The notes under the pieces were generated by a model, which was not told the origin of the DNA, searched no databases, and saw nothing but the letters and a program-made list of their open reading frames with translations. 64,000 bases of DNA from Bugulina stolonifera (Eukaryota; Bryozoa; Gymnolaemata; Cheilostomatida; Bugulidae): assembly GCA_935421135.1 (NCBI GenBank), contig OW285197.1, positions 10,195,223 to 10,259,222 on the forward strand. The letters are read 5' to 3'. Positions 1 through 64,000 of the stretch are shown here, one piece after another (the first letter of the stretch is position 1; every line of letters starts with the position of its first letter). The position numbers and the translations under genes are program-made.

Positions 1-1506
1 ACATGTACATGTACATTATTCTCTAGTCAATATTCACATAGATGTTGCCAAAGCATTTTTTCATAGTATAAGATAGTTACTTGTATATTATGTTATAAAA
101 CAAACTCCCATAAAGTCTTTTTCTGTAAAAGAAAGCATTTTTAAGATACTATAATAACTTTAGGCCTATGCTTATGGGTGACAGTGCCTTTTTACTAAAC
201 AAAATTTCAAAATAATAAAAATATATATGTTGTATCTTAAGTTGTCTTAGATCATTGAAAATAAACTGATATGGTTAGTTGTACATTATCTGGAGTTGAA
301 AATATAGATTGGGAGATTTATAGCATGATGTAGCCAAAATAGTGTTTTACTAACTAAAATTATTTGACAGCCAGTAATAATTAAGATGTCTTTACCAGAG
401 CATCGCAGCTGCTCTAGTGATCTTTATATTCCTACTTTTAAAGCGTGGCACATGAAATAAATTCCTAATCGCCAAACACTAGTTTTAATGCAATTTTAAA
501 TAACAAGAGAAAGTTTTATCCACACCACGAAAACTAGTAGCTTCACTGCATTTACTCTTGTCATAGTATATTATATAATTATCATGTTTACTTTCCGTTT
601 AGTGAGATAACATCCATTTCCTGTTTGGTCATTATTCACACTGAGAGATACCTGGAATTATTAGTAGTCTTGGTTGATTATTAGAGAAAAAAGAAATGAA
701 GTACAAACTGAGTGTTGTGCATTTGGTGTTATTAAATGGTGACATTCAACACAATTTTGCAATCTTTAAGGCCGCAATGGTGTACAGCATATTTTGCAGA
801 AAGCTTGCCACTAACAGTGTTTGATAAATATGGATAATTTATTCTGGTCAACAGCAAATATAACATAAGTGGTTGACAACACAATGTATCAGCAGAAATT
901 ATCCCAGCTCCAATATTTCTGACTGCCATAATCCTGGCAGTAATAAAACACTACCTCAGTGTAAGTGTATGCTATGAGCCTCAGGTCTGCCGATATCAGT
1001 CAAATGTCAAGGATAACTCCCACACATTACGCCCTCCCCTCTTATAAACCCTAGTCACCATTCTCCTGTAAATAAAAAATAAACTGTTACCATTAATTCA
1101 TCTCATGGGAATGCCTAAATACCATCTATAATTAGTGCAGGATAATTTAGCAATCACAGCGACATCTAGCAAGGTCTCAATGCAATTACACCTACATGTA
1201 CATGTAAGTTATCTTAAAATCAATCGTGTCTCTATTTGTAGCACTTTTTATTTTAATTATTTGTTTTAATATCATTGAATAGAATAAGGACCAGGTGGTA
1301 TGGGTTTACCTATGGCTATATCATGTAAAACAAAATCTACTCTAATACAATCATGTAATATACACATACAAGTATATTGTAGCTTTAAATAGTGTTTACA
1401 AAGCCACCGTTGTAAGTGTAACCATCACAACATATAAAGATGGTAAATATAATACGTTTGTAACTTCCTGTCTGTGAAATAGCAATTGGTAGGTATATCT
1501 GATGCC
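1..1506. other. Intergenic DNA, 3' of gene A
   Basis: I see no supported coding exon here. The stretch begins with tandem ACATGT words and has another TACATGTACATG run near 1190-1204. Reading on the minus strand, an AATAAA-like polyadenylation signal lies at about 1247-1252, roughly 255 bases after the stop codon of gene A, so part of this stretch is probably its 3' UTR. Confidence 0.5.
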
Positions 1507-4500
1507 TTACTTTGGTGCACCTCCCCGCTGCCTCGCTATGCTAGAAGTAGCTCCAACGGAGTTGGAGCTGGTGTCAGCGATATAGTATTCCTCCATTAAA
1601 CCATCCGTCACATCATAAACTGAAAAAGTCGATAACATTGAAAATTGTTAGATAACCAGTTTGCTAGATTATGACATATCATGACATTGTTCAGCTTGCT
1701 TAATACTCTCAGATATTTGGTGACTTGGTGCTAACAGGTACTTGGTAACTTAGTGCTAGCAGGTACTTGATGACTTGGTGCTAGCAGGTACTTGCAGGTG
1801 CAATAAAGTGATACTCACCTGTCGAATCTCCAGTGGTATCCAATCTCAGCCGTTTGGGTTGTGTGCAGTCTGAGCCCATGTCAACCGCTAGAGGGCGCTT
1901 CACGGCTCTATTTTTGAAGACATCCGAAGTGGTACCAGTTGATTCATTTCTATAAAAAATCATGAGTGTGAATATTACGACATCAACTAAATAAACTAAG
2001 TTAGTACACAGTTAACTGTGTGACGTTATCAGCAGTGATTCTGCTGTATTCAGAAATTATTATTCACTAGGCCTGCAACGATTCACAAAATACTGTTTCG
2101 ATTTTTTCGATTCTGCCAATTAACTTTTTCGATTTTTTTCGATTCGATACCATTTGCGTTGCAGTAGTTCTTCGCAACAGTATTTTAGAACACTGTCAGT
2201 TGTAGTAGTTGAGTTGATAATTCCATTTTAGAATCACCAAAAAGAGTAGAATGAGTAGATTCCAGAAGCATACCCTTCTAATTGTGTGGAATATCAAATA
2301 CAAATTGCATGTTTGGGGCATTTATATAATTATAGACTTATATTAGTAATACATCTTAGCACATAATGCATTTTATAGCTATCCACTTATTGCCAACAAA
2401 ATTACTAGAAAAAGCTGTGCTTCACTGAGATTCGAACTCATGACCACACGTTTGTAAAGCGAGCGCTCTGCCACCATGCTATGGTGATAACTTGGGATTC
2501 CCAAGACTAAGTATATATTTAACAAGAATCGAAAATTGAGTGCAATGAATCGATATTGAAAATACTGCAAATTAATCGTATCGAGAATCGTTATCGATTC
2601 ATCGTTGCAGGCCTATTATTCACTATCATATTGTCGTTCACATATTTTGTGACTCACATATTTATCAAAGGAAATCTCAGTTTTAAACTACTTAGACATC
2701 TACAGCTGGTGGACTTAGAACTTTGTCACTTGATTTGCATAATAACAAAGCAATCAGAAATTTGTTAAACTTTCAGACAACTGCTATGCAGATCTATCAC
2801 TGCAATTGTTTTGAATACAACAACAAGCACAAATGCAATAAACAATGTTTGCTGAGGGATATCTGTATAGTATTTTAGGTACCTGGGCGTCATGCATGCA
2901 GAAGCTGACCTTGACATCTCACTCGTAGGTAATGAAACTCTTATGCTAGCAGTCTCACTGACTGTCTGGAAAGAGTTTGTCTCGCTCACGGATTCGTACG
3001 CACTTGTATCATCATCGCTCTCCTCTACGGAGCTGTTAAATGGTGCAGTAGCCCTTCTCTGCTCAGCATCGCTACAAAAGTTTAGAATAGAATATCTGTT
3101 CTAATGGTACAGATTACCAAGGTTATCTTGTTTTATTTCTGTCAAATCAATAGCGGTACGCCAATAAAACTTTAAAGCAAATTTTCCAACACATTATGAG
3201 TGACACGTAACAGGTTGACTATTATGACTACAACTATAATGTTATGGTCTTTATGTACTGCCATACAGTGAACTAAGACTAATCTCTTACAAATTGCTAA
3301 CCTTCAGATGTCCAAAAGTAGTAAATTATATTATACAGATATTTTACAGCCTTTTTGCATCAAGTTTTCTGCTAATAATTGACTAGTTTCACATAGTTGC
3401 TATTTTGGGTATCTTTTGCTATTTTCAGGTCTTGTTAGGTAAAATGGTGGAATTTCAACAAGCGAAGTAAAATAAGTTACGTTCAATTTGCCAAAGCTTA
3501 TAAGATGCTGAATAATCATGAAAACTCCAAGAAATAATTTTCTGTAATTTAATGTACATGTATAATAAGAAGATTCCTAAAATAATCTTGCCATTCTTTA
3601 AAGTTCTGCAAAAATTTTAATATTTTCATTAGCCGTTTTAACTAGTAGCAAACATGACTATATTCATATTTGAAGGATTTTAGTAGATTCTACAAAGAAG
3701 GAGTAACATGGTCATACAACATGTAGCAGTAGGCCAAAGTATACATAGCTCAGTGGTTCCATATGATTTGTCAGGAGATCTAGCGTGTCACATTTCTTAG
3801 ATGAAAACTGACCCAGTGTTAAACCACCATAGCATATTTAACGGATATATTGGCAGAGCCAATAGAGAGAGTTCTGTAATAAAATGAGCAGACCTACCCA
3901 GCCGAGACATAGAATTCATCCATCTGAGTGGCAGATTCACACTCACTGGCATTTCTCTTATCATCAGACGTTGGGTCAGCGATATCGGCTATATTGCTGA
4001 CTCCCTCGTCACTGCGTGTCGTGTCAGCAGATCTCCTCATATTAAGATCTGCATCAGCTTTGGGAACAGCGTCAACTTTTGCCGTATCGGCTGAGTCCAT
4101 CTCACTGAACTCATCCTTATTTTCAGGCGTTCGGACAACCATTTTTGCAGTTTCCATTTTGCTAGACACGTCATTATCACTAGCAGCTGGAACAAGTGTG
4201 TCGGCGCATTCCATTTCACTAGGTTCAGTATTATCGTCAGGGGTGCAGGTAGCCATCTTGACTGATTCTGCTTCACTCGGCTCCTCAGTGGTTTTTGATT
4301 TGTCGTCTTCGCTGACGGGTCTTGTGCACTGTGGTGTGCCAATAGAGTCGGAAGACCTTGACCTGCAGAACAAATTCACGGCAATTAAAGTATTTATCGC
4401 ATTAACATTGTTAAGCCAATCTACATGTACTTCCAGGTAATTAGTGATGCGCTATCTATGCAATCAACCAAATGAATTTTATCTATGAAAAACAGTGTCC

Positions 4501-6813
4501 CAGAAGTAATTATTAACAAGAAACAACATTTTTGCTGTCTTCTCTGTATTTTAAACTTTTATAATCATAAATATCAGGCTTTACCTTCGATTGAGCTCCA
4601 AATCCTCAGATCTAAAGTCGACATATTACGATTTCCTTATTTATACAACAACGCTAGGCTCAAAAATCCATTTATTAGTGTTGATCATTCATTACCATAT
4701 TACAATATTGGTGAAAATTCCTTTGAGATTGCCTGCATGTTATGAAATCAATAGGCTCAAATTCCGGATTTAAATTTCTCACCCAACAGAAAAATCATCT
4801 TCTGCACTTGGGTTTAACTGTGATGATGTCACACATCGGCTAGAAATGGATGCTGGTACGCAAGGGGGAGACCGTTTGACTGAAGCACACTTATCTGGTG
4901 TAGTAGAAGACGAGTTTGTATAACTTGATTCACTGTTTCCATCTAACTCTTGAAAGAGAATAGGGATACATACATGTGGACAGACTAGGAGGCTATATGC
5001 ACAACAACCCTAAAATAATATGATCAACTGTACTTGAAGTATATGGGCTAGGTACTCACCTTTGTTCAGAGGATCAGAGATGCTATTACTGTACTTGCAT
5101 GATAGCAGTTGTGTGCACATACATGTACATATATGGTTAAATTTACTGCTCTTCTACATGTAAATGTAGGTCTATGTGTACTGAGTTATGATAGGCTACG
5201 CATTGTTCTAGATTCAAAGGCTACAATAAGATAGGTGTACTATCGCATCAGCTACATGTACAATGTACTTTAGACAGCTGGACAACTAACCGTAGATGTG
5301 GTCACAGGGACTAACAAAACTAAGCACGGATGACTCAATTAGTGTATTCTGCTTTACCTGAGGTGCTATTCTCTTCAACTCTCTCCTTGTAGCTTAGCTT
5401 TAGCTTACCATCCACTGTTGTCGAGACCTGACAACCTCCGTCTATAATTACGATTCTTTCTCGCTCTGTACTATAAAAACCAGAAGCAGAAAAACATTTT
5501 AACTCAATGAACTTTGTACAAAAATTACTTGAAAATTCTACCAAGTTTATAGAAGATATCAACTGTCGTACCAACTTCACAAAAAACCGCAAATCAAGCT
5601 TTTTAATTTGGCAAGAAGGCACATGATTGTACAAGATAAATCCTGAACTGACTGCAACAGTATTTATATAGAATCTGAACTCAGAGTTTTCTTTGGAGAA
5701 GGAGAGTGTCGTAATACATGTAGAGAGATTCTCAAGTGCTGAAAATTTACTCCGGAAGCACTAAAGGCACTCCTAGACTTTTAGTTACAGAGATGCACAG
5801 ATCAAGCCGCAAATTTCAGAAGTATTGGAACTACTAATATTAGGTTTGTAATATTTACGTTTGCTTTTTCTGAAAACTAGGCATTCTTGCTCCAAATAAA
5901 GCTACACATGGTTTCTTCTCAGAGATCTTCTGCGGACTGTTAAGCTGTGGCGTACTGAAGAAGCTAAATACACCACGCTTTCCTGGTGTCCCTGCATATA
6001 ACATAAATACTTAGTAAGGGCAATTTGTCTATTGACAGTATACATGTAGTATGCTGGTCAATGTGGAGAGAAATACATGAAGTTACTCTGTGTATATCTA
6101 TAGGCTATAGCTGGTAAGCAAACAATAACAAGGTAGTATCAGATAGATTCGACAGGGTGGGAATGTTTGTTGTGCACTGCTACCTTTTCAGCAATTATTT
6201 GTCACGTCTTGGAAACTTATTCCCATGGATTTGGACATTTTACCAAATCAGCAAAGAAAAGGAGCATAGTAAAACTTACAGGATTGAGGCTGCATGTCGG
6301 GTTCCTTGCTGGTGGATGGCTTGCAATGACTTTCCTCATTTTCCTGCGTAGAGTTGGCAAACAATAATTATTTTTAAAATACTTTCAACACGTTGTCATT
6401 TTGAAACGCTTTTTTACGCACCACAAGGTACAGTATATGCCTCGGAGCATGATACAGGTCAAACTGTGTGTAGAATAGTTTTGTTAATCACTTTCCTCTA
6501 AACTCAAGTTAATAATAGACTTGCAGGAGGATGAAACAAAAATTATTGTATTAAATCACTTTTGTAGCCTTAAAACTAATGTTCTGCTTACTTTGTTGAG
6601 CTGTAAGGTGGGTGCAGAAGACGTCGTCCTACTACAGATGGGAAATGATGGTCCAGCGACTACAGTCTCATTGTTTTGTCTAAACGAAGAGAATGATATT
6701 CTGTCTTCAGTGGGCGGTTTCTCACATTCTCGGGTACACTCTTCAACTTTGCCTGTGTCCCAGTTAAACTTGAAACCTCCTTGTTTCTTACATGTGGCAA
6801 AAGGGAACTTCAT
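1507..6813 (-). CDS. Gene A: acidic, disordered, probably nuclear protein, 531 aa, 9 exons
   Basis: I do not recognise this protein. Coding exons in transcript order: 6592-6813, 6280-6343, 5859-5991, 5358-5470, 4783-4948, 3898-4362, 2883-3071, 1819-1949 and 1507-1619. Every junction is GT-AG, the phases match, and the frame stays open to a TAA at 1507-1509. The ATG at 6811-6813 is chosen because an in-frame TGA lies about 30 bases upstream. Residues 1-74 contain a Cys-rich start (CKKQGGF, EECTRECEK). Residues 97-139 hold basic S/T-P sequence (TPGKRGVFSFFSTP, NSPQK) typical of CDK-type phosphosites. Residues 234-387 are very acidic and contain degenerate repeats around EPSEME and MVVRTPEN. Residues 389-450 are Ser-rich (VEESDDD). 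A PKRLRLD motif near residue 485 looks like a nuclear localisation signal. The C-terminus is RQRGGAPK. No enzyme domain is visible. The exon model is firm; function is unknown. Confidence 0.75.
1717..1797. repeat. Minisatellite, about 28-bp unit x3
   Basis: Three degenerate copies of a unit built from GGTGACTTGGTGCTA followed by GCAGGTACTT lie in the last intron of gene A, just 3' of exon 8. Confidence 0.75.
2068..2615. mobile_element. hAT-type MITE (548 bp) with 8-bp target-site duplication
   Basis: The ends are perfect inverted repeats: TAGGCCTGCAACGAT at the left and ATCGTTGCAGGCCTA at the right, followed internally by imperfect runs of CGATTTTTTCGATT and related words. The element is flanked by identical octamers TTATTCAC (2060-2067 and 2616-2623), the 8-bp duplication made by hAT transposases. 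It encodes no transposase, so it is non-autonomous. It sits in intron 7 of gene A. A tRNA-like segment lies inside it. Confidence 0.9.
2417..2488 (-). pseudogene. tRNA-like sequence inside the hAT MITE
   Basis: On the minus strand the segment contains an A box (TAGCATGGTGG, plus-strand 2471-2481) and a B box (GTTCGAATC, plus-strand 2429-2437) at tRNA-like spacing. The anticodon region reads around TTTACAA. The 5' and 3' acceptor strands do not pair, so it is a tRNA relic or tRNA-derived promoter rather than a working tRNA gene. Confidence 0.65.
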
Positions 6814-6967
6814 TTTTAACACTTGTGAACAGTCGCAATGTCAAGAATGAGATGATTTGGTTTAGCGCCTTCTAATGATCTCACAGGAGAGTTGGAATTT
6901 ATGGAATTAAAAAAATTAGAAACTAGAGGAAGCCATAAAACCAATAAAATCTGAATGGTATGAACCA

Positions 6968-7041
6968 CTAAGAGACATATAAATATGTCTCTTAGTCTAT
7001 GTCTATGTCTATGCCTATGTCTATGTTTATGTCTATGTCTC
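6968..7041. repeat. Short palindrome followed by a (CTATGT)n tract
   Basis: Positions 6968-6995 form a perfect hairpin with 12-base arms (CTAAGAGACATA, loop TAAA, then its complement). It runs directly into about seven copies of the hexamer CTATGT, with two variant units, up to about 7041. This abuts the large palindrome at 7045. Confidence 0.9.
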
Positions 7042-7044
7042 TTA

Positions 7045-7144
7045 ATCATAATAAATTATTATTAAAAGTCCAAGATTATAAAAAATGTTTTAAATTTAAA
7101 ACATTTTTTATAATCTTGGACTTTTAATAATAATTTATTATGAT
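7045..7144. repeat. Perfect 100-bp palindrome with no spacer
   Basis: Every base from 7045 to 7094 pairs with its partner in 7095-7144; the centre is TTTAAA|TTTAAA between 7094 and 7095. Pairing fails at 7044/7145. Such a spacer-free palindrome can extrude as a cruciform or fold as a hairpin and is usually unstable. I see no target-site duplication or coding capacity. Confidence 0.95.
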
Positions 7145-7599
7145 CATTTTCTACTTTTGTATAGTTCATTAATCAATAATTATAATATTTTGAAATTATT
7201 GACGGAGTCAAGAGTCAAAAATATCTTAGAGTTCAGCAATTCTCAAATACAAATTAAACAGTTAACATATTGTTACCTATTTAAATTATTTCAATTAGCA
7301 ACTGAGCAGTGAGATGCACTAACATAGAGCAGCTTAGTGGTAGGATAAATTTGTTCTAACGAGCCGAACCCATTATAGGCTTTCTGATAGAAAATTAGTA
7401 ATAGAGTCAGCATTGATGTTTTGTATAATCTGATATTAATAATTCAGTTATAGAAGACCATATTGAAAGTAAATAACACTCGACTAACTCAAGGTACATT
7501 TCAAAAAGAAAGGACAACTTCCTAAGCATGATATCATAACATAAAATATTGCAACAACCATAAAATTGACTACAACTTATTTTGACAGGATTTTCTTAG

Positions 7600-7836
7600 T
7601 ATCTTTGCAACTTAGATTTCAGGCAGAGTCTAACTTGCTAAGAAGTCTTTCAGTTACATTATGTCAGAGTTACGAACCAGCCTGGGCCAAAATCCTCATT
7701 TGCATTTGAAGAAGTCAGGTGTACTGATGAGCTGAGGATGATTTCTTCCGGCCAAGCAAGTTCACTTCAATAGTACTTTTGGCCTAGGACCCGATGTCCG
7801 TGCAAGAGATCGAGAAGACACTGACTACATTATTGT
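7600..7836. repeat. Dispersed repeat, degenerate copy 1
   Basis: The segment shares ordered blocks with 36962-37239, including CCTGGGCCAAAA, AATCCTC, CAGGTGT, GATGAGCT, CCGGCCAAGCAA-like sequence and a GAGAAGACAC end. It is a decayed member of the same repeat family. Confidence 0.6.
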
Positions 7837-9929
7837 ATGTCAGCTACTTGGCCTGCGCTCTCTATGTTCTTAAGTCACATTTAACTATATCAACCTGATA
7901 AAATTCTTGCAAATAGAAAGATCTCACTTCTTAATGAAAGATAAATTTGCTTCCCTCCTCACAATCTTATGTATAAGCAAGTGAATAATCAAAGTTTTGC
8001 GTTAATGCAATGTACATTGTAAGTCTCTAAGAGAAATCCAAGAAATAAATACAGGCGCTTGCTAGGTATCAGGAGTACTTCAGAATGGGTGCGACTTGCA
8101 TGTAAATGTACGTGTACATGTACATTCACTGCATTAAGTTACCATCAGCATATTCCATAAGTATATGAGGTAAAAGGATAGCAAATGACCAATTATAACA
8201 TAGAACTCTCCGCTGTTTATAGACTGTAAGTAGAGTAAACAACCAGGAATCTCCAGCGAGGCCCGGTCAAATACTCATATGGATCCGGCCATATAGCAGA
8301 ATGACAGCAGCAAAATAATGTCAAAAAATAAAAACAACTAGCATTTACGTACTGTATACAAACACGATAAAAAATATTATGAAGAATAATGCGATGATGT
8401 AATGCATGGCAATGTTAATACACGGCAGTCTATACAATATCAAGTGAACAAGATGGTTAGTAAATTTACATGTAGAAGTCTAGAATGAAACTGTGAGGAG
8501 CATGCTACAGAAGAATGAAGAAACAGTAACTGTGATTATGTAACTGGAATGCAACTTCTTTTCCAAATCAATCTTCCCTCCAGAATAATAATTTCATTAT
8601 ACGTATACATATATACTTCCGCTAAGCAACCATCACTTGTGCCCTCTCCTGCAGTAAAATTAGGCAAGTATTATTGTTATTTTTTCATCGCCTCCACTGC
8701 GAACAACTTAGAAAAACTTTAAACAAAGTTCATATATTTTTGGCATTTCCCGGTAAGAACTTGTGACATTTCAACGGCACCCTGCACTGCTTTTGCTCAG
8801 ATTTTAGGAGTCATTCTCTCTCTCTCCTCTTGTAATACAATAAATATTTGAGTTTATTGTGGAACAAGCTTCACTAAGTTGAACTGAATTATGAAGTCAC
8901 AAAATACATGTAATTAATGCATATTCAATATAACGGGCTTTTGCGCTCATGGAATCGACAGAAGATAGTAGCTGTGGCAAGAATGTAAACAAAAGAGAGC
9001 AACTTTAAATATTTATGTAATGCGTGCTATATTTTGCAGATTAGCTGAATTACTGAAGATAGACAATATTGTGGTTAAACTGCATAGGTGTAACCCTTCC
9101 CTCACTGGAGGTCTACACACTGGTAACAAAATTGCAGATGGTAGATACTTTCTCAGTATGGTGGTTAGGGTTCTGTGATAACTTGATTGCTAGTATTGAT
9201 CTCTCATCAATTTCTGAAATCTTTATTTAAGGACCATTTTAAAGGCTGATTGTATCAAATATTGGGGCTATTAACCACCAAACTGAGATATTCCTATGAA
9301 CATTAAAATGCTGGCTGTTTTAATAGCATTTGTACTTTTAAAACTCAATCAGTGTGTGAGTACATGTGCCTGCATGTTAACTCCAGGAAAGAATAATAAA
9401 CACTGTAGCAATAAACAAATAAGTGGGCTAGCTATTATTCTAAAAAGTTTGATATAGCTAGCCGTCATTTCAGCTTGAATTAAGAGAGAGAACAACTCTA
9501 AAACCTCTCATAATACTGAAACAGATGCTAGTATAATTAATATTAATCAGTTTACTAAACAAGATAAACAAAATAATAATATTACGCAGTAGAATGGTTC
9601 AGATAACATACACTGTATGCTTTGCCATGTTATTTATTCCATATACACCTTGCTAGTGGTATTAATGAATTAATAGAACTTTAAAAGGTGTTTAAAGTTG
9701 TTGTTATAATTATAATAGATTCCTGTAGTCAGATATCTCAAACATGAGCATGTATTTGTATGAATAGCTGAATTATTCCTCATAGTATCTAGGACATTTT
9801 GATGCAGAGAAAGTCATGCAATTCCTGAATTATGCGCACTACGTTAAACTCACATTGACAATGTTTGAAGTGTGAATAGAAGAAAATGATGTTACACTAT
9901 TATAGATTTGTATAATGGCTGCATTAGTT

Positions 9930-9935
9930 TTTATT
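9930..9935 (-). terminator. Polyadenylation signal AATAAA of gene B
   Basis: The minus strand reads AATAAA 61 bases after the gene B stop codon, a usual place for the signal. Cleavage would fall around 9900-9920. Confidence 0.6.
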
Positions 9936-9995
9936 ACATTTCATTAAAGAGAACTACACCAATGATTAGCTGGTCATTGTAACCCGCAGCATATT

Positions 9996-12900
9996 TTATC
10001 CCATGTAGGCTTCACGGCATTGTACTGGTCCAATGGTGATGGAGTATTCACCTGAACTTCGGGATGCCCTTATAAACTGATATGCTTTCACAAACTGTGG
10101 TTGGACTTTTGACAGAGAGTAGGTGATTGTATCACTTCCTGTCGCAGCGGTCTGATCTCTTGTGCAATGGCATCTATTACATAAACACATTGCAACATAG
10201 CATCATACAAAGATAGATGTACATGTACATTGTATGATTTAGTCTGGGAGTGTCAGTAACAGTACAAGTATGAGTACAAGTATGGGTTTAGTATGAGTAG
10301 GAGTACGAGTAGGAGTACAAGTATGAGTACGAGTATGAGTATGGGTATGAGTGTGAGCTGAGTCTCAGAGACAGTATTACAATGTACATACAAGTATTCA
10401 TTTTTCATAGACATGTTAGTAATACAAACAATCTCTGATGACGGTGAATATTTAAAGTCATGGCAGTGTTTAACTTATAGCATTGAATCATCAAATGCCA
10501 GATTTTTGTGTCCCCAACTCGTCAACCAATTGTAAGTTGAAATATAGTTTAACACTGCTAGTTTTAATAATTTAATAATTGACGGCAAGTCGGTGGAATA
10601 TCAAGAACCCTTAGATCTAGTGTCATTGCAACTTGCATTACATTGTAATAGCAATAATTTTAGTTAAGTACATGTACACTGTATATAAGTGAAATAACAG
10701 GAAGCAGCCGTGGCCTAGTGGTAGAGGCTCTGGACTTCTATGTGAGAGTCCCAGATTCTACTCCCATAAGGGTTATTGGTGTGGATGGGAAGGGCATTCA
10801 ACCTTGTAATGCTCTTGTGTCACATTAGTTAACTTTGCCATTGGTAAAGTGCCTTCTCCATCCCAAATTGGAGAAAGGCTTGCTTTCTTACCTGGGATTA
10901 ATATAGGGAAGTAAAATTGGTAAGTTTTATGCAAGTAAAATAAAAAGACTATAAGTTTACATACCCGGTGTGAAAACATGAAAGATCGGGACCTTTGGCA
11001 CAATCACAGACTCCTCCTAGATAGGCATAGTATCTGTGGGTATACGGGTCTGCCATTGTTGCCCCGGAGTGCTGTGTCGCAAAGTCGTCTGGGTACAGCT
11101 GAACTCCAAACCGTACATTTTTAATGTCTACACAACTCATTGATATCTATAAAATGTAAATCAATGAAAGGGAAAACTGGATTGCAAAACCATATATCTA
11201 CATGTAATATAAACTGTACTGACAAGCTACTGCTACTGTGCATGGTTAGGTTTGATCGATTCCATTTGATAATTAAAGTGGAAGAATCCCTAAAGTCTTC
11301 CTCAGTTGTCCTCTCTTGTATGAGCGAGAAATATAATTGGAAACCATTTATGATAATTTAAGTTATTTTATTTCTTTCGGCAGTAATTATATTGGTCTAG
11401 CCAAGTATTTTCTCCCCATCACCTATATTCTCTCATTGGAGTTTATAGAAAATATGAAGAAGTTTTCTTCTCATTGCATTATAGCGTCAAATAAATAGTA
11501 TTTTTTTGCTAATTGCACTCCCTTGATGTTTGAAATACAAAAAACAGTGAAAATGAGTGGCTAACTTTCTTATTATCAAAAGTGTAGAAGGAATTTATAA
11601 ACTCTTAGCTAATAGAAAATTTAATGGATAAAAACCTTCCCATGTGCTTCATAAGAAGAATAACTGTGTTACTTGAATAACATAGACTGCCTTTGTTTGA
11701 GATGAATTAGTAGCAGATGAAATTATCTGCTCTTGCACTGGCAGACCTTTTTGAATAGCTCTAGGCAAGTACTATGCGACAAGCTATCCAGCTTTTTGGT
11801 TGGTTTTGGTAAATTTTGGAAATTCTCCCTCTTTAAAGAAGGGCTATGATAACATAACTACATACATACGCATATATGCCTATTAATGCATGTACAACAG
11901 AGAATGACTCTAATACCTAATATTATCTTCTTGTAAATATCTGATGGCAACTGAGCAACAGCACAAATGCAAACTTACAAAACTATTTTGAAATGGTCAT
12001 TATATATTTAAATAGACCTGAATGTTGCAAACTCGTGTTGCATAAATTTGCATTCCTCAGGAGCTGTGTAAAGCATATTTGATGCAATTTGTCTAGGTCA
12101 AGTTATTTCACTTAAGCATAACTTTGCTTTGAAAAATCTGTAAATGTTATGCTAATAAACACCCAAGAATATCTACTGGGATAATTTTAATGATGTAGCA
12201 GTCTTTGTTCATTCCAATGCTATTATTTCCGATTTGTAGAGCTACATCCTGGTATAGAAATGTAACATTAAGTTTTGTGATGTGTATGACTAATTATGTT
12301 CTACCGGCATGGTTTAAAAGAAATTAAACAACTTTTCCAACTACATTTTCTTACCTCTTGTTTACATACTCCGGGATTGTTTGAAACCCACGAAGCGATC
12401 CAAGCGTCAGTGAGTGAGTACTTCACATAGACCGGTTCACCACAGAGACCGATGTCATGAATTGCATAGTTTACATCTGGGAATATTGGAGATGTTTCAT
12501 GGGTACAATCATGGTCAAACTGTAGAGAGTCAGTGCTAGAGATTGGGAAAATCTGCAATCCGTATTAAATTTAATTTAACATTTGCTGGTCATGATGATA
12601 CAATCTGTTGCTACTATGCAGCAACGATGCAACCTACATGTATCAGACCTAGAATCAATTCCTACTAATGACTTCAAACGTTTAATCCTGGTTCAACTGT
12701 GCAATAAATAATTAAGCCTTGCTTTCACAATCGCTCCTTTAATTATTCCTTTGGTAGTATTATTGAAAAACATGTTTCACAAGCAGAAAATAATCTGCCT
12801 TTGGTTAGAAGAATGCGATGTAAGTAAAGTGCATAGCATGTCTACACATACCCGAGTACTGAACTCTGTTTGACTTGTCTTGCAGCATCGTATTCTTGTT

Positions 12901-15900
12901 GAGTGAGGGTCTGCTGAGCTAGAATCAACTTCCAAGTCAAACGTAACGTCATGGCATGAATCTACGGCGAGTTCTTCAAACAAGTTGTCTCTCTTATAGA
13001 AGTCTTCACAGTCATTAGGGTGTTTATCTACAAACACAATGATAATATTGCGCAGCTGTATCTTCCATCAATATTACGGCTTATATTACTGGTTATCAAC
13101 AGTGACATCATCAACCTTCTGAAGAACAAAGTATATCTATAATTATTCTACTTTTACTTCAATATAGATATTATACAGTTTGCACAGTGTAGACAAAATT
13201 AGCTATACAACAAATGCTTAAACAGTAAATAGAAGCAAGGAGTAAGAGGGGAAGGAGGCTCGTCTCTGAGAAATCTATATGCATTCTTCGTCTTGGGATC
13301 AAATATCTTTAATTGAGTTGCTGAATGTTCATTGCAGAGAGTGGACAACTTCGTCAGTATATTAATGTCAACACAAACACCACTCCTTGATATAAGCTTT
13401 CAAGGAGGTATGATTTGAACATGCACATATCGCCAGTTAAAAATTTCAAGTTCACATTAGACATGCATCCACAATAGGAGGCAAAAACTCAGTATCAAAA
13501 CCTAAAACATATTATACATATCATGTGGCTCGTAGTAGTCCAAACTTACAGACACAAGTGTAGTTGAGAGGTGCAAATGTCCCGTCTTCTCTGCATATCG
13601 TTGCCTGTGTTCTGTTAGTTGCTGTCAAAGGTGCTGGAGCTATTCTGTAGTCATGCAAGCAAGTGTAATAGACGGCCTCCCCTACCTCATAGTCTTGTTC
13701 TAGTTTATCTGCATGTTCCAATGATGGTAGATTGTACCAAGGACATATCCCTTCTGAAAATTTGCCAAATAAAATTAGGTTATAATTTTTTGTAGTTTTT
13801 GTATGCATGAAGACCTGAATTAACATTATTTTCAACTTGGCTGGCGTCATAAATGTAATAATATACCTCATTTCTATATTAAATTAAACATTGTAAACCC
13901 ACGCTCTTTGCCTACTTTGTGTTTGTCGCGCAAAAGTGTAATTTAATGATTTCACAATGATTCACAGATAATAATTGAAACTCCATTATGCTTTATATAT
14001 AATTATCATGAGCATTATATAGCCATGATCTAAGTAGGCTGAATGCTTTAAACTTGAATAAAAAATGTATAGAAAGGATAAATTTTCAATGACGCACATC
14101 ATCTGAATAGTTATTTTTAAAAATATTTCAAATGCAATATATACTGTATATTGTCATATTCTACACAAGCCTATGTATATTCACTATTTTAAACTTGCTT
14201 CACTTGTAAATCAACCAAACAATTACCTAAAATTGGTATTCCTCTCACAGGTCAGACAGGTACGATGTAGAGTAACATACGTCAGCTAGCATAAGAATTT
14301 AAACAGCTCATCTAAGTGGTTTTAGATTTAGAAAAAAATCAATTAATATTAAATGCAAGACCTCACTATGAGAACAGATTTACTGGCAACCCTACCTAGT
14401 TGTGTAGGTTGAATACAGAAAGAAAATATCTGTGTGTCCTTTTCCCATGTTGTGTGTTCTACATATTATGTCAACTGGAATAAGAATTTGTGATTAACAT
14501 TTTCCTGAGTTAGGGTTTTTTTTCAACCATTTAACAAGTTTCTTGAGTAACATGAAGTTGAGTATTGTTCGCCAACTTTACTACCTAGGGCTGAGAATTT
14601 TGACAAATAAAATGATGTCTTCTTTGAATGTCACTCACCAGGTGGCGCCTCAGTTGTAGTCGTTGTCGTGGTAACAGCATCATAACCTTCACTGTCTCCT
14701 TTAATACAACAGGAATGTTTGAAAGCTTTCTTAGTGTGAGGTGTTGTAGTCTCATTAGTACTGGGTGGGGTGGGTGGTGAAGGCAGACTGCACATTCCAT
14801 CATAGTATGTACCACCTTCACACTCTAGGTTGTTCAGCTGGCAGGTTCCATCAAAATCATCTCTCGCCTCACAATCTAGAGAAGTGCAAAATCTGTGGCA
14901 AACCTCAAGTCCTAAATTTGTCACATTTTAAATGGGAAGCAAAAAGTTTGCTGAAATATAGTTCACTATTAATACTATGCGTTAAAGTTACACATCACCC
15001 ACCAGTTTCTGAGTAGTGTTTTGATCTGCCACGTTTAGGGATGTACACCGGTAGATAGGGGAGTTCTTCCATGCAGAATCTTAACTGTAATAGAACAACA
15101 ATGTTTCAGAACATTTTCACTTAAAAAATAAGTAAGTAATATTTCCCACTCAGGATGTGTTTATCCTTGAGCAAACAAGGACTGGGTTCAAAATCCTTGA
15201 CAATAACCCTCCCCTGACTGGGGCTTAAACCTGGGGGTCTAAATAACCGTTTACTAAATTATTGCATATGAGGCACGCATCTATGGCCACTTCACCGTTA
15301 TATAAATTGTATTAGGGATTTAGCTGTAGCTTTTAAATGTGACATTTCTAATGCAGGTATAGTGTATATTCTAGGTAAACTCAACCTAAAACACAATCAA
15401 GCGTGCGACTTAATATGTGATAGGCTCACCATGTTTATGTCTACGTCATCCGCCGTATCAAAGGCCACTTTGGTTTGATCACAAGCACTCTCTAGATTCT
15501 CTTTCAGATATATTCTTGACATGTCATAGCAGGTGAGTTCATCTTCTGTTTTGCCCAACATGTCAGCACAGGTGTCTGTTTGATTTTTTATAACCGAGTA
15601 GACAATGTTCTTGGAACATTCCGTATCATTAGTACACATTTTGTAATCTGGAAATAGATGCAGTAATAATATTTAAGTCACTTCATAATGTGATTTGCAT
15701 AACTTTTAAATATTATTAGTCTGGTTATTATTATCATAGTAAAGCATATAACAAATCAAAAGTCCGACTACGGGAATACGAATGCTAGTTAAAACAATAC
15801 TTCCGATCTTGCGAATTTTAATTTGGCTACAAGGATGGTTGCAGAGCTACATTAATGCATATACCAATGTGAAAATGTGATTATAGAAATAATTATTTAA

Positions 15901-16376
15901 AAAATATTGTTTATTTCTTACTACACGGATCTAACACGGTAGCATGTATCAAGTAACATAATCTAAATGATTACCGATTGTCTCTCCGTATATTAGCCAG
16001 GATTCTCTCGATATCTGGAAAATTCCACATTTGTCATCTCCGTCATAGCATTCATTCTTCTTTCCACCAATCATCTGCAAGTATAAATCAAACACTTTTA
16101 ACACCATAACCCATATATGAAACTACGGCCATTTGTCTCTACCTTTCGAAAATGTGCAATATGAAAATATGAATCAATTTACTCTCAGCTTACAGTATTG
16201 TTTAATGCATTCAATACAATCAATTGTCAGTTAAAAAACTAGTCAAAGTTCATAGATGCATAGAAACCTACCTGTCTTAAACAAACTATGCAATCATCAT
16301 GCTCCGTTGGGATTGTCTGTGACTCTACAACCGTAGACAGTGTTAAAATAACCGCTATGTAAACTACTACTAACAT
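9996..16376 (-). CDS. Gene B: secreted lysozyme-like/sushi protein, 559 aa, 10 exons
   Basis: Exons in transcript order: 16272-16376, 15975-16074, 15430-15647, 15003-15084, 14639-14875, 13550-13753, 12852-13027, 12355-12552, 10965-11146 and 9996-10173. All phases agree and the frame ends in TAA at 9996-9998. Residues 1-19 are a signal peptide (MLVVVYIAVILTLST). Residues 27-135 match the i-type lysozyme/destabilase fold: CIVC, ECYDGDDKCGIFQIS, ACxxDxxC-like CTNDTEC and LTCYDMSRIY. The usual catalytic Glu after the second Cys is Gln35, while the Asp (D46) is kept. Residues 170-197 are a four-Cys segment (GTCQLNNLEC, YYDGMC). A Pro/Thr-rich, probably O-glycosylated linker follows. Residues 251-314 are a sushi/CCP domain with four Cys (YYTCLHDY, ICREDGTF, NYTC). 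Residues 317-559 are an unrecognised Cys-rich region including VCDCAKGPD and IGPVQC. The protein is secreted, probably binds carbohydrate or microbial surfaces and may not be a muramidase; the binding role is inference. Confidence 0.85.
10250..10370. repeat. Hexanucleotide-type tract of GAGTAC/GAGTAT units
   Basis: A run of AGTACAAGTATGAGTA-like words with period near six lies in the last intron of gene B. Confidence 0.8.
10704..10960 (+). mobile_element. tRNA-derived SINE-like repeat
   Basis: The head resembles a tRNA: an A box TGGCCTAGTGG at 10711-10721 and a B-box-like GATTCTACTCC near 10754. A non-tRNA body with GGTGTGGATGGGAAGGGC and AGTGCCTTCTCCATCCC follows. It lies in the last intron of gene B. 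The 3' boundary is approximate and no target-site duplication was recognised. Confidence 0.6.
15145..15290 (-). mobile_element. SINE-like repeat, minus-strand copy
   Basis: Read on the minus strand the segment contains GGTTTAAGCCCCAGTCAGGG and a body with GGATTTTGAACCC, matching the copies at 19775-19895 and 25371-25615. It is in intron 3 of gene B. The boundaries are approximate. Confidence 0.55.
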
Positions 16377-17473
16377 AATGACGACTTTAGGTTGTTTTCA
16401 CTTGTGATGTTGTATAACTAATGAGTGTTAGCATGGCTTACCACTGTCTTATATTATTCTTCCTTGACAATGAAAACTAAATAAGGTATAATTTTAAATT
16501 GTTCAATGAATATAGACATAACCTATTTCATACTTGCGTCAGATCATTAGTTGAACCTTTACTACTGATACTTTGCAATCAACAACAGCAGAGTTTCAGT
16601 ATCAATTGCATATCTATTGTAACCACAAAGTGTGAGTTGGCCAACAGAAATGATCCGTGTATACACCGTACATGTAGTTATGTTTATCTGTTCACATTAA
16701 TCTATTTGCATACTCAACTGAATTTTAATTGTGAGAGGGGGGCTTCATACTAATATAAACCACCCCAGCTCGCTAAACTTCAGCTTCGAACAAAGGCTAT
16801 AAGGTAAAAGGGAAAAGCTGCAGACAAGGCTGGTTATTATATTCAATTTTTCTAAATATGATTTATTTAAGATCTCCAATACATTAGAAACTGAGGTAAA
16901 AGTAATGCTACAACACTTAGATCTATTTAGCATCAATAATTATAATATTATAAAAACTACACAACAGCTAGAGAACAGCTGTGTAGCTAGTATAAATGTA
17001 TCAACAGTCATACTACAGTTGCACAATCTTTATACAGCGGTTACACAACAGTTATGCAAGAGTTGTACAACAATTATATAATGTTTATACAACAGTTATA
17101 AAACAGTTACACAACAGTTATACAACAGCTACACAAAAGTTATACAACAGTTATACAACGCTTATACAACAGTCATACAACGCTTATACAACAGTTATAT
17201 GATGTTTATACAACAGTTAAACAACAGTTATACAACAGTTGGGTAAAATCCTTACAAAGTTTTATGTCAGTTATATAAAGTTGTACGACAATTAAGATGT
17301 ATATAAAAGTTACATAGCGGTTACATAGCGGTTACATAGCGGTTACATAGCGGTTACATAGCGGTTACATAGCGGTTACATAGCGGTTACATAGCGGTTA
17401 CATAGCGGTTACATAGTGGTTACAATACTTATGGAAGTTAGAAAACAGCTCTGAAACAGTTTAGTGAGAGATA
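16377..17473. other. Intergenic DNA between genes B and C
   Basis: This 1.1-kb spacer carries the promoter side of gene B next to 16377 and the 3' flank of gene C next to 17473. Most of its right half is 11-bp tandem repeat. I see no exon and no clear TATA box. Confidence 0.5.
16996..17423. repeat. 11-bp satellite in two subfamilies
   Basis: From about 16996 to 17240 the sequence is built from degenerate 11-mers near TTATACAACAG, with some variant-length units. From 17310 to 17423 there are 10.4 near-perfect copies of TTACATAGCGG, the last full copy reading TTACATAGTGG. The two units have the same length and similar sequence, so the second is likely an amplified variant of the first. The array separates the paralogous genes B and C. 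Confidence 0.9.
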
Positions 17474-19299
17474 TTATAGTTTGAAAACGTCACAACACTC
17501 TATCGGTCCTACGGAAATTGACAGACCATTGGCAGTTGGGTTGGAAGCGCCCTCATCCATGATCTCAACATGAATAAACTGGTATCCCTTCACAAAGTGC
17601 GGTTCCAAGCTTGTTAGAGCCTTCGTGATTGTGTCACTTTTACTTCGAATTTCTGACACAAACTTGCATCTAGAAAACATAATGTGTACTTAGGTGTACC
17701 AATATACATGAAGTTTTTGAAAAATCCAAAACTGCTACAGGATAGAGAAATGGGATCTAACCACTGCCTTCAATGTAGACTGTATTGAAATTTTGATGTT
17801 GTAAACTCAGTGTTCGAATTGTGGTTATACGGGAGTATACGGCGTATACCCACCTCAATTTTGGTGGGTACACTGTCAGCAGGCGTGTACCCTCATGGTA
17901 ATTGACTAGTTTTGCTGAAGACACGGCAGTTTTCGCAATCGAAATAGGTTTACTGGTTGCTGAGTGACTGCTGATCGTAAAATTTCCCTCTAATCTAGCG
18001 ATCGTTTGATTGATAACAGCGTGTTAAGTCAATCCCGAAATGTCAAAGTAAGTTTATAGTAGCTTGGACCAGCGATCTGCACACAAATAAATCCTTCTGC
18101 TTTACTAACAAAGTTAGTCATTGTATCAATGGTTTCATAGGACTTGAATATGGGTTCCACTTTCTTTAGTATTTTCAGCTTTCCGAATGCGTTTGCAGAG
18201 CCATGAAAACTTTTTGATGAGGACAGTGGCCAAACAGTTGAATCTAAAAGTTTTTTAGCTCTAAACCTAAATCTCAAAAGTAATTTGTTGTACTCTACTG
18301 GAATTTGACGTTTGAGTGAGTGATAAATATCGGAGACAGTTGTATTTTTCTTACTTTGCTAATAAAATATGAAATACAAAAATTAAAAATAAATATTAAT
18401 TTAATATCTAATATGATCATCCATGATGTTGTATATAACAATAACATAAATATTCGTATTTGTTAGATTGTCACTAGAAAAAGAATCTGTATTCAATAAT
18501 ATAACATATAAATAATAAATCAAACATTATATTAATTATGTAAAAAAATAAATAATTATTTATTATTTATAGTGATTAATTATTATAAATAATAATAGAA
18601 CTAGAAGTGAATCAATAGAATTAGATAATCAAATGCTAATCATATCATAATGATAACCATAATTATTTATATTTTCATTAATTTTTATATGAAATAAATT
18701 ATTTTGATAATGATTGTTGTAACAATACGCCTGCATCAAGTAGGCCCTATAAATAAAAATATTGCTTACTGGATTGTTACAAGAACAAGAGTTGATATTC
18801 AATAAATAAAAATGAAAATATAAAATAGAAATAAATTGTTTTTAATAGAACAGGGAATTAGATAATTGATTTATATTTAATGATCATTATTGTATCAAAT
18901 ATTTAATGCAAATAATATAGCAATTGTTGTATTGTTTTATATAAAATATTTTGATCTCATGTTGATATTTTTATTCTAGAATAGGTAGGAATACTATTTG
19001 TCTTTGCACTTAGTATTGAATTTCAACAGCTATAGGTATTGCGCTACTATTGCAAACTACTTCCAAGTTTAGTAAGTGAGGCAAAGAGTGAGGTTATGAC
19101 AAATTGGAATTCACAGAGAGCTAAGAAGAATCCTGTCACTGTTTGGTCTAGATGGTACTAGTAGAAACTATGTATTTGGATTGAGCCTGGTTTCACTGGT
19201 TGACTGCAATTAAAGTAATCGTTTTGTTTGTATCCTCTATTTTTGTTGTATTGAGGTGATTCATTGCTTTCAGAAGTCCACAAAAGAACACAGGTAATG

Positions 19300-19400
19300 A
19301 AGTTGTATGCTGCCTATTAGTGTACTTGCATGCCGCATATTAGTGTACTTGCATGCTGTCTATTAGTGTACTTGCATGCTGCCTAGTAACCTACATGCAT
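19300..19400. repeat. Minisatellite, about 25-bp unit
   Basis: About three and a half copies of a unit around TATTAGTGTACTTGCATGC lie inside the hAT-type element. Confidence 0.75.
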
Positions 19401-19774
19401 GATAGTTTGTCGAGTATTTTAGGTAGCTGAATAGTCTTTTTAGGCAATACTATATTTTTAGTTTACATTGAATTTACTGTCAGTATGATTTGATATTTCT
19501 TGCTAAGGTTATATTCGGCCATGGATTTAACTTTGAGGCCAGTTTTTACTAGTTCTGCCAATTTATAAAACATTTAGCATTTTTGGAAGATGTTGTCACA
19601 AGTGGTGAGGATACGTCTTGTAATACAGTGTTTAGTGATCCAAAGGAAGCTGGTGAGGAATTTAATTTTGCAGAAATGATACCCTAATAGATATTTTTCA
19701 TATCTACTGCTCGCTGGTGAAGCTGTCTTTTTCTAACATTGCTGTACTGGTGTTGTGGCAAGGCAATGTCTTCT

Positions 19775-19895
19775 GTTCACTTTTCTAGGCGATTAGGCAC
19801 TGTAGAGACCATTGGTTCAAACCCCAGTCAGGGCCTGGTGTTTTCATGGATTTGATGCAAGACCTGACAGCTCCCACAGATAAATTCCTTAAATT
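19775..19895 (+). mobile_element. SINE-like repeat, plus-strand copy
   Basis: The segment has a tRNA-like B box (GGTTCAAACCCCAGTC) followed by CATGGATTTGATGCAAGACC and AGATAAATTCCTT, shared with the copies near 15145 and 25371. It is nested in the hAT-type element. Confidence 0.6.
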
Positions 19896-20966
19896 AACAA
19901 AATTATAATAATATTAGAGAAAACCCAGTGAGTAGTACATGTATATATCCTAGATAAATTGGTGAAACTCCTTTACACAGGTATGTATGTTTTATAGGCT
20001 TCAACCTTTTAACTTTTCCTTATAGCTGTTGTTCAAATAACATTACTGGTGTTATATAATAAAGTCTACAGGTAGGTTGTGACAAGGGAAATACATGTAT
20101 TTTATTGTTTAATACTTTTGTTCATTATAATTTTGTTAATAAACTTCAACTCCTTCCCTTCTCTAGTGTTGATGTCAATGTCATAGCTGTTTTGTTGAAT
20201 TACTATAGTTTTCATACAGTTGCAGTTACATGCTGTTGTTGTTTGTGTTTATATACTTTTGACAAAATATACAATTGTAAAATGTTGTAGTTCAGCATTT
20301 TGTAATAAATAAAGAAGTTGTTTTCTCTTTGACTACATGTACTTTTATTACAGTGAAAGAAAGATAAGGGGAGTTGTGTCGTTTTAAATAGTATAGATCT
20401 ATTCATTCTTACAATCAATGCAGCAGTAATACAAAATTGAAGGACACAAAGCACACTCAGTAGTTTAAAATATAAGGGATGGTCTCCATTGGTACCATGA
20501 CTGTACTCTGTGTAATGAGGTAAAGGAGCTATCAACCATAATTAGAAATTGTCCTCCCTTGTTTTGTCTTGCTGAAATGGGAGGATAACTTCTAATTATG
20601 ATCTGCAGCTTCTGAGTGACCAATGCACCCTTTAGGAAAGGTCCTAAGATTGCAGGTAGGAACCGTGTACCCACCTCATTTGTTCCACTTCGAACACTGT
20701 GTAAACTGCATGCGCCATTAGAAAGCCTAGTAGCAGCTGGACCAGTTAGCTCAATACAAGCTGGGCTACATGCCGTCATGCTAGGTTTATGCTCTGCCAA
20801 AACTTGTGAATTATACCATTGCAGCAAGTGAATGCCAGACCACACATTATGTTATTATAAACAGAAAATTTTAACTGAGTTTCTGCAAATGCTATACTAG
20901 GAATATCACAAAAAGTGGGTAAATATTCCTAAACAAAAATCCCTGTTTGTTGCAAAAGCACCTGTG

Positions 20967-21172
20967 AGAGTCTCCAAATGGTCACGTGGTGATTGTGGTC
21001 ACCTGGTTATTGTGGTGGCCTGTGGTCACCTTGTGATTGTGGTGACCTGTGGTCACATGGTGATCATGGTGACCTGTGGTCACCTGGTTATCATGGTGAC
21101 TTGTGGTCACATGGTGATCGTGGTGACCTGTGGTCACGTGGTGATTGTGGTGACCTGTGATGACCTGGTGAT
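20967..21172. repeat. 27-bp minisatellite rich in GGTGACC/GGTCACC
   Basis: Seven or so copies repeat every 27 bases: the word TGTGGTCAC starts at 21021, 21048, 21075, 21102 and 21129. Each unit contains a GTGACC word near its complement GGTCAC, so single units can pair. Because 27 is a multiple of three, long frames stay open on both strands, but I do not believe they are genes. It lies in intron 9 of gene C. Confidence 0.9.
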
Positions 21173-23462
21173 CGGGCCGCATGTGCGTTGGTTGGGAAGT
21201 AGCAAGTTCACATGTGGGGCAGTTGCACTGAAGCAATAACGCAGAGTGAAAGGCACGTTTTGTGCTGTATCATTATTCTCATTATTTACTGTTTTCTTAT
21301 GCTAATTGTGTTGTGCTCTGGTAGCCAACACGTAGGTGGTGAATGTGGTGGCTAAGGGGAGGTTAGAGAGCCATTGTAAAGCAGTTTGATACTGCGTGTT
21401 TTCAGTTTCCTTTTGATCAATTCTCTTTTGTTTAGTAAAATAACAATATCAAAGTTATTTTAGAGTTTTGCAATTTGATTGGCCAATACAGACTACTTGT
21501 TTACTTAATGGATAACATGATCACTCACTAGCTTGGTGCGTTAGATCTGTGGCATGTAGCAATATAGTTGCTGATACCTCTTTTACTAAATCAACATAGG
21601 CTTAGTACTGTTAGTTCACAGGAAGACGTGTGATCAGTTTGATTTATCACGTGAATTTCAAAAAACTTCCAATTTTGCATGTGTTCCATCGGTAGTCCAG
21701 TTACATATATGTTGTTAGTAGTATAGGGGTCAACGGGTGCATGTCTGTGGAGATGTGCGCTGACTATACAACTGTTGTTTTTAAAATTTGATGTTAATTC
21801 TATATATAAACAAGAGAAAAAGACTACAATCTTTCTTAAATTATTTTGGGAGTTGTCTCTCAATGCATGCCTTCAAGACGAGTGACACACTCACATCAGA
21901 AAGCTGCTAAGACCTCTCATTGTTGTCTTCTTCTGCTACTACTTGTTCATAGAATCTACATCAAACTCCAATGCATTGCTTGACTATTAACCACGTGTAC
22001 TTTTATATCATATAATATAGTGTAGTAGCAGTGTTGGACGATCGGATTAGTAAGTCGACAGCCATCCCAGTCGGTAATCAAATAATTTGCCTTGAATAAG
22101 CAAAGCCGAGTCTAATCTACAGTTTATGATGTCTAATGTCATCTCTATTCCAACTACTATTATAAAGAAGTACTGGCTACTACCATACCCATCTTCTCTG
22201 CATTCGTTTGAAGGGTTTGGTCCCTTGGCACAATCACATACAGCATCAATGTGGGGATAATTCCTTTCCCTGAACATAGGAAATTGATTCTTGCTATTAA
22301 GTGCCGTCACTGACCCATAAACGGTTGCATACGAGTTACCATAAGACTGTAACCCAAGGAAGCTTCTTCCCCCTCTAAAACCTGTACAGCTGATGGAGGT
22401 CTGCCAAGAACAAAAAATTAAAATCACCACAATTCACATGCTTATATACTATAAGTGTTTTCAGAAGAAAAAATACCAATTGTCTAAATAATACAGCTAT
22501 GTTTACAAATAAGGTTATTGGGACAATGTTTTAGCAGTCATGTTTGTTATCAGGAAAACTTATTAATAACAACGACGTGGTTTTTATTGAACTATCTACC
22601 AAAAAAGTTTAAAAGGCCAGTGTTCTCACCACTTGTTTGCAGCCCCCTCTGGTGCCAGATATCAGAGAAACAACCAGCTCATCCGCTATTGTGTATTCCA
22701 CGGTAGAGGGTTCACTGCAGGCTCCTCCTGGTCTTGATTCAACTATCGTCGCTCCAGAAAGTAGAGGTGAGGAGTGGCCACTACATAAGCTATCGTCAGC
22801 GGCAAAAGATCCATTGACACTTGGATGAATCTACAGTATAAATTATTTTTATTGCAAGTGCCCAGACAGCATCGAAATTCCATTTGCGGCATCTCACAAT
22901 ACTATTATGACAGTCGTGGTGTCGAGACATGCTTACAGGTCATATGACTGAGAGCAGGTGGCGAATGCACCTCTATTGATTACCGATAAATGGCCTACAT
23001 GGCCACACATTCTATTTAAAACTAGTATACTGACCTTCGTACAAAACTCGGTTATGCTTCTCTTGCAGCATTGAAGCATTTCAAGTTTTGAAATATCAAA
23101 TTCTGGTCCATGCCGATATGTCAGAACATTAGAACAGAATCCTACTGGAACCTCAGCAAAAACCTTGTATTGTCTGAAGTAGTCTTTACAGTCTTTCGGG
23201 TATCGAACTAAATAATGAAGCCCGTGTTATTATTCATTCTGAAGATGAAAGGGGGAAAAAAATGTTTATGTGTCAGAAAAGGCAGTGTACGCCATGATTA
23301 TTAATACGTCCGAATTCATTCAAAGAATTGAGGGTACAATGTACATTGCCTCATGTGTACGTGACATTTCTACATTGTACATGTAAGTGTACCCGCCATT
23401 AATAAAACTACACTGATTGACCTTTCTGCATTCTTAGGTGCATTAAGAAACCTAAATTTCAC

Positions 23463-23590
23463 CTGTGTGTGGGTTTTCACGTAGGCAGTATTGACATGTA
23501 CATCAAAATGTGGGTTGTCATGTAGGCAGTATTTACGTATGAAGTGGGTTGTCAGATAAGCAGTATTTAAGTGTAAGTGTGGGTTGTTTT
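23463..23590. repeat. Degenerate tandem repeat around GTGGGTTGTCATGTAGGCAG
   Basis: Three to four imperfect copies of a roughly 45-base unit containing TGGGTTGTC and GGCAGTATT lie in intron 6 of gene C. Confidence 0.6.
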
Positions 23591-23945
23591 ATTGTGCATC
23601 TTATTTAAAATCACTTTGAAAGCAATAAGATGTTACTAACAATAATTACCCAATAATCAGAACTTTTGTTGAAATTCTCTGACAATGAGCAATTTGATAT
23701 AATTGCTATCGAAAGACGGTAAATGTATAAATAATGTTATTCAAGAATGAATTCTAAATTGGTGTGTTCTACTATTAGCCAATGGTGCCGTGACATTTCC
23801 AAATTCAAATGAAAAATACTGGCTCGCTTACCTAAAATCAAAGGATCTCAATTCTATCATATGAAACATGTACATGTAAATAATGCTAAGCTAAATGTAT
23901 AGGTTACGTTAAAGAACAAACAAATATCTTAGATGAGTATGTGTC

Positions 23946-24008
23946 AGTAAGTAAGCAAGCAAGCGAGCAAGCGAGCAAGCGAGCAAGCGAGCAAGCAAGT
24001 AAGTAAGT
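23946..24008. repeat. Tetranucleotide tract GCAA/GCGA
   Basis: An uninterrupted run of GTAA, GCAA and GCGA tetramers lies in intron 6 of gene C. Confidence 0.9.
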
Positions 24009-25370
24009 AGCTGTACATGTATGTTACGTAGATGAGTTTGTATGGTTCACCGCATAGTAATCTACAACTTACCCAACTTAGTACAACTTAACCTGCTCTA
24101 ACTTAACTCAACTATACTTACAGATGCAAGTGTGGTCTAAAGGAGTAAATGTTCCATCAGCTGTGCACCTTATAGTCTGCGTTGTCATGGATGAATTTGC
24201 ACCAGTTGAAGATAATATGGTGTCATACACGCATGTATAGGTAACTTCTTCCTCTATGATATAGTCTCTGATTGGCCGATTAGCATTCTCCAGCCGAGGT
24301 AACGCTGAAGCTAAACACTTCTCTGTGAAAGACACAACATTTGACTATAATACAGTTATTATAGCCATTGCAGGAAAAAGTAAGATTTACATAGACTCAG
24401 GACTTGAGTAAAGTAACTATCTGACTAATTTTCAATTTATATTGTAATCGATATATCATAGCTGGGTCAGTGCTAGACAGGAAGTCCCATAATTTTCAAG
24501 GTCAAGGTCGGCCTGTGGCAGGTGGAGTGTAATCATTAGACAGTATTCTTGTGTAGTTTGAAAAATCTCACTCTTGTTTTTCTGCATGGAAAATAATGAT
24601 GTGTGAGTCGAGCAAAAACTTGGAATTCAAAACTGTCTAGAAGGGTGAGGTGGTTCTAACAAGCATACATATACATGTACATATACAAGTAGAGTATGCT
24701 TCCAAACTATAATATTATGTCTCCATGTTTAGTAGAGCAAGTTAATAACAATGATTCTACAGTATTGTTATGTAGTTTATAAAATCTTCATTTCGTAAGA
24801 TTTCTCTCATACCAAGACACTGGATAGATCTACCTGTGCACTAACTAGTCTTACATGGAAGGATTGCGAATATTATAACTATTATCTACATGACTTGTAC
24901 TCGTACGGTGAGGATGATAGTTTCTTCAATTTTTACATGGCTCTACAGTCAGAGCTTGTATTACAAGAATAAACAGTTACAATAAGTTTAATTTTTTGAA
25001 TTTTTTGTCCTCATAACACCATGATACAGAATGCTGAGGCTAGGTTGATAGTCAAAGTGGAAAAACAAGGAATATAAATCTCGCTAGAGAAGAGAAGAGA
25101 TTCAGTGAGTGAGTGAGTGAGATTTTTGCAAACTACGATTGTGTCTATGAACAAAGAAACCACTATCATGTACATGTACTGATGTTATACACAGGGTCTG
25201 TACAATTTAGGCTACATTTACAGGCAAAATAGAGTATAATAGCTACGCAGCAACTCCAACCTCCAGAGTCAGAGCTGGGTTACCTTAAATGATGAAATAT
25301 AGTACTACGAATAACAAATTGTTTTGCATACACAGTTTTCCTTGGGGGTTTCGCCATTTTTTATATAATA

Positions 25371-25615
25371 TATGATGTATTTTTAGCAAGGAATTCATCT
25401 TTGAGCAGTCAGAAATTTGTTTCAAATCCCTGAAAATACCAATCCCTGACTGAAGTTTGAACCCGGGACCTCTACGGCACCTAATCGTCTAGCACAGTGA
25501 AGAGAACATGCTACCTCCTACACCAGCTCAGCAACCAGGGACTGGTATCTTCATGGATTTGAAACAAATTTCTGACTGCTCAAAGATAAATTCCTTGCTA
25601 AAAATACATCACATA
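25371..25615. mobile_element. Fold-back SINE: head-to-head inverted copies
   Basis: The left part (25371 to about 25495) is a minus-strand copy of the SINE-like family, with B-box complement GTTTGAACCCGGG. The right part (about 25535-25615) is a partial plus-strand copy of the tail. The two roughly 80-base arms pair with only a few mismatches and could form a long hairpin. It lies in intron 5 of gene C. Confidence 0.75.
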
Positions 25616-26240
25616 CGAATGTATGTGTGTTAGCTTAAAGTTTAAAGTAGAAACTTTAGAAAAGTTGGCAACTAGTTTGGTGGCCTTCTACCGCTGGGCG
25701 TTGTAGTACCATCTGCTCAACAAAGTGTTGTCTGTAATTTCAATACTTGCGTCCCAAATGATTTGTATTCAGATCAACCCGTGTATAGTTTGCTTTAGGA
25801 TATACTTGTATGTTGACTTACCAGGCCGAGTTGGAGTTGTAAGATTGACAGGGCCATACCCTTCCTTACTGAACTTCACACAACAGGAATGGTAGACAGC
25901 TTTCTTAGCTGGCTTAGCAGTAGTTACTGCCGGGTTGGGTGTAGAGGTCACATTAGGATGTGGTGTGGTAGTTGTGGAAGGCAGGCTACAGAGTCCATCA
26001 TGATATGACCCATGAGGACATTCCAGATTGTTCAACTGGCAAGTTCCTGTGAAAGTCCAGCTGCTCTCACATTCTAAAATATTCAAAATTTGTACAAGTT
26101 TAATATTTGACACTAAAAGAAGCTTAAATTTGGCTGAAGGCATTCTTTTAACCTTAAGCTTGCAGCTATTCCTTGTTTTGGCCCAAGTATAAGTGTAACA
26201 ACTCTAAGAGTTACCTACCAGTAGTGTGATATTTAGAGGC

Positions 26241-26243
26241 TTA
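26241..26243 (-). other. Premature stop codon in exon 4 of gene C
   Basis: The minus strand reads TAT TAA GCC in the frame set by exon 3. In gene B the matching exon reads through (PKRGRSKHYSET). The codons after the stop still align with gene B and end in the same phase-1 donor at 26218, which shows that the frame is correct and the stop is a local change. Confidence 0.85.
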
Positions 26244-28400
26244 ATATCTTACTCCCCGTCTAGGCAGATAGGGAAGTTTGTCTATGCAGTGTTGGAGCTA
26301 CAAAATATAAACCAGTTTGATCAGAAGCTTGTCAGATGATGAGCTACTAGTTATAAGTACTCAGAACTAGCGACTTCACTGTAACTTGACTGTGACTTCA
26401 CTAGTCATAAAGAGAAGAGTACGGCAATACTTAGCGAGATACTCATACTTTATTTGTCTGCAACTTGATCTGGTAGAGATATACGGTTTTGTGCATTAAA
26501 TTATAGACAACATGATACATGAGCGATCTTACAGTAGTTTACTCGTATGCAAATGGCTTTTAGAATATGTCATTGGGCAGTCATGGGCTCTATTTCAACT
26601 AATCTCCTGGCACAGTGGACAGAACACAATCTACGTCAGCTCAGCACACACAAAAAATAAAGCTTCACTTATGAGCTGTAGATGTGTACTGAGCCAACTG
26701 CATATGAGGGACGCCTTGATATCCTTGATGTCATACTATATGGCACATTGAGGATTTGGCCATTTCTTCACACATGCAATAATCTTAGTTTATAAAAGGA
26801 TTGTCAGATTTTGTCAGGTCTAAGAAAGATGGTACTCACCATATTTACACCAAAGCTGTCAAGATTTTCAAGCTCCGTTTTATATGAATTACAGGCATCC
26901 TCAAGACTCTCTTTGACATATATTCTTGACATGTCATAGCAGGTGAGCTCATCTTCTTCCTTACCAAGCATCTCTGCGCAGGTGCCCATTTGGTTCTTTA
27001 TAACTGAGTAGACAACTCTTTTAATGCAGCTGAGGTTAGTGGCACACAAATCGAAGCCTACATAGACAAACAATCAATTTATCATAAATTTTAAGAGCGT
27101 ATTCTCTACTATAATAGATCACCACATGTGGACAAGATACTCTTGTCTGTGATTTGTGATGATGCTCTGTGGTAGACGTCACAAGAAGTTTCCAAAGGTA
27201 ATACATGTAGACTATGTTGATATAACAGGTGTGAATATTTGGATTATCAAACTTAATACGTATGGTGAAACTAGTTTAATGGCTGTCAGGGCTTCATTGT
27301 ATTGCCCTACTATTGGAAAATAGGGTAGTCAGTCAAATACTATCTACTAGTTATGCAGAAAATACATGTAGTAGTTGAAATTTCATATTGTCACAGCAGA
27401 CATGTACGTGTTGGCCTGTTTAATACTATCCAACAGAAAAATATTCTAGAATGAGTCAGATATATTCTCTCTACCACTGTCGCTGATGTTACCCTTATAG
27501 CAAATGTAAAAGAACATCACAGAGACATTGACGAGTACATTAATACATTAAAACCACACCATATATGTACGTGCAGCTTGTACATGTATAGAGAATGGTA
27601 ACACTTACTTAGTGGTTGGCCATGAGCCAACCAGGATTCATTAGACATCTTGTAGATACCACATCTGTCATCTCCGTCATAGCACTTCAAAGCTTCTCCA
27701 CCAACAACCTGTAACAGTAGTTACGCGTACGAAATGAGAGACTTCCAACCATCAGCTAAATCAGCAAATGTTCTAGATCGGATGCATAACATTATGGTGG
27801 ACAAGGGAGGCAATCCTTACAACTACATGTACTGGAAATATATTGCATATCTTATAGTAGTTGAGATTACGCCAACTCTACTCTGCTCTTTTTTGTGAGG
27901 CGGAGAGTCGACTAACTTGTGTATTAATAGTCTGTCTATTAAAATAACCATTACCTATAGTGTACATCACAATCTTCCACCTGCAGGTTCCATTTATCAT
28001 GTTCCGTCGTCAATCCCGGTAGTATATCGGGTCTGGGCTTTTCGAAAAATGGAATATTATTTGGGTGTTCTAATATGTACTGTCACCATCAAACAAATTT
28101 TCACATTGCTCTCTTCGTGGACTAACAACTTAAATTATCTACCTGTATATATTTAGTTCTACACAAAAGTCATGGAGAATTACTGAGCTCAGTTTTTAAG
28201 CATTTTTATTTTATCTCTGTGACCACTAATTAGCCTCATAAAAATAATGGATAAAATTTTATAGCGTCAGTAAAATATGTACAGCCTACCTTTCCCAAGC
28301 AATCCAGACATTCCTCAAGATGTGGAGGTACATGCAAGAGAGATGCTGATGCAGCAGCGCAGGTAAAAATGAACAAAACGTAAGCAGGTAAAGAGACCAT

Positions 28401-29150
28401 CTTACTACCGTGTACTCAATTGTGATTCCTTCCTTACAAGTGAAGTTATTCAGATGATGCGAGGACATTATATTCATCATTTACTGAACGTCATCACTAA
28501 CGTAATGCACATAGTATGTAATTTACTGAGTGTAATCAATTTGTTCAATTACTATTTATACTCACCGAACAGCATTCTGCTCATACAGTATGTTATGTAT
28601 ATGTGGAATGACTATCTTGGTCATATTCTACTTTTATTTATTTTGGCTACATTCCATTTTTATTGATTTCGGTCCTATTCTATTTTTATATTATTTAAAG
28701 ATGGTCTGTTTCTACGAGAGTTGCCACCCATTACCACTATTTTACAAAAACTGTACTGATGTCAGTTATCTGCTGCAGAGTATACAACTTTGATAATGTA
28801 GGAAACCTGCGAGACATCACGCAACAAGTACTAGTTCCAACTTCTTTTGAGTAGATTTGCGCATCAATGCTGCACATTCTCTAAATGTTGCGAAAATGTT
28901 ACTCCAGTGAAATTTAAACCACAATACCGCAATCAGCAGTGACGTAATTGGCAGTGGTGAAACAATAGACATGTAAGCTTTATTAACTTGAAGCAAGGAG
29001 GTTTAAACGATATTACTTGCCACTCTTTCAAATAAACCTTTGAATTTGTTGACTGCCGGAGTTTAGGCTCTTATCCAACTCAGTGCCAGTTTTCTCAAAC
29101 CAGTACTTGAAAATTTAGAAAACGTTAATCATTACTAATATTGGCAATTT
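28401..29150. other. Intergenic DNA between genes C and D
   Basis: The 750-base spacer carries the upstream side of gene C and the 3' flank of gene D. A minus-strand AATAAA at 28979-28984 lies about 170 bases after the gene D stop and may be its polyadenylation signal. I see no exon. Confidence 0.5.
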
Positions 29151-32100
29151 CTAAGGAATAACGACTGCTCTCTGTTGAAGACTCTCTGGCATCTTCTCAG
29201 GTGAAAATTTATTTCTGGCGTCCTTTGAGCTCTCGTAGAAAGTTTTTCCAAAGTGATATTTTCCTCCTATAACAGTGGAAGAAGAGACTGATATTATTTT
29301 AGCTATCGAACATGTATCCTTACTCGAATGGAGTGAACACTTTCTCATAACTTATAATCGTATAGCAAACACTTGATCAATTGTATAATGTTGATAAGGC
29401 AATGTGGACAAGTAAAAATCAACACAATGTTTGCTTTACTATCCTGAAATGTAATCTGAGAATATCACTGCACAAAGTTCTGTAGATTGTACCTACATAA
29501 AGACCTCACTTGCAGTTCACATTGATTATTGATGAGAAGGTGTCATCATGACATGGTACTAAGACCAAAATTACTCATGACTTGATCGCTTGAGGTAGAA
29601 GATAGCAAATTAATAATTATTAGTGAATTAGTAATTTCTCTGGGTTAGTGCATACAGTAAATGGAATCTAATGAGATCTAATCGCTGGAATGTGCCAAAG
29701 TACTGACCTGGGACATGCCCAGTATATCTAGGAACTAGTCCACTCTCTGTAGGATATATAGTAGGTCTCCAAGTTTCAGGCGGAGAGGCTCTATTTACTT
29801 CTACCTGTTTAAATTAAGGAATGAGCCGGGGATCAGAATAAATTGATTTAAAATCATGAGTCACTCTAATATCTAACAGAAGTTTTATTTAGTAATCACA
29901 ATTTCCATGTAGATTTCTATCAACAATATTTTTAACATTACCTGACAATATAAAGTATTAGGTCTACTTAGTTATTACATATACATGTACAGATACATAC
30001 ACTGTATTATGTGTTTGCATATTATGTATATACAGTGTATGTACCCTTAGATAATATTATGTACATGTATATGTACTAAAGTCATTGTCCAATCCTATGG
30101 AATGTCCCATAGCTACAATGCATTGTGAAATATTAATTTGCCCAAACCGTTGGTTGAATATCTATGACCTTATTATAATTTCTGCAAAGTGTATTGATAT
30201 AATTATAGTATTGTAACCAAACCCTGTTATACAGTGTCTCTGTATACAACGAAGGACTAGAATACCCATTAAATCTATTATTTAGTAGTCTATACTTCTA
30301 TTCCAAGTATTCTGGGTATTCCAAGTAAGTATAAACTCACTGGGGTAGAGAGGACAACTCCCTGTCTCTCCAGATCATCTGTAAATCTGTTTAGAGCTGT
30401 GTGGGTTATACTCTCATAGTCCTTACCAAACAGTTCATGAGCTCTGGGAACAAACCCCATGTAACCTACAAACAGCACAGCAGATGCTGAAGTTGTGTCA
30501 TCTAACTACCTGCAGAATTGGAAAACTGTAGTATTAGTTTGGCTCACAGGCTAGTTACGCCTCAGTTAATCAAGTGGCCAATTGTTCATTTTCAGCTAAC
30601 GGCGCCTTGTTCTAGAGCAAAAAGTCTTCTGGGATTGAAACTTTAAATTTTATATACCAACTAGTGATAGCCTGTCATCAAACAGTGTACAACAGCTTTC
30701 ATTCACTGGTTCCCATGCTATTAAGTTTCAGATAATAAAATTCTTATTTATTGATAACTTGATAACATTGCTGGTATTATAGTGAACTCTGATGTTCATA
30801 ACAGGACTGCTATCAAAATATGAGGAAATCGAAGACACGTCTAGTACAACCTTATATCATTAAACTAACCAGAAATAAATCTTTTCTCTCTGTCATCCTT
30901 TCTTAGCTTGTAAGGACTGAGTTTAGTGTCAAATGAGTTATTAGGTACATAGTCTAACATGTCCTCTCTAATCTTCTGCAGTGGCATAGGGTGTCTCGTC
31001 TTCAATGGCTGCATAAAATATGGGTTTATCCATTTACAACTGGACCCTTCAAATTATTTTGAAAGACTTTTAAGTGTACATGTATATTTCACCTGGAACG
31101 GACGGACAGAAATCAAATGTCATGTTCAACAATATTCTCGACACATTGGCTAAACTTTAGACTTAGATGTAGCTCACTTGTATCGTTGTATACAGATACA
31201 GATATGCATATTATACACTTTATCTTTACTCATAATATTCGTTGACCAACCGGAAGGGCGGTGGATGGGATCACATAGTTTTCATGCACAGGTTTACCGG
31301 CCTGCAATTGGTTAATTGCCTTCAGCTCAGCTTTCTTGTATCTCCGTCCCCTCTGCGACACTTCAAAGTCTGATATGGCCAGCAAACCTGTCTTAGCGTA
31401 AGTATTGCCGCAGTAATCGTTCACAAGGGGTATCTCTCCTGACAAATTTAATTGCAGAAACAATCAACATTACTTAATCTGAGATAAAAAGAAATTTTAA
31501 CAAACCTGTGTATGCAAGCACTAGTTGATACAAGCAGGTAACATAATGTATTTTTATTTTAGCGAAGATTAAGTCTAGGGGACTTTTGTCCAGAAAACAA
31601 ACTTGTATACCACTATATCCAGGTAATAGCGGCTATAGGAAGGTAATACATACCTGTATATCCTGGTACTAGAGGGTATAGGAGGCGTTGGTCTCCCCAA
31701 CTGGCTGTTCGGTTATGAATTATCTTTTTCCTTGTTTCATCAGGTTTCAATCCGCTGTTCCTAGAAATTTCAAACAGCTCAATGTAATATAATTATTGCC
31801 AGATGTCAACAGAATACTGTAATGGTTTCTGTGATTTGGTGCGGTCGTCCTTGGACGACTATCGACCCAGAAATGAAGTGCCTATGAGTGGTGCTAGGAC
31901 TTCGCATTACATGAAAGATCGAGCGGTCTCAGTAGCCCAAAAACTACCAGAGACGACCCATCTGGTCCCAAGTCTGACCTTCAGACTATACGTTGAAAGA
32001 GAGTGATCCGACCTAGTAGGCGGTTCGCTAAGCGAATGACCTGACAAAAGGAAGTGAAAGTCTCTGTATCAAGTATAGATGTGTCTTTATTGAAAGCCAA

Positions 32101-33708
32101 GTGAAGACTGAGACAATGAACAGTGAAACAATGCCCTTTATATAGTATAAGGACTTCCGGCCGACGTAGTGTCGGGAAAAGACGACGTAAGGTCGTCCGG
32201 AAGTTGCGCAACAAGATGGCCGCCGGAAGCCCAATGGACGACCCAAAATAGGTCGGGTTCTACAAAAGTTGCTTATAATGGTCCAATTCATGCACAAAAT
32301 GAATATCAATGGATTCTGAGAGGTCGGGCCTCTGTACATGGGTATAAAAGGCATAAAAGACATAGTAATAATCAGATATGAATGCGCATAAGTATGTATA
32401 AACACATGGAGACACGTATATAGACAGTAATTAAATGGTTTAACATGCAATGTAGTTTGAATGTTAGTATACGAACAGCTAATTATGAGAGTTTGAGTGT
32501 CAGATGAGTAGCGCTGTGACAACTACTAGGCACTTAGGGTGCTGTGGAGCTTCGTCCGGTAGTTGTAGTCGTATACAAATGTCCTGTACCATTACAATAC
32601 TATAGTTGCATATTTAGCCTAAAACCATACCATACTATCTACACGTACATGTAAGATCAACATATCGATGACGCAATACAGTATGGTCTGCCATCTGACA
32701 TACTAAGAGGTAGATAACCTCTAAATCACAGCTTGCTTCAACTGACATTCCATTTTGTAAACAACAAAATTTTTGAAATTTTGCAAGATGTAGTATTACA
32801 TTACCTGGGGTCTTGCTGTATATTAGCTAGAACAGAGACGGGTGATTTATCCACCTCTGGATTGGTTAGCAGAGCGTGTGTAGTTGTCGCGAACCTATGG
32901 CCACATTTATAGGCTAACTGTGGCACATGTCCGTCATATCTGCCAAAACAAAAGGATACTTTGAGGATGATCGATGAAACTAGTTTCCAGAATATCTACT
33001 ACATGTTGTGCATACTATACTTTTATTCTACTACCAGCAGAGGTGAAGAAAACCACATGCAGTTCCATTTCGAATAGTAGTTTAGTGGTTAACTTGCTGA
33101 TTGGTAGATCTTAGAGTCGCAGGTTCGAGTCACATATGCACCTGTAGTAGAATGTGAGCTCTTCCACTCAGAGCCCAGCTTCTGTTCCTCACATAAGCTT
33201 CAACTTCCGAGGAAGCCGGACAGTCAAGACATGCCACACCGAGTCAGTGTGGTCTCATGTCTAGCCCACACGATTGCAATTTTTGGACAGAATTTGATTT
33301 AAAGATTGACATTTTTGAAATATGCCTTCACTGAAATTGCCAAAATGGCGTACATAGGTGCATGAGAATTCATCTGCATTCTGTAGGAAATTGTGCAGTC
33401 ATGAAGTGCTAATCGCAAGAAGTTTCATCCATTGGAAAAGTAGACTCTCACAATTTCACCAACGCTCGCGATAGTGTGGCCTGCGCAATACTCCATCTTT
33501 ACAACACAAATTTATTTCAACAGAATGAAACTACACGTCTATAAGCTTTAAAAAATATGCATGTAAACGGCGATGAACTCGTAGAAATTTCTCACTGACG
33601 AAAATAATTCAATGTTTGAGTTGAGCACTGGATTGGGACAGTCAGTTCTTACCCGGGAATATGAAAAGGGTCTTTAGTAACTAGGCTGCCTTGAAGTGTT
33701 TGCGTCAT
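29151..33708 (-). CDS. Gene D: CIMIP2/FAM166-type ciliary microtubule inner protein, 320 aa, 8 exons
   Basis: Exons in transcript order: 33653-33708, 32805-32939, 31654-31760, 31251-31438, 30870-31008, 30341-30465, 29708-29804 and 29151-29266; phases agree and the frame ends in TAG. The protein carries four copies of the family motif P-x-Y-x-G-x-x-P with a downstream G-x-x-(F/Y): IPGYDGHVPQLAYKCGHRF near residue 17, VPGYTGEIPLVNDYCGNTY near 97, SGYMGFVPRAHELFGKDY near 208 and VPRYTGHVPGGKYHFGKTF near 274. Known CIMIP2 proteins bind the inner wall of axonemal doublet microtubules, so the product is expected in motile cilia or flagella. The exon 4 donor is uncertain: I used CCG|GTTGGT to keep the frame, whereas a better-looking donor (GTAAAG) just downstream follows an in-frame TGA. 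A solo LTR lies in intron 2. Confidence 0.85.
31230..31232 (-). other. In-frame TGA immediately before an alternative donor in gene D
   Basis: On the minus strand the frame of exon 4 continues through LPVGQRIL to TGA at 31230-31232, and the next bases are GTAAAG, a good donor. Using that donor, or reading through, gives a product ending at about residue 170 with two of the four motifs. The donor 21 bases upstream (31250) avoids the stop. Confidence 0.6.
31818..32596 (-). mobile_element. Solo LTR of an LTR retrotransposon (779 bp)
   Basis: The ends are TGTAATGG and CCATTACA, an 8-base inverted pair beginning TG and ending CA. The flanks are ATAC at 31814-31817 and 32597-32600, a 4-bp target-site duplication as made by Ty3-type integrases. 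Read on the minus strand, a TATATAAAG box (32136-32144) is followed about 45 bases later by AATAAA (32086-32091), as in a U3-R-U5 arrangement. No internal coding region or second LTR is present. It sits in intron 2 of gene D. Confidence 0.85.
33070..33320 (+). mobile_element. tRNA-derived SINE-like repeat
   Basis: A box TAGTTTAGTGG at 33078-33088 and B box GGTTCGAGTCAC at 33122-33133 give a tRNA-like head. The body contains GAGGAAGCCGGACAGTC and GTCAGTGTGGTCTCATG. The 3' boundary is approximate. It lies in intron 1 of gene D. Confidence 0.6.
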
Positions 33709-35105
33709 CTCAACTCTTTGATTACTATGATGAATGATTTTATTTGCACAAGGTATTGAGCCTCACCACATAGTCTCTCCGCAAACTAACTCTACTTCTG
33801 ACTATTGTGTTCTCCAACGAAAGCAAGCATAACACAGAGTCATGACACACTGCAGTAAAATGTATAGCATATTATTTGGTTTAGTTTAAAGCATTGTTGT
33901 AAAAAAAATCACAATTCGTGTTACATCTAACTAAAATCTCTACATCATACCGAGAAATGGGCCTCACATCAGAACTATTTGAGTATACAGCTATGTATTG
34001 CCCTGGTTGTACTATGGTCAGTCCAGTTTGGCAATTATGTCTATATCACACAGATCTGACACTGGTGAACGGTAAACTTGACAGACACGAAGCCTATTTA
34101 AATTATTTACAAGGTTAATAGTAATAATCCCACAAGTTTTATTATAAAAGAATATATTTTAAACCTGATGTACAATATAAGTTTTAAGGAAGCATGAAAT
34201 TAATATTAAAACAATAGAGAAACCATCGAGTCTGTAGACAACACACTGACAAGCATATAAAACGAACAACATAATAGGATGACGCAATAATAAAATAATC
34301 CAGAATAGAAGTCAGAGGAAGATTTATCCTCTCGATACAATCATTATAATGACTAGTAAAATTATGTGTGTGATAATTTAATCTACAGCGAAGTAGGCTT
34401 GGAATATTTTAGGGATAAACTTTATAATCATGTTAGTCATACAGTCATCAAGCCTATAGGAAAATAGTAATACTAAAATACATTAAACTAACAAAACCCT
34501 GTAGACAAATACAATTCACCAAAATATTTTAAAAATTATAAAAGGCTTAAAATTTTAATTAATCATAATGATAATATAAAAGATTAACTGCAATAATTAT
34601 TGAACAGACCCAAGTTCCTGCTATACAACATTGACTAGAATCATTACTGTGGTACCACTGACAATATTGCTACATAAACTTAAGTAACAGAGTAAAGAGC
34701 AACCTAATGATCATGAAAAATGAGAATCAAATTCGCTAAATATCAAATTTATAAAATAATAATTATCTATAACTAAGTGGGGAAAAGTTTTATAAAAAAA
34801 TTTCAATTTGCTATAAATTTTCAGATCTGCTAAATTAGTAATCCGGCAAAGATGAGCGGAGAGGCACATGATTGGTAGGATGCCAGTAGACGGGACGGTA
34901 TCCCCCTCCCATTAGATATCTGTGGCTACCTACTCTTCTATAGATGTGCATAAGTTGAATCATAAATACTCTATCAGCATTGAGCATCGTTACATAATAC
35001 AAAAAATATTTAGTTCTTTACCTTATCCAGAAATTAAATACAAAATCCAAGTGGCAAAACACAGAATAAATTGTTCAACATGTCAAGATGTCAGCTGTAG
35101 GGCTA
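33709..35105. other. Intergenic DNA between genes D and E
   Basis: The stretch is very AT-rich, mainly between 34130 and 34800. It holds the promoter side of gene D and the 3' flank of gene E. No exon, RNA gene or clear regulatory site is visible. Confidence 0.5.
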
Positions 35106-38100
35106 CTACATTGCAGTGTGGCGTGGCGACGTTTTTCGACGAGGGGATGTCAGTACTTTGGGTTCGGGATTAGTGTCAACTGGTGAGCGCGTTAATGGTA
35201 CAGCTTCCTGTTCAGAAGAAATATCCTTAGAATTCCAGTTAGGTCTAGACTTAGCTCTTGGTGACATAACCTTAGGTTCTACATTCCTCGGTTTATCAGG
35301 TACTGGTTGTGCAGAGGAACCATCCTTGACATCTGTGACAGGTCTAGACTTAGCTCTAGGTGATATAACTTTAGGTTCTACATTCCTCGGTTTATCAGTT
35401 ACTAGTTGTGCAGAGGAACCATCCTTGACATCTGTGACAGGTCTAGACTTAGCTCTAGGTGATATAACCTTAGGTTCTACATTTCTTTGCTCATCAGGAA
35501 GGGGTGCTGGTTCACTAGATTCGTACTGAGCAATCCTCCCCTTGAGGAGGTAGATTTCGTCTTGCGCTTTTTTAAGTTCCAGCTACCATCACAGAAAGAA
35601 AGAAATGAAACACAGAGTTGAGGAGAAATGGTACAGTAAGACTATAACACAGCTCTTTGAGAAGTTCCCAACTGTGCAATCAATGACGTTCTGCTGCGAA
35701 TTTTACTGTATAATGAACTCAATGAGATGTTTAGATACAAATAGAGTGAGATCCTTGCCTCTACAGAGAATAAGACGGTGGGGTAGGGTACGTACCTCAA
35801 CATCATTATGACTGGTAACCTGGATATTCAGCTCGTTCACTTCATTGTGGGAATCCTGTGTGGGCATCTTGGAGTCTTTTTTCACATGGTAGAACTGTAA
35901 TATACATTGTAGAATATAGTTCATCATACATGTGTATATATCCAAGATATACATGCGAGTAGTGATGATGGGCTATAGTAAATACAACTCTGTACGCTAC
36001 TATGTAGTAATGTACGCATAGTTTAGAATTGTTTTAGTCCAAGTATATGATTGATAAAGAGTCAAACGACTAGAATTTGCTAACTGAAAGACAATTATTT
36101 TCTATCATGAGCCCCTAGCGAATTCCGATGATGTTACATTCAAATATTGATACTCTTAATAGTATAGTATATTCAACCAAAACCTTCAGCATAATAGAAT
36201 CTGAAGTGTAAATATTATTTCAGCTCAACAAGAGTTGTCCGCCCCGTACTTTTGGTAAGTTTGGCTGTATAGAGCCTAAGTACCTTCAATAGCAGATAGG
36301 GGAGGGTGTGATGGCCTACCTTAGGACAGAATATGAGTAGTAGAGCCAGGGTTACAGTCAGCTGATGGTACATGAATGTCATAAGAAGGTTCCAGTAAGA
36401 TTCTATCACTATAACACCTCTGTAACAAATGCAGGTGAAGTTAATAAAACTAGCATTATATAAGACACTACGATGTGCAGTAGAGTCAACTATAAACAGA
36501 GAGGGGATATCCAATAAGGTTTGCAATGGGCCTACATCACCAAAACCTACATGTTATACATGAAAGGCCTATTAATCTATCATAATTGTCAACACCATAT
36601 AATATTCATCAGTAGCAGAGAAATAGTCCTAGGAGTTGTCATACATTTTTAATACTAAAAGTGGGAAATACAACTCCCAACATATTATCATGAACTTGAT
36701 AAACGCAATATAAGTTATCTCCCTTCCACGTGGGATCAAACAGTAAAGCATGCATGATTCCAAGACTGTTACAGACAGCACCAGAGAAATAGAGACTTCC
36801 CCTGCATTACTAGCTGGCTGGTAGCATTCAGTCACTTGCTATATGCTCAAGTCCAAGCTGGTCCAACTAGTAACTATCTAAGACAGTGCAAGGGGTTGAA
36901 AAGAAAAAAAGAGCAGCAGAAATTTAGGCTTTAGGCTATGTGCAAGCCTATAGCAGTGACTATAGGTGTCTTTGCAACCTAAACTTCAGATCCAGGCCAA
37001 TTTACGAAAAATATTTTCCGGCACACATCTGTCACAGGGCCGCGAACACACAGACCTGGGCCAAAAGCAAAATCCTCGTCTTTGCGCAAAGAAATCAGGT
37101 GTGCCGATGAGCTAGGAATGGTTTCATCTGGCCAAGCAAAAACCCAGGCAAATAGCCCTTCTGGCCTTGGCTGGACGGCCATCTTATAATTTTTATTTGC
37201 GAGCCGGGTCCGTCCAAGAGGTTGCGAAGACACCTTATAGTATACACTGCGATGGGTTTAACCAGGCTAGACTGAGGCCTGGAGAAGTTTTCAAAAGCTA
37301 AATGTATTGAGCTTTTGTATATAATATTGGAATTAGGATGAGGAATCGAAAATATAACTGTTGCTCTCCTAACGCAGTAAGACGCAGTGAATAAAACAAG
37401 CAGCCATGGATAGTTAAAAACTGACCGTTTATACTGTTCACAGTTCACACTGTTGTAATTCGGAATCAACCACAAAACGCAGGAATAAACAAGCAGGGAA
37501 GGACAATTCCAAATATATAGCACCCACCTATTCAAACCTGGTATACTAACTAAACTACGCATTCGAGCACAGACATGGGGTATAGATATAAACAAAGGGT
37601 ATAAAGTAATCCACTATCTAGGTCTATGGAGGGGTATATTTACCTGTTCTATCTAATTACATACAGTATACATTGGAACATTGTGTTAGCTAACAAGTAA
37701 GGAGTAGATGAATTATGGGATACAGAAGAATGCACGCAGGAATAATGGAGAACTATGGAAAGGATATCGATGAACAGGCTGTTCATTGATTAACATTAAG
37801 GAGTCATGGACAGTTTGGAATTATCATCCCTCCATTCCTCATCAGCGTTAACTCAGACCACCAATCAAAGTACAGCATTTATTTTTCTAATGCTCAATGC
37901 CTAAATGAGTAACTGGAGGTAGATAACTCCTAATTATATAAATAAACTTTTATAACTGGATTGAAGAAATTTCACTTAGACCTGAATGGTTCAAGCAGTA
38001 GCAGGGCAAGATAAAGTAGAGAGTATAGCTCATGAATTAGATTAGTAATTGCTGAAACCAATGAGACTAATGATGAATTATATGTAAAAATTATGATGAC

Positions 38101-41100
38101 TATACCAAAGCAATGAAGAGGTGTACACAATCCAGTCACCAGTTACAGGGATATAATGTAATCTAAGACAGCTAGAGAGATACAACTAAGTTACATAATA
38201 TCCACAACAAGAAGTAATGCTTTATATAATTTAATACTACATACATAGTATACAGTATCTACTATTATCCCATGTGCTTATAGACATGCTTGTAGGTTAT
38301 TTCTTACCCAATGATGTAGTATATAAGGGAAGTTATCAACTCTATCACCAACACAATACAAAACCATTTGTTCTCAGAGAAGAGAGATTTCTCCCGCCTC
38401 AGTTTGATCAGCATGTATAACCCATAGAGAGTGAGTATCAGTTCAGCTATGAGTAGAGATATTAGAATATTAGTACTCCATAGTGATACACATCATAACT
38501 TAGGCTATGTATGGTGTATTTATACAATACATTTTTTAAACAATATTTTATGAATATTTAAAATAAATAATTAACTTGTCTAGATTTTAGCCAGAAGCTC
38601 TGCAAACTGTTGCTATAGTAGTTAGTGGCCACAGCCTGAGGTTCCATTTTCAGTTATGTACACAAGGTATATCAAGGGTCAAAGTTCAAAATGGATATAG
38701 ACTCCAACGTAATATGGGGCTACTTTATCGTACTTGTATACCTACCAGCTTGAGTAACGAAATTCCAGCCGGTGAGAGAACAGACAAGCTGAGTTGGTGC
38801 CTCCTGGATCACAGAGTCCCCAACCATGTTCACTGTAGACTCAGTTACCCAGTGGCTGAGAGGTAGGGACGCTGTAAGGCCAACATTGTGTAGGGACAAG
38901 TAACTCCATACCAATACAGTCCAGGATGCCAGGTATACAATGGTAATGAGGGCACAAACCAGCCAATAGAGTGCCAGGTCAACATTCTTTACTTGTTTAT
39001 GTCTACCTTGAAACTCTATGTATCTCCTATAAGAGAAAACTGAACTAATGATATTTTATATAAAATACACATATTACAGTCACAGTAACTACGAAAAGAA
39101 TGAATAATAGGTCACATGTCACGTGACTTTCATCCTATTTCGGTGATCGATGGACTTGCATATTTGGCGAATTATTATGAGAGAAATACTGCAGTATAAC
39201 CGGCACATACCTTAACGATGAACTTACACTGACATGTAAGTGTAAAATCATTTATAATTTAAGGTAAAAATACGAGCACATTTTGGAGTTGTCTGCTCAA
39301 CACTGGAAGAAGTCAATAAGTAGACAACTCCCAAGAAAATTTACTTGCTGTACTAATTTAGCCAATAGGAATCGGTAACTAGCAACAAACCCTAATTTCT
39401 CATCATTAGTAGTTAGTGTTTATAAAATAAGTTAAAATATAACTTATTTCATAAACACTGCACAGCAAGTCCGTAAATGTATTAATCGTCTCTAACACAA
39501 TAACGACAATTGGTTCCACCAGTTTCAGTGTATATCGTGTTTACCAAATCCAGCTTCACGATTCAGAAAAACAAAATTCATGTAAATGCAATGTAGCAGA
39601 GTAATTAGTTTAGCCTGTGAACTTACTTGTGTATCTTGATAATTATGGCTCCATACATACAAACAAATGACAGCTCAGCAAACCACTGGTAGATAACACA
39701 AGTTAGGTCTGAAGGTTCCAAGGCTAACCATAGTAACTGCAATGACAGCATAACGTATGACAGCATGTAGGCTAACAATAACAAAATCCATCAAATATTA
39801 TATACACCCACCTCCCTGATGTAACTACAAAGCAGCTAGCGGAAGAATCCTTAAAAATAAACAGAGAGAGGACAACTCCGACAACATGCACATCTATAAC
39901 ATACTACTCCCAATTACATGAAATTACAGAAGTTTAAATATTAACAGGATGAGTAGTTTACATATTATTACAACTGATTTCTAATCAGCATACATGCGGG
40001 CTGAATAGTAGCAATAAACCGATATGTTATTATCCAAGTCCAAAATAAATTGCGGTACAGAAAGCCTCTATTTCAGCAGTTCTTTATATGCAATGTAAGC
40101 TCAGGGATATAATATATGACCAAAAAGGTAAAATTGAGGACCATTTCCAATCAGAGGAGCTCAGAGAAATGTAATCTAAGGATACAAGGCTAGCCTACAG
40201 TCTCCTGTATCCTGTAAGTCTATATAATATATAGTAAATTAGTAATATGTTCATTAGTAAATGTATGTGTACATGCAAGTAGGCAGTATGTACACATAAA
40301 CAGTAAATGTATTATATGTGTACATGCAAGCAGGTAGTATGTACACATAGATAGTAAGTGTATTATATGTGTACATGCAAGTAGGTAGTATGTACACATA
40401 GATAGTAAGTGTATTATATGTGTACATGCAAGTAGGCAGTATGTACACATACATGTAGATAGTAAATGTGTATACATACTAGTAGATATTTGAGAATAGC
40501 ACCAAGGAGAAGTAACTCCAATAATCCCCATTTACTGCTCCTCATCACCTATAAGTATACAGTCAAACTGTTAAATAGTATACAGTAAGTATTGGAAACT
40601 AGTGGATGGAAACAGGGTGATACAGGTGTTTGACTGGATGTTCATATTCCATATTATAGAATAATTCCAAACTCCATTATAACACATAGATAACTAGGTC
40701 ACATCTATAATGTACAATGTAGGCCTGTTACAACACGGAACATAGCACAATACTACATCTATGAGATATGGAATAGATTGCAAAAACAGAGCAGTGTGAT
40801 ATCATGATGGTTAACAATACACAAGTTGTTCAGTTATATAACTGCAGTCGGTCAATAACATATCATGTACAATATCAAGTTCAGTAAAATATGTAAACTA
40901 AATGACCTTTATAACGCAGATAGACATAATTAATGTGAAATGGCAACTGCTGAGTAGGAATATTGTCTTTTACTTGGGTCTATCCTGTCCTATCTAAAAC
41001 ATATTCTGAACTGTCATTTATTCTTAGCTGGCCTACACAGAATATGAGTATAAGTTCCAGAGTTATTTCCACTCATTGGTAGCCTAATAGTTGTATACAT

Positions 41101-44100
41101 TTGGTATAGTCTCCCCTGCCTGTTATAGAGACATAACCAATAGAACAGTATAACTTACCTGCGATGATTTGTAAGCTAACACTACGACAGTGAATGAGAG
41201 AGCCATGGCTACACATAGTCCTTGTATAGCTAGTAGTATGTACACCTCTATTCTAGCGAACTGTGGTCTCAGAGTGAGTGAACCCAGTACCCCACCTACT
41301 CCTGTATCCACCCCTGGGCTCTCTGTGGCAGGCTTCTATAATCCGAATACATAAGGGTATGTTATAATGTGTACTAATAATAGGGCTGTGAATAGGCTTA
41401 TCATATAACTATAATAGGCCTATCATTAGCCTGTCTAAAATAATATAATTGTGATGTGTTAGTGGATGCCATCTTTGAGCATGCCTCTCTGGCTATTGAC
41501 CTTGTTTTATATTATTGAAAAATAGACTGAGATCAAGCGAGAATGGTAGCCCACTCCCAGGTCCACATGGCAAACAGACCATGGGAGTAGGAGAGCACTC
41601 GCCTACCACAAGATTAAACCATGCTTGTTACACAGACCCCATAAACATGGGCTAGGAGGGACAGAGGTAGGCAGGGCTCTCAAGTTCTCGGATTTTCCCC
41701 GTGCAGTTCGGATTTGGAGTGTTTGCTCGGAGTGCTCGGGAGGTTTTCCATTATTAGTGATTTGCTCGGATTTTGGGAGATTTTCTCACATTAGCTATAT
41801 TTTGGGTTGAAATGCTTTAAAATCTCCAAATTAATCTTCAGTTATCTCATACCTTGTGAGTTGCTTAGAAAAAAGCTACTAATTCTATTACTTTTTAAGG
41901 GCAAGGACTGAATTACATGTATGTACTGGGATTATTAAGCTGTGAGAAATTATTTAGGCTAACTCTGTAGAGCAATAGATATGTGCATGTAAGTGAACAA
42001 CAGCTTTATTTATATATCTGACCAATTGCTAGTAGAGTAATACTGCTACACTGCAGTACATTGTACATTTGCTCGGATTTTTTGACTGAGCAACTTGAGA
42101 GCCCTGGAGGTAGGTACTTCCTAATGCAGGGCTAGTCTGATAAAAACAGAGAGGCAATAACTCCAATAAAGGTGTCAGGTGGCACAGCCTTCTTGTTCTT
42201 ATCCAGATAGGAGTCATACATACATACTAAGGATTAAGGCTCACCGGAGGGGTACACCGAGACTGTAGAGTGACCGATGCATTGACATCAGGGGAAGACA
42301 ATTCTAGTCCCGTAACGTTACTACATTCCGTGCAGTGCAGACACTGGCAGAGGTAGGAGCCAGCTTTGAACCCTTGACCTTTCACATGGATACACTACAA
42401 TAGTTCAATAGTATTACATTATAGTACCCCATAGTCACAAATATGAATCTCGGGGGCTATCAAAACAGATTACAATAACATAGCCTGTGTAGCTGATGGC
42501 ACTTTCAACTTCGACTGTGGGTGTCTTACCAGGGTCCCCAGATGTGTGATAGGAAAACTAGACCTGTTTGTGATTCTGCACTATGGATGAAAAATAAAAT
42601 TCTAGACTGTTAACATTCTTTTTAATATTCTATCCTAAAGGATTTGACCCATCTTGTCACTATTAGGGCTGGACCTGCAGACGTATGCTATGCCTATCCC
42701 TGCATACTGGTGGGGATGCTAGTAGTTAGCTAGTAGTACTAGGGTAGAACTACCTACAAGTAAAATCAGCAGAAGAAAGTTGAATTCTATTACAGAGGAG
42801 ACCTCACCCTTTAGTCTGTCAAATTAATTGGACTAGTTAATTTATTCATGAACTATTTGTCTGCCATTGGATAAATTACTATTGGTAATAATCCAGCAAT
42901 GTGTGGTTACTAGTGGTTGTATATTTACAGTGTTTCTTATCTTCCTCCAGATTACTGTCAAATAAATAACTAGATAGAATGATTTATAGATGTGAACACA
43001 CCGGTGCCTTTCCCTTGCTAAACTAAACACCTACAAGGTATGTAGATATAAAACTAAGGAGAGCGTATGCAGCAATACCACCTACATGTAGGCTGAAGTA
43101 ATCAACTAGAAGACACTCATAACACCAAGTACAGCCAAAAATGGATTGACTTCAATATAAGTGGGCCCTTAGGGTTAAAGACAGGAAAAGAGGGCTCTTG
43201 AACCCTGTGGCCTGTATCACTAGCCTGGGGTTCTAAGCTATCTAATATAATGAAGGAGTGCTTCATTCCCTATGGTATTGGAACCCAGGCTAGTTAATAA
43301 AGTAGGCTAAGTAATGCCCTATAGGAAATATGCTACAGTTTAAAATTAGATAAGGAAGGATAACACTTGCTCCCCCTGGGTATAAAATGAGTAATGTAAA
43401 TGAGTCAGACCTATGATTATATTGTGATAGTCACACTCTCTGATAACAGTAGCAAACGTTACATAATCAGTTCATGCTTCATCTACTAATATTCATGACA
43501 ACCTGTTTAGTAACAGTATAGCAATAGTAGTATAAAATCATAGGTACCACTAAACTATTGTCAAACTCAGTCTACTTGTTAAACATAAATTATCAAATCT
43601 GCTAGAAGGTAAAAGAGAGAGGCATCGGTTTGGTACACAGACAGAGAGTAGCCTATACGAGTGCATGCAAGTGTTGGTCATCTTTACGATCTCCTAGCAC
43701 GTTGAGCCTGGGCAGGAATCACATAGCCTTAGTTCCTCACCAAAACAAAAGCAGAAGGAATTGTATTCTGGAGCACAACCTCATCTAATAGTGTCCTTCA
43801 CAAACAAATATCAAAGACAAGAATGTCGCCTCAACTGCATCTAACCAGTGAACAGACAAGAAACAGAAGCAAATAGACCCGACAAATGATAGCCTTAGAG
43901 TAAATAACATACCTGTGCAATGCTAGGGGTGCAGTAGGCCGTGCCCTTAAACTCAGTATCTGTGGAGTTGGCACACTGGTTAATCTCAATCTCACTAATA
44001 TCTACTTTTATTGAGAACACAACTCTACAAATATTATATAACTATTAAAAATGTTATACTACTCAGTAAAACTGGTTGAATGTAGGAAAGACAGCATAGA

Positions 44101-45608
44101 GATAGAACATACATGTATATGTATGAGTAATGAGCAAAGTTTAATATTTTCCCCAAATATTTATGTCAATATTAAACAAAAACATCACAATCTGTCCAAA
44201 AACTATTGTATTTCTAAACTTTCAGTAATCAGTATCAACTAAAGCGGGATAACATACCAGAGATAACATAGAGCTATCATATGGGCTTATGCCTACACAA
44301 GAAGTCATAACCGAAAAAGAAAAGTTTTATAAGCACAGCTCTGGAATTTTACTGCTCAGGACTAAAGAGATAAGAGGGAAAAAGGAAAAACAACACAAAA
44401 TGTGAAATAGAATAAAATTATGCCCTAGAGACTCTCCTAAAGCTCAGCCCATTGCTGCAGTGAATGGGATGCTAATGCTGTTATTTCATTCCCATAGTTC
44501 AACAGCCCAGATTTGTATAACAAAGGCCAAGATAAAAAAGAAAATATTGATCTAGTGTTATAGACTGTACACAGTTTTATAATGAACTTTATAGTTCAAC
44601 AATTTGACAAGTTTTCTAGTGAAAGTTACAAGACTTTAGCTTCTTTACACAGAGAGATATGTTACTAGCCAACTATTGTTTAGTCTCATTCAGCTCAATA
44701 ACATATGCCTCACCTACATACTAATATTATGATTCAGAAATTTAGCATCCATGGCCTAAGGACCTACAGATAGCCTATAAACCTACAGCTAGTCTGTAGA
44801 TGTAGGCCTACAGCTGATCCAGAACTAATCTAATCTAATCTTGAAAGTGATATAAAGACCCAAGTTACTGCAAATACGATATTTTCTTTAAAACAGGCCT
44901 TTGATAGGTCATATATTGCAATTTACCAGTTTCCTACTTTTGTGGAAGTCACAGCTAGCAGGTAGCTTACAAGGAGATGCCTGACATCGCAATAGGTTCA
45001 CTTCTTCAAGAACGTACCATTTATCAACCATAACACAAATTAATTATACACAAGTACAAGTAGACTACTTACTTGGTCAGACTGCCGGCTACAAACTTGA
45101 GGTCTTGGTGCTGTAGAGTGGCCTCCCAGCCGTTGCAGCCGTAAGCGTATGTCCATGACGTCCCCGTTGTAGTCTCGAACATCAACTGCTCGATGTCGCT
45201 ACACTCGGTCAATATACCATCTCTATAGCAGAAGACGATGTCACTGTTTTCTCCAAAGAGGATGTAGCCTTTAGTAACCCTATCGTCTGCATTTACCAGC
45301 TCCTTATATGCATTGTTAATCACAGTAGGGTCAGGAGCCAAACTCTTTCGTTTGATATTTAGTTCTCGAAGTTCTTTTCCAACTTCCTTGACTTTCGCCT
45401 TTAATGACTGGAAATGGTTCTCAAAGTAGCCGCTGTCGTCTTCAAATGGCGCATAGATAGGGAGTCCATCTTCTCCACAAGACTGCGACGCAACGTCATC
45501 ATATTGTGTAAAGATTATATTATCCAGTAGAGAAGCAGACGCTCTGAGTTGGAAAGTGAGAGTCAAAATCGCTGTGATCACAAGTGAGTGAGTGAGAGAG
45601 GTTCCCAT
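35106..45608 (-). CDS. Gene E: GPR158/GPR179-like class C seven-transmembrane receptor, 749 aa, 11 exons
   Basis: Exons in transcript order: 45073-45608, 43913-44024, 42245-42394, 41159-41335, 40480-40548, 39627-39736, 38746-39026, 38308-38446, 36320-36419, 35796-35894 and 35106-35582; all phases agree. The chosen ATG starts a signal peptide (residues 1-27). The ectodomain ends with FSIKVDISEIEINQC and CIHVKGQGFKAGSYLCQC, resembling the Cys-rich stalk of GPR158-type receptors. Transmembrane segments lie near residues 295-318, 330-354, 361-383, 402-426, 479-497, 506-525 and 533-556. LEPSDLTCVIYQWF leads into TM3; Cys361 and Cys467 are placed for the class C TM3-ECL2 disulphide. TM7 contains YHQLTVTLALLLIFCPK. 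The tail has a heptad-like helix (LELKKAQDEIYLLKGRIAQY) and a 33-residue repeat. It is a plasma-membrane receptor; in vertebrates GPR158 senses glycine and recruits RGS proteins, but ligand and partners here are unknown. Confidence 0.82.
35242..35511 (-). repeat. 99-bp coding minisatellite in the cytoplasmic tail of gene E
   Basis: The word GGTCTAGACTTAGCTC recurs at 35242, 35341 and 35440, an exact period of 99 bases. It encodes 2.5 copies of a 33-residue unit containing RNVEPKVISPRAKSRP and VTDVKDGSSAQ. The copies are almost identical in DNA sequence, so the array is recent. Each unit has an S-P-R-A-K-S-R block that could be phosphorylated. Confidence 0.95.
36962..37239. mobile_element. Dispersed TIR repeat, copy 2
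   Basis: The ends are inverted: GGTGTCTTTGCAACCT at the left against AGGTTGCGAAGACACC at the right. The interior shares ordered blocks with 7600-7836. It encodes nothing recognisable and behaves like a MITE, though I could not settle the target-site duplication. It lies in intron 8 of gene E. Confidence 0.65.
39415..39459. repeat. Inverted repeat, 20-base arms
   Basis: AGTGTTTATAAAATAAGTTA is followed after a short loop by its complement with one mismatch. It lies in intron 6 of gene E. Confidence 0.8.
40267..40478. repeat. 51-bp minisatellite x4
   Basis: TACATGCAAG starts at 40270, 40321, 40372 and 40423, an exact period of 51 bases. Units contain GTATGTACACATAGATAGTA. The period is a multiple of three, so minus-strand frames stay open (repeating YILPTCMYT), but there is no splice logic. 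It ends right next to exon 5 of gene E. Confidence 0.9.
41672..42106. mobile_element. hAT-type MITE (435 bp) with 8-bp target-site duplication
   Basis: The ends are CAGGGCTCTCAAGTTCT and its near-perfect inverse AGCAACTTGAGAGCCCTG. Identical octamers GAGGTAGG flank it (41664-41671 and 42107-42114). GCTCGGATTTT recurs next to each end. There is no coding capacity. It lies in intron 3 of gene E. Confidence 0.9.
43219..43294. repeat. Small inverted-repeat element
   Basis: ACTAGCCTGGGGTTC at 43219-43233 is inverted as GAACCCAGGCTAGT at 43281-43294, with 47 bases between. It may be a very short MITE in intron 2 of gene E. Confidence 0.65.
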
Positions 45609-48600
45609 ATTCACGTTTATTCTAACCACTGCGGACTCTGATAGTGTGAGTGGTTGTGCTGTTCAGTGCACTGTTGATAGGGTACAGGAAATTAACTGGA
45701 TTGTGTGGAGAATCTAAATAAAGATTAAATCAATACAATTACCCAATTAATTAGTCAGTTGTGATGATAAATTGCTATGAAAGGGTGCTATATAAATTAT
45801 GGCTGAAGGGCTGGTATCTGCTATAACCACTATCTTCAGTGCAATCTGTATATTTATAGTTTATGGTCTGTACTAATAAACAGTAGCTGTTGGCCTATTA
45901 TAAACACTAAACTGATGGGTAATAACCACAACATGTGCCATTCCCTCTCATAGGCATCGGCGTCCAAATCTAATGTAAGTTCACTAAAATGTGTCATACA
46001 GTTCCACAAGAGTGACTGAAGGACGTGAATTGTGAAAATCAAAATGTAAATTATTTTTAACTAATTAAAAGGCCACTCAACTTCAGTAACTTTGTTAACT
46101 AGTCAGTAAATTGTTATAATGTGTTGCAGAGAAAACCGAAAGTTTAATATAAAATGATACACTAAAATAATAATACATCTGCCATACCTACTAGGCTTCA
46201 TGTAGGTCTACATGTGGGCTAACCTAGACTACATTTCCTACATTGCTCAATCAGTGCTCTAACAGGAAATCTATTTTTAAGATATATCACATAGAATGGG
46301 GAAATTGAAAATATTGGTTGATAAATTCTTACATAAAGTTAAAAACTTTTCCACATCTGCACATAAATACAGACAAGAACTAAGTCTCCTAACTAAATCA
46401 ATTCTCATCAGTTGATTTCTGAATATTCCATTGAATCTCATTTAAAGGGATACAGACACTTAGATCGACAACAGTGTGCCACCTTTGCTATTCTACAGTA
46501 TTTATGTTTTATTATGATAATAGCTGCGCGATAAGCCTATTTGTGTTTATGTTTATTAAGTTTAAGATGATATATAATATATATATATATATATAATGGT
46601 AAATTCATTGCGCATAAAGAGACCACAAAGAGAATGTTTGAAGCCTTTAACACTCCAAGTATAATAATAATAATGACAAACCCTCGCTTCCGGAGTATGT
46701 CGGTGGTATTTCATTATTATATGTACCATGGCTAGGTGTCTTATAGTGGCATAAGGTTTCACTACCTCTGTTCAGTCACTGACAGTTATGAATCTAGCTA
46801 CAAGCTACAATCTAGCTACTGCTTGGTATTGGTTGGTATATAGCAATATACCAACCAATACCTAACCTTACCTTAGTAACCATAAACATCTAAGCCTTAC
46901 CTTCCCTGATTAATATTTATAGAATAAAATATTATATATACAGTACATTCACATCGTTATTGTTATTGTATATAATAATATATCTAATCTAATTTTTTCT
47001 TATCAAATCATTAAGCTAATAAAGCTTATCGATCATATGACTTATTAATTATATTAATTATATAATATTTAAACTACAATAAAATAATGTAATTATTATG
47101 ATTATGATAACCATTATTATTTATCATTATCATCAGATTATCTTATGTATGCTAATACTTATTTTTATGGTGTAAGTATTAGTTAGTATAGTGTAGTCAT
47201 TGTGATTGTTCATAACTTTCATTGTGATTGTAACTATGATTTAACCAAACCTAGCAGAGGCTAAAGTTTGAAGATATTACAAAACCATGCTAGGTCGCTG
47301 ATAACTGTAACAGTGCCAGTGTCACCGCCAGGAACTCAAAGATACTGCAGAGTGCAAAGCAAGGCAAAGAATAACAAATAAATTACATAAAAATCTAAAG
47401 TGAAAATAAAATCTCAAAAGGATGTAATCCAGGGTCCCTCAATAGTGCTTTGTGGGCGGCTCTAGATCCCCTCTACCACCTATTAGATTCCAGCTAAGCG
47501 CTATGCTATGATCTATCGATTTAATTTTATCGGTTTTAGATTATGCAGAATCGGGAGAGATCAAGGTTTTATAGCGCGAATGTTTTTCAACTTTTATATA
47601 AATATTAGGGGTTGCTTTCTCTTTTCAAGTAAAAATATGGAATTGTCTCCTCGTACAAACTTTGGCTCCAATTATTTTTCGCAGGTTCAGTACAAAGGCC
47701 CAGGTTACAGAAAGGAATAGTGTGTGCGAAGCCGTAATTATGCCAAAACACTCACACGTTGTTATTTGGACAATTTACGCAGAGCAACATTTCCTGCTTG
47801 AGTTCAGTCATTGACAGTCCATGACCACGCAGAGGCACCGTTATTTATTTATGTTGTTATTTTAATTTTCATCAAAGAAAGATCATCCCTTGATTAATAG
47901 ATTTTTAAAAATAATATTTGACAACATCATAGAAGAGTTATAGGAAAATTGACGCTAAATTCCTACTTCGTAGCAGGTAATTACTAATTTTCAAAGTGAA
48001 AGTCGAAAGTGAAGTCCTTTGACTTTGAAAGTCAAAGTGAAATTAAAATTCAATTAGACATGAATAATTGGTTCTAATTTTTATTACTTATCTTTTTGTT
48101 TCTAGTTTAAGATTGTGATTATTGATTTACTAGTAATTGCTATCACATTCACATGCTGGGTCTAGTAAAGCTTTGTCCCATTTTCATTTTGGGATTCTTA
48201 GTCATTAGTGGGAAAATTGCATAATTGAACTGAATCGTGAATGGCCTAGATAGTTATTTTTGGTTAGAGTCACTTAGAGTGTTCTTTCAATTAATATTTT
48301 AAAGATAATTTCTGGATGCAATGTAAACTAATTTTGATTTTATGTTATAAAAATATTGTGACCTTGAGTGCCTTTCTTCTAAAGTGAAGTTTGGTATTTT
48401 CCTATTAATCAATCAATAGATAAGATTGTCATTATGATAATTAATGATAATCTAGGGATATATACATTTACAGTAAGTGAGATGTGTGAACTTCAACATA
48501 CTGTTGGTGTCTGTTGGGATTTATAGTGTACTAGTTAAGGTAATCATAATTATCATTACTCTAACCGTAATTGGTTTGGTGTGGTGGACTAGTCAGACGA

Positions 48601-48851
48601 GACTACTTGCTGATAACTGTCACTCGTTTGGAGCTAAAATGTTTAGGAATCCTTTTTCTGCAGCCTATGTATATAATACTTTTATTTCATCTGTCTTATA
48701 ATAAGCCTATTTTTCATTCATGTCGTAGCATGCCCTAAAGTAGTAGAAACTACAAATCTATGCATAGTTTTTATTAACAGTGGTGTGTTTTTATTCTCAC
48801 AGATTCCTCTTTCCTAGTGACCTGTGTAGTCTGCAGATCTAGAGAATAAAT
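45609..48851. other. Divergent intergenic region between genes E (minus) and F (plus)
   Basis: This 3.2-kb stretch must carry the promoters of both genes. It is AT-rich, with a short (AT)n run near 46570 and a hairpin at 46825-46862. A probable 3' splice site (TCTCACAG) near 48801 suggests a 5' UTR intron for gene F. No exon is otherwise visible. Confidence 0.5.
46825..46862. repeat. Perfect inverted repeat, 16-base arms
   Basis: GGTATTGGTTGGTATA, loop TAGCAA, then the exact complement. It is a clear hairpin in the E/F intergenic region. Confidence 0.95.
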
Positions 48852-51800
48852 ATGCAGGATAGTGAGCATGAGCCGAGAAGGCGCTCATTAATCTCTCAGT
48901 CTGCGGGGGATTCCCAGGAGTCTCAGAAAGCACACAGCGATGAAGACGAGGAATCCGAGTCTAAACCAGCAAGTGTGAGGGCTGCAAGACGATTTCTTGA
49001 ATCTTATTATATGAATCCACTGCAACTCAGAGCTCAAATCATGTTTAGGACAGCAGCAGAAAGTTAGTATATGCTTTAAATATACACTTTTTCAAGTGAA
49101 AACCAATTGTTTGAACTTTGGATGGCTACTATAGAATGCATGACAATGTTTCAGTCTAAACATGGCTTTCACCAGGCCTGTTTTGCTACGATCTTTGCTT
49201 CTTCAGCCACTAGACCTTCAATCACAATTTATTGTAGCATACAGAATGCACACAGAATTAGAGATTTTTAAGCCTACTATTTTAACCACTCCTTTTGGTT
49301 AAGCGGCTAATTTAAAGTGACTAGATTTTGACAGGCAGTCAGCCTGCAAATCAGTCGTTGACGAACAAGTGCTGACCCTAATATAGTTGTCCAATGGACC
49401 TTGACCAACTTTCATTAGTAACTATTGCTACTACTACCAATTTGGTGGACTGACTTCACTACCCCCTACTTACTCTACTACACCTACTGACTACTGATGA
49501 GGGTTACTATTACTAATACTGATGGTACCACTGGTAGTAATTACTGGGCCTGGAGCTACTACTACTACCAGTCTGTATAATCTCCTATATACATGTATAA
49601 TATTACATTCATGTCAAATTCATCAAATGTTGACAATGGTAATATTTCTGCATGCCTTCAACGCCCATCACATACCCACTGTCATAGTGTTTACATCTGG
49701 AAATCAATCTAATACTGTCTGTTGACAATCACCTCTCTAGCTCCTCATTCACCAACGTTGGCCTGCATACCATTATAAACCTACTGAGTGTTAGCTAGTA
49801 GAACCTGTACTACTAGCCAGTGAGATATGTTACATATCTCATAACAGGGAAACATGTGAACATCTGGGAATGTTTGTACAATTGTATCATTGACAGTCAA
49901 GCAACATTCAACTATCAAATAACAGTGTAATAATTGACCTATTAAAATCTAACTATATCTAATCATTGTCAAATGTACTTCAACACAAACACCATCAACA
50001 TGGTCGAAAACATAGCTGACCTTGTTGACAGCAGCGTGTTGGTTCCACTGATGCGTTTTCTATACTCTATTTTTATGGACTGAAAAATGCTCTGTTTTTT
50101 ATCTAATGATTTTCAAGTGAGCCATCCTGGCTCAGGATGCCTTTTGGTGTCATTGGAAACCAACCGTGATATTATTAAATTATTTTTAATGGATATACAT
50201 GTGGGTAGAAGTGTTAGTGTATATTATCTAGACCCAGATCATAATTTGCAATTAGTAATGGGGCAATGAGGGACAAACCAGGAAGATTTATATGGGGTTT
50301 CAAACTAGGAACATTTTATATGGGGTTTCAAACCAGTCCAGTGCAACCCTTTATGGTGGCATACAGTGCAAGTTGTTTGCAATGCATAACATAGCTTATC
50401 ACTATTAACATTGTAATTTATTGTTGTTGTGAAATAAAGCTATTGAAGACATTGTTTTCTTTATTTTTATACTATAATGCAGTTCATTTAAACTTTTCTT
50501 AGCTTATAGTTGGGACTGCATATTTTCCCATTTATCTACTAGTACATAATATAATAGTAGCTAAAAAAATTTGTGCCAACCTTACTGCATATCATACTCA
50601 CACTGCTGCCAATACTTCAGCAGCAAATTGCCCAAACTATAGCAAATTTAGTTATACTATCAAGGGGAGCAATCTAATGGCTAATGTTAGATGTGTGACA
50701 CACTGCCAAGTGCTGTGACCTTATTCAATAAACAAATAAAAATCAGATATCTGGTAAATTGAATAAAATTTAAAAAAAAGGCTCAATAGCACAGAACCTG
50801 TTGTTCGACATCCTATTACACACCAACCATTTGTATTCATACTCAAACTTGTAGGTCTAGTTATGGTGTTTGTTAAGCAGTGCGACTAGCAATAAACTTA
50901 GTAAAATTATGAATCTGTGATCATGTTACGACCAGGACATAAAACTCATGGGCTCCACTTATCTTTATGGTTGTCTAGGTGGACAAGAATACAGTTAAAT
51001 TTGAATCTTCTCTAGTCACGTTTTTACTGTAATGTCCATGCAAATCTAGGCCTTTTTCCATACTTTTTGGTCTTTGAATCTGGTGATCAGATGCGAGTAG
51101 TTGGAAAATTTTTTACTTGATGACCTCAGAGAACCTCAAACGACTTTTACCGACTAACATTTGTGAGCAATACTACTACCAAACTTCAGTCATGATCGCT
51201 GTTCATCTCATTTTTCGTCTGCCCACTGAAAATTTTGCTTTCACACAACATTTGAGTTCCTCCCATGTGACCCGGACAGACATGCTTAACACATAAAATA
51301 GTCCTACATCTCACCCTCATGCTTGTGATGATTTATTTGTTGACTGTTTGAATTGATAGTTCGCATGTAGGCCCTCTGATTAACTACATGTATCTTATAC
51401 AATGTGTGTAGGCCTATTATGAAATGTGAAATTCAACCAAAGTAATGGTATAAAGTTGATACAAGAATTCAATTTTATCAGAAGGCTGACTAGTTTGAAC
51501 TACTGAAGGTTCAAAGGTTTTATCAACCACTTCAATGTTTGATCAACTGTGACTAGAGTGTGACTGAAATGTTATTTACTTCAAACAGTCAAAACGATTA
51601 CTCCATCAAGTAATATTTGTAGTCTGTTGCATGCTCCAGTCACTAGGCAGTCATTTGAATCATTGGCTTTATTTCCTTGAAACTCCGGAACAATCATTCT
51701 CTCAGATATTAAATTACTTGCGTGATCAACAATTATTAGTTCTACTAAAGATGAAATTTTGCTTCTCTTTCCTGTTCAGTCTCTGACAGAAATAGCTAAC

Positions 51801-54800
51801 ATGATTTATGATCCTCCCCATAAAAGAGAAAATACTATTAGACTTCACATTTTATTTAAAACTTGGTTTGTTGGATATAAACTAGATTCCAACCTGATTT
51901 ATTAAGGATTTATATAGATGTCATAGCTTAGCTTTATTATTCTATATGACTTGCATTAACTTCAAACCTTGCCAAGTAGTCAGTAAATCACCTAGTAGGA
52001 GTACCTGATAGACCTACTGGCCATATTTCCAGGTGCATTCACATGACCTGTGTTATACTGGCAAGTTTGAATTGAAATTAAAGTTACATACCTATAACTT
52101 TCAAAATGCTGTGATGTTTTTGTGTACACATATGTATGATTTCAGTACTAGTAAGCTAAATACAACTGGGTATGTAATGTAGACAGGAGAAATTACAATA
52201 AAATTTTAAGCTCGCTTTTACCTGGATTTTTAAATAATTGTATTTCTATTCGTGAAAATAATCAGAATATCGGAATAATATGTGTTTCCTGTACAATGCA
52301 TGTAGATCTAATAATATTGGTGACTAGCTGTACTAGTTTTAACTAATAATTATGCTTTCGGTAAAGTATATTTTTGTATAATTGCTTACTGTATTTTTAG
52401 AACAAGAGCTGTATGAAGCAGGTAAAACTGGGCATGTCAATCTAGTCACTAATTTAAATGGTCAGAGATGGTGATAGTTAGTAACTGGATGTTTGGTAAA
52501 TGTGTAATTTGACTCCCAAGTCTACACCATGGCGTTAAAGTTGAAAAGTAAATGTTTTCCAAATGAAATTTTTGCCAAACTTTCAGTTACGAACTATCAT
52601 CAACAAGGCGTTCCGTTACCCTTCCACATGTTATATGTTTACCTACTAAACTATACTCTCATCTTAGGCTATCATCAGCTCTGTTAACACTTTGTGCTCA
52701 GGTGGTCTTCAACTTGGTTATTGTCTTTCAATGTTCAGCTTCAGTGTTTGAAACTCGCACACTGTGATCTTCTATTTAGAAAAATCCTCTGTTTTACTTC
52801 TTCAAAGATGACTATCTACATCATGTATTTTACACTATTTCAAAGGGTGTTACCCTGGAAGCACCGAGTGAAAATTATGTGGCTCCTTGGGGACTCTGCG
52901 ATTGCCATGTCGCATCACTACGCTATGTTCTAACAACACTCAACTGATCTGCTCTTAAGATTGGGATTTTAAATTCCACAGGCTACTCGATCTGCTTTGT
53001 GGAACTGTTTTTATATTATGGTGCGATACGTCATCATTTTCATTTTGTACCCAAGAGTGATTAATATTCAGTTCACGATCTCTGCTGTGTTGTAGCTGCC
53101 GTGAAGTTAGCAAGGCTGAAACTACGAGAACAGGAAGCTGCCAAGGTAGATAAAGGAACAGCCTCCACACGACGATACGTCAATGTATCAAACAATGCAC
53201 CAAATACTGGTAGAGGTAGTGGTACGGATAGTGGTCGGGCTAGCGGATCTACTGATAGTCAGTCAGGTAAGTGAAGGTTATCTCCCCTGTTTTTATATTT
53301 AGGTTTGATACTTGCCTTTTGATTTCTAATTATTCTTCAAGTTGGCTGTCTGTATATAGAGATTGTTTCAGTTCAATCACTATGGAAGCCTATATATCAT
53401 GTACTCGTACACATCTATAATAGCATGTAACTGTGTGTGCATTGTTGCTGGAGTTATCTCTCCTGTTCCTTCCATTTGACTTACTATCATACTCAGGCTA
53501 TCTGACAGGAGTATATATTGAAAGCAGTTTGAAACTCTATAGTTTGTATTCAGTCAGTACTACTATATTGAAAAGTTGTTTTCTGTAGTTGTCGAAAAAT
53601 CTAAGTGAAGTTATTGAAATTGCAGAATGAAATATCCATCTTTAGTTAAGTTACACACTGAATGTTGGGATGGTGCTGTAAGTAACAGAAGGAAGTGACT
53701 TGTGTTTTCCAGAGTTGTGAGAAAAATCAATTGGACCCGTCAAAATACAACCAATGCTATTACTCATAATCAGTTTCTATACTTACATGTTTGACATGTA
53801 TATGAACCTCGGCATGCTGGCAGCTGAGAGATATCAAACAGGGCTATCCAATCAACATTGGTCTCTACTAGCAAGTAAATCCTGGTTGTAAAATCAGTTT
53901 AGAGGCCTCTAGTCTGTACCTATAAGCGTTCTCTGAGCAACATAGAATATGAGGAACTCTCTGTAAAGGTGCAGATAGATTAGATAAACACTGACACACC
54001 TCAACTAGATAAATAGGCCTAATATCATGATAATACATATCAGAGTATCAGCTTGTACAGTGTATATGTAACATAGACCTATAGTTACAATCTCCTACGT
54101 GATCATTAGGCCTATCTCAGCCTTCCTTCATTGGTGTAGTATAAAGTATAAAGTGCTACCAACTACTATTTGCATAAGGAAATGTTTTGCTGTTTACGTA
54201 TGATAAGGACATTATTATACACTTTACTTCCTTGTCAGCTTTGCCATATTGAAGTGGTCTACTCTTTTATTATGGGCTCTCACTGACCTCCTGTTGTCCT
54301 TTGCTCTTAGACTCAGTTCCTATTTCTTAGCAGCAGAAACAAACAATCTCTGTTATCAACAAAGGTGAAAATTAAAATATTGCAAAAGAGGCTTTTGAAA
54401 GTAAACCATGTTATAGTGGAGCATTTCTTACAAACTAATTCAACGTTTGAGAATTATCTTCCCTTGCTCAACAAAAAATTGACTCACTCCTAATATTGCT
54501 TTTTTCGATCCTCATTATTAAAAATTGGGCTAAGAATAAGGCTATCGCTTGGTTTCAAATCTAAGGTACACAACATATCAAATCTCTCGTATATGCTACT
54601 TTAGGATAATATAATTTATTAAAATAATATAACCATTGGAAATTCGATTTAGTATCATCACAACAATAGCCCATAATGATACAATATTATAAAAGTATAT
54701 AATTATAACATAGCTCACATTGGTATAAATAGTCATTGTTATGTTTTATTCTGGGAGTTAGTAACTATAAAGTAATGTCATGAGAAGACAATTCCGTCTT

Positions 54801-57800
54801 TCTACAAAGTTAATATTTGGGTATAAAAATAAGGAAATAATTAATAATGCAGGTAAATCTATGCTACCCAGTGTTGACATTGATTACTGCAAGAGCTATT
54901 AGTGAGTAATACAATATATATTAGTATTGTATAGACCAGAATATATTGCAAGAGTTATTGGTGAGTAATACAATATTATATGCATGTAAGTATTAAATAG
55001 ACCGGAATATAGGTAATACATGATTGTATATTGGCTTATTTATTCGCAGTTTAAAAATAGTTGAGGAATTCTGCCATGATTATCCAAATATTTTCTCTGG
55101 AACGCGCTGATTGGCTAACTGACATTCACAACTTTTGTTACAGCCCTTCTCATTGGCTGTTAGTTTGGTAAAATCAATCTAATTGGATAAGAGCCAAAGT
55201 AGAATGAGGATATGATGTCACTAATAACTCTATTTATCATGATTATTGTACCATCTAGTTAATAGTAACTATTTATAAGACTCGAAATATTCTCAATGGT
55301 TAGCTGGTTTGACATAATTCAGTTAGAATAAACTGATTGGTTGATGGAGACTGAGGTAAAACTGTATTGAGCTATATTTGAAGGAAAGATAATTTTGCAG
55401 TTTGCATGTAAATGTTACACAGCATACTAAACGGAGGCAACATGCATGTAGATATTGTAAAGTAGGTGTAGATATTGTAAAGTACATGTAGATATTGTAA
55501 AGTACATGTAGATATTGTAAAGTACATGTAGATATTGTAAAGTACATGTAGATATTCAAAATTCTGGTCAAAAATTTGAAGCCTTTTAAAAAGTTCAATA
55601 TTATGATTCTGTCTAAGCAGTACTGTACACTCTCTACACTTCTACAGGGAAATTTAGTATTATATCCATCTTACACCTATTTGTATGTTATGCTAGGGCC
55701 ACACTGACGCGATTTTTTGTGCGAATAGCGAATTTTGGCCAAAGGCGAATTCGCAAATCGCAAATTTTGTACGAATTCGCGCAAAATTAGCGATTTCGCA
55801 CTCGCTGATCTCAATCAGCTAATTCGCAACTCGCTAATTTGTGATTGGCCAATTTTTACTTGTCACGTTACTGTCACGTGTTCAGAGCCACGGATTTTTA
55901 ATAAATCATGAGTTTAAATTATTATATTAAAATATTTATTTTAACTGATGAATAAAATGACTACTTCCGTTTGCAAGAATTGTGTAAAACAAATGAAAGT
56001 AAGAATAAAATAATTATTTTATTTTATTCTATTTTAATTATAATTTTATTTTACATTTTTCGGAGTTCTAGTTCTGCAGTGAATGAGAAACGTGACCGGG
56101 GATAATAATTTTTGATCCCTCATTGGGTGAAATCAATGCGAATTCGCTGATAGCTTTTGCAGTGTGGCACGTTCTAATTTGCGAATTCGCCTTTGGCCAA
56201 AATTCGCTATTCGCACAAAAAATCGCACAAAAAATCGGGTCAGTGTGGCCCTAGCATTAGCCACTGGTTATACTGTGTAGTTATCCTCTCTCTATTTTAG
56301 TTTCTAATACCCTAAAAGCAGATGTATTTTGCGAGAATTTCGCAAGTGACAAACTCGCAAATAATTTCCATCGCAAATAATTTCCATCGCTATTAATATC
56401 TGCTTTCAAACTGATTTAAATAATTTCTGGTTTAAACAGACCATACATGCAGCTATATAGCTATATTATGATACATAGTTGAATATTTTACAAAGCAGCA
56501 AGTATTTGCTATAACATAATTGGTAAGTAGCCTAGAGTAGGAGCTTAATCAGAGGATTTTTTAACAAGCTATGGTAATTACTTTATCTCACAGGTGGGCT
56601 TACTGCACTATATAGGAGTCAGTTGCAGTTTTGTACTGTATGTAAGTGGGGTTTAAATCTGAGTAAACATAGAGCTTAGCTAAGCTTGGTTTTAATGCTG
56701 GAATATGCTTAAAAATCAATTTTGGGACTTAAACAAATTTCGCGATAGGCCAAACTCGCTAAATATTTCTAGCTAAATATTTCTATCGCAAATTGCTCCA
56801 GGATTAGCAAACTCGCGAAACTTTCTTCCGCGAAATATTTCTGCTTTTAGGGTAGTGAATAGAGAGGAGAATAGAGTGGATAACTCCTCGTCGATATGAA
56901 TAACCCTCATTGCCCTGCATTGTACATATACAATTATACATTATACTACTAGCAAAGTGCTTACCTGCGTGATTTGTATTTCCTAAATTCTTGGCAGTAG
57001 CTAGCTTAATGAGCCATAGTATTTCCATCTACATTTGAGTACAGAAATAGAAAAAAATCAATTTGTTTGTCTGCAGCTACTGTTTGGATTTAATTTCTGC
57101 AATGTAATGTTTTACTAACTTTACTTTTAAAAACGAACTTTGGTGACATCATAGATGATTAATCAGGCAGATATAATTATATTATTATGTAACTATATTG
57201 CATGTAATTACATGTCTATTATTATAGCACTCTTTCTGGTTCATTAGTTAGCCCTATATAGTGATGTTAGTGATGTAGAACAGGGTAAAAGAGGTACGTG
57301 GTCACTAAAATGGAACCGTCAAGGCCACATTGACTAGCTTAATATAGAGTTGATAATTATAATAAAATATTGTCGTAACTTATAGCCTACGCAACAAAAA
57401 AATGTCAACCTGTGTTTGACTGTGGAGTTGTCTTCTTTCAAATTAGTATGTAGTTTTTTTACTTTGAGAGAACACAGTCTAGAATTCATAATCACATGAG
57501 CTATAGTGTAGAATAGTTGTTCCTATTGTTCACTGTATATTATTAATCTGCAATTAGGCTACTCACTAAAGACGTACTTGAGTTATCTCCACCTATCTAT
57601 TATTGTTTCTGACTTGGATTGATGGCTTGAATGATTATCGTCTTCTGTATAATTGTTATAATCGTGTGAGAGAAGCCTCCCCATACGCCATCATTTGATG
57701 TTCACTAAGAGGCTCCGTAGAGAGAAGGTGATTCAGAATACTCTACTATCAGCGTCATTTTGTTGTACTTATTCTATTTTTAGAAAATTTAAAGTAAGCT

Positions 57801-60800
57801 TTTTTCCCTTGTCCCCTTTTGTGCCATTTTGTATAGCTTGTTGTCCTAGTTAGCTAAATTACATGTTTGACTTCCTTCTTCAGGCATCAATCTGTCAATA
57901 AGTTTCTGTTGTTGGTGTACTGCTCCCCCTATAATACAGACAATTAGGTCAAGGAAAAAGAGATGGGTGGGTCCAGAGCCATTGAGTAGACCCAATGACT
58001 CTGGGTGGGTCATGTATTGAGGTATGAGGGATTAGTGAGGGATGTAATAGAAGGAAGGATGGAAGAGAAAAGGCACAGAGGGAGAAAGAGAATGATAATG
58101 GTAGATGATGTAAAATATGGAAAACAATATCATAGTTTGAAGAGAGAGGCGGAAGATGGGGAGTTTTGGGGAGGAACATGATGAGGAACCTGCCCAAGGG
58201 CAGACCACACACACATCTATGGGAACTTAGTCAATATTTAACAAGTACATCGTATACATGACATCAGTGTGCATGTGTGTAATACTTTGCTATCTTACTA
58301 GTCTACACATCATATTCACGGAAATACAAACACCTTGAAATAGATACTGAAGTGATAAATAAGATGATGTAAGAATATACTGCAAGCCGTGTACTTCAAT
58401 AGGTTTGTAATGGATACAACATGGGTAAATTATGAAATCATAGTATTCCTCTATCGGATGTGGAATTTATGCAATATGCTAGTGTTATTAAAATCCTAGT
58501 ATATTATAATAGGAATATAGGCCTACACTTATACTACTAAAGCATGAGGTATTTGAGCCTATTGTATTAATTAAATTGCATCACTAAGTTTTCGCATTTG
58601 TAAACAACATTATTGTGGATGTACAAGGGTGTGAGGTTATATAGGGCCAATCTTGAGTAATAAAAGGACTTATCTAAAGGGTATATGATTAAGAGAGGTT
58701 ATAAATCAAATCTGTACTCTGTGATACCCCAATTGACTGACTGACTGCCCACTTTTGTTTATTTGTTAAATTGGAGGCCTACTTCACTACAGCGCTAATG
58801 TATCTTGTTACTCTATTGATAATATGGTTTATCACCCCTTGAAAATCCTTCAAAAATACTGACTCCTGATTGGCCGAATTTGTTCCTTATAGTGGCACAT
58901 ATTGTGCATCACGTATACCACAATTCCATTGCAAACAGTCATGTCATTAATCATAGTTATAACTAAACAGTCATATTGTATTGGGACTACAGCACAGTAA
59001 GGATTACTACTAATTACTCTACTGGATTAGCATCGTGGGTAAATATTAGAATTGATATTTTGATTTCAGATTTCAATTTTTTTAACTCTGTCATAATAGC
59101 TACATTTAACCTATAGCCTAATAGTCAGCAGCCCAACATACCTGCAGAAAGTCTGGTAGTCTGGTGACACGTAGATTGTAGGTAATATTAGTCTAAACTC
59201 TAAACTTTTAAGCATTTCAGCAAAGTTCTTGTATTTGTTGAAGCTGGAAAATATGCACAGACCATGGCTACATAAATAAATTATTATTTTTGTCTCTGTT
59301 GCTAACTAGAGCTACATTGATTAACTTTTAGTAGGCCTATTATTTTTCTTTGAACCAATTAGTCTATAAATGAATGAATTAACTATTTAAATTTGAACAT
59401 AACTACAGTTTTAGCACCTCAAATTGTTCCTCATCTCAGCAGTGCCTCCTGTGTGGGCTCGTCGTTTTCTGTCATTTAATGTTGGAGTTATCTACACATG
59501 TCATGTAGTCACCAATATGAACTCCACAGCTTCCGGTACTGACTATAGTAGCAAAGCGTAACACATAACATGTATATATCTGATTGTTCATTCAGTTTCC
59601 AAGATATAAAATATTTCCTGTTCGTGCTGGCTCGTTCCCACCTTCAAATTCTCCAAATTCTCGTTAGATCATTGCTTTCTTACCTGAGTTTAATAGTTTT
59701 TCTATTGTATGTTAGTAACCAATCAGTTATTGGGATACGAAATAGCCATCCTACAGCAGCCCATCATACTAATGTATTAGTAATCTATTTCTTTCTCGAT
59801 TTCTATTTATGACTCTCAATTTTTTTGAAGTGTTTTCTAGTATTTTATTTGTTTCCTTATTGTTTGGTGTAATTATGGGGTAATAGTTCTTATGTAATCT
59901 ACACTAAATTTTATGCATGAACCTGGGTAGGTTTGTCTTTACCTGATAGTTCTTGTAGCAGTGGCCTGACATATAGTATAGGCCTACATGGACTATTTAG
60001 TGACCTCTCTTCCACTATACAATAGATTCCATTTTGTAAATAGTTTCCGTTTGGTAAACAATAATATTTGTTAGGTAATTAGCTTGTATATTAATGTATA
60101 TATACAATCATTAGTAACCTTGGGAATAGCCATCTCTGATTTTAATTTTACAATGTAGCTACACATGTTTTGTAAAAAGTCAATTTTATTACACTTTGAA
60201 AAATATGATGTGATTCAACCAATGCAATCACTTGACATAAGAGTTATAATTCATTGCACAAATATTTATACTAATTATATTATAGACCTAGGCTAGACCT
60301 AGATCCTAGGCTATACATACTACATGTACATGTAATATATTCAATTTGCGCTCTCATACATTAGTGTGAATTGCATAAATGTATGTAGGCCTCAATCACC
60401 AGTAATGTTACCAGCATGTTGTATTTACTGTGTCGACACACCATATATGGACAAGTAGTAGAAAAATGTCTGTTCAATAGAAATATATTGATGTTGTTAA
60501 CATCATCTATAGGTATTGTATGTAGGAAAATGTTTTATTTTGTGTCAAATTCAATATAGGATCTCGTTTCTAAAGATCTAGTACTCATAGATGGTACGCT
60601 ATGAATAGGTTGATATTAAAATATATGTAGGCCTAGACTATATCTTGTTGTTTTACAAATGGCGGTTCAAAATTAGATATCCTGCGAATAGTTTGGCCAT
60701 CACTTGGGGTCATATCCCAAGTAGAATTTGCAAAAAGTTGCTAATTTAAAATCTAGTGTGCCTATTCAAAAGCTTCAGCGGGTGTTGTATTAATACACCC

Positions 60801-63236
60801 TTAGTGCTATCTGTTTAGTTTGTTAGCTGACGGATTAAACGGCATATTCTACTGACTACTGTACTCTGATATAGCAATTACAATACATACAATACAATTT
60901 TTTTGAGAAGGGAAACTATCTATCATACCATATTTATTTATATAGCAAGTGATAGTGAGGAGATATACACAGAGGTACCGCCCACTTTACCCCCAAAGCA
61001 GGAAGCAGTAGAAGAAATTTATGGTAACGCTGATATTATCAAAAAAACGAGTGAAGAGTCTTCTGTGTCCACAACAGGGGCCAATAAACCAGCCCCCCAA
61101 CCTGAACCATCTGAAAGATTGCAATCTCAGTCTAGCTTTGAGTCTCATCCTCAAGCTGTTTGTCGAGTAGACAAAGAGGAAACCTGTCGGTTGGATATGC
61201 CAGAGGTCAGTAATGTCATAGTTTATCGCTGGGATGTCATAGTTTATCGTTGGGATGTCACTTTGTCTCTGATATATTAAAGGCGGTATTCGTCTTGCTG
61301 AATTGGTAGTAAATGTTTGCAATAGGTAATACAACATTTAGCTTTAATTCACTTTCCTAATGACCATTAGATCCCAGATTGGCAATAGCCTTCCATACTA
61401 ATATTACCAATGTGTCTGTGGGTGTCTCTTTAGAACAGCCCACCAGAGTTTTCTCTACTTCGGAGAGGAAAGGCTAAAATAATCCATAAGGATCATGTCA
61501 AAGGTAAGACAACTCCTAACATATCGTCAGACAGCCTGAGTTCTAAGCTCACCAAAGGTATGTGTGGGTATGTTGGACATTGACTGAACATCTTGGGCTA
61601 CAGTACAAGCCGATGCCGTTACTTATACTTCTGCTGGCAGCGCCTGGAACCCTAATCTGCTGCACTTTGCTGAGAGGGTTACTTTTTGTGGTGGTGCAGT
61701 TATTTTTGCTATCTGTTGTATTCTGATAACATAACAATGATCTCATATTGTTGAAAGCTCTTATTGCCAAGATTTGACCTTAATTAGTCCTTGACCTAGT
61801 CTTAGGTTTGTATGCATTACTCTGACGCTGAGATCTATGTAAATTTCTAGGACTCGTTACTCTACCGAATAAGGAGAAAAGGATGGCATTCATCTACGAC
61901 CGTGGTTCAAAGGGTAATGTTGCCGGAGGATACTCAATAGATTCACAGACTGCCCGGCGGCCATCTTTAGGCAATACAGAGAGATTGTCAACCGATGACC
62001 GTTCAGCGAAGGAAAACATGAGCAGGAGCGAGGAGGTGAGGGAATGTATAGTGTTGGTTCATATCGGCCCCACTATATATGGGCATAGTCCGCTTTACAA
62101 ACTACACATTCGGAAAAAATGTTTATATTCTTCAAAGTGGATAAAATGTTCCGACTCCACACTATAGTTTAGGAACTATCACATGGTACATGATTTGCAA
62201 CTAACAAATTGAAATCCTAGCTTTATAGTGATCAGCTTTCCCAGGTTATATATACAGAATGTTAATTATTTGCCTCCCGTTGAAGAAGTATTCTAACGGA
62301 AAACCTGCTGTTTATCACATGATTTGCTGTAGCCAATCAATGCATTCCTTCTGATTCATAATGCTGACATGCTCTAATGCTCTGCAGTGTATACCAGCCC
62401 TGCGGCGGCAGCAGCAGGATCCTGCTCTCGTCAGAACTAACCAGAAGAGAGGCAAACCTGGCCGTAGGCTTCTTGATGACATATTTTCTGGTAGTTATGA
62501 TAATAACTTTGACTCAACAGTATCGGTACCTATTTTACAGCCAGCTGGACTTCCCAGCTCATATCAAACACAGACAGTAAGTATAAGATTGCTAGCAGTC
62601 TGTTACTACACCATTCATTGGTAAAGTGGATAGATTTGTGAAAATTTTAGAAAATTAAAATACGTGAAAGCATAAAATCAGATTTTTAATAAAATGATGT
62701 GTTCACTGACTGCCATTGTTGTTCACTGAAGCGTTACTCAGTTTTTCTGTGTTTAAATGGATCTTAATAGAAATAATTATTTATACTTTTTCTAATAATT
62801 ATGTAAGCGTGAGTTACATAATATGCAAGTCATTGAGTGATGACAGATATAAACTTCGGTCTTCACTAAATCATTCAATGAATATAAGCAATTACAATAC
62901 AGTAGCAAATCTATTTGGTAAATTGGAATTTAAAACTCAGTGTGACTGTATAACCATGTACATGTATTATTCACGCAAGTTAATAATTGGGCTTATCAAT
63001 TATATATTTTGGCAGCTGTCCCAACATAGATGAGTCATGCATTTTTATATGACTCATCCCTTTGTAAGAATTTGTTTACATGCAATAATTTGACTTTTTC
63101 TAAAAGTTCAATTCCTGGTTTTTCAATTTGTCCTAGAGATTGAAAGGGTATATTTGTATTTTCTATCCACTTTACCAACTTTATTTGTGGCATGGGTGAC
63201 CAATTCTCTATTTCTTTGCAGTGTATAACCAAATAA
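48852..63236 (+). CDS. Gene F: unrecognised scaffold-like protein with SH2/SH3-docking motifs, about 366 aa, 7 exons
   Basis: Exons: 48852-49062, 53096-53266, 60946-61205, 61434-61503, 61851-62035, 62388-62576 and probably 63222-63236. Phases agree throughout. The ATG is supported by an in-frame TAG 12 bases upstream. I recognise no folded domain. Residues 1-45 are acidic and Ser-rich (HSDEDEESES). Residues 46-85 look helical and basic (RAARRFLESYYMNPLQLRAQ, KLARLKLREQEAAK). Residues 100-125 are Gly/Ser-rich. Exon 3 encodes EEIYTEVPPTLPPK and EEIYGN: two acidic-flanked tyrosines, one with the pYxN pattern read by Grb2-type SH2 domains, and a PxxPxK SH3 ligand. Later exons are basic and polar (LLRRGKAKIIHKD, NQKRGKPGRRLLDDIF). 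The last exon is uncertain: 63222-63236 gives CITK-stop and has AATAAA at 63316; an alternative at 63826-63852 gives TACRPACT-stop. Probably a cytoplasmic signalling scaffold. Confidence 0.68.
54889..55008. repeat. Tandem duplication, about 59-bp unit x2
   Basis: GCAAGAGTTATTGGTGAGTA-type sequence followed by ATACAATAT starts at 54889 and again at 54948. It lies in intron 2 of gene F. Confidence 0.8.
55448..55556. repeat. 20-bp minisatellite, five to six copies
   Basis: GATATTGTAA recurs every 20 bases from 55451 (55471, 55491 and onward), with spacers AGTACATGTA. It lies in intron 2 of gene F. Confidence 0.95.
55691..56256. mobile_element. PIF/Harbinger-type MITE (566 bp)
   Basis: The ends are TGCTAGGGCCACACTGAC and GTCAGTGTGGCCCTAGCA, and inversion continues for about 60 bases (GCGAATTTTGGCCAAAGGCG and its complement). 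TTA flanks both sides (55688-55690 and 56257-56259), the 3-bp TWA duplication of this superfamily. There is no transposase. It lies in intron 2 of gene F. Confidence 0.82.
56310..56852. mobile_element. Tc1/mariner-type MITE (543 bp)
   Basis: The ends are CCCTAAAAGCAGA and TCTGCTTTTAGGG with TA on both sides (56308-56309 and 56853-56854). Inner sequence near both ends is rich in TTCGCG/CGCGAAA and AAACTCGC words, also inverted. It lies only 51 bases from the Harbinger-type element. No coding capacity. Confidence 0.8.
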
Positions 63237-64000
63237 CTACACTGAATTGTTTTAATCTCTATCTATCATCATAGAAATGCATTAGATATTAGATTTGCCT
63301 GTCTCTGATTACAGCAATAAAGCTTCATAATATTCTCCCATCTATTCTATAGAACCAACAACTGTTCTAAGCTATTCATTTCACCAGCTAGGAGTTATCA
63401 CCTCTTTAGTTGGAATAGAAATGTTTTACCAGACCATATACATGTAGCTGTGAACTTTTATAATATTTATGGTCTTCAAAATTGTAGGCAACACAACTCC
63501 AAACTATAAAGATAATTTTATCGCGATTATAATTTAATGGAGTTCCTTAGCTTGGAAGTGTTGTTGGTTCAACAATTACATAACTAGCAAACCTAAGCTT
63601 TCTAGTAGAGAAAGTGATAAAGACAAACTAGATGCTGTCCCTTTATATTATTCCTTTCTATAATATAAAAAGAGATAACTTTTGTGATTGGTGCTGAAGT
63701 GCAATTATCTCACTGGTTTTTTGGCACTACTAATTATGATTGATTGTCTGTGATTTATGATTGCCTATGCTATTACATAACATCTCTAAGCAGCAGTGAT
63801 TCTTTTTTCTTATCTTAATTTCTAGACTGCTTGTAGACCTGCCTGCACGTAGATACTACTTGTAGACATCTATAAGCACCTGTAGACACCTGCACTGCAC
63901 TGCTTTAGTAGCTAACTCCCAGTGTTTTATCTTGCCAAGCTAAACTGTATCCACCTCATATTATAGTTTTGGGAACATGAATATTTCAGCAAATTAGTTT
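63237..64000. other. 3' UTR of gene F and flank
   Basis: If the last exon is at 63222, this is its 3' UTR; AATAAA lies at 63316-63321. A second good 3' splice site (pyrimidine-rich, TTTCTAG) precedes a short open frame at 63826-63852, a possible alternative last exon. Nothing else is supported. Confidence 0.5.
63316..63321 (+). terminator. Polyadenylation signal AATAAA of gene F
   Basis: AATAAA lies 80 bases after the TAA of the preferred last exon, which supports that exon choice. Confidence 0.55.

Follow-up and report, generated by a model that had tools for sequence, protein, structure and literature searches.

Two tandem bryozoan genes that look like chimeras of a lysozyme-like family and a multi-sushi family

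The i-type lysozymes are mostly single-domain proteins. For destabilase, the residues described as catalytic or proposed for isopeptidase activity are Glu34, Asp46, Ser49, Ser51 and Lys58 (PMC10126035, accessible part), and i-type lysozymes without the conserved Glu/Asp have been described in the planthopper Nilaparvata lugens (PMC3616906, accessible part).

We analysed a window of 64,000 nucleotides from the bryozoan Bugulina stolonifera that holds two neighbouring genes, B and C, with lysozyme-like and sushi-like exons. A first-pass annotation had given both genes the same order of a signal peptide, a destabilase-type lysozyme fold, a four-Cys segment, a Thr/Pro linker, a sushi domain and a Cys-rich C-terminus. 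This order holds for B, as judged by the ten-exon model and by the Pfam and PDB profile matches; the claimed signal peptide corresponds in both genes to a hydrophobic N-terminus, recognised from hydropathy only. Gene B runs from 16376 to 9996 on the minus strand as ten GT-AG exons, with a stop-free frame of 559 aa and intron phases 0,1,0,1,1,1,0,0,2.

B exon 1, 16272..16376, minus strand: signal-like hydrophobic N-terminus with the first pair of Cys (...CIVCLRQ), from the splice model and hydropathy
B exon 2, 15975..16074, minus strand: lysozyme cleft segment, with MIGG at the VEGG/IEGG position of ordinary lysozymes
B exon 3, 15430..15647, minus strand: lysozyme-like domain, second half
B exon 4, 15003..15084, minus strand: short linker exon
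B exon 5, 14639..14875, minus strand: four-Cys/HSCC module of family X and Thr-rich tail, donor GTGAGT ahead of the stop
B exon 6, 13550..13753, minus strand: sushi/CCP domain, resembling the last sushi of family Y
B exon 7, 12852..13027, minus strand: family Y C-terminal module, part 1
B exon 8, 12355..12552, minus strand: family Y C-terminal module, part 2
B exon 9, 10965..11146, minus strand: family Y C-terminal module, part 3
B exon 10, 9996..10173, minus strand: family Y C-terminal module, part 4, and stop; an AATAAA starts 61 nt beyond the stop

Gene C lies on the same strand from 28400 to 17474 and also consists of ten GT-AG exons, with the intron phases of B.

C exon 1, 28290..28400, minus strand: hydrophobic signal-like start and first Cys pair
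C exon 2, 27609..27708, minus strand: VVGG at the catalytic Glu position
C exon 3, 26840..27057, minus strand: lysozyme-like domain, second half
C exon 4, 26219..26297, minus strand: linker exon, with in-frame TAA at 26241-26243
C exon 5, 25822..26073, minus strand: four-Cys/HSCC module and Thr/Pro tail, donor GTAAGT ahead of the stop
C exon 6, 24122..24322, minus strand: sushi-like exon, under the Pfam cut-off
C exon 7, 23035..23207, minus strand: family Y C-terminal module, part 1
C exon 8, 22630..22830, minus strand: family Y C-terminal module, part 2
C exon 9, 22189..22400, minus strand: family Y C-terminal module, part 3
C exon 10, 17474..17669, minus strand: family Y C-terminal module, part 4, and stop

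The annotated sharing of ten exons with identical phases is thus borne out as a layout in both genes, but the full-length frame of C is not intact: the TAA in exon 4 falls in frame between LPRRGVRY and ASKYHTT. A scan for an alternative phase-0-to-1 exon between C exons 3 and 5 found none, and the same scan recovers the true exon 4 in B. The single strong alternative donor that was noticed in the exon-4 sequence, read by eye, leads to exon 5 out of frame. Because of the stop, C as assembled encodes only the signal-like start and the lysozyme-like head. That C, and perhaps B too, is a decaying pseudogene is a serious alternative, to which we would give somewhat less than an even chance. Against it, all C exons apart from exon 4 keep an open frame and are bounded by GT-AG introns, B is open throughout, and third codon positions are the most often hit by B-C differences in both halves of the protein, although in exons 6 and 7 the excess is slight (0.48/0.37/0.49 and 0.40/0.42/0.45). 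Protein identity between B and C is about 50% over exons 1-5 (243 aligned codons) and 35% over exons 6-10 (305 aligned codons).

The lysozyme-like head was compared with the Pfam profile PF05497, whose curated cut-off is 26.2 bits. B scored 29.1 bits as a whole protein and 33.7 bits for the N-terminal part alone, and C scored 25.4 bits. A profile built from B, C and six members of family X (below), with ordinary lysozymes left out, matched four PDB entries at E<=1 and no others, 2dqa (6.5e-7), 3ab6 (1.5e-6), 8bbu (2.7e-6) and 4pj2 (3.3e-6). Each is named Lysozyme; we take all four to be i-type lysozymes, and 8bbu to be the leech destabilase. All eight members of this profile match PF05497 at E<=1. 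Seven other Pfam families, each found in one of the eight at E 0.063-0.17, and a zf-C3HC4 row at E=0.28 were at chance level. B alone found 2dqa at E=0.0069, while B and C alone found 8bbu at 0.0054 and 2dqa at 0.015, weaker than the larger profile; IMP-nucleotidases in the latter search (E about 0.04) were taken as chance. L001, one of the ordinary lysozymes, agrees with B in its intron phases, 0 and 1. A genome-wide PF05497 search returned 14 exon matches, with B and C not among them because single exons score too low. At the level of sequence comparison, the assignment of the B head to the lysozyme family is solid.

Exon 6 has four Cys common to B and C. Against PF00084 (curated cut-off 20.7 bits) the B exon scored 22.5 bits when scanned alone and 17.5 bits within the whole protein, and the C exon alone scored 17.1 bits over the last third of the profile. 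A sushi profile of B, C and six family Y exons found complement receptor 1 (5.4e-18) and factor H (5.9e-13) by whole-sequence scores, with few single stretches passing alone. The C-terminal part, exons 7-10, had no counterpart in Pfam beyond chance level, and a profile search gave no PDB chain; ComF (E=0.61), carotene oxygenase (E=1.6) and LSR (E=6.2) were taken as chance. The domain calls of the first-pass annotation fared unevenly. The lysozyme fold is upheld by PF05497 in B and falls narrowly under the cut-off in C; the sushi domain passes in B only with the exon scanned alone, and not in C; and the Cys-rich region it called unrecognised does lack a Pfam or PDB match, but is the C-terminal module of a family in the same genome.

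Searches for homologues elsewhere gave little. Whole B had none at E<=1 among 2,889 candidates from 5.8 billion proteins, and the exon-5 profile had none at E<=0.1 among 61 candidates from protein collections. Because these collections seem poor in animal genes, such absence says little. The exon-7 profile matched one of six candidates, P0001. This exon lies on an ENA contig of 897 bp and is at best 66-67% identical to this genome, and the Y module therefore occurs in another source. As a separate observation, no silicatein was noticed among the ten Peptidase_C1 matches, of 37 in all, whose sequence was inspected; one of these loci, L051, has Ser in place of the catalytic Cys in a cathepsin-B-like setting.

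Within the genome, the two halves of B lead to different families. The search with B gave 78 exon matches. Exon 5 with its four Cys was matched on ten contigs, C1 and C3-C11 (78 hits at E<=0.001, with more than one at some places), including five copies on C11 within 91 kb of the window. A Pfam match of this module to CPW_WPC (E=0.61, one of nine) was taken as chance. All six exon-5-bearing genes that we modelled have a lysozyme-like head (exon 4 was not placed). We refer to genes with lysozyme-like exons and a four-Cys/HSCC exon 5 as family X. Both features are present in B and C, and their exons 1-5 look like members of this large lysozyme-like family. In X, exon 5 normally ends in a stop, as seen in all 14 copies L035-L047 and in 19 of the 20 copies L058-L077 (the ends of L074 and L077 were read by eye); the exception, L069, is open to the end of the stretch. 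These 34 copies, a minority of the 78 matches, were picked as top hits of B, for their closeness to the window, or to cover various contigs.

Matches to the sushi exon and exons 7-10 were confined to C11, the contig of the window (53 of 53 at E<=0.001, B and C included). The loci of this second family, Y, have several sushi-like exons upstream in each of the six read by eye, and four of these also show a hydrophobic start followed by a Lys/Arg-rich stretch. Five upstream exons of L026 were compared with PF00084, and each matches, four of them above the cut-off; an Ephrin_CRD row at E=0.03 was at chance level. In two Y genes with splice sites read, the phases of exons 6, 7, 8 and 10 equal those of B and C where found, a comparison in which the exon 8 start in L031 and the exon 9 start were not settled; exon 9 is partial in both L026 and L031, as is exon 8 in L031. 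B and C carry the last sushi and exons 7-10 of this family. In tblastn searches of the window, five Y sushi exons and the basic start had no match at E<=0.1, and the last sushi was the sole query to match B and C. Exons 6-10 of B and C look like the last sushi and C-terminal module of these multi-sushi genes, and as a whole each of the two appears to be a chimera between two families found in this genome. In trees of either half, B is not clearly paired with C, with a long-branch warning. In the exon-5 tree, B and C cluster with X copies from contigs C7 and C10 (97/97), under the same warning, and the tail tree leaves their placement unresolved.

Sushi domains and Thr/Pro stalks are found in adhesion proteins, and the multiple sushi exons of Y, with the Lys/Arg-rich start of four of the six loci, would also fit a structural extracellular-matrix or adhesion protein that has no microbe-recognition role and uses the lysozyme fold as a disulfide-rich scaffold only. 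We regard this as possible but doubtful. The X family, which is large, diverging and in part clustered, fits the pattern of immune families at least equally well, and while nothing here is decisive, microbe recognition appears somewhat ahead of a structural matrix role.

In both B and C a donor of the type GTRAG[TGA] lies between the GY motif and the stop of exon 5, and none of the 32 other X exon-5 copies scanned has one there (the scan covered this donor type only). Downstream of the exon-5 donor, neither gene has an AATAAA in the first 1,500 nt, whereas each of six X genes inspected has one no more than 1 kb from its stop; both genes do have ATTAAA past the donor, at 692 and 1326 nt in B and at 830 nt in C. 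Intron 5 is 885 nt long in B and 1,499 nt in C, and a scan of it in both genes, which hits one of 53 control tiles and is of unmeasured sensitivity, found no start or signal-like exon. Taken together, the donor, AATAAA and intron-5 results favour one spliced gene of exons 1-10. They count against two adjacent genes, an X gene ending in exon 5 and a headless Y fragment of exons 6-10, that were copied together in the tandem duplication. That arrangement would agree with the usual terminal position of X exon 5. The stop of B lies two codons past the donor, and without donor use B would end two residues later in ...APPGE, much as the X gene L035 ends in ...TPFV, so that exon 5 could still be the last exon. 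Moreover, the majority of helminth-specific fusions examined in one study were likely prediction artefacts, and a fusion that lacks RNA support often turns out to be false (PMC12964723, accessible part). We nevertheless consider two genes improbable, given that the donors have full consensus and the same phase in both copies and that exons 6-10 have stayed open in both genes despite 35% protein identity.

The catalytic site of the head distinguishes B and C from ordinary lysozymes. Of eight loci from the 14 PF05497 exon matches, five (L001-L005) gave a readable exon 2, also with a pattern that does not require Glu; each of these five ordinary lysozymes has the catalytic Glu, within VEGG or IEGG. 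At this position, residue 2 of exon 2, B has Ile (MIGG) and C has Val (VVGG), and among eight X relatives L040 and L042 alone have Glu there. In an alignment with destabilase, numbered by count, Glu34 falls on this Ile/Val site, Ser49 is replaced by Asp, Ser51 by Lys in B and Arg in C, and Lys58 by Ser. The residue aligned with the catalytic Asp46 is Asp in both genes, in a loop between two Cys that is two residues shorter than in L001. The His of LHNGG in ordinary lysozymes, presumably destabilase His112, a further candidate residue for isopeptidase activity, is Tyr in B and C. Because the sites of Glu34, Ser49, Ser51 and Lys58 are all changed, muramidase and isopeptidase activity is unlikely for either head, and the loss of the catalytic Glu makes recognition a more likely role than digestion. 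That the head is still a muramidase, an isopeptidase or a changed hydrolase that the tail merely targets is very improbable, since the PF05497 match, the Asp aligned with Asp46 and the Glu of L040 and L042 are outweighed by these four changes and the shortened loop.

We think it fairly probable that B is a secreted, non-enzymatic chimeric binding protein, formed from a Glu-less X head and a Y tail, and that B and C arose by tandem duplication. The gene layout, the family relations, the missing Glu and the donor present in B and C alone among the copies scanned are observations; from them we infer that exons 1-10 make one transcript, in what order the events took place, that B is secreted and what it does. 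The join would have formed at a phase-1 intron, when an X gene whose exon 5 has a Thr-rich tail gained a splice donor ahead of its terminal stop and this exon came to be spliced to the final sushi exon of a gene from family Y. A tandem duplication of the chimera would then have produced the two genes, with the exon-4 stop of C arising later. In the protein, the cleft of the head would most likely still hold a ligand, such as a cell-wall sugar, and leave it uncut, the Thr/Pro stalk would act as a spacer for the head, and the sushi and C-terminal module would attach the head to partners or matrix. B would then be a soluble recognition protein, and both genes may encode proteins that attach to microbes or matrix instead of digesting them. 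The first-pass interpretation of the combined domains stands in its lysozyme and sushi calls for B; it had not foreseen a chimeric origin or the stop in C. A broader proposal, which we find rather unlikely, is that the mostly Glu-less X family represents diversified wall-binding receptor heads, and that B and C, fused to the Y tail by intron-mediated exon capture, are soluble opsonin-like recognition proteins. The chimeric origin of B and C, if true, would show how in an animal an enzyme with an antibacterial or digestive role can be recruited as a binding module and receive a complement-like tail by exon capture. Both parent families are still present in one genome, so the steps of the change can be traced. 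Two modules described here, the four-Cys/HSCC exon of X and the C-terminal module of Y, have no match in Pfam.

An opsonin-like recognition protein with a lysozyme head appears to be of a kind not found in the literature searched, among the matches listed; there, titles and abstract openings mention no lysozyme-sushi protein, and two papers, PMC9572377 and PMC2675706, contain both 'destabilase' and 'sushi'. The Nilaparvata lugens lysozymes are like B and C in that their catalytic acids are not conserved, but the four complete ones are 158-176 aa long, and the accessible part of that report mentions no sushi or Cys-rich tail (PMC3616906). With the i-type lysozymes and destabilase (PF05497; 8bbu, 2dqa), B and C have in common the sequence profile and Cys pattern and, in the case of L001, the intron phases, and they differ in the catalytic Glu, in the proposed isopeptidase residues and in about 420 extra residues. 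Family Y is homologous in the last sushi and exons 7-10, with equal phases where read, but its loci have several additional sushi exons and a different start, and no lysozyme-like head was seen in the six read. Sushi/CCP proteins (PF00084), such as complement receptor 1 and factor H, are found by the exon-6 family profile through their whole-sequence score; B and C differ from them in having one sushi only, joined to a lysozyme-like head and to a module of no known family.

The four-exon C-terminal module of family Y, the multi-sushi genes of contig C11, was also matched outside this genome. A metagenome exon of the module (P0001), carried on an 897-bp ENA contig, has a best identity of 66-67% to the Bugulina stolonifera genome, and at this level the match implies that the module is present in another source.

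Within the genome, the exon-5 module of the lysozyme-like family X, a four-Cys/HSCC module whose exon normally ends in a stop codon, was matched seven times inside 0.9 kb at G000:C4:4368881-4369771, where a single 168-aa open frame holds several of the seven matches. The module at this site seems to be a tandem repeat. At L069 (G000:C10:2050436-2050739), exon 5 carries a long Thr/Ser/Gln-rich tail with no stop before the stretch ends, and this locus is possibly another extended or fused X gene.

Two tandem arrays lie in the region of genes B and C, the neighbouring lysozyme-like/sushi genes of the window:

17002-17424, 11-bp units, in the gap that separates the end of C from the start of B

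20985-21174, 54/27-bp units, inside the large last intron of C

An ORF stretch at window 32028-32522 (MPFIPMYRGPTSQNPLIFIL...) was found again near the X gene L035 on C7 and is probably a dispersed repeat. At L008 (near G000:C7:3545052), a lysozyme exon is adjoined by an ORF that we take to resemble hAT/ZBED-type transposase-derived proteins.

Adjoining cathepsin-like exons at L050 and L051 (G000:C5:14673280-14678530) encode CGSCWAF in one and CGSSWAF in the other, the latter with Ser in place of the catalytic Cys. Three adjacent ordinary i-type lysozyme loci (L001-L003, G000:C3:13202917-13218516) each keep the catalytic Glu, and these putatively active loci offer handy controls.
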